The position numbers and the translations under genes are program-made. A stretch of 54,425 bases of DNA. Origin: Chromatiales bacterium (GTDB taxonomy: Bacteria > Pseudomonadota > Gammaproteobacteria > Chromatiales > Chromatiaceae). The notes below the pieces were generated by a model that made no database searches, was not told where the DNA came from, and worked only from the letters and a program-made list of their open reading frames with translations. Location of the stretch: the NCBI GenBank assembly GCA_028280505.1, contig JANQLO010000004.1:1-54425 (forward strand). The letters are read 5' to 3'. This document shows, piece after piece, positions 1-54,425 of this stretch (position 1 is the stretch's first letter; each line of letters begins with the position of its first letter).

Positions 1-958
1 CCCGAATACTGACATTACAGTCGGTTACTCGTCCGGTCGTGAGCTGCGTCGTCCGTCCTGTCTTCCCGACAAGCATGCCGCGCCGACAAGCAACGGATCG
101 GCCACTAACACGGAAAAGCCTTAAGCCCCTGCTGCTTCGATAGACCATCTCTTTGCGAACCAGTCGATGCCAACACCAACCTGTTGCAGCATCTACATAA
201 TTGGGGCGACCATCTGTATGAATGCGGACAAATCGTTCCAGCAAAGCAACCCTATCCCGCGGGGAACGACCACCATCGGCTGTACCGGGCTGCACGATCG
301 GATCGTTCGGTCTCCCTCGATTGACTCCCGCGAGCACGTGGTTATTGCTCAACATCAGAACTCTACGATTACGAGGAGCACGGCGTCCGCGAGCCAGGAC
401 GCCTTGGGTGCCTGCAGTAATGCGAACATGCCCAACCGAGATTCCGCACGCCGCAGGACGCATCTTGAATCGCTGCGACTGAACGTCGATCGGGCCTGTG
501 GGTATAACGTTGACAATTGCACTGTCGCTATTCAGCGCGCTGACGCCGAGCGTATCGTTGAGTTCTCGCTTCACCCCGTCCATGTCTGATTTTTCAATCA
601 CATAGACGTTTAATACGGGAGTGGCAGGCCCGTTGGGATCGATCTGGTCAAGATCAAATTCTGCAGAACCAATACCGACCCCGACGATGTTTGCACCATT
701 TTGAACAGACTCACCTTCGGCTACTGCTTCGAATGCAGCAGTCGGCCGTGAAAAAAGAGCGGCCTCTGCCTGATGGTGTATTTCCAAGACAGTTTCCGAG
801 GCTTCTCCACCATGCTCGGCAACGTCTTCTTCCAACTCTCCCTCCGATTCCATACCTGGGTCATCAAAACCGAATTCTTCTTCCTCGGCGAATCCCTCAG
901 TCGCATCAAGCTCTTCTTCAGTTACCGGATCATCGAAATTCTCGTTTTCTGAAGTCAC
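1..958 (-). CDS. Trypsin-like (S1/Nal1-like) serine protease, C-terminus cut by window edge
   Basis: The reading frame is open on the minus strand from a GTG at 958-956, preceded by an AAGGAGAG ribosome site, to the window edge, giving 319 residues and no stop. Residues 1-60 are very acidic (Glu/Asp runs) and low in complexity. Residues 90-125 carry a VGVGIG...LNVYVIEK segment, and the protease-like part starts near 165. The SNNHVLA motif puts the candidate catalytic His at 207, and NYVDAATG puts the candidate Asp at 256. GKTGRTTQLTTGRVTD at 298-313 resembles the conserved core strand of this bacterial S1-like family. The Gly-x-Ser-Gly region lies beyond the edge, so activity cannot be judged. 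No signal peptide is seen, so it is probably cytosolic. The surrounding DNA is more AT-rich than the rest of the window, which suggests an accessory gene. Family assignment rests on motif recall, not on a search. Confidence 0.72.
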   Translation of the reverse strand, partial: MTSENENFDDPVTEEELDATEGFAEEEEFGFDDPGMESEGELEEDVAEHGGEASETVLEIHHQAEAALFSRPTAAFEAVAEGESVQNGANIVGVGIGSAEFDLDQIDPNGPATPVLNVYVIEKSDMDGVKRELNDTLGVSALNSDSAIVNVIPTGPIDVQSQRFKMRPAACGISVGHVRITAGTQGVLARGRRAPRNRRVLMLSNNHVLAGVNRGRPNDPIVQPGTADGGRSPRDRVALLERFVRIHTDGRPNYVDAATGWCWHRLVRKEMVYRSSRGLRLFRVSGRSVACRRGMLVGKTGRTTQLTTGRVTDCNVSIR

Positions 959-1589
959 TTTGCTCTCTCCTTGTATATTTAAGGTTTTGTTACAGTTAAA
1001 CCTGATTTCCCTACTTAACGGCAGAAGCGCTCATTTACATCAAGACAAATAAAGCGCTAGGGAATACTAGACTACGGGTTTCAGAACTCAAGGCTCACAT
1101 ATTTTAATTTGAGTTCTGATCAAACTCGGGGCCACTAAACGCAGAATACACGGCATGTTTGGAGACACAGGCGCTTTGATCGTACCCCCCAGCCGCGCCA
1201 TTATTTAGTTCGAATAATTAATGAGCAAAGAGGGTTGATTTCCGTGAATCTCCCGTCTTCTCAAGCCGACACCGTTAGCTGCTCATTTATCGCTCCGCCC
1301 GTGATCGGGCCACTCGAGCCAGCATAAAATTTCACATGATTGCCTCGATGCCAACCGTGACCACAGCTTCGATTTACAATCCGTAGCCGTCAATTGCCCG
1401 AATACCTGATCAACCAAGCTTTCAGTAAAGCGGTTTCGTCTTTGTGCGATATGCGGATTGAGCCTGTCGTCACGCATTGTCCGCTAAGCCCTTGCGACCG
1501 TAAGGTTCGGTAGCTTTGTCTTTCTGGCATGATAGGGATCCCCGATTTTGGGCGGAGTCCCGGTTTCACGGTCGCGAGAGGTATTGGCC
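959..1589. other. Gene-free gap, AT-rich, with one strong inverted repeat
   Basis: About 630 bases lie between the divergent protease gene and the DUF3050 gene. No open frame here has a convincing start and protein-like composition. A 64-codon minus-strand frame at 1283-1477 has no recognisable motif. The most structured element is the inverted repeat at 1081-1119. The promoter of the leftward protease gene must lie near 965-1060, which contains AT-rich stretches but no clear hexamer pair. Confidence 0.6.
1081..1119. repeat. 11-bp perfect inverted repeat with 17-nt spacer
   Basis: The left arm TCAGAACTCAA (1081-1091) is the exact reverse complement of TTGAGTTCTGA (1109-1119). The spacer is AT-rich. 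It lies about 120 bases upstream of the leftward protease start, so it could be an operator or a transcribed hairpin. No T-run follows on either strand, so a terminator is less likely. Confidence 0.6.
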
Positions 1590-2366
1590 ATGTCAGGTGA
1601 GATCAGCAGCGAGGTGATCGCCTCGTTCAAGTCCAGGTTGGAGCAGCATCCGGTCTATGCCGCGGTAGAGACCAAGGCCGATTTGCAATGTTTCATGCGC
1701 CATCACGTCTACTCGGTGTGGGACTTCATGTCGCTGATCAAGTACCTGCAGTCGGTGGTCGCCCCGACGCGTTTCCCTTGGGCGCCGCGCGGCGACGCCG
1801 GTGTACAACGTTTCATCAATGAATTGGTGCTCGAAGAGGAGACCGACGAGACACAGGTCGAGGGTGAATTCTCAAGCCATTATGCGTTGTATCTGCAGGC
1901 GATGGCCGAGATCGGTGCCGAGACCGATACCGTCACGCGTTTCGTCGCTACTGCCGCGGAATGCGGTATCGGCGATGCGCTTGCCGTTCCCGGCGTGCCG
2001 TCGCCCTCGCGGAGTTTTACCGCGACCACCTTCGGTTTCTTGAACAAGAACCGGCCGCATCAGGTTGCCGCAGCCTTGGCATTGGGGCGTGAGCACATTA
2101 TCCCCGGCATGTTCCGTTCGATTCTCGGCCGCATCGGTGTCGGTGAAGACCAAGCCCCGATTTTTCATTTCTATCTCAAACGGCACATTCATCTCGACGA
2201 GGATTTCCACGCACCCTTGTCACTGCGTTTACTCAATGGCCTGTGTGCAGGCGATCCTCAGCGTGTCGATGAGGCGATCGATGCGGCCAACCGTGCGGTC
2301 AATGCGCGCCTGAGTTTCTGGGACGGGGTATTGGAAGCGATCGAACTCGGTGAAAGTGCGGTGTGA
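1590..2366 (+). CDS. DUF3050 family protein (haem-oxygenase-like fold)
   Basis: This 258-residue protein starts at ATG 1590, after a GAGAGG ribosome site. The frame is open further upstream to 1548, but those codons lack family-like sequence. The N-terminal segment HPVYAAVETKADLQCFMRHH is followed by VWDFMSLIKYLQ, and HFYLKRHIHLDEDFH lies in the C-terminal third. This matches the DUF3050 family, which is predicted to have a haem-oxygenase-like all-helical fold related to TenA and PqqC proteins. The conserved His and Glu/Asp residues (FMRHH, HIHLDEDFH) could bind a metal. The reaction is unknown. There is no signal peptide. The gene stands alone, upstream of and separate from the urea locus. 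Confidence 0.8.
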   Translation: MSGEISSEVIASFKSRLEQHPVYAAVETKADLQCFMRHHVYSVWDFMSLIKYLQSVVAPTRFPWAPRGDAGVQRFINELVLEEETDETQVEGEFSSHYALYLQAMAEIGAETDTVTRFVATAAECGIGDALAVPGVPSPSRSFTATTFGFLNKNRPHQVAAALALGREHIIPGMFRSILGRIGVGEDQAPIFHFYLKRHIHLDEDFHAPLSLRLLNGLCAGDPQRVDEAIDAANRAVNARLSFWDGVLEAIELGESAV

Positions 2367-2519
2367 CGTCGACATTGCCCGTATCGCCCGTCGTCGGATC
2401 AAACGTACCTGAGCAACACTTTCTTCTTTTCATCGTGCCGATTGGATAACGGGCACGGGCAGTGTATCGATTGTTTGTTCGATTAGTGCCCTGAGTTGGC
2501 GCGAGAGCTTGGTGCATGC

Positions 2520-2534
2520 GCACCAATTTGGCGC
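2520..2534 (+). promoter_or_regulatory. NtrC-like binding site upstream of urtA
   Basis: The sequence GCACCA-ATT-TGGCGC fits the enterobacterial NtrC dyad GCACCA-N3-TGGTGC with one mismatch. A further TGGTGCA half-site sits immediately upstream (2510-2516). Its position about 98 bases before the predicted sigma-54 start is normal for an NtrC enhancer. Binding is inferred. Confidence 0.55.
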
Positions 2535-2598
2535 TTACGCCTTGGTCGTTTCCAATACGGCTCAAGTTTTGTTCAACAAAAACAATGGCCTGCTTAGT

Positions 2599-2614
2599 TG
2601 GCATAACACCTGCA
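2599..2614 (+). promoter_or_regulatory. Sigma-54 (RpoN) promoter for urtABCDE-ure
   Basis: TGGCATAACACCTGCA has the invariant GG (2600-2601) and GC (2612-2613) exactly ten bases apart. Its TGGCA block is perfect, and CTGCA stands where TTGCA is ideal. Transcription should begin near 2625, about 120 bases before urtA. Confidence 0.6.
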
Positions 2615-2746
2615 ATTGTCCCGGTGGCTGTCATATGCCCAGGTCATCCCGGTCTGCGGCTGCCGCGGAAACGCCCCATGATGAGGCATCCCTCCGTTTG
2701 GTGAGTTGGCAGTTGGAAATCCAACCGTAGGGGAGAGAACAACCAA

Positions 2747-4039
2747 ATGATTCTTGCAACGCAACTTCGTCGAATGTCGCGTGCCGTCGCGGCTGCCACT
2801 GTGCTGAGTATGGCCACCGCCGCACAGGCGGCCGATACCATCAAGGTCGGCGTGCTGCACTCACTGTCCGGCACCATGGCGATATCCGAAACCACCCTCA
2901 AGGACACCATGCTGATGCTCATCGAAGAGCAGAACAAAAAAGGCGGCCTGTTGGGTAAAAAGCTGGAGCCCGTCGTGGTCGATCCGGCGTCCAACTGGCC
3001 CTTGTTCGCGGAAAAGGCGCGCGAACTGATCGAGAAAGAGAAGGTCGACGTGGTGTTCGGCTGCTGGACCTCGGTATCGCGCAAGTCCGTGCTGCCGGTA
3101 TTCGAGGAACTCGACAGCCTCTTGTTCTATCCGGTGCAATACGAGGGCGAGGAATCCTCGAAAAACGTGTTCTACACGGGTGCCGCGCCGAACCAGCAGG
3201 CAATCCCGGCCGTGGATTACCTCATGGAACAGGGCGTGAAGCGCTGGGTTTTGGCCGGTACCGACTATGTCTATCCGCGTACCACGAACAAGATCCTCGA
3301 GGCCTACCTCAAAGCCAAAGGCGTGGCCGCCGGCGACATCATGATCAACTACACGCCGTTCGGTCATTCGGATTGGCAGTCGATCGTCGCCGATATCAAG
3401 AAGTTCGGCTCGACCGGTAAAAAGACCGCGGTGGTCTCGACCATCAACGGTGATGCCAATGTGCCCTTCTATAAAGAGCTGGGCAACCAGGGTATCTCGG
3501 CCGAAGACATCCCGGTCGTCGCCTTCTCGGTCGGTGAAGAGGAACTGTCCGGCATCGATACCAAGCCGCTGGTCGGTCATCTCGCTGCCTGGAACTACTT
3601 CATGAGCGTCGAGAGCGATGAAAACGATGCCTTCATCGAAGCCTGGCATGCGTTCATCAAGAACGAGGACCGCGTGACCAACGACCCGATGGAAGCTCAC
3701 TATATCGGTTTCAATATGTGGCTCGAAGCGGTGAAAAAGGCCGGTACCACCGATCCTTCGGCGGTCGGCGATGCCATCATCGGTGTCGCGGTGCCGAACC
3801 TCTCCGGCGGCCTGTCGGCGATGATGCCCAATCATCACATCACCAAGCCGGTCTTGATCGGCGAGATCCAGGATGACGGTCAGTTCCAGATCGTATCCCA
3901 GACCCCCGGTCTGGTGGTCGGCGATGCCTGGTCCGATTATCTGGAAGGCTCGAAAGACCTGATCTCCGATTGGCGTGCGCCGCTGTCTTGCGGCAACTAC
4001 AACGTCAAGACCGCCAAGTGTTCGGGTCAGAACTACTGA
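2747..4039 (+). CDS. urtA: Urea ABC transporter, periplasmic substrate-binding protein UrtA
   Basis: This 430-residue periplasmic binding protein captures urea and delivers it to the UrtBC permease. A Sec signal peptide covers about residues 1-29 (basic start, hydrophobic core, AQA cleavage site). The mature part begins ADTIKVGVLHSLSGTMAISE, typical of the Leu/Ile/Val/amide-binding subfamily. FGCWTSVSRKSVLPVFEE and LFYPVQYEGEESS are hallmarks of UrtA as against LivK or AmiC. The start is ATG 2747 after GGGGAGAG. It is the first gene of the urt-ure operon and lies behind a probable NtrC/sigma-54 promoter. Length is normal for the family. Confidence 0.95.
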   Translation: MILATQLRRMSRAVAAATVLSMATAAQAADTIKVGVLHSLSGTMAISETTLKDTMLMLIEEQNKKGGLLGKKLEPVVVDPASNWPLFAEKARELIEKEKVDVVFGCWTSVSRKSVLPVFEELDSLLFYPVQYEGEESSKNVFYTGAAPNQQAIPAVDYLMEQGVKRWVLAGTDYVYPRTTNKILEAYLKAKGVAAGDIMINYTPFGHSDWQSIVADIKKFGSTGKKTAVVSTINGDANVPFYKELGNQGISAEDIPVVAFSVGEEELSGIDTKPLVGHLAAWNYFMSVESDENDAFIEAWHAFIKNEDRVTNDPMEAHYIGFNMWLEAVKKAGTTDPSAVGDAIIGVAVPNLSGGLSAMMPNHHITKPVLIGEIQDDGQFQIVSQTPGLVVGDAWSDYLEGSKDLISDWRAPLSCGNYNVKTAKCSGQNY

Positions 4040-4118
4040 TCTCGAGCTGATGCTGTGCAAGCGGCACCGGTGTCCGTACACCGGTGTCGCTCCCCAACCT
4101 CTCGAAAGAGTCCCCGAT

Positions 4119-5726
4119 ATGTTTCGTTTGGTCGTGACCGTTGTTTTGTTGTGCCTGACGCCCCCTGTTCTTGCGGCCGCGATCGAGACCGATGACTCGG
4201 CACTGGATGCTGCGTTTACACGGATTCTCGATCGCGATTTCGGCACCAAGGCCTTGGGGGTCGAGGCATTGGCAGCGTCGGATCATCCCAAAAAAATCGA
4301 ATTACTCCGCGGCGTGCTCGAGGGTGAGCTGCGTTATCTGAAGAAGAACAAGCGTCTGGTCTGGATGCAGCCGGCCGATGGTAAAAATGCCGCCATCGAC
4401 GTGTTTACGGGCGAAAACTATGGCGTGGTCAGCAAGCGTAAATTTAGAAAGCTCGCGATCAACAATGCCATGCGCGGCCAGATCCGTGGCCTGCTGGCCG
4501 AGTTGGAGCTGTCGAGTTCCGATCCGGCGGCACGGCTTGCCGCGGTCAACAAAATGCTCGGTAAGAGCGACCCCAGTCATGCCGAGCTGTTCGGGCGTCT
4601 GCTCGAACAAGAGACCGATGCCAAAGTACGCGAGGCGATGCAGAGCGCTATCGCGGTGGCACGATTGAGCGATCCGGATCCCGCGCAACGACGTGCGGCA
4701 ATCGCCGAGGTTTCCGGCAGTCTGCTACCGGCGGTGCGCAACGGTTTGACGCGCCTGGCTGCCGACGATCCGGACGACGCGGTACGCACTGAGGCGGCCG
4801 GTGCACTACGCGTGATCGAAGACCGAGTGGAGCTCTTCGGTTACGTCGAGACCGTGTTCTTCGGCCTGAGTCTTGGCTCTGTGCTCGTACTCGCGGCAAT
4901 CGGCCTGGCGATTACCTTCGGCGTCATGGGTGTGATCAACATGGCGCATGGCGAGTTGATCATGCTTGGTGCCTACACCACCTATCTGATTCAACAGGCG
5001 ATGCCGGAAATGATCGGTTTGTCGATTTTGCTCGCGATACCGGCGGCCTTCATGGTGTCCGGCCTGACCGGGATCGCGATCGAACGCGGCGTGATTCGCT
5101 TTCTGTACGGGCGTCCACTCGAAACCCTGTTGGCGACCTTCGGTATCAGTCTGATCCTGCAACAGTTGGTGCGCACCCTGATCTCGCCGCAAAACGTGCC
5201 GGTGTCCAATCCCGATTTCCTCAGCGGCTTCTGGCAGATCAACAGCGTGTTGTCGCTGACTTACAACCGCCTTTACATCTTCATTTTTTGCCTGCTGGTG
5301 TTCGCCGGGTTGTTCCTGGTACTCAAGTACACCCGGCTCGGATTGCAGGTACGCGCGGTGTCGCAGAACCGGTCGATGGCGCGTGCGATGGGCGTACGTT
5401 CGGGCCGGGTCGATGCCCTAACCTTTGGCTTGGGTTCGGGTATTGCCGGTGTGGCCGGTGTGGCGCTGTCGCAGCTCACCAATGTCGGACCGAATCTCGG
5501 TCAGGCCTATATCGTCGACAGCTTCATGGTGGTCGTGTTCGGCGGTGTCGGCAATCTCTGGGGTACCTTGGTCGGCGGTCTCGGCCTGGGTATCGCCAAC
5601 AAGCTGATGGAGCCCTGGGCCGGTGCGGTGCTGGCCAAGATCCTGGTGCTGGTGTTCATCATCCTGTTCATTCAGAAGCGCCCGCGCGGATTGTTCCCGC
5701 AGAAGGGTCGTGCGGCGGAGGGCTGA
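4119..5726 (+). CDS. urtB: Urea ABC transporter permease UrtB
   Basis: This 535-residue protein is one of the two membrane subunits that move urea through the inner membrane. The start chosen is ATG 4119, which begins a clear signal sequence (MFRLVVTVVLLCLTPPVLAA). An upstream extension of the frame overlaps urtA and has no protein character. Residues 25-230 form an extracytoplasmic HEAT-like helical region with repeated Asp/Ala-rich turns. From about residue 235 it is a LivH-type permease with several hydrophobic spans (GVINMAHGELIMLGAY, then FGGVGNLWGTLVGGLGLG). The N-terminal extension is usual for UrtB. The gap to urtA is 79 bases and urtC starts 3 bases after its stop. Confidence 0.93.
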   Translation: MFRLVVTVVLLCLTPPVLAAAIETDDSALDAAFTRILDRDFGTKALGVEALAASDHPKKIELLRGVLEGELRYLKKNKRLVWMQPADGKNAAIDVFTGENYGVVSKRKFRKLAINNAMRGQIRGLLAELELSSSDPAARLAAVNKMLGKSDPSHAELFGRLLEQETDAKVREAMQSAIAVARLSDPDPAQRRAAIAEVSGSLLPAVRNGLTRLAADDPDDAVRTEAAGALRVIEDRVELFGYVETVFFGLSLGSVLVLAAIGLAITFGVMGVINMAHGELIMLGAYTTYLIQQAMPEMIGLSILLAIPAAFMVSGLTGIAIERGVIRFLYGRPLETLLATFGISLILQQLVRTLISPQNVPVSNPDFLSGFWQINSVLSLTYNRLYIFIFCLLVFAGLFLVLKYTRLGLQVRAVSQNRSMARAMGVRSGRVDALTFGLGSGIAGVAGVALSQLTNVGPNLGQAYIVDSFMVVVFGGVGNLWGTLVGGLGLGIANKLMEPWAGAVLAKILVLVFIILFIQKRPRGLFPQKGRAAEG

Positions 5727-5729
5727 GCG

Positions 5730-6815
5730 ATGTTCATAGCGCGCATCCTCCGCGGCGATCTGGGCGGCAAGGTGTTTCTGTTGGTGTTGCTCACGGTATT
5801 GATTGCCGTGCCCATTTTGAATGGCTTGCCGGCCGATCATCCGCTGCATGTCTCGACCTATACGGTGACGCTGCTCGGCAAATATCTGACCTATGCATTG
5901 CTTGCGGTCGCGGTCGATCTGGTTTGGGGGTACCTCGGTATTCTGAGCCTGGGCCATGCGGCCTTTTTCGCGCTGGGCGGTTATGCCATGGGCATGTATC
6001 TCATGCGTCAGATCGGTGAGCGCGGTGTCTACGGCCATCCCGAGCTGCCCGACTTCATGGTGTTCCTGAATTGGCAGGAACTGCCGTGGTTCTGGTACGG
6101 CTTCGACCAGTTCTGGTTTGCCGCGCTGATGGTCATGGTGGTGCCCGGCCTGTTGGCCTTCGTGTTCGGTTGGTTGGCGTTCCGTTCAAGGGTCACCGGT
6201 GTGTATCTGTCGATCATCACGCAGGCGTTGACCTATGCGTTGATGTTGGCCTTTTTCCGCAACGAAATGGGTTTCGGGGGCAACAATGGGCTGACGGATT
6301 TCAAGGACATCCTCGGTTTCAGCCTTCAGGCCGACAGTACGCGGATCGGCTTGTTCATTGCCTCCGGTGTCGCATTGGCGTTGGGTTATCTGTCCTGTCG
6401 TGCTTTGGTGAAATCGCGTCTCGGTCGGGTCGCGGTTGCGATCCGTGACACCGAGGATCGCACGCGATTCATCGGTTACAAGGTCGAGCATGTCAAATTG
6501 GCGATCTTCACTTTCTCGGCCGTGCTGGCCGGTATCGCCGGTGCGCTTTACGTGCCGCAGGTCGGGATTATCAACCCGGGCGAGTTCGCGCCGTTGAATT
6601 CCATCGAGCTCGTGATCTGGGTGGCGATGGGTGGCCGTGCGACTTTGTACGGTGCGGTGCTCGGCGCCATCGGTGTGAACTACGCCAAGACATGGTTTAC
6701 CGGCGCCTTCCCGGAGATGTGGCTTTTCGCCCTGGGTGGCCTGTTCGTCGTCGTTACCTTGTTGTTGCCACGCGGTATTGCAGGCCTATGGCGGCGTAAG
6801 GAGGCGAGCGAATGA
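5730..6815 (+). CDS. urtC: Urea ABC transporter permease UrtC
   Basis: This 361-residue LivM-type permease is the second membrane subunit of the urea importer and pairs with UrtB. It has an N-terminal hydrophobic span, then LGILSLGHAAFFALGGYAMGMYL, the GVYLSIITQALTYALML segment before the cytoplasmic coupling loop, and a C-terminal span ending VTLLLPRGIAGLWRR. GFGGNNGLTDFKDILGF is typical of UrtC. It begins 3 bases after urtB and overlaps urtD by 4 bases (ATGA), so the subunits are probably translationally coupled. Confidence 0.94.
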   Translation: MFIARILRGDLGGKVFLLVLLTVLIAVPILNGLPADHPLHVSTYTVTLLGKYLTYALLAVAVDLVWGYLGILSLGHAAFFALGGYAMGMYLMRQIGERGVYGHPELPDFMVFLNWQELPWFWYGFDQFWFAALMVMVVPGLLAFVFGWLAFRSRVTGVYLSIITQALTYALMLAFFRNEMGFGGNNGLTDFKDILGFSLQADSTRIGLFIASGVALALGYLSCRALVKSRLGRVAVAIRDTEDRTRFIGYKVEHVKLAIFTFSAVLAGIAGALYVPQVGIINPGEFAPLNSIELVIWVAMGGRATLYGAVLGAIGVNYAKTWFTGAFPEMWLFALGGLFVVVTLLLPRGIAGLWRRKEASE

Positions 6816-7633
6816 ACGCCGTACGCGAGGTATTCCGTCGTGACCGGGTATTCGACTTCATGGTGCCCAAGGTGGTCGATGATCTCGATCTATCGCATGG
6901 CACCCTGCTCTATATGGAAGATGTTTCGGTCGCGTTCGATGGTTTCAAGGCGATCAACAATCTGAACTTCTACGTCGACGCCGGTGAATTACGGTGTTTG
7001 ATCGGACCAAACGGCGCCGGCAAGACGACCATGATGGATATCATCACCGGCAAGACCCGCCCGGATACCGGCACCTGCTGGTTCGGTTCGAGAATGAATC
7101 TCTTGCAGATGAACGAACCGGAGATCGCCCAGGCCGGTATCGGGCGTAAGTTTCAAAAGCCGACAGTGTTCGAACATCACTCGGTGTTCGAGAATCTCGA
7201 ACTGTCGATGGCCGGCCCGAAAGGGGTATGGCGAACGCTGTGGGCCCGTCTCAGCTCGGCTGAACGCGAACGCATCGATGAGGTGCTTGAACTCATCGGT
7301 CTTAGTGGTGAGGCACAGCGCCTGGCGGGTGCTTTGTCTCACGGTCAAAAACAATGGCTTGAAATCGGGATGCTGCTGATGCAGAACCCAATGCTGCTAT
7401 TGGTCGACGAACCCGCCGCCGGGATGACCCATCAGGAGATGGACCGCACGGTCGAATTGCTGACCTCGCTCGCCGGCGAGCATTCCGTGGTCGTGGTGGA
7501 ACACGATATGGACTTCGTTCGTGCATTGAATTCGCGGGTTACCGTGTTGCACCAGGGTACGGTGTTGGCGGAGGGCAGCATGGATCAGGTACAGAACGAT
7601 CCCAAGGTCGTCGAGGTGTACCTTGGTGAATAG
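6812..7633 (+). CDS. urtD: Urea ABC transporter ATP-binding protein UrtD
   Basis: This 273-residue ABC ATPase is one of the two motors of the urea importer. Walker A GPNGAGKT is at residues 65-72, the signature is LSHGQ at 175-179, and Walker B LLLVDEP is at 195-201. The switch His is in VVVVEHDMDFV. The LSHGQ variant and the short N-terminal extension before the ABC domain are usual for UrtD. It overlaps urtC by 4 bases and is followed by urtE after 9 bases. Confidence 0.94.
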   Translation: MNAVREVFRRDRVFDFMVPKVVDDLDLSHGTLLYMEDVSVAFDGFKAINNLNFYVDAGELRCLIGPNGAGKTTMMDIITGKTRPDTGTCWFGSRMNLLQMNEPEIAQAGIGRKFQKPTVFEHHSVFENLELSMAGPKGVWRTLWARLSSAERERIDEVLELIGLSGEAQRLAGALSHGQKQWLEIGMLLMQNPMLLLVDEPAAGMTHQEMDRTVELLTSLAGEHSVVVVEHDMDFVRALNSRVTVLHQGTVLAEGSMDQVQNDPKVVEVYLGE

Positions 7634-7642
7634 GGTCGAGAC

Positions 7643-8338
7643 ATGCTGAAAATCGAACAACTCAATCAGTACTATGGTCAATCGCATACTTTATGGGATT
7701 TAGATCTCGACGTCCCCGAAGGCCAGTGCACGGTATTGATGGGTCGCAATGGTGTGGGTAAGACCACCTTGCTCCAATGCATCATGGGCTTGTTGCCGGT
7801 GAAGTCCGGTGTCATGCGTTACAGAGATACGGACCTCCGGCGCGTCGGTGCCGAGCAGCGTGCCGGTCTCGGTATCGGCTATGTGCCTCAGGGACGCCAG
7901 ATTTTTCCGCTGATGACGGTCGAGGAAAATCTTCAGATCGGTCTGCCGGCGAGGCGTGACGGTTTGCGCAAAATACCGGACTTCATCTATGAATTGTTTC
8001 CGGTGCTCAAGGAGATGTTGGGCCGGCGAGGCGGTGACTTGTCCGGTGGTCAGCAACAACAGCTGGCGATTGGGCGTGCCTTGGTCACCGATCCGTCGCT
8101 GTTGATCCTGGACGAACCGACCGAGGGCATTCAGCCGAACATCGTCGCCGACATCGGGAACATCGTGCGTCGTCTGAATCGCGATATGGGATTGACCGTA
8201 TTGCTGGTGGAACAAAAGCTGCCGTTCGCGCGCAAGGTCGCCGATCGTTTTTGTCTACTCGATCGTGGCCGTGCCGTAGCGACCGGGGAGATGCCGGCAC
8301 TCAACGAAGCGTTGATTCAGCAGTATCTGACTGTCTAA
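7643..8338 (+). CDS. urtE: Urea ABC transporter ATP-binding protein UrtE
   Basis: This 231-residue LivF-type ABC ATPase is the second motor subunit of the urea importer. Walker A GRNGVGKT is at 34-41, the signature LSGGQ at 133-137, and Walker B LLILDEPTEGIQP at 153-165. The TEGIQPNIV segment is typical of UrtE. It completes the five-gene transporter set and lies upstream of the urease genes, so import and hydrolysis are likely co-expressed. Confidence 0.94.
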   Translation: MLKIEQLNQYYGQSHTLWDLDLDVPEGQCTVLMGRNGVGKTTLLQCIMGLLPVKSGVMRYRDTDLRRVGAEQRAGLGIGYVPQGRQIFPLMTVEENLQIGLPARRDGLRKIPDFIYELFPVLKEMLGRRGGDLSGGQQQQLAIGRALVTDPSLLILDEPTEGIQPNIVADIGNIVRRLNRDMGLTVLLVEQKLPFARKVADRFCLLDRGRAVATGEMPALNEALIQQYLTV

Positions 8339-8353
8339 CGAGGCGAACAAGAA

Positions 8354-8524
8354 ATGAATAAACTAAAATTCATCGTGCCGATGTTTTTCGTTCCGATGAC
8401 AGTGCATGCCCATTCTTCCGAAATGCCGCTAATTCTCCATGCGGTTGAGCACGGTTGGGTGGTGCCGGCCCTGCTGCCATTGTTACTTTTACTGTTGCCG
8501 CTAAGGCGTGAGCGCCGTCGTTGA
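8354..8524 (+). CDS. 56-residue membrane peptide between urtE and ureD, function unknown
   Basis: ATG 8354, after GGCGAACAAG, opens a 56-codon frame ending at TGA 8522-8524. The N-terminus is a likely signal sequence (MNKLKFIVPMFFVPMTVHAH) with cleavage after VHA. A short His/Glu stretch follows (HSSEMPLILHAVEHG), then one hydrophobic span of about 15 residues (VVPALLPLLLLLLPL), and the protein ends in RRERRR. This is the topology of a single-pass inner-membrane peptide with a short His-rich periplasmic head and a positive cytoplasmic tail. It is co-directional, 15 bases after urtE, and its end overlaps the possible GTG start of ureD. I do not recognise it. A nickel- or urea-related role is only a guess from position. 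Confidence 0.6.
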   Translation: MNKLKFIVPMFFVPMTVHAHSSEMPLILHAVEHGWVVPALLPLLLLLLPLRRERRR

Positions 8525-9365
8525 TATGATGCTCGCAAACGAAACCCTGCCGCGCACAAAAGGTTGGCAAGCCGGTCTCCGTTTGGGCTTTCGTGCCAAT
8601 GCCCGGCGTACCGTGCTGGCCGAGCGCCAACGACATGGCCCATTGGCGGTTCAGCGACCCTTTTATCCGGAAGGGGGAGTCTGTCATGTGTATCTGCTAC
8701 ACCCGCCCGGCGGTGTGGTCGGTGGCGACAGTTTGATTATCGATACCGATTTGGCAAGCGATGCCCGCGCACTGATCACCACTCCGGGGGCAACCAAGTT
8801 CTACCGCAGTGGTGGCGAGCGTGCCCATCAAGAGCAGATAATCCGCGTCGCCGAGGGCGCGAGCGTCGAATGGTTGCCGCTGGAAAACATCTTTTTTCCC
8901 GGCGCCGCCGTCGATCTGCGTACCCGTGTCGAGCTGGAGGGTAATGCCCGTTTGGCTTTGTGGGAGATTCAATGTCTCGGGCGGCCGGTGATCGACGAAG
9001 GTTTCGATGCCGGCGACATCGACAGTCGTTTGAGCATCTATCGCGACGGTCTACCGGTGTTGCTCGATCGGCTTAGGGTCCGGGCCGACAATCGTGCGCG
9101 GCTGTCGTTGATGGCCGGCCTGTCCGTCGGCGGCACGCTGGTGATCAGCGATGCGGACGAGTCGGCGGTCGAGGCCTGTCGCGATCTGCTGCTGGCCGGC
9201 GCCCAGGACTACATGGGCGCGACGCTTATCGAAGATCTCCTCGTCGTGCGCTATCTTGGTAATTCCACCGAGAATGCACGTCGCGTCTTTGTCGCAGTCT
9301 GGGAACGTTTGCGAACGCGGACATTTGGTCGGGAAGCAACGGTCCCGCGCATTTGGGCAACCTGA
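8508..9365 (+). CDS. ureD: Urease accessory protein UreD
   Basis: UreD (UreH) binds the urease apoenzyme and, with UreF and UreG, allows nickel and CO2 into the active site. The protein is 285 residues from GTG 8508, or 279 from ATG 8526, which follows directly after the stop of the 56-residue peptide. Family features visible are [11 protein letters not shown], the [24 protein letters not shown] core, [11 protein letters not shown], and [14 protein letters not shown]. The start is uncertain because neither codon has a strong ribosome site. Either start implies coupling to the upstream peptide. It is the first gene of the urease part of the operon. Confidence 0.93.
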
Positions 9366-9393
9366 ATCATCCGAACAGAGGGGGCGCATCGCT

Positions 9394-9696
9394 ATGGAGC
9401 TGACGCCGAGAGAAAAAGACAAACTGTTGCTGTTCACTGCTGCCTTGCTTGCCGAGCGTCGTCGCGCACGCGGGCTCAAGCTTAACTATCCCGAGGCCGT
9501 GGCCCTGATCAGTGCCGAGATCATGGAGGGAGCGCGCGATGGCCGCAGTGTGGCCGAGCTGATGGATTACGGTCGTACCCTGCTGACCCGTGACGACGTC
9601 ATGGAGGGTGTCGCCGAGATGGTTCCCGAGGTACAGGTCGAGGCGACTTTTCCCGATGGTACCAAGCTGGTCACGGTACATGACCCTATCGTCTGA
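9394..9696 (+). CDS. ureA: Urease subunit gamma
   Basis: This 100-residue structural subunit of the nickel urease trimer (UreABC)3 begins [20 protein letters not shown], the classical UreA N-terminus. It carries [20 protein letters not shown] and ends VTVHDPIV, so it is full length. The start is ATG 9394 after GAGGGGG. The frame is open upstream into ureD but is not family-like there. It lies 28 bases after ureD. Confidence 0.96.
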
Positions 9697-9746
9697 AAAC
9701 CAAGTAACGTTCAGCGCATGACCCGCTATTGACCGGAGGTGCCGCG

Positions 9747-10061
9747 ATGATTCCAGGTGAAGTGATCCCCGCCGACGGCGAGATCGAACTCAATATCGGC
9801 CGCGAGACTTGCAAACTGACGGTCGCCAATACCGGCGACCGCCCGATCCAGGTCGGTTCGCATTACCATTTTTACGAGACCAACGAGGCGCTGACTTTCG
9901 ATCGTGCCAAAGCGCGCGGTTTCCGACTCAACATCCCGGCCGGTACCGCGGTGCGTTTCGAACCCGGGCAGACGCGTGAGGTCGAGTTGGTCGCCTATGC
10001 GGGCGACCGACACGTTTATGGGTTCCGGGGCCGCGTCATGGGCGCATTGGACAAGGGGTAA
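9747..10061 (+). CDS. ureB: Urease subunit beta
   Basis: This 104-residue UreB begins [16 protein letters not shown] and carries the [17 protein letters not shown] and [22 protein letters not shown] blocks of the family. ATG 9747 is preceded at ideal distance by GGAGGT (9735-9740). This is preferred to the in-frame TTG at 9729. It forms part of the urease core that caps the UreC active site. UreA and UreB are separate proteins, not fused as in Helicobacter. Confidence 0.96.
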
Positions 10062-10065
10062 GGCG

Positions 10066-11769
10066 ATGACAAGCATCAGCCGGCAGGCCTATGCAGAAAT
10101 GTACGGACCGACCGTCGGTGACCGTGTGCGCCTGGCCGATACCGAGTTGTTCATCGAGGTCGAGGAAGACCGCACCATCTATGGTGACGAGGTCAAGTTC
10201 GGTGGTGGCAAGGTGATTCGCGACGGCATGGGCCAGTCACAACATCCGGCTGCTCAGGTGGTCGACGTGGTGATCACGAATGCCCTGATCCTGGACCACT
10301 GGGGTATCGTCAAGGCGGACATCGGCATCAAGAACGGACGCATCACCGGGATCGGCAAGGCGGGCAACCCTGATGTGCAACCGGGTGTCGATATCGTTGT
10401 CGGGCCGGGTACCGAGGCGATCGCCGGTGAGGGGCAAATACTCACGGCCGGCGGCATTGACGCACACATTCATTTCATTTGTCCGCAGCAGGTCGACGAT
10501 GCCCTGATGTCGGGTGTGACCACCATGCTCGGCGGCGGTACCGGACCGGCGACCGGAACCAATGCGACAACCTGTACACCGGGCCCATGGAACATCCAAC
10601 GTATGTTGCAGGCGGCCGATGCCTTGCCGGTGAATTTGGGTTTTCTCGGTAAGGGCAATGCATCGCGTCCCGGCCCGTTGTCGGAGCAGATTGCGGCCGG
10701 TGCGATCGGACTCAAGTTGCACGAGGATTGGGGTACGACGCCGGCAGCGATCGACAATTGCCTGACGGTGGCCGAGAACTTCGACGTTCAAGTCGCCATT
10801 CATACCGATACCTTGAACGAATCCGGCTTTGTCGAGGATACGCTCGCGGCGATGGCCGGCCGTACCATCCATACCTATCACACCGAGGGTGCCGGCGGTG
10901 GCCATGCGCCGGACATCATCAAGGCCGCCGGCTACAGTAACGTACTGCCGTCGTCGACCAATCCGACCCGCCCCTATACGGTCAATACGGTCGACGAACA
11001 TCTCGACATGTTGATGGTCTGCCATCATTTGTCGCCGTCGATCGCCGAGGACGTCGCCTTCGCCGAATCGCGCATCCGGCGCGAGACCATTGCCGCCGAA
11101 GACATCCTGCATGATCTCGGTGCCTTCTCGATGATCGCGTCCGACTCGCAGGCCATGGGCCGTGTCGGCGAGGTTGTCACACGTACCTGGCAGACAGCAC
11201 ACAAAATGAAGGTGCAACGCGGCACGTTGGACGGTGACACGGCTAAACACGACAACAAACGTGCGCGGCGCTATGTCGCCAAGTACACCATCAATCCCGC
11301 CATCACCCACGGCATCGCACACGAGGTCGGTTCGGTCGAGGTCGGTAAGTTGGCCGATCTGGTGCTTTGGAAGCCAGCCTTCTTCGGTGCCAAGCCGAGT
11401 ATGGTGATCAAGGCCGGTCTGATCGTCGCCGCACCCATGGGTGATCCCAATGCGTCCATACCGACGCCGCAGCCGGTACATTACCGGCCGATGTTCGGTG
11501 CGCTCGGCGGTGCGCGGCACGCGACCCGTATGACCTTCATCTCCAAGGCTGCGCACGAAGCCGATGTGCATCGCTATCTGGGCTTGGAGTCGTTGATTGG
11601 CGTGGTGCGTGGTTGCCGCGGGGTACAAAAGGCCGACATGATCCTGAACGAATGGCAGCCGACCATCGAAGTCGATCCGCAGACCTATGAGGTGCGGGCG
11701 AATGGCGAACTGCTGACCTGTGACCCGGCAGACGTGCTGCCATTGGCTCAACGCTACTTTCTGTTTTGA
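10066..11769 (+). CDS. ureC: Urease catalytic subunit alpha
   Basis: UreC hydrolyses urea to ammonia and carbamate at a di-nickel centre. The protein is 567 residues, and its numbering coincides with the Klebsiella enzyme. The ligands are His134 and His136 (HIHFI), the carbamylated Lys217 (GLKLHED), His246 (HTDTLNE) and Asp360 (SDSQAMGR). The flap Cys319 and catalytic His320 are in MVCHHLSP. All expected residues are present, so the enzyme should be active. The start is ATG 10066 with AAGG ahead. The open frame further upstream belongs to ureB DNA in another phase. It lies 4 bases after ureB. Confidence 0.98.
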
Positions 11770-11775
11770 ACGACT

Positions 11776-12219
11776 ATGTTAGAACTCGTCCGACGCGTTA
11801 CCCGTGGTAGACCGACCACGACGCTGACACTCCCGTTGGAAAAGCGCGTGCGTAGCCGTTTGCGCGTGACCCTGGATGACGGCAATGCGGCCGGTGTATT
11901 TCTCGAACGCGGCGAGGTATTGCGTGACGGCGATCTGATCGCCAGTGCCGACGGTCTGGTAGTGCGGGTGTGTGCGGCGGCCGAGGGATTGTCCGAGGTA
12001 TGCTGCGACGATCCATTGCTTTTCGCGCGTGCCTGTTATCACCTGGGCAATCGGCATGTGCCGCTGCAGATTATCGAAGGCGTGTTGCGCTATCAGCACG
12101 ACCACGTGCTCGATGACATGCTCAAGGGCTTGGGTCTCACGCCCACGTTCGTCGAAGCCCCATTCGAGCCCGAGCCGGGCGCTTACGGCGGTGGTCACCG
12201 GCACGATCATGCCCACTGA
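11776..12219 (+). CDS. ureE: Urease nickel metallochaperone UreE
   Basis: UreE (147 residues) carries nickel to the UreDFG-urease complex. The N-terminal domain is variable. The C-terminal domain contains CYHLGNRHVPLQI, with the conserved metal-binding His of the dimer interface, and DHVLDDMLKGLGL. The tail is a modest His-rich end (GGGHRHDHAH), shorter than the poly-His tail of Klebsiella UreE but able to add nickel ligands. ureF starts 11 bases before its stop in another frame. Confidence 0.94.
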   Translation: MLELVRRVTRGRPTTTLTLPLEKRVRSRLRVTLDDGNAAGVFLERGEVLRDGDLIASADGLVVRVCAAAEGLSEVCCDDPLLFARACYHLGNRHVPLQIIEGVLRYQHDHVLDDMLKGLGLTPTFVEAPFEPEPGAYGGGHRHDHAH

Positions 12220-12886
12220 TCCACTGGCACATCTGCGCTTGTTGCAATTGGTCAGCCCGGCGCTGCCGATCGGCGGCTTTACCTATTCGCAGGGACTCGA
12301 ATGGGCGGTCGAAGCCGGTTGGGTCTGCGATGTCGAATCGCTTGATGATTGGCTCGAAGGATTGATCGACGACAATCTGGGCGGGCTCGAGTTGCCGTTG
12401 CTGTATCGTCTGTACCGTGCCTGCGAACAGGATGACCCTGTTGCGATCGGGCGTTGGGGCCGTATGCTGTATGCCAGTCGCGAAACCCGTGAGCTACGTG
12501 CCGAGGAGTGTAATCGTGCGCGGGCGTTGATCACTCTGCTACAGAATCTCGGCGTTGCGCAGATCGATGCGTGGCGCGACGTCCTGGCGCATTGTCAGGC
12601 CGCGCCCTTTGCGATGGCCGCGGTACATTGGTCGATCGCCAGTGAGGATTGCGCCCTGGGTTATGCTTGGAGCTGGTTGGAGAACCAGGTCGCCGCGGCG
12701 GTCAAACTGGTGCCCTTGGGGCAGACCGATGGCCAGCGTGTGTTGCTGGCCCTCGCCGAGCGTCTGCCGATTGTCGTTGCAAAGGCGTCGTTGGTCGATG
12801 ATGACGACATCGGCGCCGCGGCGCCGGCCTTGGCGATCGCCAGTGCCCGACACGAAACCCAATATACGCGATTGTTCCGCTCCTGA
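12209..12886 (+). CDS. ureF: Urease accessory protein UreF
   Basis: UreF (225 residues) joins UreD and gates GTP hydrolysis by UreG during nickel insertion. It begins MPTDPLAHLRLLQLVSPALP and carries IGGFTYSQGLEWAVEAG, a strong family signature, then GYAWSWLENQVAAAVKLVPLGQ near the end. ATG 12209 is chosen because upstream codons of the same frame overlap ureE without family character. The 11-base overlap with ureE suggests coupled translation. Confidence 0.95.
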   Translation: MPTDPLAHLRLLQLVSPALPIGGFTYSQGLEWAVEAGWVCDVESLDDWLEGLIDDNLGGLELPLLYRLYRACEQDDPVAIGRWGRMLYASRETRELRAEECNRARALITLLQNLGVAQIDAWRDVLAHCQAAPFAMAAVHWSIASEDCALGYAWSWLENQVAAAVKLVPLGQTDGQRVLLALAERLPIVVAKASLVDDDDIGAAAPALAIASARHETQYTRLFRS

Positions 12887-12911
12887 TGCGGATCTGTCGG
12901 AGGAGTAACGC

Positions 12912-13541
12912 ATGACGAGTCATAAACCGCCTCTTCGCGTCGGTGTCGGCGGCCCGGTGGGTTCGGGTAAGACCGCGCTGCTCGAACTGTTGTGCAAGGC
13001 TTTGCGCGATCGTTATGACATTGCCGTAGTCACCAACGATATCTACACACAGGAAGATGCCAAGATCCTGATGCGTGCCGAGGCATTACCCTTCGAACGT
13101 ATCGTCGGCGTCGAGACCGGCGGGTGTCCGCATACCGCGATCCGCGAGGATGCCTCGATGAACCTCGCTGCGGTCGAGGATCTGCAACAGCGCTTTCCGG
13201 ATCTCGATGTGGTGTTCATCGAGAGCGGTGGCGATAATCTGTCGGCGACCTTCAGCCCGGAGCTGGCCGATCTGACGATCTACGTGATCGACGTCGCGGA
13301 GGGGGAAAAGATTCCACGCAAGGGCGGGCCTGGCATCACCCGCTCCGATCTGTTGGTAATCAACAAAATCGATCTGGCACCTCATGTTGGCGCGTCGCTC
13401 GAGGTGATGGCCGACGATACCAAGCGGATGCGTGGCGAACGTCCTTGGGTGTTCGCCAATATGAAAGACAAGACCGGTTTGTACGACATCATCGGCTTTA
13501 TCGAGCGTGAGGGGATGCTGGCGGTAGCCGAGGCGCCCTGA
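12912..13541 (+). CDS. ureG: Urease accessory GTPase UreG
   Basis: UreG (209 residues) is the SIMIBI GTPase that powers nickel delivery. The P-loop GPVGSGKT is at 14-21, [13 protein letters not shown] follows, and [18 protein letters not shown] contains the Cys-Pro-His nickel site. [17 protein letters not shown] is the Walker B region, and [13 protein letters not shown] gives guanine specificity (NKID). The start is ATG 12912 after GGAGGAG. It is the last gene of the urt-ure run. The 99-base gap that follows holds an inverted repeat and the start of the uvrD region. Confidence 0.97.
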
Positions 13542-13561
13542 TTCGAGGCGCCGGCAGTCCA

Positions 13562-13620
13562 GCGTTTACCGCGCGATTCGCAAAGCGCACAGTTATTCTT
13601 TGGCCATCGCGGTAAAACGC
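13562..13620. repeat. Near-perfect 12-bp inverted repeat between ureG and uvrD
   Basis: GCGTTTACCGCG (13562-13573) pairs with CGCGGTAAAACGC (13608-13620) with one unpaired base, around a 34-nt spacer. Transcribed, it would form a long hairpin, but no T-run follows on the plus strand. It could be a protein-binding dyad or an RNA processing/stability hairpin at the end of the urea operon. Confidence 0.5.
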
Positions 13621-13640
13621 TCGGCTGTTAAAATGCTTCG

Positions 13641-15812
13641 ATGGACGTATCTCACATCATCGAAGGTCTCAATGAGGCGCAGCGCGACGCGGTAACCGCG
13701 CCGGTGGGCGGTACCCTGGTGCTCGCCGGTGCCGGTTCCGGAAAAACGCGCGTATTGGTTCACCGCATCGCTTGGCTGATCCAGGTCGAAGGCCTCTCGC
13801 CCTGGGGCATCCTCGCGGTGACCTTTACCAACAAGGCGGCACGCGAGATGCGCCAACGGATCGAGACACTGCTCGGTCAGCCGGTTGGCGGCATGTGGGT
13901 TGGCACCTTTCACGGTTTGGCACATCGTTTGCTGCGTGCGCATTGGCAAGACGCCGATCTACCGCAAGGTTTTCAGATCCTGGACTCGGATGATCAACAG
14001 CGTTTGGTCAAGCGCATCGTACGTGAGATGAATCTGGACGACGGCAAATGGCCGCCACGCCAGGCGCAGTGGTTCATCAATAAGCAAAAGGACGAGGGCT
14101 TACGCGCCGATCACCTGGATCATGGCGGCGATCCGTATCAACGTCAGATGATCGCGATCTATCGTGAATACGAGGCCGCCTGTCGACGTGCCGGCAGTGT
14201 GGATTTTGCCGAGTTGTTGCTGCGTGCGCATGAGTTATGGCGCGATCGCCCGGACATATTGCAACATTATCGCCAACGCTTCGGCGCTGTCCTGGTCGAT
14301 GAGTTTCAGGATACCAATAGCATTCAATATGCCTGGCTACGTCTGCTGGCCGGTGAGGAGCAAAAACTGTTTGTTGTCGGTGACGACGATCAGTCGATCT
14401 ACGGCTGGCGGGGCGCACGGGTGGAGAATATCCAGGATTTTCAGCGCCATCACAAAGACGCCTTGATCGTCCGGCTGGAGCAGAACTATCGCTCGACAGG
14501 CAATATCCTGAGTGGGGCCAACGCGGTGATCGCCAATAACCCCACCCGTCTGGGTAAGCAATTATGGACCGAGGATGGCGATGGTGAGCCGATACGGGTG
14601 TATGGTGCTTTCAATGAAGTGGATGAGGCGCGTTTCGTTGTCGAGCGTATCCGCAATGCGATCGAGCAGGGCAACCGACGCAGTGAGGTCGCGATTCTCT
14701 ATCGCACCACCGCACAGTCGCGTTTGTTCGAAGAATCGCTCATCCAGGCCGGCGTGCCCTACCGAGTCTACGGTGGCCTGCGATTTTTCGAACGTGCCGA
14801 AATCAAAGATGCCTTGGCGTATCTGCGTTTGGTGTCGAACCGGCATGATGATGCCTCGTTCGAACGTGCGGTAAATCAACCGCCGCGCGGAATTGGCCCA
14901 CGCACACTGGACGCGGTGCGTGGTCATGCACGCGACTTCGGTTGTTCCTTATGGCAGGCGGCGCACGATCTATTGCGCGGTGGTGGTATGACCGCGCGGG
15001 CGGCGAATGCCTTGAGCAAGTTTCTCGATCTGGTCGAAGAGATGGATGCCAATAGTGCAGACGAGGCACTGCCCGAGCGTGCCGGCTTTGTGGTCGAGGC
15101 CTCGCATTTGCGCGAACATTTCGAAAAAAGTCGTGACGGCAAGGGTCAAGATCGTTTGGAGAACCTCGACGAATTGATCAATGCCTGCCGGCAGTTCGAA
15201 TTGCCGGAAACGGAAGCCGATGAGGGTCTAAACGAACTCGATGCTTTCCTGGCTCATGCTGCATTGGAGGCCGGCGACACACAGGCCGGGGAATACGAGG
15301 ATTGCGTGCAACTGATGACGTTGCACTCGGCCAAGGGGCTTGAATTTCCGTTGGTATTTATCGGTGGCATGGAAGAAGGTTTGTTTCCGCACAGTATGTC
15401 GGCGGAAGATCCGGACCGGCTCGAAGAAGAACGCCGTCTTTGCTATGTGGGCATGACGCGGGCCATGTCGCAGCTCTATCTCACGCATGCGGAAAGCCGG
15501 CGCCTGCACGGTTCCGAAAGCTATCCTTTTCCCTCTCGCTTTCTGCGCGAAATTCCGGTCGATTTGATCGAAGAGGTACGTGCTCGGCCGCAAGTCTCGC
15601 GGCCCTACACGCCGGCATCGACAAGTCTCTCGGCGGCGCGTGAGGCGACGGGTTTCGATCTGGGTCAGCGCGTATTGCATCCGAAGTTCGGTGAAGGCGT
15701 TGTGCTTAATGCCGAGGGCCAAGGCAATGGGGCCCGGGTGCAAGTCAATTTCGAAGGCGTAGGCGCGAAATGGCTGGTGGTGGCCTATGCAAATCTGCAG
15801 GCCCTGGCCTGA
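13641..15812 (+). CDS. uvrD: UvrD-type 3'-5' DNA helicase II
   Basis: This 723-residue SF1A helicase unwinds DNA in nucleotide excision and mismatch repair. Motif I AGAGSGKT is at 29-36, then TFTNKAAREMRQR (Ia), DEFQDTN at 220-226 (II), GDDDQSIYGWRGA (III), LEQNYRSTGNIL (IV), LMTLHSAKGLEFPLVF (V) and RRLCYVGMTRA (VI). The C-terminal 50 residues (GQRVLHPKFGEGVV...KWLVVAYANL) form the Tudor-like domain that binds RNA polymerase in UvrD/PcrA. Length and domain end favour UvrD over Rep. The start ATG 13641 lacks a strong ribosome site. No LexA box was found in the upstream 100 bases. Confidence 0.93.
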   Translation: MDVSHIIEGLNEAQRDAVTAPVGGTLVLAGAGSGKTRVLVHRIAWLIQVEGLSPWGILAVTFTNKAAREMRQRIETLLGQPVGGMWVGTFHGLAHRLLRAHWQDADLPQGFQILDSDDQQRLVKRIVREMNLDDGKWPPRQAQWFINKQKDEGLRADHLDHGGDPYQRQMIAIYREYEAACRRAGSVDFAELLLRAHELWRDRPDILQHYRQRFGAVLVDEFQDTNSIQYAWLRLLAGEEQKLFVVGDDDQSIYGWRGARVENIQDFQRHHKDALIVRLEQNYRSTGNILSGANAVIANNPTRLGKQLWTEDGDGEPIRVYGAFNEVDEARFVVERIRNAIEQGNRRSEVAILYRTTAQSRLFEESLIQAGVPYRVYGGLRFFERAEIKDALAYLRLVSNRHDDASFERAVNQPPRGIGPRTLDAVRGHARDFGCSLWQAAHDLLRGGGMTARAANALSKFLDLVEEMDANSADEALPERAGFVVEASHLREHFEKSRDGKGQDRLENLDELINACRQFELPETEADEGLNELDAFLAHAALEAGDTQAGEYEDCVQLMTLHSAKGLEFPLVFIGGMEEGLFPHSMSAEDPDRLEEERRLCYVGMTRAMSQLYLTHAESRRLHGSESYPFPSRFLREIPVDLIEEVRARPQVSRPYTPASTSLSAAREATGFDLGQRVLHPKFGEGVVLNAEGQGNGARVQVNFEGVGAKWLVVAYANLQALA

Positions 15813-15824
15813 GCTTGCGAAGCC

Positions 15825-18800
15825 TTAGTGGAGCTTACGCGCTTGCAACCAGGGCAGGAGTATCTCCTCCGGTACGGGCTCGCTCCAGAGATAGCCTTGG
15901 CCGGCATAACAGCCTTCGTCAATGAGAAAACTGACGCAGTCATCGCGTTCGATGCCTTCGGCGATGGTATCCAGGTTGAGGATCTTACCGAGACCGATTA
16001 CCGCGCGAGTGATCGCCTCGTCGTCGGTATTGCCGGGTACGTCTTTGATGAAGGAGCGGTCGATTTTCAGTTTGTTGATCGGCAGGCGTTTGAGATAGGC
16101 CAACGATGAGTAGCCGGTGCCGAAGTCGTCAATCGCCAGGCGTATGCCGAGTGCACGTAGTTTCTTCAGTGTGTTGATGTTTGATTCCGGATCATCCATA
16201 ACAAAGGTCTCGGTGACCTCGAGTTCGAGATTTTCCGGCGGCATGCCGGTATCGTGCAAAATACGTTCGATGATCTCCACCGCGCCCGGCGAATTGATCT
16301 GGATGCCGGAGATGTTCACCGCGAGGGTGTCCGGTGCGACGCCCTGCTCCTGCCACTCTACATAGTCGCTACAGGCCTGACGCAATACCCAGGGTCCGAC
16401 CTGCCGCATCAGACCTTGTTCTTCGAGCAAGGAGACGAAGCGTATGGGAGGAATCAGGCCTTCGGTAGGGTGTTGCCAACGTAGCAGGGCCTCTACGCCG
16501 AACGGGCGGCCGCTGTGAAGATCGACTTGCGGTTGATAGTAGATGCGGAACTCTTGTTGCTCGATGGCGCGTCGTAAATGGTTTTGCAGAAATACTTGTT
16601 CCAGCGCGTCATCGGTGAGATCCGGGGTGTAAAATTGATAGTTGTCGCGCCCGGTTGCTTTGGCCTTGTACATCGCTGCGTCGGCATTCTTGACCAGGGT
16701 ATCGACATCCTTGCCATCGCGCGGATACATGCTGATCCCTAGACTCAGGCTGAGATAAAGCGGGTTACCCTCGAGGTCGATCGGCGCCTTGAGCGCGGCG
16801 ATCAGCTTGTCGGCGACTTCGCACGCACCGCCGGGCGTAGCGTCTTCGAGCAGGATAATGAATTCGTCGCCACCGATACGGGCGACGGTATCTTCCGCGC
16901 GCATTGCCTGAGTGACCCTTTGCGACACGTTTTGCAGTACTTCGTCGCCCAGTGCATGCCCGAGGCTGTCGTTGATGGTCTTGAAGTGATCCAGGTCAAT
17001 GCACATGACCGCGAGTTCCGAGCTGACGCGTTGCGCATGGCCGATCGCGTGTTCCAAACGAGCGTTGAACAACAGCCGGTTCGGCAGATTGGTCAATGCA
17101 TCATGGTGGGCGAGGAATTCGATCTCCTGACGGTCGCGGTGACGTTCCGTGATATCGGAAAACACGGCGACGTAGTACTTGAGTTGGCCATCGTTATCCA
17201 ACACGCTGCTGATGCTCAGCCATTCCGGATAGACTTCGCCGTTTTTTCGCCGGTTCCATACCTCGCCGCGCCAACGGCCGGTTACTTTGAGTTGACGCCA
17301 CATGTCCTGGTAGAACAGTTCGTCGTGCCGGCCTGACTTGAGTAGTTTGGGCGTTTGGCCGATAACTTCTTCGGCGATATAGCCGGTGATCCGGGAAAAT
17401 GCCGCGTTGACTTCGATGATGCGGGTCTGCGGATCGGTGATCACGATGCCTTCGTTGCTGCTCTCGAATACGGTTGCGACTACCCGCAGTTTCTCCTGGG
17501 CATTGCGTTTCTCGGTGATGTCCATATGGGTGCCGGCAGCGCGCAATGGTTTTCCTTCGGTATTGCGTTCGACCACTCGACCGCGGCTTAGAATCCACCG
17601 CCATTCACCGTCGCGGTGTCGCATCCTCAGCGTGAGTTCGAACATGGGCGAATTGCCGGCCAAGTGGTTTTTGACGATGTGCATGGCCAGCGGAAGATCA
17701 TCATGGTGGACCAGCTTTTTCCATGTGCTGAAATGGGGTGTGATGTCGGTCAATGAATAACCGAGCATGCTTGCCCAACGCTGGCTGTAACTGACTTCGT
17801 CCGTTGCAATGTTCCAATCCCAAAGGCCGAGATCGGCGGCGCGTGTGGCCAGATCAAGGCGTTCTTCGCTGGCACGCAACGCGCTTTCGGCACGCACGTG
17901 ATCTGTAATGTCGTGCACGATCGAATACAGCAGCGTCTTCCCTTCAGTTTGTAAGGGACCGCTGAAGACCTCGACATCGCGGATTTCGCCCGATGCCAGC
18001 CGGTGCTTGAAATGAAAACGCATCCGGCGCTCGCCCTTGGCCTGGGACATGGCTTGTTTGAGTGCCGTTTGATCGAGCGTGTTTATCTTGGAGACCGGCA
18101 TGCCCACTAGCTCATCGTGTTTGTAGCCGTAATAACGGCTCGCAGCGAGATTGGCCTGCACGATCTTGCCTTCGGCCGGGTCGACAATCAGTTTCACTGC
18201 CTGATTCGTCTCGAAGATTTGTACCAGGCGCTGCTCGCTGGCGAGCAAGGCCCGTTCGGCGGCGGCGCGCTCGGTCAGATCGCGGGCGATGCCGACTACC
18301 AGACCGCGCTGGTCGATGTTGACCCGTTTAATCGATACCTCGACGGTCAGGGTGTCGCCGTTGTGTCGCCGCAGACCGGATTTGAAAGTAGTCTGCCGTG
18401 CCGGCGGATCTTCGTGTATACCCCAGTGGGGTAGCGTACTCTGGTCTGTCAACAACTCCGGCAATGTCATGCCCGAGAGTGTGCCGCTCGGATAGTCCAG
18501 CCAGTCACTTAAAGGCTGATTGACTTCGACCACCAGGCCGGTGTCTTGTTCGACGATGAGAACACCGTCGCTGATGAAGTCGAGCAGTACACCGGGAAAG
18601 CGTTGCTGTTGGCATTCGCGTAGATTGGCCTGTAGGGTGGCGAGATGACGCCGTTCGCGTTCGGCAATTACCTGATGCAGGGTAATCATGCCCCGCAGGT
18701 TGCCCCCCCGTTCGGTGACGACCAGGCGACGTACACCGTGCTCTTCCATGCGTTCGAGCGCAGTGTGTATCGCTGCCGATGGCTGTATCGCCCTCACCGG

Positions 18801-19463
18801 GCTGCTCATCACGGTAGCGACCGGTGTGTGGCGGTGTTCGATCAACAGCTCGCGATGAAAGAATATGTCACGCTCGGTCAGAATGCCGAGCGCTCGGCCA
18901 TGGTGTGCCACGATGACGTAATCGCGGCGGGTTCTATCCATCCGCCTGACCGCATCGAGCATGGTGGCATCGTGTGATATGCAGACCGGGCTGGCGTCCA
19001 TGATCGCCTCGACCCGCGGTACGCTGTCATCGTCCTGTAGACCCCCGTCGGTTAGGAAGGACTTCTCGCCGATTACGCGATAAGCGCCTTTGCCGTCGAT
19101 GTCGATCACAATGTGCCGGATGCCTTTCTCCAACATCAGGTGATAGGCCGCATGGCATGACATGTCGGCACTCACGGTGAATACGGGACTGGTCATGACA
19201 GCGTCGACGGTGCAGTCGTGGCACCGGTCGGCGTTTGTCATGAGATGCAGCAGGTCGTGGTAGGTCAGAATGCCGACGGCTTTTTTATCCTCGATCACCA
19301 GCGCGCTGCTGGCATCGATGTTTGCCATTTCTTTCAGTACCGAGAGAAGCTGATCCGACGGTTTTGCTACGACGTTCGCCTCGACCGCAAGGCGTGAGAG
19401 GGGGATCATGTCGTTATTGCTTTCGACGTAGGCATTGGGTTCACAAAGATCGGCGCCGCTCAC
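15825..19463 (-). CDS. CBS x4 - PAS x4 - GGDEF - EAL cyclic-di-GMP enzyme
   Basis: This 1212-residue protein has no signal peptide and no membrane span. Residues 20-290 contain four CBS-type repeats (for example SALVIEDKKAVGILTYHDLL and YVIVAHHGRALGILTERDIF). Four PAS/PAC modules follow at roughly 295-405, 410-530, 540-660 and 665-785. The GGDEF domain has an intact GGDEF at 864-868 and an inhibitory RxxD (RAED) five residues before it. The EAL domain has EALLRW at 991 and DDFGTGYSSLAYLKRLP further on, so both synthesis and breakdown of c-di-GMP look possible. CBS repeats usually bind adenine nucleotides, which suggests that energy state and PAS ligands tune the output. The start is taken as GTG 19463, and ATG 19409 is an alternative. 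It is convergent with uvrD and divergent from hemW. Confidence 0.92.
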   Translation of the reverse strand: MSGADLCEPNAYVESNNDMIPLSRLAVEANVVAKPSDQLLSVLKEMANIDASSALVIEDKKAVGILTYHDLLHLMTNADRCHDCTVDAVMTSPVFTVSADMSCHAAYHLMLEKGIRHIVIDIDGKGAYRVIGEKSFLTDGGLQDDDSVPRVEAIMDASPVCISHDATMLDAVRRMDRTRRDYVIVAHHGRALGILTERDIFFHRELLIEHRHTPVATVMSSPVRAIQPSAAIHTALERMEEHGVRRLVVTERGGNLRGMITLHQVIAERERRHLATLQANLRECQQQRFPGVLLDFISDGVLIVEQDTGLVVEVNQPLSDWLDYPSGTLSGMTLPELLTDQSTLPHWGIHEDPPARQTTFKSGLRRHNGDTLTVEVSIKRVNIDQRGLVVGIARDLTERAAAERALLASEQRLVQIFETNQAVKLIVDPAEGKIVQANLAASRYYGYKHDELVGMPVSKINTLDQTALKQAMSQAKGERRMRFHFKHRLASGEIRDVEVFSGPLQTEGKTLLYSIVHDITDHVRAESALRASEERLDLATRAADLGLWDWNIATDEVSYSQRWASMLGYSLTDITPHFSTWKKLVHHDDLPLAMHIVKNHLAGNSPMFELTLRMRHRDGEWRWILSRGRVVERNTEGKPLRAAGTHMDITEKRNAQEKLRVVATVFESSNEGIVITDPQTRIIEVNAAFSRITGYIAEEVIGQTPKLLKSGRHDELFYQDMWRQLKVTGRWRGEVWNRRKNGEVYPEWLSISSVLDNDGQLKYYVAVFSDITERHRDRQEIEFLAHHDALTNLPNRLLFNARLEHAIGHAQRVSSELAVMCIDLDHFKTINDSLGHALGDEVLQNVSQRVTQAMRAEDTVARIGGDEFIILLEDATPGGACEVADKLIAALKAPIDLEGNPLYLSLSLGISMYPRDGKDVDTLVKNADAAMYKAKATGRDNYQFYTPDLTDDALEQVFLQNHLRRAIEQQEFRIYYQPQVDLHSGRPFGVEALLRWQHPTEGLIPPIRFVSLLEEQGLMRQVGPWVLRQACSDYVEWQEQGVAPDTLAVNISGIQINSPGAVEIIERILHDTGMPPENLELEVTETFVMDDPESNINTLKKLRALGIRLAIDDFGTGYSSLAYLKRLPINKLKIDRSFIKDVPGNTDDEAITRAVIGLGKILNLDTIAEGIERDDCVSFLIDEGCYAGQGYLWSEPVPEEILLPWLQARKLH

Positions 19464-19560
19464 CGCGGTTTGGAATAAGTGAAATCGACAACATGGTGAA
19501 TAACTTAAACGATATTAAAGTAAAGGCGAAGTATCGTGATCTAAACCCGGGCATTTTCTT

Positions 19561-20724
19561 ATGAAGGTCGATCGCGAAGCATCGTTGTCACTGTATGTCC
19601 ATGTGCCTTGGTGTGTCCGAAAATGTCCTTACTGCGACTTTAATTCCCATGTCGCGCGTGAACCAATCGATCAGGTCGTTTATGTCGATGCGGTGTTGGC
19701 GGACCTGGAGTACGAAACCAAGGGTATTTCGTTGCCGGCCGTCGACAGTATTTTCATTGGCGGTGGCACACCGAGCTTGCTGGAAACCTCGGCACTCGGG
19801 CGATTGTTAGACGGGATAAGACGCAGCTGTATCGTGGAATCCGGTGCGGAGATCACGTTGGAGGCCAACCCCGGTACGGCCGAGGCGCAGCGTTTTGCCG
19901 CGTATCGCCAAGCGGGGGTCAATCGTTTGTCGTTGGGGGTGCAGAGTTTGGATGACGACAAACTGCACCGTTTAGACAGAATCCATTCTGCGCTCGAAGC
20001 ACGTCAGGCCTTTGCGATGGCGCGCGAGGCGGGATTCGACAATGTGAATCTCGACCTTATGTATGGCCTGCCGGCACAGACTCTGGAACAGGCCATGGAG
20101 GACCTCGGTCAGGCAATCAGCCTGGGCCCCGAGCACCTGTCCTGGTATCAACTCACGTTGGAGCCAAATACGAGGTTTCATCGTCGTCCACCGCCATTGC
20201 CGAATGAGGATGTTTTGGGCGACATGATGGAAAGTGGCGAGGCCATGTTGGCAGCGGCCGGTTACCGTCGCTATGAGATCTCGGCTTATGCGCGTGGCGG
20301 GCGGGAGTGTCGGCACAATCTGAACTATTGGCAATTCGGCGACTATCTCGGTGTTGGGGCCGGCGCGCACGGCAAGCTCACCTTGGACGGCGGGGCCGTG
20401 CGTCGGCGCAGCAAGCTGCGTCAACCGGCGGCCTATGTGGCGGCTGCCCCGCTTGGGGCCTTGTCCGAGCAGCGTGTATTGAAGGTGCATGAACTGCCCG
20501 TGGAGTTTTTCATGAATGCGCTGCGTTTGATTGATGGCGTGCCGACCGAACTGTTTACGCAGCGGACAGGCTTGTCGCCGACCGTAGTCGCTGACGCGTT
20601 GTCGTTGGCGCGTACCCGAGGCCTGTTGTCGCCCGAAACCGAGCAATTGCGTCCGACAGGACTTGGTCTGCGATTTCTCAACGATTTGTTGGCGATGTTC
20701 GAGCCCGGCTTGCAGGAGGTGTGA
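19561..20724 (+). CDS. hemW: Radical SAM haem chaperone HemW
   Basis: This 387-residue member of the HemN-like radical SAM group carries [13 protein letters not shown] near the N-terminus, with the cluster cysteines at 18, 22 and 25 (CxxxCxxC) and the Phe-Asn-Ser-His typical of Hem[18 protein letters not shown] and [16 protein letters not shown] are the SAM-binding blocks. HemN itself has extra N-terminal sequence that is absent here, so it is the haem-trafficking paralogue and not coproporphyrinogen dehydrogenase. The start is ATG 19561. The next gene begins inside its stop codon. Confidence 0.92.
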
Positions 20725-20912
20725 TGGAGCAATTGTTTTTCGAAACCCTCAGCTGCCCTTACTGCGGGGAACCGATAACGTTACAGATCGACGGTTCGGC
20801 CGGCGATCAGCACTACATTGAAGACTGCAGTGTCTGTTGCCGCCCGATCGAGGTCGGGGTGAGCTTGCAGGGTGCGCAGTGGCATTTGGAGGTCAGACGA
20901 GATGACGACTGA
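20724..20912 (+). CDS. CPXCG motif cysteine-rich small protein
   Basis: This 62-residue protein has two paired-cysteine knuckles (CPYCGEP at residues 11-17, and CSVCCRP later), the pattern of a zinc ribbon. It matches a small conserved gammaproteobacterial family named for the CPXCG motif, and its function is unknown. ATG 20724 overlaps the hemW stop (TGATG), so it is translationally coupled. A GTG one codon earlier is possible. Confidence 0.85.
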
Positions 20913-21165
20913 ATATCACCCGATAGACTGTGATCGACACTCGGTGCTCGAATTGCTGGCGATGCGTCAAGCCGAGGTGTCGCTCGAGGCTGAAAGCGAA
21001 GATGCCGGTACGGTCAATGTCGATGGCATAGTCACCGACGTTGTGACACGCGGCGGCGCCGAATACCTGGTGATCACGAATTCAACGGGTCAGCCAGTTT
21101 CATTGCGCCTTGACCGGATACGCTATATTTCCCAGGGTAACGGTCAGGTTATATGGCGCCAATAA
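20902..21165 (+). CDS. rof: Rho-binding antiterminator, Rof (YaeO)-like
   Basis: This 87-residue protein starts at ATG 20902, overlapping the preceding gene by 11 bases, with GGAGG just upstream. The sequence [20 protein letters not shown] is characteristic of Rof/YaeO, and the rest ([28 protein letters not shown]) forms the small Sm-like barrel of the family. In E. coli this protein binds Rho and blocks termination. It shares an operon with hemW and the CPXCG protein. Confidence 0.82.
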
Positions 21166-21345
21166 GTTGGCGCAGCGATTTTTTGTTTGTAAGATATTGT
21201 TTTAAAAGAATTTGTTAAAGGAACAGCAACCCTATTTTGCGCCTTAAATTCCGCAAGACAGGCTATAAAAACCTGTGGTAGCGTGAATCGCGAAAATTGC
21301 CGTAACCGGCCTATATCGGCCGACCCGGATGTTTCTTTAGGGTGA

Positions 21346-21720
21346 ATGATGATGGAACAAACGAAAAACGCCGAGATCGATTTTGATACATGGTCTGAGG
21401 TGGCGCGCAGTGACCCGGATGCCTTTGAACGCATGCGTTTGGAGGCGATTCAGGCTGTCATCGACGATGCTCCGGCCGAAAACCGCGAGCGTTTACGCCG
21501 GTTGCAGTGGCGGATCGACCAAGAACGCCGTCTCGCACACACACCGCTGAATGCTTGTCTGCGAATTTCACGCCTGATGTGGCGCAACGTCCTTGGCCCG
21601 GGGGGGCTGCAGGAGCGCTTTGGTGAGTTGCAGCGCATGTTCGGCAGCCAACCCAACCACATGGCCACCGACCAGTCTCAGCCCGGTGAGGTGGTTGCCT
21701 TCGCCAGAGCGCGCGACTAA
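21346..21720 (+). CDS. DUF3135 domain protein
   Basis: This protein of up to 124 residues carries IDFDTWSEVARSDPDAFERMR and RLRRLQWRIDQERRLAHTPLNACLRISRLMW, a helical pattern I recognise as DUF3135 of gammaproteobacteria. The function is unknown. Three in-frame ATG codons (21346, 21349, 21352) follow AGGGTGA, and the first is taken. It has no signal peptide and is highly charged. It stands alone, with a 180-base AT-rich gap upstream containing a TATAAA at 21264. Confidence 0.75.
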   Translation: MMMEQTKNAEIDFDTWSEVARSDPDAFERMRLEAIQAVIDDAPAENRERLRRLQWRIDQERRLAHTPLNACLRISRLMWRNVLGPGGLQERFGELQRMFGSQPNHMATDQSQPGEVVAFARARD

Positions 21721-21844
21721 CGTCGCCCCCTGCTTGCATTCCGTCCGGCGGTGTCGTAAATTACGCCGCCTTTCGCACTGCGTGCGCATCATTAAAGAAA
21801 CAATTCGGGCATCGGCGCTGCCGGTGGACCAGGAGTAGGACGAA

Positions 21845-22048
21845 ATGAAAGCGGGCATCCATCCGGACTACACAGAGACCAAGGTTGTTTGTAGCTGTGG
21901 TAACAGCTTCACCACCCGCTCGACGATGGGCGGCGATTCGCTTCAAGTCGAGGTGTGTTCCGCTTGCCATCCGTTCTATACGGGTCAGCAGAAACTGATG
22001 GATACCGCAGGTCGGGTAGACCAGTTCCGCAAGCGCTTTCGTCGCTGA
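21845..22048 (+). CDS. rpmE: 50S ribosomal protein L31 (zinc-binding form)
   Basis: This 67-residue L31 begins [20 protein letters not shown]. Four zinc-ligand cysteines are present (CSC near 16-18, CSAC near 37-40), so it is the C+ form and not the zinc-free paralogue. It ends [10 protein letters not shown]. The start ATG 21845 follows AGGAG. An intrinsic terminator follows the gene. Confidence 0.96.
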
Positions 22049-22073
22049 TCCGACCGGCGTACAAAAATACCGG

Positions 22074-22097
22074 AAGGCGCCCTTGTGGCGCCTTTTG
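22074..22097 (+). terminator. Intrinsic terminator after rpmE
   Basis: AAGGCGCC and GGCGCCTT form an 8-bp stem with a short CTTGT loop, followed by TTGT. It closes the single-gene rpmE transcript before maeB. Confidence 0.75.
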
Positions 22098-22142
22098 TCA
22101 TTGCGAGCCCCTTGTCGGGGTTCGGCCAGATGGAGTTAAGCC

Positions 22143-23420
22143 ATGACCGAGGTCGATAAAGAACAACAAGACGCCGATTTCGAAATCAACCAGGCAGCGC
22201 TCGATTACCATGCCAATCCTCGTCCGGGGAAAATCAGCGTCGAGGTCTCCAAATCGACACGCACCCAGCGCGATCTTGCACTGGCATACACTCCTGGCGT
22301 TGCCGAGCCGGTGCGTCGGATCGCAGATGATCCGCAAGATGCCTATAAATTTACCGCCAAGGGCAATCTGGTAGCGGTGATTACCGATGGCAGCGCCGTG
22401 CTTGGCTTGGGTAAGGTCGGTGCGCTTGCCGGTAAGCCCGTCATGGAAGGTAAAGGGGTGTTGTTCAAACATTTTGCCGATATCGATGTGTTCGATATCG
22501 AGGTCAATGCCAAGCGGCCCCAGGAGTTTATCGAGACGGTAATGCGTATCGCCCCGACATTCGGCGGTATCAATCTCGAGGACATTGCCGCGCCGCATTG
22601 TTTCGAAATCGAACAGGCCTTGATCGAGCAACTCGACATCCCGGTATTTCATGACGATCAGCATGGCACCGCTATCATCATTGCCGCCGGCTTGCTGAAC
22701 GCGCTCGAACTTCAGGGCAAAGCGCTGGACAGTAGTCGCATTGTGATTCTAGGCGCCGGGGCCGCAGGGATCGCTGCGGTGCGCCTTTTGATCGCCATGG
22801 GGGCGCATCGCGACAATTTCCTGGTGCTCGACCGCAATGGTGTCATCCATCTTGGACGTAAGGATCTTAATCCGTACAAGTTCGGCGTTGCGGTCGAGAC
22901 CAAAGCACGCACATTGTCGGATGCGTTACGCGGCGCGGACGTATTCATCGGCGTGTCCGGGCCCGATCTCGTATCCCGGGAAATGCTGGCGTCTATGGCC
23001 GATCGACCGATCGTGTTCGCATTGTCCAATCCGGTACCTGAGATTCGACCCGAGTTGGCCAAGTCCGTCAGAGACGATTTGATTATGGCGACCGGCCGTT
23101 CCGACTATCCCAATCAGGTGAACAATGTGCTGGGCTTTCCGTTCATTTTCCGCGGTGCACTCGACGTACGTGCCAGCCGGATCAACGAAGATATGCAGAT
23201 TGCCGCGGTACATGCGCTCAAGGATCTGACTCACGAACCGGTTCCGCAGGATGTGCTGGATGCATATGGTTTGCAGGGTTTGCGTTTCGGTCCTGACTAC
23301 ATATTGCCCAAACCGCTCGACACACGGCTCCGTACGGTCATACCACCGGCTGTCGCGCGTGCCGCAATCGCGAGTGGTGTTGCCAGGGTGGGCTGGCCGG
23401 GACATTATCCGCCACAATAA
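22143..23420 (+). CDS. maeB: NADP-type malic enzyme, short form
   Basis: This 425-residue enzyme decarboxylates malate to pyruvate with reduction of NAD(P). It has KISVEVSKSTRTQRDLALAYTPGVAEP at the N-terminus, VITDGSAVLGLGKVG, the metal-site PVFHDDQHGTAIIIAAGLLNAL, the dinucleotide-binding ILGAGAAGIAA, and FALSNPVPEI. It is the catalytic part only and lacks the C-terminal phosphotransacetylase-like domain of E. coli MaeB. It lies directly upstream of malate dehydrogenase and citrate synthase, giving a C4/TCA cluster. The start is ATG 22143. Confidence 0.92.
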   Translation: MTEVDKEQQDADFEINQAALDYHANPRPGKISVEVSKSTRTQRDLALAYTPGVAEPVRRIADDPQDAYKFTAKGNLVAVITDGSAVLGLGKVGALAGKPVMEGKGVLFKHFADIDVFDIEVNAKRPQEFIETVMRIAPTFGGINLEDIAAPHCFEIEQALIEQLDIPVFHDDQHGTAIIIAAGLLNALELQGKALDSSRIVILGAGAAGIAAVRLLIAMGAHRDNFLVLDRNGVIHLGRKDLNPYKFGVAVETKARTLSDALRGADVFIGVSGPDLVSREMLASMADRPIVFALSNPVPEIRPELAKSVRDDLIMATGRSDYPNQVNNVLGFPFIFRGALDVRASRINEDMQIAAVHALKDLTHEPVPQDVLDAYGLQGLRFGPDYILPKPLDTRLRTVIPPAVARAAIASGVARVGWPGHYPPQ

Positions 23421-23578
23421 ACGCAGCCCGTTCCTAACGATATCGCCACGCAACACGGCGCGTTCGAAAACTCCTGAGGATCCCGCTTCGTTTTTTGTCT
23501 CGGGCCGCGTTTCTTCTTCGTCTAAGCTGTTGTGAAGTCGGACAATCGATTCGGCAACAGAGCAGATGGGAGAAGAAG

Positions 23579-24511
23579 ATGCAGAAAGTGGCCATAGTCG
23601 GTGCCGGAAGGGTTGGTGAGACCACGGCCCAAATCATCGCCGAGCAGGAAACCTGCCGCGAATTGGTGCTTATCGATGTCAAGGAAGACATCCCGCAGGG
23701 TGTCGCACTGGATATTTTCGAGTCGGCCTCTTTTTTTGGTTCCGATACCCGTGTCACAGGCAGCAATGATCCCGCTGCGATGCGCGATGCCAATGTAGTC
23801 GTTATCACCGCGGGGGTTCCGCGCAAGCCGGGGATGTCGCGCTCCGACGTGCTCAATACCAATGTGCAGATCATCGACGGCATCATCGACGATATGCTCA
23901 AGTACGCGCCAGATGCGATCGTCATCATGGTAACCAACCCCGTGGACGTTTTGACGTATCGCGCGTGGCAACGTACCGGTTGGCCGCGCGAACGGGTGAT
24001 CGGTCAGGCGGGTGTATTGGATGCTTCGCGCATGGCTGCCTTCATTGCACTCGAAACAGGGTTTTCCCACAGAGATATCACCACGCTGGTGCTTGGTGGA
24101 AACGGAGATTCAATGGTCCCGGTCACCCGCTTTTGCACCGTAAACGGTATTCCGGTGTCGCACTTCATCGGGGAGGACCGTCTGGCCGAGATCGTGCAGC
24201 GAACCCGCGATGGGGGTGCCGAAATCCTTGCTTTGCGCAAGCTTTCCAGCGCTTACGATGCGCCCGGCGCCTCGGTCGTCGCGATGGTTGATGCAATCAG
24301 TCACCATCGCAATCGTCTGTTACCGTGCGTCGCCGTATTACAGGGCGAATACGGCGAGGAAAATATTGCAATGGGGGTCCCCTGCGTACTGGCGAATCGG
24401 GGTTTGGCGCAAGTCGTCGATCTTGGGCTTAACGAGTCTGAAATGGCGATGTTTCGCGAGTCCGCAGCCAGTGTTCGTGAGGACGTCACGCGTCTGAAAT
24501 CACCCCGGTAG
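23579..24511 (+). CDS. mdh: Malate dehydrogenase (LDH-like type) with His-to-Asn at the catalytic site
   Basis: This 310-residue NAD-dependent malate dehydrogenase should interconvert malate and oxaloacetate. The Rossmann motif is VGAGRVGETTA, substrate arginines are at 82 and 88 (RKPGMSR), and the Asp148/Arg151 pair lies in LDASRM. The segment that should read GGHGD reads GGNGD, putting Asn at residue 175 (codon AAC at 24101-24103) where the proton-relay His is expected. Everything else looks intact, so this is either a natural variant or a single-base error (CAC to AAC). ATG 23579 is chosen because it follows GGAGAAGAAG and begins MQKVAIVGAG. It lies 158 bases after maeB. Confidence 0.88.
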   Translation: MQKVAIVGAGRVGETTAQIIAEQETCRELVLIDVKEDIPQGVALDIFESASFFGSDTRVTGSNDPAAMRDANVVVITAGVPRKPGMSRSDVLNTNVQIIDGIIDDMLKYAPDAIVIMVTNPVDVLTYRAWQRTGWPRERVIGQAGVLDASRMAAFIALETGFSHRDITTLVLGGNGDSMVPVTRFCTVNGIPVSHFIGEDRLAEIVQRTRDGGAEILALRKLSSAYDAPGASVVAMVDAISHHRNRLLPCVAVLQGEYGEENIAMGVPCVLANRGLAQVVDLGLNESEMAMFRESAASVREDVTRLKSPR

Positions 24512-24593
24512 TCAGGGAAATCCCGGATCTACATTGAAAAAAAAGCTTGTTGCGGCGCGTCAATTCCAATGCTCGGCTCCAAATGGGGTTGTG

Positions 24594-24611
24594 CTAGGCT
24601 TTGCCGCCTAG
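24594..24611 (+). other. Small hairpin upstream of gltA
   Basis: CTAGGC (24594-24599) and GCCTAG (24606-24611) form a 6-bp stem with a 6-nt loop, followed by CTCGTTTTC. It could be a weak terminator for mdh or part of the gltA leader. The evidence is only the pairing. Confidence 0.35.
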
Positions 24612-24638
24612 CCTCGTTTTCAGCATAGGAATGGTCAT

Positions 24639-25934
24639 ATGTCTGATAGGAAAGCCACTCTTACCTTTAACGATACCGGCAAATCGATCGAACTCGATAT
24701 ATTGTCGGGAACCGAAGGCCCGGATACCGTCGACATCACCAGCCTGTACTCTCAGGGCAAGGTATTCACTTACGATCCCGGTTTTGTTTCAACCGCGAGT
24801 TGCAACAGCGCGATTACCTATATCGACGGCAATGAAGGTGTACTGCGTTATCGCGGATACCCTATCGAGCAGCTGGCCGAGAAATCCAGTTTTATCGAGG
24901 TGGCTTACTTGCTGTTATACGGTGAGTTGCCGAAACCGGTGCAACTGGAGGATTTCAGCAATATCATCATGCGTCACACGATGATCAATGAATCGCTGTT
25001 GCGCTTCTTCGAGGGCTTCAATTACGACGCGCACCCAATGGCGATGATGGTCGGCGTGGTCGGCTCGTTATCGGCCTTCTATCACGACTCCATCGATATC
25101 AGTGATCCGCGTCATCGCGAGATCAGCGCACACCGTTTGATCGCAAAGCTTCCGACCATTGCTGCGGCCTGTTACAAGCACAATGTCGGTGAGCCGGTGA
25201 TGTATCCGCGTAACGATCTGAGCTACACCGGTAATCTGTTGCAGATGATGTTCGCCACGCCGTGTGAAGACTACGAGGTCGATCCGCTTGCCGAGCGTGC
25301 GATGGATCTGCTGTTCATTTTGCATGCCGATCACGAGCAGAATGCATCGACCTCGACGGTAAGATTGGCCGGTAGTTCGGGTGCCAACCCGTTTGCCTGT
25401 GTTGCCGCCGGCACGGCATCGCTTTGGGGGCCGGCGCACGGCGGTGCCAACGAAGCGGTACTCGACATGCTTGAGCAGATCGGTACGCTGGACAATGTCG
25501 ATCGATATATCGAAAAAGCCAAGGACAAGGACGACCCGTTCCGCCTTATGGGTTTCGGTCACCGGGTGTATAAAAACTACGATCCGCGTGCCAAGATCAT
25601 TCGTGAAATTTGCCATCAGGTCTTGGACAAGTTGGCGGACAGCAACAATCCTTTGTTCGAATTGGCAATGCGCCTGGAAGAGATTGCGTCCCAGGACGAC
25701 TATTTCCTCGAGAAGAAGCTGTATCCCAATGTCGATTTCTACTCGGGCATCATTTATCGAGCGCTCGGTATACCGGACAATATGTTCACGGTGATGTTCG
25801 CGATTGCGCGCACTGCAGGCTGGGTCAGTCACTGGATGGAGATGCTCGACGATCCCAAGCATCGGATTGGGCGTCCGCGTCAGCTTTACCAAGGCGCCGG
25901 CATGCGTGACTATGTTCCGGTGAGCGAACGCTGA
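24639..25934 (+). CDS. gltA: Citrate synthase (type II)
   Basis: This 431-residue enzyme condenses oxaloacetate and acetyl-CoA, the first step of the TCA cycle. It has [20 protein letters not shown] and [17 protein letters not shown] at the N-terminus, typical of the Gram-negative hexameric form. The catalytic histidines are in [13 protein letters not shown] and [14 protein letters not shown], and the late blocks [13 protein letters not shown] and GRPRQLYQG are present. Length is normal. Its TGA and the stop of the opposite-strand gene are adjacent and form TGATCA, leaving no room for a separate terminator. Confidence 0.96.
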
Positions 25935-26495
25935 TCAGCGCGTTTCGCCGAGCAGATCCGCAAGGCGTTCGATATCAAGACCTGCCAAGGGGCCGCCGTC
26001 GACGGGGTCGCGCGGTGGATCGCTGCGTAACTTCGGGTTGAGCACAATCAGCTCGATCGTGACATCGCCAGCAAGGAAGCACAGAGCGGGTTGCGCCATG
26101 CGCCTTCCGCCGCTGAAATGCATAGAGACCTCGGTGCTATGCCAGGGCATGCCGCGATCCTCAAGGTGCAGAATGACTTGCTCTGGCGAATCGGCGAACA
26201 GTAACAGACGGATTCTGTCCAGTGGGCCGTCGCCATTCACCAGTGCCCCGACCAGTTGTGGGCGATATTCGACAAAAGTACGCATGGCTTCGAGGGCCAG
26301 CCCGCGTTGCGTTATCAGGTAATCGGATTGCTGCGGGTGAAACAGCGAGCGGTAATCGTCGATAGCCTGTTGTAGCGCCGCGCGCGATGGCCAGCCGCTT
26401 TGTCGCTTTATACCCCGTTTGCGTGCGACCTGTGTCAGCGCTTGTTGGAGATCTTGGTGATCTTCGACCACAAGACGTGCGACATCGGTCAACAA
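25935..26495 (-). CDS. Nucleotidyltransferase-like hypothetical protein
   Basis: The frame encodes about 186 residues from TTG 26495. GLALEAMRTFVEYRPQLVGALVNGDGPLDRIRLLLFAD resembles a minimal nucleotidyltransferase-like core found in conserved gammaproteobacterial hypotheticals, and HLEDRGMPWHSTEV and CFLAGDVTIELIVL follow. The Gly-Ser of active transferases is not obvious, so catalysis is doubtful. The reading frame stays open upstream into the end of mrcA without an ATG, so the true start is unclear (TTG 26495, the next TTG, or an earlier non-ATG codon). It is probably co-transcribed with mrcA. Confidence 0.65.
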   Translation of the reverse strand: MLTDVARLVVEDHQDLQQALTQVARKRGIKRQSGWPSRAALQQAIDDYRSLFHPQQSDYLITQRGLALEAMRTFVEYRPQLVGALVNGDGPLDRIRLLLFADSPEQVILHLEDRGMPWHSTEVSMHFSGGRRMAQPALCFLAGDVTIELIVLNPKLRSDPPRDPVDGGPLAGLDIERLADLLGETR

Positions 26496-26527
26496 CGCAC
26501 GTAGCTCGCTCGCTTGAGTCGGCCGGT

Positions 26528-28936
26528 TCAGAAGAGTTCCTCGGTTGGCGGGGGCGTGGCGGCCGGAGCGGCGTATCCTTTGCCGTTATCCACCGCGCTG
26601 AGATTCTGTTCGCCAGGCGCGTTTTCGGCGCGGAACAGTTCGAAGAAGGCGCCTTCAGTGGTCGTTGTCGCGCGTGCGCCGGTGCTTGGGTCGACACGTA
26701 CGGTGACGATGTCGGGCGGCATCTCCGGTTCGTTGTCAGGCAGATCGGCGAGCGCCACCCGCATAAAATCGATCCAGGCGGGTAGTGCGGCCTTGCCGCC
26801 GACCTCGCCGCGTCCGAGTTTGCCGTTGTCGTCGAAGCCGACCCAGGCGTTAGCAACCAGATGTTCGTTGAAGCCGTTGAACCAGGCATCGCGCTGATCG
26901 TTGGTCGTGCCCGTCTTGCCGGCGATATCTTTGCGCCCTAAAGCGCGCGCTTTGGTTGCGGTGCCTTGGCGTATGACGTCCTGCATCATCGAATACATCA
27001 GGTAGCGATTACGGGCGTCGATCGCTCGTGGAGCGAGCGGCCTGCCGTCTGCATCCTGCTCGGCGGTGGGGTCGCAGTCCGTACAAACGATATTGGGCGC
27101 GGCCTCGAAAACGACGTCGCCGCCGTCAACTTCGATCCGTTCGATGAAGTAAGGATCGACTTGGAAGCCGCCATTGGCGAGCACGGCATAAGCAGTGGCC
27201 ATTTGTAACGGTGTTACGTTTGCACTGCCCAGAGCGAGTGACAGATTATGCGGTAGCTGATCGGGACTGAAACCGAATTTGGCGATATGGCTCAGCGCGT
27301 TTTCGACACCCATACTCCGCAGCAGGCGAATCGATACCAGGTTGCGCGATTTGGTCAGCGCATAGCGCAGGCGGGTCGGCCCGAAAAACTTACCGGAGTA
27401 GTTTTCCGGTCGCCAAGCGCTTTCAAGGCTGACGTCTTCGAAAACCACGGGAGCGTCGTTGATTAGGCTGGCGGGGGTGAAACCGTTCTCCAATGCCGCC
27501 GAATAGATGAATGCCTTGAAGCCTGAGCCCGGTTGTCGGCTGGCCTGGGTTACCCGGTTGAATTTGCTGTAATAGAAGTCGTAGCCGCCGACCAAGGCCC
27601 GGACGGCGCCGTCACGCGGCACAAGTGCGACCAAAGCACCCGCGGCGCGAGGGATTTGCGCCAAGCGCCAATGCGGTTCTCCGTCTTTTGGCGTGACTTG
27701 CCTGACACGGATGACGTCGCCTACTTCCAGAACATGAGTTGCCTTGCGAGGCTTGGGGCCCCGGCGGTCGGGGTTAACATAGGGTCGCGCCCAATTCATA
27801 TGCTCCCATTCGATGCGGCCCGTCTCGTTCCCACCGAGGTAGATCGTGACCGCTTGGTCTTCCACTTCCGTGACGACGGCCGGACGCAGCTCACCGACCA
27901 ATGGGCGGTCGGCAAGCGCCGCATCGAGTGCATCCGAGTCTTCGGGCAAAATCTCGAGATGATCCTCGGCGCCGTAATAGCCATGCCGTTCGCTGTACGC
28001 GTCGAGTGCGTCTCGTACCGCGCGATTGGCTGCCGTCTGGTCGCGCCCATCGATCGTTGTATAAACCGAATAGCCACCGGTGTAGGCTTCCTGGTCGTAG
28101 CGTTCGACCATCTCGGCGCGCACCATTTCGGCGATATAGGGTGCTTCCACTTCGATATCGGGCGCATAGCGACTTGCGCTGACAGATTCGGCCGCAGCTG
28201 TATCGTGTTCGGTTTGCGTGATGTACCCGAGTTCCAGCATGCGCCCCAGGACGTAGTTGCGGCGCTCGATTGCGCGTGGCGGATTGGCGAGCGGGTTGAA
28301 GCTGGAGGGCGCTTTGGGCAAGCCGGCGATCATCGCGGTTTGGGCGAGACTGAGTTCGGTCACATCCTTGCCGTAGTAAACTCGTGCCGCTGCGCCCACC
28401 CCGTAGGAACGATGACCGAGATAGATCTTGTTGAGGTAGAGCTCGAGGATTTCCTGTTTGCTCAAGTCTTTCTCGATCCGCAATGCAAGGAAGATCTCGC
28501 TGAGTTTGCGTGTGTAGGTCTTTTTACGGGTCAAATAGAAGTTCCGTGCGACCTGCATGGTGATGGTGCTGCCGCCCTGCTTCTTTTTGCCGGTCAACGC
28601 GAGCTGCAGGCCGGCACGCAGCAGTCCGCGATAGTCCACCCCGGGGTGGGTGAAAAAGTTGGCATCTTCAGCGGATAGGAAGGCCTGAACCATGCGTTCC
28701 GGAAATTGATCGTAGCGGAGCGGATTACGTCGTTTTTCGCCGAATTCGGCGATTAGCTTGCCGTCGCGGCTGAAAACCTTGAGCGGAACCTGAAGGCGTA
28801 CTTCCCGGAGGTTGTCGATATCGGGTAACTCGGGTTCCAGATAATAATAGGCGCCTGCAAGTGCCAAGGCGGCCGCAAAGGTGCCCGCGATAGCCGTAAA
28901 CAGCCCGAATTTAAGGAGTTTATAGAACCACTTCAT
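26528..28936 (-). CDS. mrcA: Penicillin-binding protein 1A (bifunctional)
   Basis: This inner-membrane class A PBP of about 802 residues polymerises and cross-links peptidoglycan. After one N-terminal membrane span, the glycosyltransferase domain carries AFLSAEDANFFTHPGVD (catalytic Glu near residue 90), GGSTITMQVARNFYL and LYLNKIYLGHRSYGVGAAA. The transpeptidase domain has RQPGSGFK (SxxK nucleophile), KSRN (SxN) and GKTGTTND (KTG). An OB-like insert between the two domains is usual for PBP1A. ATG 28936 gives a normal N-terminus; GTG 28948 is an alternative. It is divergent from pilM, the common arrangement in gammaproteobacteria. Confidence 0.95.
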   Translation of the reverse strand: MKWFYKLLKFGLFTAIAGTFAAALALAGAYYYLEPELPDIDNLREVRLQVPLKVFSRDGKLIAEFGEKRRNPLRYDQFPERMVQAFLSAEDANFFTHPGVDYRGLLRAGLQLALTGKKKQGGSTITMQVARNFYLTRKKTYTRKLSEIFLALRIEKDLSKQEILELYLNKIYLGHRSYGVGAAARVYYGKDVTELSLAQTAMIAGLPKAPSSFNPLANPPRAIERRNYVLGRMLELGYITQTEHDTAAAESVSASRYAPDIEVEAPYIAEMVRAEMVERYDQEAYTGGYSVYTTIDGRDQTAANRAVRDALDAYSERHGYYGAEDHLEILPEDSDALDAALADRPLVGELRPAVVTEVEDQAVTIYLGGNETGRIEWEHMNWARPYVNPDRRGPKPRKATHVLEVGDVIRVRQVTPKDGEPHWRLAQIPRAAGALVALVPRDGAVRALVGGYDFYYSKFNRVTQASRQPGSGFKAFIYSAALENGFTPASLINDAPVVFEDVSLESAWRPENYSGKFFGPTRLRYALTKSRNLVSIRLLRSMGVENALSHIAKFGFSPDQLPHNLSLALGSANVTPLQMATAYAVLANGGFQVDPYFIERIEVDGGDVVFEAAPNIVCTDCDPTAEQDADGRPLAPRAIDARNRYLMYSMMQDVIRQGTATKARALGRKDIAGKTGTTNDQRDAWFNGFNEHLVANAWVGFDDNGKLGRGEVGGKAALPAWIDFMRVALADLPDNEPEMPPDIVTVRVDPSTGARATTTTEGAFFELFRAENAPGEQNLSAVDNGKGYAAPAATPPPTEELF

Positions 28937-30374
<1,438 letters not shown>

Positions 30375-30375
30375 C

Positions 30376-30939
30376 ATGGCACGTATCAATCTTCTGCCCT
30401 GGCGCGAAAAGCTTCGCAAGCAGCGGCAGCGCGATTTTGGTCTGATGACCCTCGTTGCGTTGGTCGTCACGTTGCTCGGCATGGGCTACTGGCACTGGTT
30501 CAACCAGAGCCTGATCGATCACCAGAACGATCGTAATCGTTTCCTGGAGAAAGAGATTGCCAAGGTCGACAAGGAGATCCGGGAGATTCGCGATCTCGAA
30601 CAGACGCGACAAAAGTTGATTGCGCGAATGAAGGTGATCGAAGATCTTCAGGTAAGCAGGCCGCAGATCGTGCACTTGTTTGACGAAATGGTCACGATTA
30701 TTCCCGATGGTGCTTATCTGACCAAGGCTACACAAAAAGGGCAAAATCTCGTGCTCCAGGGCCGTGCGCAGTCCAACGCCAGGGTATCGACCTATATGCG
30801 CAATATCGAGTCAAGCCCCTGGCTCGATAGGCCCAAGTTGAGAATTATCGAGAACACGGGCAAAGGCCGGGGCGCAGCCGGGAGCACTTTCCAGCTTGAC
30901 CTAAAACAGGTTGTGCCAAAGCAGGAGTCGGCTCAATGA
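30376..30939 (+). CDS. pilN: Type IV pilus inner-membrane protein PilN
   Basis: This 187-residue bitopic protein begins MARINLLPWREKLRKQRQ, the short cytoplasmic motif (INLLPWR) that inserts into PilM. One membrane span follows (FGLMTLVALVVTLLGMGYW), then a periplasmic coiled coil and a ferredoxin-like fold. ATG 30376 lies one base after the pilM stop. Its end overlaps pilO by 4 bases. Confidence 0.95.
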   Translation: MARINLLPWREKLRKQRQRDFGLMTLVALVVTLLGMGYWHWFNQSLIDHQNDRNRFLEKEIAKVDKEIREIRDLEQTRQKLIARMKVIEDLQVSRPQIVHLFDEMVTIIPDGAYLTKATQKGQNLVLQGRAQSNARVSTYMRNIESSPWLDRPKLRIIENTGKGRGAAGSTFQLDLKQVVPKQESAQ

Positions 30940-31523
30940 ATCTGCAGGAACTCAACGAACTCGATTTCAGCAACATCGGTGATTGGCCTTTCGTCGTAAA
31001 AATTATTCTGATTCTGATTCTTTGTGGCGGCGTTGGTACCGGCTGGTATTTTCTCGATATCGAAAAGCAGTACCAGTCTCTGGCGAAAGTTGAAAAAGTT
31101 GAACAGGATTTGCGTCAGGATTTCGAGATCAAACAGGCTAAGGCCGCCAATTTGGAGGCCTATCGAGCGCAGCTGGCCGAGATGGAGGAATCTTTCGGCG
31201 CGATGTTGCGGCAATTGCCCAATCGGACCGAGGTTGCAGACCTTCTTGTCGATGTGTCGCAGACTGGACTGGCCGCAGGCCTGGAGTTCGAATTGTTTCA
31301 GCCCGAGGGGGAAGTGCCAAAAGACTTCTATGCGGAGTTGCCGATCAAGATTCGCGTGCTCGGTCAGTATCATGAATTTGGCGAGTTCGTAAGCGGTCTG
31401 GCTGCATTGCCGCGAATTGTGACTATCCACAACATCAAGATAGAGCCTCGCAGGGAAGGCGCAGAACTGGTTTTGGAGGCGACTGCTCGGACGTACCGAT
31501 ATCTGGATGAGGCTGGTAGCTGA
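30936..31523 (+). CDS. pilO: Type IV pilus inner-membrane protein PilO
   Basis: This 195-residue partner of PilN has a short cytoplasmic start (LQELNELDFSNIGDWP), a membrane span near 20-42, a periplasmic coiled coil (about 45-100), and a C-terminal ferredoxin-like fold with LPIKIRVLGQYHEFGEFVSGLAALPRIV. The PilN-PilO dimer spans the periplasm toward PilP and PilQ. It overlaps pilN by 4 bases and is followed by pilP after 2 bases. Confidence 0.95.
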   Translation: MNLQELNELDFSNIGDWPFVVKIILILILCGGVGTGWYFLDIEKQYQSLAKVEKVEQDLRQDFEIKQAKAANLEAYRAQLAEMEESFGAMLRQLPNRTEVADLLVDVSQTGLAAGLEFELFQPEGEVPKDFYAELPIKIRVLGQYHEFGEFVSGLAALPRIVTIHNIKIEPRREGAELVLEATARTYRYLDEAGS

Positions 31524-31525
31524 CG

Positions 31526-32044
31526 ATGAAGATAAATACGTCTATCCCATTGATAGCAGTTTTGCTGCTGAGTGGATGCGCCGGCCAGGACATGTCTGAT
31601 CTGCGTGGTTTTGTTGATGAAGTTAAAAGCCGTCCACCGTCAGGTATCGAGCCTATTCCCGAGATCAAGCAGGTTATCGGGTTCGTTTATACCGCGAAGA
31701 ATCGACGCGGGCCTTTTACGCCGCAGGAAGACGAGACGGCGGCGACCGAAACCGTAATCGACAATGGCGTTCGTCCTGACCCGAATCGGCGTAAGGAAGA
31801 ACTTGAGAGCTTTGCACTCGATTCACTCCGGATGGTCGGTACCTTGGAGCAGGAAGAACAGACCTGGGGATTGATCAAGACATCCGACGGTACCATTCAC
31901 CGCGTTGCGCCTGGAAACTACATGGGTCAGAACGACGGCAAAATCACGCGCATCAGTGAAGAAAAGATTGAGCTTATCGAACTCGTACCCACGGGTTCCG
32001 GCTTCCTGGAAAAGGAAGCTGCCGTGGCATTGGGCGAGGAATAG
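31526..32044 (+). CDS. pilP: Type IV pilus lipoprotein PilP
   Basis: This 172-residue lipoprotein has a signal ending in the lipobox LLSGCAGQ, so Cys18 is the likely acylated residue. The C-terminal beta domain contains LESFALDSLRMVGTLEQEEQTWGLIKTSDGTIHRV and GNYMGQNDGKI, characteristic of PilP. PilP links PilN/PilO to the secretin PilQ. Confidence 0.95.
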   Translation: MKINTSIPLIAVLLLSGCAGQDMSDLRGFVDEVKSRPPSGIEPIPEIKQVIGFVYTAKNRRGPFTPQEDETAATETVIDNGVRPDPNRRKEELESFALDSLRMVGTLEQEEQTWGLIKTSDGTIHRVAPGNYMGQNDGKITRISEEKIELIELVPTGSGFLEKEAAVALGEE

Positions 32045-32055
32045 GAGAAGGCACG

Positions 32056-34167
32056 ATGGTTAATTTGGTTAGGGCACGAAAATCGGCACTGCTGGGCATA
32101 GTGCTGTTGGGGGCCTTCCTGTCCGATGCGATAGCGAATCAGCTACAAGATGTGAGTTTTTCTGCCTTGCCGGGCAATCGGGTGGAAATTGTTTTGACCA
32201 CCAGTGAGCCAGTCGGTGAGCCGACGTCTTTCACCACCGACAACCCGGCACGAATCGCCATAGACTTTACGGATACCACAAGCGCTCTGGCTCAAAAGAT
32301 TACCCCCATTGCTATCGGTATGGCGCGTAGCGTCACTGCAATCGAGGCCGGTGGTCGGACTCGTGTGGTGATCAACTTGCTTGAGCAGGTTCCACACGAG
32401 ATTCGCAGTGAGGGTAACAGGCTCATCGTCAGTGTCGGTGCAGGCAGTGGCGCCGGCAGCATGTCTGCGACTTCGGGTGGTGCGGCACCTATAGCCGTCG
32501 AGCGTAATCTACCTGCCCGACAGGGCTTGGCATTGGAAAACATTGATTTCCGGCGGGGTCCCCAAGGCGAGGGGCGAGTCGAGATTCTGCTTTCCGATCC
32601 CTCAATCGTGGTCGATATGCGTCAACAGGGCGATCGGATCGTGCTCGATTTTGTCGATACCCAGATCCCGGCGCAACTTGCCCGTACCCTCGACGTTATG
32701 GATTTTGCGACACCGGTTTCGACCATAGAAACTCGCCCGGACGGTAACAACGTACGTATGAGTATTGCTACGGAAGGTGAGTTCGAGCACTTGGCTTATC
32801 AGGCCAACGATATGTATACGGTCGAGTTTCGTGCGCTGACCAAACAGGAAAAGGAAGAGTTGCGCAGAGCTCAGCAAGTATATGAAGGCGACAGGCTTTC
32901 ATTGAACTTTCAAGACATTGAAGTGCGCGCCGTATTGCAGTTATTGGCGGATTTCACCGGGCTGAACATGGTTGTCAGTGATACGGTGTCGGGTCGCATC
33001 ACTTTGCGATTGAAGAATGTGCCCTGGGATCAGGCCATGGACATCATTCTGAAGACCAAAGGTTTGTCGATGCGTCGCAACGACAATGTGGTCCTGGTTG
33101 CGCCGACCGAGGAGATCGCTGCACGAGAGAAGCTCGAGCTTGAGTCACAGCAGCAAATTGAAGAGCTGGCTCCACTGCGTTCGGAGCTGATTCAGGTTAA
33201 CTATGCCAAGGCCTCTGATCTGGCGGCTTTGCTCAAATCATCGGAAAACAAGTTGCTTTCGGATCGCGGCAGTGTGTCGATCGACGAGCGTACAAATACG
33301 CTCCTGGTTCAGGATACGGCTGCAAAGCTGAGCGAGATCCGAGCATTGCTCAGTGATCTTGATATACCGGTTCGCCAGGTATTGATCGAATCCCGCATCG
33401 TGATTGCCAACAATGATTTTGCGCGTGATTTGGGTGTCAGGTTCGGTGCATCAAAAGCGTTTGCCACCGGCAACAGTACCGGTGGGGTCGGTGGTGGTTT
33501 GCCCGGCGATGCCGATCTCACGGGGACTGCCGGTCCGTTTTTTGTGACGGGGGATAGCACCAACGAAAGTTTGCTGGTCAACTTGCCGCAGACGCTATCG
33601 GCAGGTCGCGGTGGTGCAGTCAACTTTGTGCTGGGCAAGATAGGTTCTTACTTGCTACGTCTTGAATTGAGCGCGATGCAGCAAGAGGGTAAAGGTGAGA
33701 TCGTTTCGAGCCCTCGTGTGATCACTTCGGACCAAAATGAAGCGACGATCAAGCAAGGCGTACAGATTCCCTTTCAAGAGGCGACATCCAGCGGTGCGAC
33801 CTCCGTGTCTTTCAAGGATGCCGTTCTCGAGCTGACGGTGACGCCACACATCACACCGGATGATCGCGTCATCATGGATCTGATGGTGAAGAAAGACAAT
33901 CCGGACTTTACTCGTGCCGTGCTTGGCGTTCCGCCGGTCGATACGCGAGAGTTACAAACCTCGGTATTGGTCGATAACGGTGAAACGGTGGTACTTGGCG
34001 GTGTATTCGAGCGTACCAAGTCAAACAATACTGAAAGGGTGCCTTTCTTCGGTGACCTGCCCTATGTCGGCTTCATGTTCAAGCAAGAGCAGGTGCAGGA
34101 TGAAAACAGTGAGTTGTTGATTTTCGTAACCCCGAAGATACTCAAGGAAACCCTGACGTTGCGTTGA
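32056..34167 (+). CDS. pilQ: Type IV pilus secretin PilQ
   Basis: This 703-residue outer-membrane secretin is the pore through which the pilus leaves the cell. A signal peptide is followed by two AMIN domains (about 30-125 and 155-255), then an STN domain (LSLNFQDIEVRAVLQLLADFTGLNMVVSD), an N1-type ring domain (LIQVNYAKASDLAALLKSSEN) and the secretin barrel with VLIESRIVIANNDFARDLGVRFG and KDAVLELTVTPHITPDDRVIM. It ends ENSELLIFVTPKIL. The domain set is complete. It lies 11 bases after pilP and is the last pil gene of the group. Confidence 0.96.
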   Translation: MVNLVRARKSALLGIVLLGAFLSDAIANQLQDVSFSALPGNRVEIVLTTSEPVGEPTSFTTDNPARIAIDFTDTTSALAQKITPIAIGMARSVTAIEAGGRTRVVINLLEQVPHEIRSEGNRLIVSVGAGSGAGSMSATSGGAAPIAVERNLPARQGLALENIDFRRGPQGEGRVEILLSDPSIVVDMRQQGDRIVLDFVDTQIPAQLARTLDVMDFATPVSTIETRPDGNNVRMSIATEGEFEHLAYQANDMYTVEFRALTKQEKEELRRAQQVYEGDRLSLNFQDIEVRAVLQLLADFTGLNMVVSDTVSGRITLRLKNVPWDQAMDIILKTKGLSMRRNDNVVLVAPTEEIAAREKLELESQQQIEELAPLRSELIQVNYAKASDLAALLKSSENKLLSDRGSVSIDERTNTLLVQDTAAKLSEIRALLSDLDIPVRQVLIESRIVIANNDFARDLGVRFGASKAFATGNSTGGVGGGLPGDADLTGTAGPFFVTGDSTNESLLVNLPQTLSAGRGGAVNFVLGKIGSYLLRLELSAMQQEGKGEIVSSPRVITSDQNEATIKQGVQIPFQEATSSGATSVSFKDAVLELTVTPHITPDDRVIMDLMVKKDNPDFTRAVLGVPPVDTRELQTSVLVDNGETVVLGGVFERTKSNNTERVPFFGDLPYVGFMFKQEQVQDENSELLIFVTPKILKETLTLR

Positions 34168-34311
34168 TTCTTTATTTGGCCCTGGTTATGTCCGATCAGG
34201 GTCACGTTTCGCTTTCAACGAACGAGTTTGTCGCGCTTCTGCCCCATTTTGTTGCGTTATAGTTGATGCCGCCCCCTGGGCAGGCGTCTTTATGACTATT
34301 ACCATCCGTTC

Positions 34312-34827
34312 ATGGCAATCCCCAACAGAATTTTTTTGATCGGCCCCATGGGTGCCGGTAAGACAACGATCGGTAAGCAACTCGCTCAATCGCTGGGCAT
34401 GGCCTTCTGTGATTCGGATCAGGAGATACAGCGGCGCACAGGAGTCGATATCCCAACGATTTTCGAGTATGAGGGCGAGGCGGGTTTTCGGCAACGTGAA
34501 GAACAAGCGATCGACGAGCTCACGCAGGTCGAGCAACAGGTTTTGGCGACCGGGGGTGGTGCTGTAGTCCGGGAAAAAAACCGGCAGCATCTTTCGGCGC
34601 GTGGCATTGTGTTTTTCTTGGATTGTTCCGCAGAGCAGCAGTATGAGCGGACCTATCGCGATCGCAACCGTCCTTTGTTGCAGACGGAGGAACCGCTTGA
34701 ACGATTGCAGGAGTTGATGGCCGCCCGTGAGCCGCTGTATCGCTCGACAGCGGACTACGTCGTCAGTACCGAGGGCCGTAACGCATCGACCGTGGCTACG
34801 GAAATTCTCGATATCTTACGCCGTTGA
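34312..34827 (+). CDS. aroK: Shikimate kinase I
   Basis: This 171-residue kinase phosphorylates shikimate in aromatic amino-acid synthesis. The P-loop GPMGAGKTT begins at residue 11, followed by DSDQEIQRRTGVDIPTIFEYEGEAGFR (shikimate-binding Asp, Arg and Glu). The glycine-rich ATGGGAVVR block and the lid RDRNRPLLQ are present. It sits 144 bases after pilQ and directly before aroB, the usual gammaproteobacterial order. Confidence 0.96.
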   Translation: MAIPNRIFLIGPMGAGKTTIGKQLAQSLGMAFCDSDQEIQRRTGVDIPTIFEYEGEAGFRQREEQAIDELTQVEQQVLATGGGAVVREKNRQHLSARGIVFFLDCSAEQQYERTYRDRNRPLLQTEEPLERLQELMAAREPLYRSTADYVVSTEGRNASTVATEILDILRR

Positions 34828-34890
34828 GCCCATTTGCCTTGTTGGGGTGTAAAATCCCAACACATGCTTAACGAACGTCTATCGCTGCCC

Positions 34891-35964
34891 ATGCGCACAT
34901 TGACCGTCGACCTTGGTAGTCGCACCTACCCGATCTATATCGGTACCGGATTGATCGGTAACCCCGAGCTGTACCGTCCGCACATCCGTGGGCAGCAGGT
35001 CATGCTGGTCAGCAACGAAACGGTGGCACCGCTTTATCTGGAAGCGGTCGAATTGGCGCTGCGTGACTATCGGGTTGGACGTGTGATCCTGCCGGATGGT
35101 GAGCAGTACAAAAATCTCGACGTACTGGACCGGATATACACCGAGCTTCTTAATCGGCGTTTCGATCGCCAGTGTACCTTGATTGCGTTGGGTGGCGGGG
35201 TCGTCGGTGATATGACCGGTTATGCCGCTGCCAGTTATCAGCGGGGTGTGAACTTCATCCAGGTACCGACGACGCTGCTCTCGCAGGTCGATTCGTCGGT
35301 TGGCGGCAAGACCGGCGTCAACCACGCGCTCGGTAAAAACATGATTGGTGCTTTCCACCAGCCGCAATGCGTCATCGCCGATACGGCCACGTTGGATACA
35401 TTACCGGATCGAGAATTGTCGGCGGGTCTTGCCGAGGTGATCAAATATGGTTTGATCGACGACGCCGAGTTTTTCGATTGGTTGGAAGACAATATGACCG
35501 CACTGTGCGCCCGGGAGCCGGCTGTTTTGGCCTACGCTATCGAGCGCTCTTGTGCGGATAAAGCCGTGGTGGTTGCCGCCGACGAACTCGAGGCCGGCTG
35601 CCGTGCGTTGCTCAACCTCGGCCATACCTTCGGCCATGCGATCGAAACGGCGATGGGGTACGGCAACTGGTTGCACGGAGAAGCGGTTGGTGCCGGGATG
35701 TGTATGGCGGCAGCGCTGTCGCAGCGGTTAGGCTGGTTGTCGGCGGACGATGTTACGCGGATCGATGCCCTCGTTGCGGCTTCAGGTTTGCCCACTGCGC
35801 CGCCACCCGAGGTATCGGGTACACGTTTTTTGGAACTGATGGCGGTCGATAAGAAGGTGTTGGACGGTCGTCTGCGATTGGTTCTGCTTAAGTCCATTGG
35901 TGAGGCGGTGATCAGTGCCGACTTCGATCCCGACGCCCTAAAACAGATGCTAAATGCCGCCTGA
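34891..35964 (+). CDS. aroB: 3-dehydroquinate synthase
   Basis: This 357-residue NAD- and zinc-dependent enzyme converts DAHP to 3-dehydroquinate. It has [58 protein letters not shown], and the zinc ligand blocks [12 protein letters not shown] and [14 protein letters not shown] 34891 gives the canonical [15 protein letters not shown] start; ATG 34864 in the same frame would add nine residues. The next gene overlaps by 11 bases. Confidence 0.96.
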
Positions 35965-37597
35965 GACAACCGACCAGCACGTCTATTTCGATACCTTGGC
36001 GCGGGCTGAGCGCCTGCAGTTGGTACGTCATTTGGTGCGCAATGCCAATGAAGCAATTTATTTGCGCGGTCCGACGGGTGCCGGCAAGACGCGTTTCGCG
36101 CGTCGTTTGGTGGAATCGTTCGATGATGAAGTTGCCGTGGTCTGGTTGGATGGGGCAGCTGAGGACATGCCGACCGCGGTTGCCCACGAGTTGGGATTGC
36201 CGCAAGCGGCGGCTTTGCAATGGCCGACCGGCACTTTGGCCGGTGTCGGCGATCGAGATCTGATAGTCGTTGTCGATGACGCGCATCGTTTGAATCCATC
36301 GAAAGTGCAGCAGTTGCGGTCTTTGCATGGCGCGGGGGGCAAGCTTTTGTTGATTGGCCAGGGTGACGTCGGTGAAACCCTGGAAGAGCTGGCGCCCAGG
36401 TTTGTCGACCTGCCCGGCTTTAGTGCTGAGGAGAGTGCTGCCTTTTTGCGTCTTGGTGCCGGGCAATTGGCTGAGCGGGTAACGGATGAACTTGCCCTGA
36501 AAGCCTACCACGATAGTGAAGGTATGCCCGGGCCTTTACTTGACGCGTTATCGAACATGGCGCCGCCAGCACTCAACACATCTTCCGAATCCGCCCCAAA
36601 GCCCAAGCCGTCGCCGCGTCCCGCGGTTTGGCAGTGGTTTGCCGCTGCCGTAGGCGTGGCCTTGTTGGCGGCGGTCTTGGTGTTCCAGGATCGTGTCAAC
36701 GCGCTGATTGATCCATCGGCGCACGAGGTTACGGGCGGCCAAGAGGTCGTTGCGATTGAAAGGCAAGGTAGTCCGCCGGCACCTGATAGGGTTGGTTCGT
36801 CTGTTGATGAGTCGTCGCGAGCCCCGGAGATCACGCTGCCCGAGCTCGCCAACCAAATAACCGTCAACGAGGACGAGGTGACTGATGAGGCTGATAGGCC
36901 TATGCAGGAAGATGACACGGTGCCCGTATCCGGTGAACCGGACAATACCGTGAGGTCGGAGTCCTCATCGGCCGAAGATCCCCTGGATGCGGTATTGCAG
37001 GATGCCCTTTCCGCCGCACCGCTCCAGCCTCTGCCCGATGATCAAGTGGTCGCTGCCGGCGACAATGGATCTGCAACCGAACTCGAAGTGACAACAGATA
37101 CCGGTCCCGGTGGCCAGCCGGTCGAGACATCCTCCGGGCCGCAGCAGGTGGCCGAGGAGAAGGCGGATCCTGAGGAGGCCCCGGCGGAACAGCCGGAACG
37201 AGAGACCGGGCTGTCGTCAAAGCCGGATGTGCCTCCAAAGAACGTCGTCGTTACGCCCGAACCGGAATCGCAATCGCCGATACTCGAGCCCGAGCCGGCT
37301 GCCGCACCGGTCCAGGGCGATGCTTGGCTTACCAGCCGAGAGCCGGACCGCTACACCCTGCAAATGGTTGGGGGGCGGGAGCGCGCCTCGGTCAAGAAAT
37401 TTATTCGTCGCAACGGCATAAAACCGCCTTATGCGATATTTGAGCGCGACCTCAATGGTTCCCCGTGGTATTCCTTGGTTGCGGGCGACTATGCGGATCG
37501 TGACGCAGCCGTCGCGGCGCGGGCGCGATTACCTCGCCGTTTGCACAATGCGGGGGTTTGGCCCAGGACGTTTGAGTCTATATTTAATTCAAAATAA
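35954..37597 (+). CDS. damX: DamX-like AAA/SPOR-domain cell-division protein
   Basis: This 547-residue protein is in the damX position after aroB. Residues 1-200 form a cytoplasmic AAA-like ATPase domain with Walker A GPTGAGKT at 39-46 and a Walker B-like [10 protein letters not shown] single membrane span lies near 224-244. A long acidic, Pro/Glu-rich, low-complexity periplasmic linker occupies about 250-465. A C-terminal SPOR domain ([19 protein letters not shown] ... [15 protein letters not shown]) should bind denuded septal glycan. It probably acts at the division site. The gene overlaps aroB by 11 bases. Confidence 0.88.
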
Positions 37598-37910
37598 AAC
37601 AACAGGTTGCGTTTGTTTCTGTCGAGAATGACTTGTCTGTCTTGGCAAAATGGTGGTTCGAATATTCTGATTCTATTATCCTAGGCGGTCCGGTCCGTGG
37701 ACCCGAGGGTGCCCCGGTGCCTCCAGCATCTTCGTCGGGCGATCGTGGAGCGGTCCGGGCGGCGTTACAAATCGCCGCGTTCAGTAGCAGGTGTTGGTAG
37801 CGAATCTGCTGCAATTATCCTTGCCGGATTGACAAACGCCTCCGTGGCGTAGTCCGGTGTGTGTGTCGTGGCCGGACCCGTATCGGCCCAACATAGAGTA
37901 GAGGTATGCG
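37598..37910. other. damX-gltB intergenic region (313 bp)
   Basis: No gene is seen. Features visible are a TATTAT (37674-37679) in an AT-rich patch, a GC-rich middle with the palindrome GGTCCGTGGACC, a 6-bp hairpin (37759-37764 with 37773-37778), and a TTGACA at 37829-37834 without a good -10 at the right distance. It must contain the gltB promoter, but I cannot place it with confidence. Confidence 0.5.
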
Positions 37911-40900
37911 ATGAGTTACGGTGCCCTGCCGCCGAAACACGGACTGTATGATCCGGCGAATGAGCATGACGCCTGTGGCGTCGGTTTTGTCGCGCATATC
38001 AAAGGCGATAAGCGACACGAAATTATCCGCCACGGCCTGACCATTCTCGAGCGCCTGCATCATCGCGGCGCGGTCGGTGCCGATCCGCGTGCCGGCGACG
38101 GCGCCGGTATGTTGCTGCAGCTGCCGGATGCGTTTTTCCGCGCAGTGGTCGATTTCGATTTGCCCGAGGCCGGGCGTTATGCCGTGGGCATGCTGTTTTT
38201 GCCGCGCGAAACAGAGGCGCGTTCTGAGGCTGAGAAGGCAGTCGAAGGGTTTGTCGCATTCGAAGGCCAACGTCTGCTCGGTTGGCGTGACGTACCGGTG
38301 AACAACCAGGGCTTGGGTTACAGCGTGCTGCCGACTGAACCGGTAATCCGTCAGGTGTTTGTCGGTTGCGACGACGACTGCAAAGATCAGCAGGCGTTTG
38401 AACGTAAGTTGTTTGTCATCCGCAAGCAGATCGAGAACCGGATTCGCGAGACCGCGCTGGAAGGTAAAGAAGCCTTCTATTTCACTTCGTTTTCATCGCG
38501 CACCATTGTTTACAAGGGCATGTTGCTTGCCGGCCAGGTTGGCGAGTATTACCAAGACTTGAACGATGAGCGCATGGTGTCGGCGCTGGCGCTGGTGCAT
38601 CAACGGTTCTCGACCAATACCTTCCCTACCTGGGATTTGGCACACCCGTTTCGCATGATTGCCCATAACGGGGAAATCAATACCCTGCGCGGCAACGTCA
38701 ACTGGATGGCGGCACGCCGTCAGTCGATGGCGTCGGAGATTCTGGGTAACGATCTGGACAAGATCTGGCCGCTGATCCCCGAAGGCCAGTCCGACTCCGC
38801 CTGCTTCGATAATGCCTTGGAACTGTTGGTGGCGGGCGGCTATTCGCTCGCCCATGCCATGATGATGCTGATTCCCGAGGCCTGGGCGGGCAATCCACTG
38901 ATGGATAAGGGCCGCCGTGCTTTTTATGAGTACCATGCGGCGCTGATGGAGCCTTGGGACGGTCCTGCCGCTGTCGCCTTCACCGACGGCCGTCAGATTG
39001 GGGCAACCTTGGACCGCAATGGCCTGCGTCCTGCACGTTATTTGGTTACCGACGATGATTTGGTGGTCATGGGGTCCGAGATGGGCGTGCTCCAGATCCC
39101 CGAAGAAAAGATCATCAAAAAATGGCGTTTGCAGCCTGGCAAGATGTTCCTGATCGATATGGAGCAGGGTCGCATCATCGACGACGAGGAGCTGAAATCC
39201 GAGTTGGCGCAGGCCAAGCCCTACCGTGAGTGGTTGAACAAGACCCAGATCAATCTGAAAAATCTGCCGGCCGTGGTTGGTGCCATGTCCCCGGACCCGG
39301 ATACCCTACTCGATCGCCAGCAGGCCTTTGGATACACCCAAGAGGACATCAAATTCCTGTTGACGCCAATGGTGTTGACCGGCCAAGAGGCGATTGGGTC
39401 GATGGGCGCGGACAACCCACCGGCGGTGTTGTCGAGTCGTCCCAAGCATCTTTCCAATTACTTCAAGCAGTTGTTTGCTCAGGTCACCAACCCGCCGATC
39501 GATCCGATCCGCGAAGAGATCGTCATGTCGTTGGTCTCGCTGATCGGGCCTCGCCCGAATCTGTTGGGCCTCGATTCGGGCGGCGAAGATATGCGTCTGG
39601 AGGTCAAGCAGCCGGTGCTGACCAATGAAGACCTCGAACGTATTCGCAACATCGAGGACAACTGCGCCGGATTCCGCACCAAGACCGTACGTATCACCTA
39701 TCCTGCATTCGAGGGCGATGCCGGCATGGCCGCTGCGCTCGATAGCCTTTGCCGGGCCGCGGAACAGGCGGTGCGCGAGGGTTTCAATATTCTTATCCTT
39801 TCCGATCGCCCGATCGATGCGGACAACATTGCGATCCCGGCGCTTCTGGCGACTTCGGCGGTACACCATCACTTGATTCGCCGGGGTCTGCGGACGGAAT
39901 CCGGCTTGGTGCTCGAAACGGGTGCCGCACTCGAGGTGCATCATTTTGCGACGCTCGCCGGCTTTGGTGCCGAGGCAATCAACCCCTATTTGGCCTTCGA
40001 TACCATTCAGGCTTTGCTGCCGACGCTGAAAGATGCGCCGACACTCGACGAAGCCCGTCAGCGTTACGTCAAGGCGGTCGGCAAAGGTCTGTTCAAGGTC
40101 ATGTCGAAAATGGGCATCTCGACCTATCAGTCATACTGTGGTGCCCAGATTTTCGATGCAGTGGGCCTATCGAGCGAATTCGTCGAAGCCTATTTCACCG
40201 GTACCTCGACCACTATCGAAGGCATCGGCCTCAACGAGGTCGCCGCAGAGGCGGTGCGTTGGCATCAGGATGCCTTCGGCAGTAAACAGATCTATCGCAG
40301 GCATCTCGATGTCGGTGGCGATTACGCCTTCAGGTTGCGCGGTGAGAATCATATCTGGACGCCGGACACCATCGCCAAGCTACAGCACGCGGTGCGCGGA
40401 AAAGACGCCAGGACTTACGAGGAGTTTTCACGCGTCGTCAACGAGCAGAATGAGCAGTTGCTGACCTTGCGAGGCTTGTTCGAGTTCAAGTTCGCCGACG
40501 CGCCGATTCCATTGGACGAGGTCGAACCGGCGAAAGAGATCGTTAAACGTTTTGCCACCGGCGCCATGTCGTTCGGCTCGATCTCTTACGAAGCGCATTC
40601 GACCCTGGCCAAGGCGATGAATACCATCGGCGGCAAGTCGAATACCGGCGAGGGCGGTGAAGAGCCCGAGCGTTTCAACCCCCTGCCCGACGGTTCGAGG
40701 AATCTCGAACGTTCGGCGATCAAACAGGTCGCATCCGGACGCTTCGGTGTCACCACCGAGTATCTGGTCAACGCCGATGATATCCAGATCAAGATGGCGC
40801 AGGGGGCCAAGCCCGGCGAGGGCGGTCAGTTGCCCGGCCACAAGGTCAACCAGCAGATTGCGCGGGTGCGTCATTCGACCCCGGGCGTTGGCCTGATTTC

Positions 40901-42536
40901 GCCGCCTCCGCATCACGATATCTATTCGATCGAGGATTTGGCGCAACTGATTCATGATCTGAAAAACGTGAATCCGGCGGCGCGTATTTCGGTCAAGTTG
41001 GTGTCGGAAGTCGGTGTCGGTACGGTGGCTGCCGGTGTATCCAAAGCGCATGCCGACCACGTGACCATCGCCGGTTATGACGGCGGTACCGGCGCCTCGC
41101 CGCTGACGTCTATCAAGCATGCCGGTTCGCCATGGGAGATCGGCCTGGCCGAGACTCATCAGACCTTGGTGCTCAACCGCCTGCGCTCGCGCATCGCCGT
41201 GCAGGCGGATGGCGGCATGCGTACGGGTCGTGATGTCGTCGTAGCCGCGCTATTGGGTGCCGATGAGATCGGTTTCTCGACCGCGCCGCTGATCGCCGAA
41301 GGCTGCATCATGATGCGCAAATGCCATCTGAATACCTGCCCGGTCGGTGTCGCCACGCAGGATCCGGAACTACGTAAGCGTTTCACCGGCAAGCCCGAAC
41401 ATGTCATCAATTATTTCTTCTTCGTCGCCGAAGAGGTTCGCCAATTGATGGCGCAGCTGGGCTTCCGAACCTTCAACGACATGATCGGCCAGATGGACCG
41501 CCTCGACATGCGTCGAGCGATCGATCATTGGAAGGCCCGTGGTTTGGACTATCGCCGTCTGTTGACCAAGCCGACCGCCGCTGAAGGCGATACCTTGTAT
41601 TGCTCCGAGGGCCAGGATCATGGTCTCGACAAGGCGTTGGACAACCGGTTGATCGAATTGGCCGCACCGGCGTTGGCCAGCGGCGAGAAGGTCGAGATCG
41701 AAATCGACATCCAGAACGTCAATCGAACCTTCGGTACCCTGCTCTCCGGCCGGGTGGCGGAAAAGTACGGTTTTGACGGCTTGCCCGAGGACACCATTTA
41801 CATCAAGGCCAAAGGCACCGCGGGCCAGTCCGTCGGCGCCTGGCTGGCACATGGCGTAACCATCGAGCTCGCCGGCGAAGGCAACGATTATGTCGGCAAG
41901 GGACTTTCCGGCGGCAAGCTGATCATCTATCCGCCGTTGGAATCCAAGATCGAAAAGGCCGAGGAAAACATCATTGTCGGCAACACCGTGTTGTACGGCG
42001 CGATAAAGGGCCAGTGTTTCTTCCGCGGGGTTGCCGGTGAACGTTTCGCCGTGCGCAACTCCGGCGCGATCGCGGTGGTCGAGGGTGTTGGCGATCACGG
42101 TTGCGAGTACATGACCGGCGGCGTGGTTGCCGTGTTGGGGCCGACCGGGCGCAATTTCGCGGCCGGTATGTCGGGTGGCATCGCCTATGTCCTGGACGAA
42201 GACGGTACCTTCGAACGGCGCTGCAATCTGGCGCAAGTCGAACTCGAACCCATTGTGGCAGAAGATGATGCGCTGGAGGCCTTGGCTCACCAGGGTGGTG
42301 ATCTGGAGTCGCACGGCCGGGTCGATGTTTCGCACGATATGACGCGATTCGATGCCATTCGCTTGCGCCAGTTGATCGAGGATCATCTGGCCGCCACCGG
42401 TTCGAATGTCGCCAGACGTCTGCTGGATGATTGGGAGAATGCGCTCGGCAGGTTCAAGAAGGTCATGCCGGTCGAGTACAGGCGTGCGCTGAGCGAGATG
42501 CAACTGGCGCAGGAGAAGGCCAAAACCGCCGCCTAA
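37911..42536 (+). CDS. gltB: Glutamate synthase (NADPH) large subunit
   Basis: This 1541-residue enzyme makes two glutamates from glutamine and 2-oxoglutarate. A propeptide of about 21 residues precedes the N-terminal nucleophile Cys22 ([11 protein letters not shown]) of the glutaminase domain. [19 protein letters not shown] and [14 protein letters not shown] are glutaminase blocks. The FMN/synthase domain includes [31 protein letters not shown] and [13 protein letters not shown]. The 3Fe-4S cysteines are in [21 protein letters not shown]-terminal GXGXG beta-helix ends the protein. It assimilates the ammonium released by the upstream urease when coupled to glutamine synthetase. RBS AGAGTAGAGG precedes ATG 37911. 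Confidence 0.97.
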
Positions 42537-42546
42537 GCGGTAGTAT

Positions 42547-42582
42547 CGCCCCCCGGGTGCGGCACGATCCACCGGGGGGGCG
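42547..42582 (+). other. GC-rich hairpin in the gltB-gltD gap
   Basis: The 5' arm (42547-42559) and 3' arm (42570-42582) pair over about 12 positions with one bulged base on each side and a 10-nt loop. The stem is almost all G-C. CGGTGTTTTA follows, so it may act as a partial terminator or an RNA-end stabiliser inside the operon. Confidence 0.6.
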
Positions 42583-42601
42583 CGGTGTTTTATGGTTGAG
42601 C

Positions 42602-42622
42602 AAAAAGGGCGAGTCCCTTTTT
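42602..42622 (+). other. AAAAAGGG / CCCTTTTT hairpin before gltD
   Basis: AAAAAGGG (42602-42609) and CCCTTTTT (42615-42622) form a perfect 8-bp stem with a 5-nt loop (CGAGT). It ends just before GGAGAAGAAG, the gltD ribosome site. It could influence initiation at gltD or act as a weak terminator or attenuator. Confidence 0.6.
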
Positions 42623-42635
42623 GGAGAAGAAGCAA

Positions 42636-44093
42636 ATGGGTAAGCCAACGGGTTTCAAAGAATTCGAGCGTCGGGACCGTACTTATGCGCCGGTCGCCGA
42701 TCGCGTCACCCACTACGATGAATTCGCTATCGCGCTGTCGGATGAACAAATCAGCCAACAGGGTGCGCGTTGCATGGATTGCGGCATCCCATTCTGTCAT
42801 CAGGGCTGTCCGGTGGACAATCTGATCCCGGATTGGAACGATTTGGTTTATCAAAGCGACTGGCGTGCCGCGATCGACGTATTGCATTCGACCAACAACT
42901 TCCCCGAGTTTACCGGGCGTATCTGCCCCGCTCCCTGCGAGGCGTCTTGCACGCTGAACATCGACGACGCCCCTGTCACGATCAAAAACATCGAGTTATC
43001 GATCGTCGAGAAGGCTTGGGAAGAAGGTTGGATTCAACCGCAAATTCCCCCTCACAAGACCGGCAAGCGGATTGCCATTGTCGGTTCGGGCCCGGCGGGG
43101 CTGGCCGCCGCCCAACAGTTGGCGCGCGCAGGTCATGCGGTCTCGGTATTCGAAAAGGAAGACGGCGTCGGCGGTTTGCTGCGTTACGGTATTCCGGACT
43201 TCAAATTGGCCAAACAGGTGATTAAGCGCCGTATGGGTCAGATGAAGGCCGAGGGCGTGAAGTTTCACTGCAACATCCATGTCGGCACACCGAGTTTCCC
43301 GACTCAGCGTTTGCTCGACGATTTCGATGCAGTCGTGTTGGCCGGGGGCTCGGAGAAGCCGCGAGATCTGCCGATACCCGGACGTGAACTCGAGGGTATT
43401 CATTTTGCGATGGATTTCCTGCGCGCGAACAGCAAGGTCGTGCAGGCGGTACCCGGTGCCAAAGACAATCTGATCAGCGCCGCGGGCAAGCATGTGGTGG
43501 TAATCGGCGGTGGCGATACCGGTTCGGACTGTATCGGCACGTCGAATCGCCATGGTGCGGCGTCGATTACTCAGATCGAGATCCTCGATAAGCCGCCCGA
43601 GAAAGAAGACAAGGGGCTCACTTGGCCGAACTGGCCCAACAAGCTGCGCACCTCGTCGTCTCAGGAAGAGGGCTGTGAGCGCATGTGGAACGTCACCACC
43701 AAGGAGTTCCTCGGTGACGAGAACGGTCGCTTGCGTGCACTGAAATGTGCTTTGGTGCGTTGGGACAAAGACGAGCAAGGTCGTTGGCAGATGTCCGAGG
43801 TCGAGAACTCGGCGTTCGAACTCAAGGCCGACCTGGTTACCCTGGCGATGGGTTTTGTCCACCCCGTGCACGAGGGCATGTTGACCGATCTGGGTGTGGT
43901 GCTCGATGGTCGTGGCAATGTACAGGGGACGACCGAGGGCGCGGAGGCGTACAAGACTTCTATCGAAGGGGTCTTCAGTGCCGGCGATATGCGGCGCGGT
44001 CAGTCGTTGGTGGTCTGGGCGATCCGCGAAGGTCGGCAATGCGCCCGTGCGGTGGACGAGTACTTGATGGGGATGACGAACCTGCCTCGTTGA
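42636..44093 (+). CDS. gltD: Glutamate synthase small subunit
   Basis: This 485-residue flavoprotein passes electrons from NADPH to GltB through two 4Fe-4S clusters. Cysteine clusters are [14 protein letters not shown] and [12 protein letters not shown]. The FAD motif is [20 protein letters not shown] and the NADPH motif is [12 protein letters not shown]. It begins [22 protein letters not shown] 42636 is preferred to an in-frame start five codons earlier because GGAGAAG precedes it. A 99-base gap with two hairpins separates it from gltB. Confidence 0.97.
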
Positions 44094-44261
44094 ATGCGCG
44101 GTAATGTGCGTCGTTCGATGTCATAATCGACATACACACGTGTTCGATGAAGTTATTGGCGTGAGATGCGGGTCGGCTTGCGATTCCCTCGTTCCATTGT
44201 CCCGCTCCTCAATGCCGAATTGACGATTTTCGTCGCCGGCCAATCTGATTCGTAAACAAGC

Positions 44262-45326
44262 ATGACCGAACTTAAAAACGACCGCTTTCTGCGTGCCCTC
44301 CTCCGCCAACCAATCGATATGACCCCTGTTTGGATGATGCGTCAGGCAGGGCGTTATCTGCCTGAGTATCGCGCGACGCGCGAAAAGGCCGGCAGCTTCA
44401 TGGATTTGTGTATGAATCCGGAACTGGCCTGCGAGGTAACGCTGCAGCCACTCGATCGTTTTCCGCTCGATGCCGCGATCCTGTTTTCCGACATCCTTAC
44501 CGTACCGGATGCCATGGGGTTGGGTTTGTACTTCAGCGAAGGTGAAGGCCCGAAGTTCGAGCGCCCGGTGCGCACTGCCGCGGCGATCGGTGCGCTTGGC
44601 GTGCCCGATCCGGAGCAGGAGCTGCGCTATGTTATGGATGCCGTTCGGACTATCCGCCGCGAACTTGGCGGTCGTGTCCCGCTGATCGGTTTTTCCGGCA
44701 GCCCATGGACGTTGGCAACCTACATGGTTGAAGGTGGCACCACCAAGACTTTTGCGCGTTGCAAAGGCATGATGTTCGATCAGCCGGCCGTGATGCATGC
44801 GCTGCTCGGCAAGCTGGCCGACGCGGTTACGAGCTATCTCAATGCTCAGGTCGCTGCCGGTGCGCAGGTGCTGATGATCTTCGATACCTGGGGCGGTACT
44901 TTGACCCCAAGCGATTACAAAGCTTTCTCGCTTGCCTATATGCAGCGCATCGTCGAAGGTCTGACGCGCGAGGCGGATGGCCGCAAGGTGCCCGTGATCC
45001 TGTTCACCAAGGGTGGTGGGCAATGGCTGGAGTTAATGGCCGATACCGGCTGTGATGCGTTGGGTCTGGATTGGACTTTGGACATCGGCGATGCGCGCAA
45101 CCGAGTCGGTAACCGTGTTGCGTTGCAAGGAAATCTCGATCCCTGCACCTTGTATGCGTCTCCCGACGCGATTCGCTGTGCCGTCGCCGAGATTCTAAAA
45201 AGCTACGGGCCGGGTACCGGTCATGTGTTCAACCTGGGCCATGGCATTCACCCGGCTATTCCGCCGGAACATGCCGGTGCGATGATCGATGCCGTGCATG
45301 AATTGAGTCGGCCTTATCACAATTGA
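44262..45326 (+). CDS. hemE: Uroporphyrinogen decarboxylase
   Basis: This 354-residue enzyme removes four carboxyl groups from uroporphyrinogen III in haem synthesis. [16 protein letters not shown] (substrate arginines), [17 protein letters not shown] (catalytic Asp), [23 protein letters not shown] and FNLGHGI are all present. The start is ATG 44262. It has its own 168-base upstream gap after gltD and ends facing the opposite-strand YkgJ-like gene. Confidence 0.97.
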
Positions 45327-45331
45327 AAGTC

Positions 45332-45357
45332 GGCGTGCCGCGTGCGTATGGCACGCC
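45332..45357. terminator. Possible bidirectional terminator after hemE
   Basis: GGCGTGCC (45332-45339) and GGCACGCC (45350-45357) form a perfect 8-bp stem between convergent genes. No T-run follows on the plus strand, so it may be a weak or Rho-assisted terminator. Confidence 0.45.
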
Positions 45358-45359
45358 AT

Positions 45360-45857
45360 TCACCACAGCGGTTTACCCTCGCTCAACAACCGGGTGATAT
45401 GCGCCTGGAACTCGGGTGGGCCGTGCGCACTGAACAGTTGTTCGCGTTGATACACACCGTTTTCTTTTACCTGTTCGGAAAAAAGTAGCGGCCGGCCGTG
45501 CTGGGCGGCGAAACTCTTGAGCCAGTTCAACGCGCGTGGCGGGATGCGTCGACCGACCGGCACGGCGACATCGACCGGGAGATTCCGCCAAGTGGTTTTG
45601 TTGAAAATGACGATGACCTTGGCATTCTCGGGTTTCATCCAGTCCGGCAGAGGGCTGTTGTCGATTACCCAACCACAGTTGAAGTTAATGCACGGGTCTT
45701 TCGGTCGATTCGCGTAGTCGTCGCAGCCACTGCCGGTGCTGTGCGGGCAGGGTTTGCCGGGATACACGGGTACGCCTTGGATGGTCATTTGCACCCAGCC
45801 GTCGCAGCAGGCCGTGCAGGGCCGGCATTCACGCGATGCCGGTTTACGCTTGCTCAA
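45360..45857 (-). CDS. YkgJ-type cysteine-cluster protein
   Basis: This 165-residue protein carries CRPCTACCDGW near the N-terminus (the CxxCC of the zinc/iron-chelating YkgJ family), then GKPCPHSTGSGCDDYANRPKDPCINFNCGW, which together give about eight metal-ligand cysteines. The second half is not cysteine-rich and ends near FQAHITRLLSEG. The function is unknown; binding of iron-sulphur or zinc is inferred from the cysteines. It overlaps the end of coq7 by 4 bases and is probably translated from the same message. Confidence 0.82.
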   Translation of the reverse strand: MSKRKPASRECRPCTACCDGWVQMTIQGVPVYPGKPCPHSTGSGCDDYANRPKDPCINFNCGWVIDNSPLPDWMKPENAKVIVIFNKTTWRNLPVDVAVPVGRRIPPRALNWLKSFAAQHGRPLLFSEQVKENGVYQREQLFSAHGPPEFQAHITRLLSEGKPLW

Positions 45858-46501
45858 ATCCGATACACCGACTTGGTCATGAGCTTGGCGGTCGCTTTCA
45901 TTAGCGCGCGAATCGGTCCGGGCAAAGGTGCGCCACCGTGGGCCAATGCCTTTTCGCCGTGTTCGATTTCGTCGATTTTCATTTGTTCCAGGATCGCGCG
46001 TGTTCGTTCGTCATCGCAGGGAATCTGTTCCAGATGTTCGTCAAGGTGCCCTTCCACCTGGCGCTCGGTTTCCGCAACGAAGCCAAGGCTCCATTTATCG
46101 CCGGCCAAACCGGCGACTGCACCTATCGCGAATGAACCGGCGTACCAAAGCGGGTTGAGCAGGCTGAGATGGCCACCGAGTTCGTCGACCCGCTGTTCAC
46201 ACCAATCCAAATGATCATTCTCTTCGGCGGCCGAGCGCTCCATGCTGTGTCGCACTTCCGGGTCGCGTGCGGTCAACGCCTGGCCTTGGTAAAGCGCCTG
46301 CGCACATACTTCGCCGGTATGGTTTATCCGCATCAGACGGGCAATATGATCGCGCTCCAGGTCGTTTAACTCCGTCTCCGGCAAGCTATCGCCGGGGTTA
46401 CTGCGCTCGGTGGTCTTGGGGCGACCGAACAGGGTTCTCAGTGCCTGGTCGACATTGATCAACAACTCATCGGCAGCGGAGTAGTCGCGTTTTGGCGCCA
46501 T
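45854..46501 (-). CDS. coq7: Ubiquinone biosynthesis di-iron hydroxylase Coq7
   Basis: This 215-residue carboxylate-bridged di-iron monooxygenase hydroxylates 3-methyl-6-methoxy-benzoquinol, the penultimate step in ubiquinone synthesis. Iron ligands are visible in MRINHTGEVCAQALYQGQ, RSAAEENDHLDWCEQRVDELGG, and the late EGHLDEHLEQIP and MKIDEIEHGEKA. It replaces the flavin enzyme UbiF found in E. coli. The first 40 residues are variable. The start is ATG 46501. It is followed on the same strand by the YkgJ-like gene. Confidence 0.93.
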   Translation of the reverse strand: MAPKRDYSAADELLINVDQALRTLFGRPKTTERSNPGDSLPETELNDLERDHIARLMRINHTGEVCAQALYQGQALTARDPEVRHSMERSAAEENDHLDWCEQRVDELGGHLSLLNPLWYAGSFAIGAVAGLAGDKWSLGFVAETERQVEGHLDEHLEQIPCDDERTRAILEQMKIDEIEHGEKALAHGGAPLPGPIRALMKATAKLMTKSVYRI

Positions 46502-46581
46502 GCTTGGTCAATCTATTTTGTGTTTCGACGGCTTGATTTTAGCAAGTTGGCTTTGCTCGCGTACCTTGTCTGCGGTAATTC

Positions 46582-47766
46582 TCAATCCTTCAATTGGCGA
46601 TACAGTATTTCGATGGGGTGCAGGACGTCGATCCGGCGCCCCTGTTCCATCAGTCCCTGAGCGATGTGCAAGGCGCAGCCGATGTTGCTGGTCAACAGCG
46701 TGTCGGCATTCGATGACTTGATGTATTCGAGGATCGGTTGGCGCAGATGAATGGCGGTTTCTCGATGTCGAAACATGTAATCGCCGGCTGAGCCGCAGCA
46801 TTGGCCCGGCTCCCCAATCGATTCGATGACAAGTTCGGGGATCATCGCGAGTAAGTTACCGGCCCAATGCGCCCCGCGATAGAGGTTTTCGACCGTACAG
46901 GGGGTGTGGAGCAACACCTTGTGCGGAAAGGGCTTGAAATGCCTTGTGTTGAGGTGGTCTTTAGTGAGTAGGAAATCGCAGATGTCGTAATGGGGCGCGG
47001 GCAGCCCCGGGTTCAGACCATCCAAATGCGTTCCGCAACCGCTGGCGATGCTGACCACTGCATCCAATGACTTGTCGAATGCCTGTCGATTGGTATCGGC
47101 AAGCCGTTTGACGGTTTTCGTATCGCCGTGATGTTGCGCCATGGCGCCGCAACATGTGGCGTTGCCGCTGATTATCACGGTGTAACCGGTGTACTGCAGC
47201 AATCGCAGCGCCGCATACAGTGCGCGTGTTTGCTGGACCGAGGTGGCACAGCCAAGAAACAGCCCGACACGGCCCCGCGCTTGCGTGGTTGGTGTCGGGT
47301 ACTCACCCGGCGCGGGCGGTGCGACAGCCGAAGGCAATGCGTGGGCCATTTGGTGCATCAAATGCAGTTTGCCGAACGGCGTCGAGGTTGCCAGTGGCAA
47401 AGCTTGCGCGAATTTCGTGCCGACGCGCAGATAATTGGGCTTGCGTACCAACGCGTCGAGTAAGGTCGATGAAAATTGCCGCATATTCGCACGTGCTTGA
47501 TCAATGATGAGCCCGTAGCGCACCTGAGACGGGCAGACTCGCTCGCAACGACGACAGGTGAGGCAGGTGTCGAGATGGGCCTTTAGTCTGTCGTCTGCCG
47601 GTAATCGGCCATCGACCCAGCCCTCGATCAATGCCAACCGGCCGCGCGGGGATTCGTTTTCATCGGTGGTGAGTCGGTATGTGGGGCATTCGGGCAGGCA
47701 CATGCCGCACTTTACGCAACGGTCGAGTTCAAGCTTAAGGTTGGTGTGGGGTTCCGGTTGATCCAT
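46582..47766 (-). CDS. glcF: Glycolate oxidase iron-sulphur subunit GlcF
   Basis: This 394-residue protein has two N-terminal 4Fe-4S motifs (CVKCGMCLPECPTYRL and CLTCRRCERVCPSQV) followed by two CCG domains (including CCGAMAQHHGD and QCCGSAGDYMF). This layout fits GlcF, which takes electrons from the GlcDE flavoproteins during glycolate oxidation. GlcD and GlcE are not in the window, so a related CCG-domain oxidoreductase is possible. The start is ATG 47766, 46 bases from the divergent ferredoxin gene. Confidence 0.85.
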   Translation of the reverse strand: MDQPEPHTNLKLELDRCVKCGMCLPECPTYRLTTDENESPRGRLALIEGWVDGRLPADDRLKAHLDTCLTCRRCERVCPSQVRYGLIIDQARANMRQFSSTLLDALVRKPNYLRVGTKFAQALPLATSTPFGKLHLMHQMAHALPSAVAPPAPGEYPTPTTQARGRVGLFLGCATSVQQTRALYAALRLLQYTGYTVIISGNATCCGAMAQHHGDTKTVKRLADTNRQAFDKSLDAVVSIASGCGTHLDGLNPGLPAPHYDICDFLLTKDHLNTRHFKPFPHKVLLHTPCTVENLYRGAHWAGNLLAMIPELVIESIGEPGQCCGSAGDYMFRHRETAIHLRQPILEYIKSSNADTLLTSNIGCALHIAQGLMEQGRRIDVLHPIEILYRQLKD

Positions 47767-47812
47767 AGCCCATATAATGCGGCTTAAGCCTCAACGCTGT
47801 CCGGAAACTTGT

Positions 47813-48133
47813 ATGAGTTATTTTGCGCATCATGTGTTCTTTTGTACCAATCAACGGGACGACGGTAGTCAAAGCTGCAATCAATGCGATGCGATCGGTG
47901 CCCGGAGTTATGTCAAGCAGCGTTGCAAGGAACTGGGTATCAGCGGTGAGGGTAAGGTCAGGATAAATACAGCCGGTTGTCTCGACCGTTGTGAGCGTGG
48001 ACCGATCATCGTCGTTTACCCGGAAGCGACTTGGTACACCTATGTCGATCGGCAGGATCTGGACGAAATCATCGATCGGCATTTGGTCAAAGGTGAGATC
48101 GTCGAGCGCTTGCTGGTTGATTCGGTGTCTTGA
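47813..48133 (+). CDS. Thioredoxin-like 2Fe-2S ferredoxin
   Basis: This 106-residue protein begins MSYFAHHVFFCTNQRDDG. Cysteines at about 11 and 19-22, and the pair in NTAGCLDRCERGP, fit the thioredoxin-fold 2Fe-2S ferredoxins (the family with the C-x3-C second pair). PIIVVYPEATWYTYVDRQDLDEIIDRHL is typical of the C-terminal half. It is probably an electron carrier of unknown partner. ATG 47813 is chosen over an upstream in-frame start because family similarity begins there. It is divergent from glcF. Confidence 0.88.
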   Translation: MSYFAHHVFFCTNQRDDGSQSCNQCDAIGARSYVKQRCKELGISGEGKVRINTAGCLDRCERGPIIVVYPEATWYTYVDRQDLDEIIDRHLVKGEIVERLLVDSVS

Positions 48134-48161
48134 TACTGGACACGTCATAGCGGCGTGGCGC

Positions 48162-48193
48162 TTGACATCCAATATTTTATATAAGAATATACT
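48162..48193 (+). promoter_or_regulatory. Sigma-70 promoter of a candidate small RNA
   Basis: A perfect TTGACA (48162-48167) is followed by a very AT-rich segment. Possible -10 elements are GAATAT at 48185-48190 (17-base spacing) and TATACT at 48188-48193 (20-base spacing). Either predicts a start at about 48197-48200, exactly where the first hairpin begins. There is no downstream open frame before a terminator at 48251. Confidence 0.6.
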
Positions 48194-48198
48194 TACAT

Positions 48199-48281
48199 GC
48201 TGATTCCACTGAATCAGCTCTCCTCCATCCTCCTTTGGTGGTTATTTGTTAAGCGCGACGTCCCCCGTCGCGCTTTTTTTT
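48199..48281 (+). ncRNA. Candidate Hfq-type small RNA with an anti-Shine-Dalgarno loop
   Basis: The RNA of about 83 nt has three stem-loops. Hairpin 1 (48199-48218) is a perfect 8-bp stem GCTGATTC/GAATCAGC with a 4-nt loop. After TCTCCT, hairpin 2 (48225-48241) has a CCATC/GGTGG stem and the loop CTCCTTT. CCTCCTT across that loop equals the core of the 16S rRNA 3' end, so it could pair with ribosome-binding sites. An AT-rich linker (TTATTTGTT, 48242-48250) resembles an Hfq site. The third stem is an intrinsic terminator with an eight-T tail. No open reading frame is present. The name and targets are unknown. It could also be an unusual 3' UTR of the ferredoxin gene, though it has its own promoter. 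Confidence 0.6.
48251..48281 (+). terminator. Strong intrinsic terminator
   Basis: AAGCGCGACG and CGTCGCGCTT form a near-perfect 10-bp stem around TCCCC, followed by eight T residues. It ends the candidate small RNA and would also stop read-through from the ferredoxin gene. Confidence 0.9.
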
Positions 48282-48475
48282 GGTTTGGGTAGTGGTTTAT
48301 CTCGATCTATCTGCGCCGAAAATCACATTTATTGGTTCGATTTGTTGTGAAATGTAAAGAAAGTGTTCTTTTGTGTGTGCGTTCTTCGATTGTCTCGGCG
48401 GCGGGGTTGCGAGATACGGCTGTTGAATTCGATCGCGACCAGTCGGTGTATCCACATCCGAAAAGCTGTTGGGGC

Positions 48476-48504
48476 TTGCGGACGGGCGTGTAAGTCGCTA
48501 ATAT
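48476..48504 (+). promoter_or_regulatory. Promoter of the rplM-rpsI operon
   Basis: TTGCGG (48476-48481) and TAATAT (48499-48504) are spaced 17 bases apart. Transcription should start near 48511, giving a leader of about 46 bases. Confidence 0.6.
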
Positions 48505-48531
48505 TCGCGCCCTTTCGTGAATTAAACACTA

Positions 48532-48546
48532 CTCCAAAAACTGGAG
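48532..48546 (+). promoter_or_regulatory. Leader hairpin that includes the rplM ribosome site
   Basis: CTCCA (48532-48536) and TGGAG (48542-48546) pair around AAAAC. GGAG is the Shine-Dalgarno sequence of rplM, so the hairpin hides it. Autogenous control of the L13-S9 operon by L13 is known in E. coli. That this hairpin serves it here is inference. Confidence 0.45.
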
Positions 48547-48556
48547 CATTACGCAC

Positions 48557-48988
48557 ATGAGCACCACGGTTAGTGCAAAGCCCGCCGAAGTTCGTCGGGA
48601 ATGGTATTTGGTCGATGCCGAGGGCAAAACCCTGGGGCGTTTGGCATCGGAGGTCGCACGCCGCCTTAAAGGCAAGCATAAGCCGATCTTTACGCCGCAT
48701 GTCGATACCGGCGATTACATCGTGGTGGTCAATGCCGAGAAGATCGCGGTGACCGGCAATAAGCTCAAGGACAAGATGTATCATCATCACACCGGTTATA
48801 TTGGCAATCTGAAGTCGATCAGTCTGGAAAAGCAGCTGCAAAAAGCGCCCGAGCGCGTCATCGAAACGGCCGTGCGTGGCATGCTGCCACGTAACCCGCT
48901 GGGCCGTGCCATGATGAAAAAGCTGCGAATCTTCGCCGGCCCCGAGCATAGTCACCAGGCACAACAACCCAAGCCGCTGGATATCTGA
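48557..48988 (+). CDS. rplM: 50S ribosomal protein L13
   Basis: This 143-residue L13 has [29 protein letters not shown] at the N-terminus, [33 protein letters not shown] and [24 protein letters not shown]. It is full length. The N-terminus is MSTTV, slightly longer than the usual MKTF form. It is followed by rpsI after 14 bases, the universal pair. Confidence 0.97.
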
Positions 48989-49002
48989 GAACGGAACGCA
49001 CA

Positions 49003-49395
49003 ATGGCACAGCAGATGAATTATGGTACCGGCCGTCGTAAAACTTCGGCCGCTCGCGTCTTCCTCAATGCCGGCAATGGCAATATCACGGTCAACGGCCG
49101 CCCGCTGGATCAGTTCTTCGGCCGCCAAACGGCCCGTATGGTCGTTCGTCAACCATTGGTCGTTACCGAAATGGCGGAAAAGATCGATGTGAATGTCACC
49201 GTTTCGGGCGGCGGTACCACCGGTCAGGCGGGTGCGATTCGACACGGTATCGCCCGCGCCTTGGTCGAACACGACGAAGCAATGCGTGCCCCGTTGCGTC
49301 GTGCCGGCTTTCTCACCCGCGATGCGCGTGCGGTCGAGCGTAAGAAGGTCGGTTTGCATAAGGCGCGTAAGCGTCCGCAGTACTCGAAGCGTTAA
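49003..49395 (+). CDS. rpsI: 30S ribosomal protein S9
   Basis: This 130-residue S9 begins with [16 protein letters not shown], has [19 protein letters not shown], and ends [17 protein letters not shown], with the conserved C-terminal Ser-Lys-Arg that reaches the P-site tRNA. It is full length. The start is ATG 49003 after GGAACG. It is translated with rplM. Confidence 0.97.
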
Positions 49396-49439
49396 AAACG
49401 CTTCTCGCAGGACCGAGGGAAGGGGTTCGAGGAGCGGGC

Positions 49440-49787
49440 ATGGATGCCCTGGAAGAGCTTGAGGTTTGGCGGCGTGCCTGCCGGTTTTCCGTAAACACAT
49501 TCGATGTTCTCGCGGCGTGTCGGGAGTATGCATTTCGCGACCAGCTGGTACGTTCATCGCTATCGGTACCCTCGAACATTGCGGAAGGTTATGAACGTCG
49601 AGCGGTCAAGGAGCGAACCCAGTTTCTTAAGATCGCGAAAGGTTCCAGTGGTGAGGCCAGGACGCAGTTGCTGATCGGGGTCGAAGCCGGGTTGCTGCCA
49701 AGAAAACGAGTGCTGCTTCTCGCGGACGAAGCCAGGCACATTTCAAGAATGATCGGTGGTTTAATCGCCTATTTTGAAAGAAGCTGA
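49440..49787 (+). CDS. Four-helix-bundle (23S rRNA IVP/S23-like) protein
   Basis: This 115-residue protein with LEVWRRACRFSVNTFDVLAACREYAFRDQLVRSSLSVPSNIAEGYERRAVKERTQFL-type sequence is typical of the family first found in 23S rRNA intervening sequences. The core motif RSSLSVPSNIAEGYER lies at about 38-53. The function is unknown. A good ribosome site (GAGGAG) precedes ATG 49440. Here it lies between rpsI and tRNA-Gln and not inside an rRNA gene. Such genes are mobile between genomes, so acquisition is likely. Confidence 0.9.
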   Translation: MDALEELEVWRRACRFSVNTFDVLAACREYAFRDQLVRSSLSVPSNIAEGYERRAVKERTQFLKIAKGSSGEARTQLLIGVEAGLLPRKRVLLLADEARHISRMIGGLIAYFERS

Positions 49788-49839
49788 TTTAAGAAATTCG
49801 CTGTCAACTAACCTCGAACCTTTTTCCCCGATCCTGTTT

Positions 49840-49915
49840 TGGGGCGTAGCTCAATTGGCAGAGCGACGGACTCTGACTCCGTAGGTTGTAGGTTCGATCC
49901 CTACCGCCCCAGCCA
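49840..49915 (+). tRNA. glnT-like tRNA-Gln(CUG): tRNA-Gln (anticodon CUG)
   Basis: This 76-nt cloverleaf has the CCA end encoded. The acceptor stem TGGGGCG pairs with CGCCCCA, using the U1-A72 pair typical of tRNA-Gln. The D-arm is GCTC...GAGC. The anticodon stem is ACGGA/TCCGT with loop CTCTGAC, giving anticodon CTG at 49873-49875 for codon CAG. The T-arm is GTAGG-TTCGATC-CCTAC. Confidence 0.96.
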
Positions 49916-50053
49916 TTTTCATGCAGCCGCGTGGCGGTTACGCCAAGCTGTCTTTGTTCAAAGTGCTCAGCAGCGCAATGACGTTGTAATTTGCCTCCTT
50001 AAGAATAAACGTCCGCCACTTGTTTCTTGTTGTGCTTCGCTAAAAAGCAACAG

Positions 50054-50073
50054 GGCCTGCTAACAGGCCTTTT
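50054..50073 (+). terminator. Intrinsic terminator downstream of tRNA-Gln
   Basis: GGCCTG (50054-50059) and CAGGCC (50064-50069) form a perfect stem with a 4-nt loop, followed by TTTT and TTGTTT. It lies about 140 bases after the tRNA. Confidence 0.8.
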
Positions 50074-50121
50074 GTTGTTTCAGATCAAATGCCGGCAACG
50101 TCCTACGGTCTCGTTCACGTG

Positions 50122-50205
50122 TGTTTTTAGAGGTTAAAAACAGCTTGAGCAAGCCTTCTTAAGATGCTGTCTTTTAGTTTAAAAGCCCGTTTTAGAACGA
50201 TTTTT
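50122..50205 (+). other. Series of short hairpins upstream of the porin
   Basis: TGTTTTTA/TAAAAACA (50122-50142, perfect 8-bp stem), CTTTTA/TAAAAG (50171-50185) and CGTT/AACG (50188-50199) follow one another, the last being followed by ATTTTTT. No open frame covers them. They may be terminator remnants, operators or a short RNA. Confidence 0.45.
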
Positions 50206-50269
50206 TGATTACCGGATTGTTGGTTTTTTACAACAGAATAAAAAAGTGTCGATTTTTTACCAAAAAAGC

Positions 50270-50298
50270 TTGTGCTGTGTTGGATCAACAACTAATAT
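50270..50298 (+). promoter_or_regulatory. Promoter of the porin gene
   Basis: TTGTGC (50270-50275) and TAATAT (50293-50298) are 17 bases apart. A transcript from near 50305 would have a leader of about 40 bases ending in a GGGAG ribosome site. Confidence 0.6.
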
Positions 50299-50346
50299 TC
50301 TGCCTGCACAGCTTTTCTTTAACTAAAACCTCTACGGGAGTTCTCA

Positions 50347-51423
50347 ATGAACAAAAAGCTTCTTGCCGCAGCTATCGCTGCAGCAATGGTTGCTGCCCCG
50401 GCTGCTTTCGCTGAAAGCACCGTTTACGGCAAATTGCACACTTCTATCGATAGCCAGGACTTCGATTCCGATACCGATACAGACGATGTCGACAACTGGG
50501 CAACCAACAGCCGCTCTTCGCGTCTTGGTTTCAAAGGTTCGGAAGATCTCGGCGGTGGTTTGAAAGCCATCTACCAGATCGAGCTTTCCATCAGCTCGGA
50601 TGGCGGTACCGACCAGTCCGTCGGAACCGGTTTTGGTAGCCAGCGTAACACCTTCGTCGGTTTGTCCGGCGGTTTCGGTACTTTCCTCGTCGGTCGTCAC
50701 GACACGCCGGCCAAGATCGCATTCTACGGTGCCGGTAACGAGCGCTTGGGCGATTCCGTTATCGACCTGAACGGTAGTGCAACTTCGAGGGGTATCGGCG
50801 TATTCGAAGAGTTCCGTGCCAACAATGCGATTGCCTACGTTTCGCCAAGCTTCAGCGGGTTCACCCTGGCAGCTGCCATTGTTCCCGGTGAGCAATCCGG
50901 TACCGCCGAGGGTACGGGTTCTACGGACGATGAGCGGGATAACGACGGTATCGCCGACCACTACTCGCTGGGCCTGATCTATAAAGGTAACGGCCTGAAG
51001 GCGAGCATCGGTTATGAAGTGAAAGAAGATCTCGACAATGAGGTTGGTGATACTGACACCGCCGATTACAAAACTTTGCAAATCGGTGCCAGCTACACCA
51101 TGAACAACTTCAGCATCGGTACCCACTACGAAGATTCTTCGGATGACGGTTTCGTCGAAGGTACGGATTACACCGCTTGGGCGATCACCGGTAAGGCGAC
51201 CTTCGGCAACAATGCCGTTAGCCTGGTCTGGACCGACGCTGAAAGTGAGCCGGATGCTGCCAACAGCGATGTCGACAAGGATGGCTGGGGCGTAGCTGTC
51301 GAGCATAACTTCAGCAAGCGTACCAAGGCTTATGCCGCATACGCGAGCTCTGAGATCGATCGCGAAAGCGGTGTCGACGAAGACAACGACGTCTTCTCGC
51401 TGGGTATGATCCACAACTTCTAA
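50347..51423 (+). CDS. Gram-negative trimeric-type porin
   Basis: This 358-residue outer-membrane beta-barrel porin has a signal peptide at about 1-22 (MNKKLLAAAIAAAMVAAPAAFA) and begins ESTVYGKLHTSID. NSRSSRLGFKGSEDLGGGLKAIYQIE, RNTFVGLSGGFGTFLVGRHDTPAK and the terminal Phe (GMIHNF) are classical porin features. The loop after the first strand and several others are rich in Asp, so the pore mouth is acidic. The specificity is unknown. The start is ATG 50347 after CGGGAG. A terminator with a UUCG tetraloop follows. Confidence 0.94.
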   Translation: MNKKLLAAAIAAAMVAAPAAFAESTVYGKLHTSIDSQDFDSDTDTDDVDNWATNSRSSRLGFKGSEDLGGGLKAIYQIELSISSDGGTDQSVGTGFGSQRNTFVGLSGGFGTFLVGRHDTPAKIAFYGAGNERLGDSVIDLNGSATSRGIGVFEEFRANNAIAYVSPSFSGFTLAAAIVPGEQSGTAEGTGSTDDERDNDGIADHYSLGLIYKGNGLKASIGYEVKEDLDNEVGDTDTADYKTLQIGASYTMNNFSIGTHYEDSSDDGFVEGTDYTAWAITGKATFGNNAVSLVWTDAESEPDAANSDVDKDGWGVAVEHNFSKRTKAYAAYASSEIDRESGVDEDNDVFSLGMIHNF

Positions 51424-51450
51424 TCATCGATTAGGATCTTGTGATTCGGA

Positions 51451-51475
51451 ACGGGGCCTTCGGGCCCCGTTTTTC
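51451..51475 (+). terminator. Intrinsic terminator of the porin gene
   Basis: ACGGGGCC (51451-51458) and GGCCCCGT (51463-51470) form a perfect 8-bp stem closed by a TTCG tetraloop and followed by TTTTT. Confidence 0.92.
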
Positions 51476-51524
51476 GTTGTCGGCATTGTGCGCTGGGTTT
51501 GACGACATGGCTGGAGGGTCTGCG

Positions 51525-51550
51525 AAAAAGGGCCGCTTTGCGCGACCCTT
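51525..51550 (-). terminator. Intrinsic terminator of rpiA
   Basis: Read on the minus strand, AAGGGTCGC pairs with GCGGCCCTT (one G-T pair) around a 5-nt loop and is followed by TTT. It lies 30 bases after the rpiA stop. Confidence 0.7.
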
Positions 51551-51579
51551 CGATGAACAGCTGTGCCTAGGCCTGTGTT

Positions 51580-52239
51580 TCAAGGCTTGATCGTCTTAGG
51601 CCCTTCTCGGCTCCCCAGGATCAGTACATCGGCTGGCCGGTGCGCAAAGATCCCGACAGTGACTACGCCGGCGAGCTGGTTGATTTGAGTCTCGAGTTTG
51701 GCCGGCTCCATGATTTCCAGATCGTGTACATCGAGAATGAGGTTGCCGTTGTCGGTAACGAAGTTTTCCCGCCACACCGGGTTTCCGCCGAGTTTGACCA
51801 ATTCGCGGGCGACGTAACTGCGCGCCATCGGGATGACCTCCACGGGTAATGGGAATTTGCCCAGTATGTCGACCAGTTTGGACTCGTCTGCGATGCAGAC
51901 AAAGGTCTTGCTCGCGGCGGCGACGATTTTCTCGCGTGTCAGTGCACCCCCTCCACCCTTGATGAGATGGAGGTGTCGATTGGACTCATCGGCACCGTCC
52001 ACATAAACATCGAGCTGCCCGGCCGCGTTTAGATCAAGCACCGGAATACCGTGTTTCTTCATCCGGTCGGTAGATGATTCGGAGCTTGATACCGCGCCTT
52101 CAAATCGCCCTTTGATCTTGGCGAATGCGTCGATAAAAAAGTTGACGGTCGAGCCGGTACCGACGCCGACAATGCCGCCGTCGGGTAGGTATTCGATGGC
52201 GGCTTCCGCTGCCTGGCGCTTGAGTTCGTCTGCGTTCAT
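51580..52239 (-). CDS. rpiA: Ribose-5-phosphate isomerase A
   Basis: This 219-residue enzyme interconverts ribose 5-phosphate and ribulose 5-phosphate. It has [58 protein letters not shown] (catalytic Glu and Lys region) and [24 protein letters not shown] 52239 follows GAGGGCAG and gives [14 protein letters not shown]; an in-frame start five codons earlier is less likely. It is transcribed alone, towards the porin. Confidence 0.96.
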
Positions 52240-52637
52240 ATCTGCCCTCTTCATTCGCGACCTGTGTCGGCCGCTGATATCCGGTCGCCGACGTTAGCAC
52301 TGTTTTACTACTTCACACTAGTGTCCTGTCCGGCTAATTCGTTGAACGTCAGCGTTGCTCAAACGGACCGGGACAAGGCGCGGTTCGCAGGGAATGGCCC
52401 GTCCTTTCCAAGAACCGCAATGCCGTATCGGTGCATTTGGGCGGCTCTCTTCGGGTGTGCCGGTGCGCTGAGGTGCAATGAATGAACCGGACATAACAGC
52501 GGTACCGCATATGCAACCTAAACTCCGCACAGCACCGCATTTCATGTTGACCTGTCATACACTATCCGGATGCTCGTCGAATGAAATCGTCCACACCTAT
52601 GTCGCCGCTCTGCCCGGCTTCCGCCGAGAAACCCTGA
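52240..52637. other. rpiA-ilvA divergent intergenic region
   Basis: About 400 bases contain no credible gene. The middle is the MITE-like element. Short minus-strand frames there (for example 52318-52545) look like translations of the repeat, not genes. The ilvA promoter should lie between about 52500 and 52620. Confidence 0.55.
52323..52497. mobile_element. MITE-like element with imperfect terminal inverted repeats
   Basis: The ends of this 175-base segment are inverted repeats. The left end 52323-52343 (GTCCTGTCCGGCTAATTC...) and the reverse complement of 52477-52497 (GTTATGTCCGGTTCATTC...) match at 16 of 21 positions, with TGTCCGG perfect. Inside are GCGGTTC (52380-52386) and GAACCGC (52412-52418). 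No transposase fits in the element. I see no clear target duplication. A decayed non-autonomous insertion is the best reading; a repeated intergenic element is the alternative. Confidence 0.5.
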
Positions 52638-54158
52638 ATGCCTAAAACCTATCTGGAAAAAATCCTTCGTGCCCGCGTATACGATGTCGCGGTTGAATCG
52701 CCATTACAGCCAGCGGTGCGCTTGTCGATGCGCACGGGCAATCGTGTTCTATTGAAAAGAGAGGACGAGCAGCAGGTCTTCTCGTTCAAACTGCGTGGCG
52801 CCTACAACAAGATTTACAACCTGCCGGACACACAACGTGAGGCTGGGGTGGTTGCGGCATCCGCGGGTAATCATGCGCAAGGTGTAGCGCTTGCGGGCCA
52901 GCGGCTGGATGTGGCGACGACGATTGTGATGCCCGTGACAACGCCGGGCATCAAGGTTGAGACGGTACGGCGTTTGGGCGGTAAGGCAGTGCTTCAGGGT
53001 GACTCTTATGATGAGGCCTATGCTCATGCGTTGAAACTTGCCGACGAAAAAGGGCTGACGTTCATCCATCCGTTCGACGACCCGGACGTTATCGCCGGTC
53101 AGGGTACTATCGGGCTGGAGATCCTGCGCCAGCATGCCGATCCGATAGACGCGATCTTTGTGCCCGTTGGTGGCGGCGGCCTGATTGCCGGTGTGGCGGC
53201 GTACGTCAAGCATGTACGCCCGGACATTCGGGTAATCGGGGTCGAGCCGGAGGATGCCGCTACACTCGAGCGTGCGATGCACGCCGGTCGGCGTGTCACG
53301 CTACCGCGTGTCGGCTTGTTTGCCGACGGTGTGGCGGTACGTCAGATCGGAAAGGAGACCTTCAGAATCGCGCGCAAGATGGTGGATGAGGTGATTCTGG
53401 TGAGTACCGACGAGATCTGTGCGGCGATCAAAGACGTGTTCGACGATACACGCAGTGTTGCCGAACCGGCCGGCGCTTTGGCGATTGCCGGCATAAAGAA
53501 GTATGTCGCGCGCGATGAGGTTGTCGATCGTACGCTCGTGGGGATACTCAGTGGCGCAAACGTAAACTTCGACCGTTTGCGCCATATCGCGGAACGCGCT
53601 GAAGTCGGCGAGCAGCGCGAGGCCCTTTTTTCCGTGCAGATCCCGGAAAAGCCGGGAAGTTTCTTGGCCTTCTGTCGAGCCCTCGGCAAGCGCAGCATCA
53701 CAGAGTTCAATTATCGTTACTCCGATCAACAGCAGGCCCAAGTGTTTTGCGGGGTCGAGTTGCGCAACGGTAACCGTGAACGAAGCGAGTTGAAGGCCTT
53801 GTTGGTTGAGAAAGGGTTCGAGGTTGTCGACCTGACCGACAACGAAACGGCGAAGCTCCACATTAGATACATGGTTGGTGGACATGCACCGCAGGCGGTC
53901 AACGAAAAGCTGTTCCGTTTCGAGTTTCCGGAACGGCCGGGCGCATTACTGGACTTCCTGCGCGGATTATCGCGTGGCTGGAACATCAGCCTGTTCCACT
54001 ATCGCAACCATGGTGCGGCGTATGGCCGCGTGTTGGTAGGGCTGCAATTGGAGAGGCCGGAGGTGAAAGAATTCCGGGCTTACATGGAAAGCGGCGGTTA
54101 CGATTACACCGAAGAAACGGACAATCTCGCCTATCGCCTGTTTGCGAAAGGCGGATAG
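52638..54158 (+). CDS. ilvA: Threonine ammonia-lyase, biosynthetic
   Basis: This 506-residue PLP enzyme converts threonine to 2-oxobutanoate, the first step to isoleucine. The PLP lysine is Lys51 in FSFKLRGAYNKI, and the phosphate-binding loop is in FVPVGGGGLIAGVA. ASAGNHAQGVAL is the SAGNH motif. Two C-terminal ACT-like domains (about 330-410 and 425-500, EALFSVQIPEKPGSF and KLFRFEFPERPGALLDFL) bind isoleucine and valine for feedback control. Full length, biosynthetic type. The start is ATG 52638. A terminator follows the gene. Confidence 0.96.
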   Translation: MPKTYLEKILRARVYDVAVESPLQPAVRLSMRTGNRVLLKREDEQQVFSFKLRGAYNKIYNLPDTQREAGVVAASAGNHAQGVALAGQRLDVATTIVMPVTTPGIKVETVRRLGGKAVLQGDSYDEAYAHALKLADEKGLTFIHPFDDPDVIAGQGTIGLEILRQHADPIDAIFVPVGGGGLIAGVAAYVKHVRPDIRVIGVEPEDAATLERAMHAGRRVTLPRVGLFADGVAVRQIGKETFRIARKMVDEVILVSTDEICAAIKDVFDDTRSVAEPAGALAIAGIKKYVARDEVVDRTLVGILSGANVNFDRLRHIAERAEVGEQREALFSVQIPEKPGSFLAFCRALGKRSITEFNYRYSDQQQAQVFCGVELRNGNRERSELKALLVEKGFEVVDLTDNETAKLHIRYMVGGHAPQAVNEKLFRFEFPERPGALLDFLRGLSRGWNISLFHYRNHGAAYGRVLVGLQLERPEVKEFRAYMESGGYDYTEETDNLAYRLFAKGG

Positions 54159-54203
54159 TTCTTCCGGCCAGGGATGCCGGCTATGTACTTGATATATCTA
54201 AAG

Positions 54204-54231
54204 AAAGCCCGACCATTAGGTCGGGCTTTCT
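54204..54231. terminator. Bidirectional intrinsic terminator after ilvA
   Basis: AAAGCCCGAC (54204-54213) and GTCGGGCTTT (54220-54229) form a perfect 10-bp stem with a 6-nt loop. T-rich ends on both strands let it serve ilvA and the opposing Lys-rich gene. Confidence 0.9.
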
Positions 54232-54249
54232 TGTGGTGGCTTTGCCGAT

Positions 54250-54425
54250 TCAGCGCTTCTTGCGCGGCGTTACTTTGCGAGGGCGAGCCGTTGCCTTCTT
54301 CTTAGCAGCGGCCTTTTTCCTCGGTGCTGCTTTCTTCTTAGCAGCGACCTTCTTTCTCTTCGGCGCTGCCTTCTTCTTAGCAGCGACCTTCTTTCTCTTC
54401 GGCGCTGCCTTCTTCTTAGCAGCGA
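54250..54425 (-). CDS. Histone H1/AlgP-like Lys-Ala repeat protein, C-terminal part
   Basis: The minus-strand frame ends at TGA 54252-54250 and is still open at the window edge, so only the last 57 residues are seen. The protein is a repeat of VAAKKKAAPKRKK-like units ending ARPRKVTPRKKR. Such Lys/Ala/Pro repeats occur in AlgP/AlgR3 and other bacterial H1-like proteins, which bind DNA non-specifically. Its N-terminal domain is not visible. It converges on ilvA and shares the terminator between them. Confidence 0.75.
   Translation of the reverse strand, partial: AAKKKAAPKRKKVAAKKKAAPKRKKVAAKKKAAPRKKAAAKKKATARPRKVTPRKKR
54305..54425. repeat. 39-bp in-frame tandem repeat
   Basis: Two identical 39-bp units occupy 54341-54379 and 54380-54418. 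They are preceded by a diverged 36-bp unit at 54305-54340, and a further unit begins at 54419 and is cut by the window end. Both lengths are multiples of three, so copy number can change without frameshift. Confidence 0.9.

Follow-up and report, generated by a model that had tools for sequence, protein, structure and literature searches.

The window, a stretch of 54,425 nucleotides from the genome of a Chromatiales bacterium (family Chromatiaceae), contains between a 2Fe-2S ferredoxin-like gene and rplM a predicted gene for a small RNA (sRNA), whose parts and neighbours are listed in Table 1. This position, given in a preliminary description of the DNA, is borne out by the flanking genes, although the PF01257 match of the ferredoxin-like gene stays below the cut-off. 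The coq7 gene lies 1.7 kb upstream of the sRNA with two genes intervening, and a gene for Hfq is present in the genome.

Table 1. Predicted sRNA gene and neighbouring features in the window.
Feature	Position	Strand	Basis or remark
coq7	45854..46501	-	PF03232; conserved neighbour in relatives
2Fe-2S ferredoxin-like gene, upstream	47777..48133	+	PF01257, 20.8 bits, below the cut-off of 24.8
sRNA promoter	48162..48190	+	-35 TTGACA 48162-48167, 17-nt spacer, -10 GAATAT 48185-48190
Predicted sRNA, ~85 nt	48197..48281	+	predicted start about 48197-48199, end in the U run
Hairpin 1, 8 bp, CACU loop	48199..48218	+	fold prediction
Anti-SD 1, UCUCCUCCA	48219..48227	+	single-stranded linker continuing into the 5' arm of hairpin 2
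Hairpin 2	48222..48241	+	loop UCCUCCUU, 48228-48235, is anti-SD 2
AU-rich linker UUAUUUGUU, putative Hfq-type site	48242..48250	+	sequence
Intrinsic terminator, 10-bp stem and T8	48251..48281	+	stem-loop 48251-48275, eight T 48274-48281
Promoter-like sequence of rplM, separate	48476..48504	+	TTGCGG, 17 nt, TAATAT
rplM (L13), downstream neighbour	48557..48988	+	PF00572
rpsI (S9)	49003..49395	+	PF00380

The two hairpins, the AU-rich stretch and the terminator with eight T residues described before are confirmed by the fold of 48199-48281, which has a z-score of -8.0 against dinucleotide shuffles, none of 200 being equally good. The terminator was also picked up by a consensus scan of the region. 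The likeness of the hairpin 2 loop to the anti-Shine-Dalgarno (anti-SD) sequence of 16S rRNA stands as well, for CCUCCUU occurs both in the loop and at the usual 3' end of 16S rRNA; with regard to this comparison, G011, a genome of the same family, contains TGGATCACCTCCTT two times. Overlooked in the preliminary description was the second anti-SD, UCUCCUCCA, ahead of hairpin 2. The terminator loop reads UCCCC, and the loop of hairpin 1 carries no anti-SD motif.

The sigma-70 consensus is TTGACA/TATAAT. A plain scan for it found no promoter at the -35 and -10 elements of the sRNA because the -10 element is weak; the TTGACA promoter named earlier is present as sequence, and its reality rests on the conservation described below. 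The statement that the interval holds no open frame has to be corrected, as a frame of 31 codons begins with ATG at 48197. This frame extends beyond the terminator and is not conserved, and the region was rejected as a coding gene. An ATG stands at the start of only 7 of the 114 copies counted, and, counted from the predicted start, the core of the RNA is distributed over the three reading frames (48, 38 and 28 copies). A phage or plasmid element was likewise ruled out: the exact core is absent from viral contigs, and blastn gave no match in phages or plasmids at E values up to 0.01. No match was obtained in E. coli genomes either (blastn, E up to 1e-5).

Two further features of the window were recorded in passing. 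An ORF for a 23S rRNA-intervening-sequence protein (PF05635, 49440-49787) directly follows rpsI. An Rfam match to the 5'ureB sRNA (113.9 bits, 10218-10499, minus strand) lies antisense to the gene of the urease alpha subunit (9904-11769) and may only reflect the conservation of the coding sequence.

A blastn comparison of the 141-nt region with 56 genomes, taken at E values up to 1e-5, found 32 with a match, namely 28 of the 35 genomes of the window's family, its own genome included, and 4 of the 21 beyond the family. At E values up to 1 the number rises to 48, chance matches among them. In two members of the genus, G006 (80% complete) and G008 (94%), no match to the sRNA was credible. Aligned over seven genus members, the sRNA body reaches a mean majority fraction per column of 0.909 and the promoter, whose -35 element is nearly invariant, one of 0.788; the values are 0.524 for the 18 nt preceding the -35 element and 0.441 for the spacer between sRNA and rplM. 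The promoter-like core just ahead of rplM is conserved in these seven members, too.

A promoter was scored where the -35 element had at most two mismatches to TTGACA, the spacer measured 15-19 nt and the -10 region had at most four mismatches to TATATTAGAAAAT. Such a pair of elements is found in 94 of the 148 distinct copies, 54 failing the test, and in 103 of 2960 cases in base-shuffled upstream DNA, the shuffles preserving base content only and being scanned at any position, thus more freely than in the test itself. The 94 promoter-bearing copies comprise 81 with a perfect TTGACA and 82 with a spacer of 17 nt; in some copies, L016 for example, the scan chose a wrong -10 element. The six nucleotides between the -10 element and the start are AT-rich, with a mean G+C fraction of 0.36 and at most three G or C in 90 of the 94 copies, and the first eight nucleotides past the core have a mean A+T fraction of 0.72 (148 copies).

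Hairpin 1 varies in length. It has at least 5 bp in all 90 promoter-bearing copies tested, and 88 of them reach z-scores below -1.5 against shuffles that preserve base content only. Two-sided changes occur in four of its six equal-length groups (at 4 of 10, 1 of 6, 7 of 10 and 2 of 5 pairs); one of the remaining groups shows them at none of 9 pairs and the other has no consensus fold. In the terminator stem all nine pairs show two-sided changes among 76 copies. Hairpin 2 is without covariation in the same 76 copies because its stem hardly varies, 99.2% of the cells being paired. The covariation proposed earlier as a check on the gene is seen in the terminator and in hairpin 1 and not in hairpin 2. 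Hairpin 2 and its loop, whose lack of conservation in relatives had been named as grounds for dismissing the gene, are both conserved.

The core of anti-SD 1 is invariant or nearly so in the alignment A1, which is partly a selection effect because most of the aligned loci were chosen for an exact core: the loci L051-L166 represent at least 116 stretches, 80 of them named, that were selected by the exact 21-base core, so that the identity of the core among these loci carries no independent weight. Core variants do occur among the relatives found by blastn, for example in L009, L013, L019, L021, L022 and L048.

Four copies (L010, L024, L044, which is identical to L119, and L070) lack the usual promoter and hairpin 1 and instead have a long hairpin just upstream of the core. 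The stem of this hairpin varies, whereas its tip keeps the pattern GCCAAAGGC-N-GTATCG-N-AGTAG-N-G. Both L010 and L044 are located after an M20 peptidase gene, which in our own reading resembles dapE. No Rfam family scored above threshold for the long hairpin in the three copies scanned (L010, L024 and L044); it may be a new hairpin that binds a ligand or a protein and has become fused to the sRNA.

The genome contains a second copy of the sRNA besides that of the window (G000:C44:109371-109433, L041). It is flanked by queA and tgt, both of which are encoded on the opposite strand, and its end meets the stop codon of queA. Among 16 loci picked for a sequence like that of the second copy, queA was matched in all and tgt in 15. 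The 13-base complement of the core occurs exactly twice in seven of nine genus genomes, always within copies of the sRNA, and not at all in G006 and G008. Up to seven matches, which are clustered, were counted in one genome (G361). Tandem or clustered arrangements of two to four copies, about 100-200 nt apart, were noted in L108 (5783-6024, three copies), G361:C1 and C22, G287:C3 and G163:C83.

For a broader survey a covariance model, R1, was built from 76 copies. The 148 distinct copies were thinned to 80 by dropping rows longer than 78 nt or more than 90% alike, and L078, L086, L129 and L161 were left out of the alignment for their long 3' parts. At E 1e-3 or better, a value that is rough owing to the short calibration, R1 matches 165 of the 370 genomes sampled from the class and 122 of the 273 genera, and 205 genomes gave no match at this level. 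In a phylum-wide sample 31 of 299 genomes are matched at E 1e-4, of which 29 belong to the same class and two, with weak matches, lie outside it. Carriers of the exact core among the matches listed include Thiocapsa, Chromatium, Halochromatium, Thioalkalivibrio, Thiothrix, Beggiatoa, Thiomargarita, Sedimenticola and Thiodiazotropha. For Thiocapsa the strain is T. roseopersicina DSM 217, whose copy is L055. A metagenome-assembled contig labelled Gallionellaceae, a betaproteobacterial family, has a gamma-type core and a AATATTAGATAAT promoter region (L089, 329-395); either this copy is real or the contig is mis-binned.

The neighbourhood of the sRNA recurs in many relatives. For 161 distinct copies the downstream sequence extends to 900 nt or more; rplM follows in 68 of them, always on the same strand and at a distance of 129-510 nt, and is absent within 900 nt in 93, the queA-tgt copy being one of these. 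In 56 of the rplM-linked copies the upstream sequence extends to 1500 nt or more, and ferredoxin or coq7 lies within this distance in 37 of the 56; neighbours were searched by tblastn with the proteins of the window, so that divergent ones may have been overlooked. The 30 best-scoring R1 loci of the class, which were found irrespective of gene order, have rplM in 20 cases. In some relatives, for instance L107, L192 and L210, coq7 comes as close as about 0.3 kb to the sRNA.

The earlier remark that the RNA was not recognised as a named family agrees with the Rfam search, in which no family reached its threshold at the sRNA locus. Several families scored below their cut-offs there: RF02278 ('Betaproteobacteria toxic small RNA') with 27.9 bits (cut-off 50, E 0.0012), its model being aligned over the full length from 1 to 64, ncS025 with 27.5 bits (46), Aar with 26.5 bits (60) and ncS54 with 26.3 bits (43), which had the best E value of all (0.00064). 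In the RNA of the window the layout of RF02278 recurs: a CU-rich site, then a hairpin whose loop bears another such site, and finally a terminator. A search of the whole 4.65-Mb genome with RF02278 returned the two sRNA copies as the top two matches, the second copy with 34.5 bits (E 6e-5) and that of the window with 27.9 bits (E 0.003), neither of them reaching 50 bits. RF02278 is favoured because of this genome-wide search and the gene order, not because of the locus score alone; ncS54, ncS025 and Aar, which were scored at the locus, may belong to the same group as the sRNA. In a side observation, the dapE-type copy L044 (2961-3025, minus strand) matches the Burkholderia anti-hemB RNA (RF02837) with 33.9 bits at a threshold of 49.5, by which sequence likeness further Burkholderia sRNA families may belong here as well.

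Across the class sample, RF02278 matches 105 of the 370 genomes at E 1e-3, only two of them over the cut-off, and none of 14 control genomes; with an E limit of 10, 13 of these 14 known genomes have matches, none over the cut-off. Many loci are common to the searches with R1 and RF02278. Nine of twelve loci scanned pass the cut-off of RF02278. Four of these (L238-L241) have rplM-rpsI downstream and four others (L205, L206, L242 and L243) have coq7 within about 0.7 kb. The bridging copy L236 combines a -10 region of the gamma type (AATATTAGAGAAT) with an RF02278 score of 65.6 bits, and neither rplM nor coq7 nor ferredoxin was found in its 3-kb locus. The RF02278-positive genomes are presumably Betaproteobacteria. 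In the usage of GTDB the class Gammaproteobacteria also contains the Betaproteobacteria. Since RF02278 loci over threshold lie near rplM or coq7, we read the RNA of the window as the ortholog of S17/NcS27 in Gammaproteobacteria. Rfam's formal threshold leaves it outside RF02278; a shared ancestry with RF02278/S17/NcS27 is likely on the joint weight of sequence and structure, of loci found by both models and of gene order. The S17/NcS27-type family is described in PMC7011215 as exclusive to Betaproteobacteria, and open-licence articles in PMC gave no account of this RNA outside that group or of its breadth and gene order.

The place of the gene next to its neighbours allows two readings without an independent trans-acting RNA. 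It could be a cis-acting attenuator or leader of rplM-rpsI, a reading that fits the 68 of 161 copies in which rplM follows on the same strand, but we consider this very unlikely: rplM has a conserved promoter-like sequence of its own past the sRNA terminator, the spacer to rplM is unconserved (0.441), 93 of the 161 copies have no rplM within 900 nt, and the copy between queA and tgt even lies on the strand opposite its neighbours. Still less probable is that the hairpins merely close the ferredoxin transcript as its 3' UTR and terminator. They follow the ferredoxin-like gene on the same strand; a conserved promoter, however, separates them from its stop codon, and copies elsewhere have no ferredoxin found nearby. 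The sRNA may additionally be processed from a longer transcript.

Other explanations accept the gene and differ in its origin or mode of action. An anti-SD sRNA of the cuckoo type could have arisen by convergence, acting in the same way without homology to RF02278/S17, and the unmet Rfam cut-off, the similar sub-threshold scores of other CU-rich sRNA families, the fact that anti-SD motifs can arise repeatedly and the two weak R1 matches outside the class would all fit such an origin. It is nevertheless improbable, given that RF02278 aligns end to end through core and terminator, that many loci are found by both models and that the neighbourhood of rplM or coq7 as well as the bridging copy L236 connect the two sides. 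Instead of acting on individual mRNAs, the RNA could also have the ribosome or a protein as its main partner and titrate away a factor with affinity for the 16S 3' tail. Both sites resemble that tail, the core barely varies, as with one fixed partner, and no target for both sites was found in the nine genus genomes. SD targets would, however, equally keep the core fixed, and for S17 the pairing with an SD sequence was shown by paired mutations (PMC11722255), so that we hardly expect this mode of action to be the main one.

With considerable confidence we regard the RNA as an independently transcribed, trans-acting sRNA of the Hfq type, the gammaproteobacterial ortholog of S17/NcS27 (RF02278), that would mask the SD sequences of several mRNAs as a brake on a gene set. 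The stand-alone sRNA gene with an anti-SD loop postulated in the preliminary description is upheld by sequence conservation, the conserved promoter, covariation in hairpin 1 and the terminator, the genomic copies and the family structure. By analogy with its relatives the RNA would be transcribed from its own promoter as a molecule of about 85 nt and bound by Hfq at the AU-rich stretch and the U tail. The linker UCUCCUCCA and the loop UCCUCCUU would pair with the SD regions of several mRNAs and thereby block binding of the 30S subunit. Masking of SD sequences together with Hfq is the most likely mode of action, and the outcome would be a brake on a set of genes, which to judge from the relatives are probably genes of uptake and catabolism.

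The nine genus genomes contain no sequence complementary to both anti-SDs apart from the sRNA genes themselves, to which all 14 AGGAGGANGGAGG sites belong, and we therefore picture repression as acting on one SD site at a time. As a reversed control pattern likewise gave no site, the lack of a double-site target is unremarkable. Tried as a target since gltA is a target of the NmsRs, citrate synthase is not supported, ranking only 26th of 39 ORFs of the window by duplex energy. The best duplex among these 39 ORFs (-24.6 kcal/mol) is that of an ABC-transporter ATPase of the branched-chain amino-acid type (6812-7633). It is a weak lead, because several of the background ORFs are probably spurious and the start sites were guessed, and it is in line with the transporters among the S17 targets. 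A rule that connects AT-rich start regions with activation by ppGpp is quoted in PMC5362039; the AT-rich start region of the sRNA might, as a speculation, fit such activation.

The simplest reading of the gene order is a single ancestral arrangement coq7 - sRNA - rplM - rpsI, which was later broken in some Betaproteobacteria. We lean slightly towards a wider view, in which vertical inheritance would have kept one sRNA gene between coq7 and rplM-rpsI from a time before the Betaproteobacteria separated from the rest of the Gammaproteobacteria, and this gene would be among the oldest base-pairing sRNAs known. It would have been duplicated in many lineages, to the site between queA and tgt and into tandem arrays, and would serve as a general SD-covering brake that is coupled to growth rate by its place and its AT-rich start region.

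A family that one paper restricts to Betaproteobacteria has close relatives in 165 of 370 genomes of the class, often at the same chromosomal place. It offers the rare case of a base-pairing sRNA that can possibly be traced through gene order across a very long time, and the RF02278 model of Rfam could be widened accordingly. For sulfur-oxidising and phototrophic gammaproteobacteria it would provide a testable regulator, and a comparison of its targets in Beta- and Gammaproteobacteria could reveal how an sRNA with an almost frozen core selects its messages.

Among known systems, the cuckoo RNAs of Alphaproteobacteria (ar14; NfeR1, CcsR) had been named for comparison earlier, and they are functional analogues and not the nearest family. 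The ar14 model (RF02344) scores 21 bits at the locus, below its cut-off of 58.8 and below the 27.9 bits of RF02278. According to PMC10746234 and PMC10253847, they also carry anti-SD motifs in unpaired regions, and the target candidates of NfeR1 given in the former are mostly ABC transport systems. The ar14 RNAs differ in having three hairpins, each with CCUCCUCCC, whereas in the RNA of the window hairpin 1 and the terminator loop are without the motif. The NmsR siblings of Neisseria have the same anatomy, namely three stem-loops with anti-SD 1 between the first and the second and anti-SD 2 in the loop of the second (PMC5362039). They act on mRNAs of the TCA cycle, and their pairing with SD sequences is supported by anti-SD mutants; in the same paper the authors report no AU-rich Hfq stretch for the NmsRs, whereas the RNA of the window has an AU-rich linker.

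S17 (S17S) of Bordetella pertussis is closer, sharing the two CU-rich Sites 1 and 2 and the neighbour coq7. PMC11722255 describes it as an Hfq-bound RNA whose two conserved CU-rich sites are complementary to regions of ribosome binding, with a gene flanked by coq7 and a glycosyltransferase gene. In an E. coli reporter, paired mutations first abolished and then restored the repression of a sigma-54 regulator by S17, and transporters are among the S17 targets. S17S itself measures 67 nt and results from RNase E cleavage of a 190-nt precursor, while for the window a primary transcript of about 85 nt is predicted; S17S in E. coli showed no toxicity like that of ncS27.

The Burkholderia double-hairpin RNAs of RF02278 (ncS03, ncS05, ncS27 and ncS62) share with the sRNA, in the alignment to the model, the UCUCCUCCA linker, the hairpin with a CU-rich loop and the terminator hairpin. 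PMC5688073 gives them a length of 57-92 nt, three to five copies per genome and an upstream motif common to three of four homologues, and states that overexpression of ncS27 slows the growth of B. cenocepacia; a review presents NcS27 as a regulator of metabolic shutdown on nutrient deprivation (PMC10987360). The copy of the window departs from RF02278 by an additional hairpin at the 5' end and by a shorter CU-rich stretch within the loop. Multiple copies per genome are found on both sides, and eight of the nine RF02278 loci over the cut-off lie near rplM or coq7, like the gammaproteobacterial locus.
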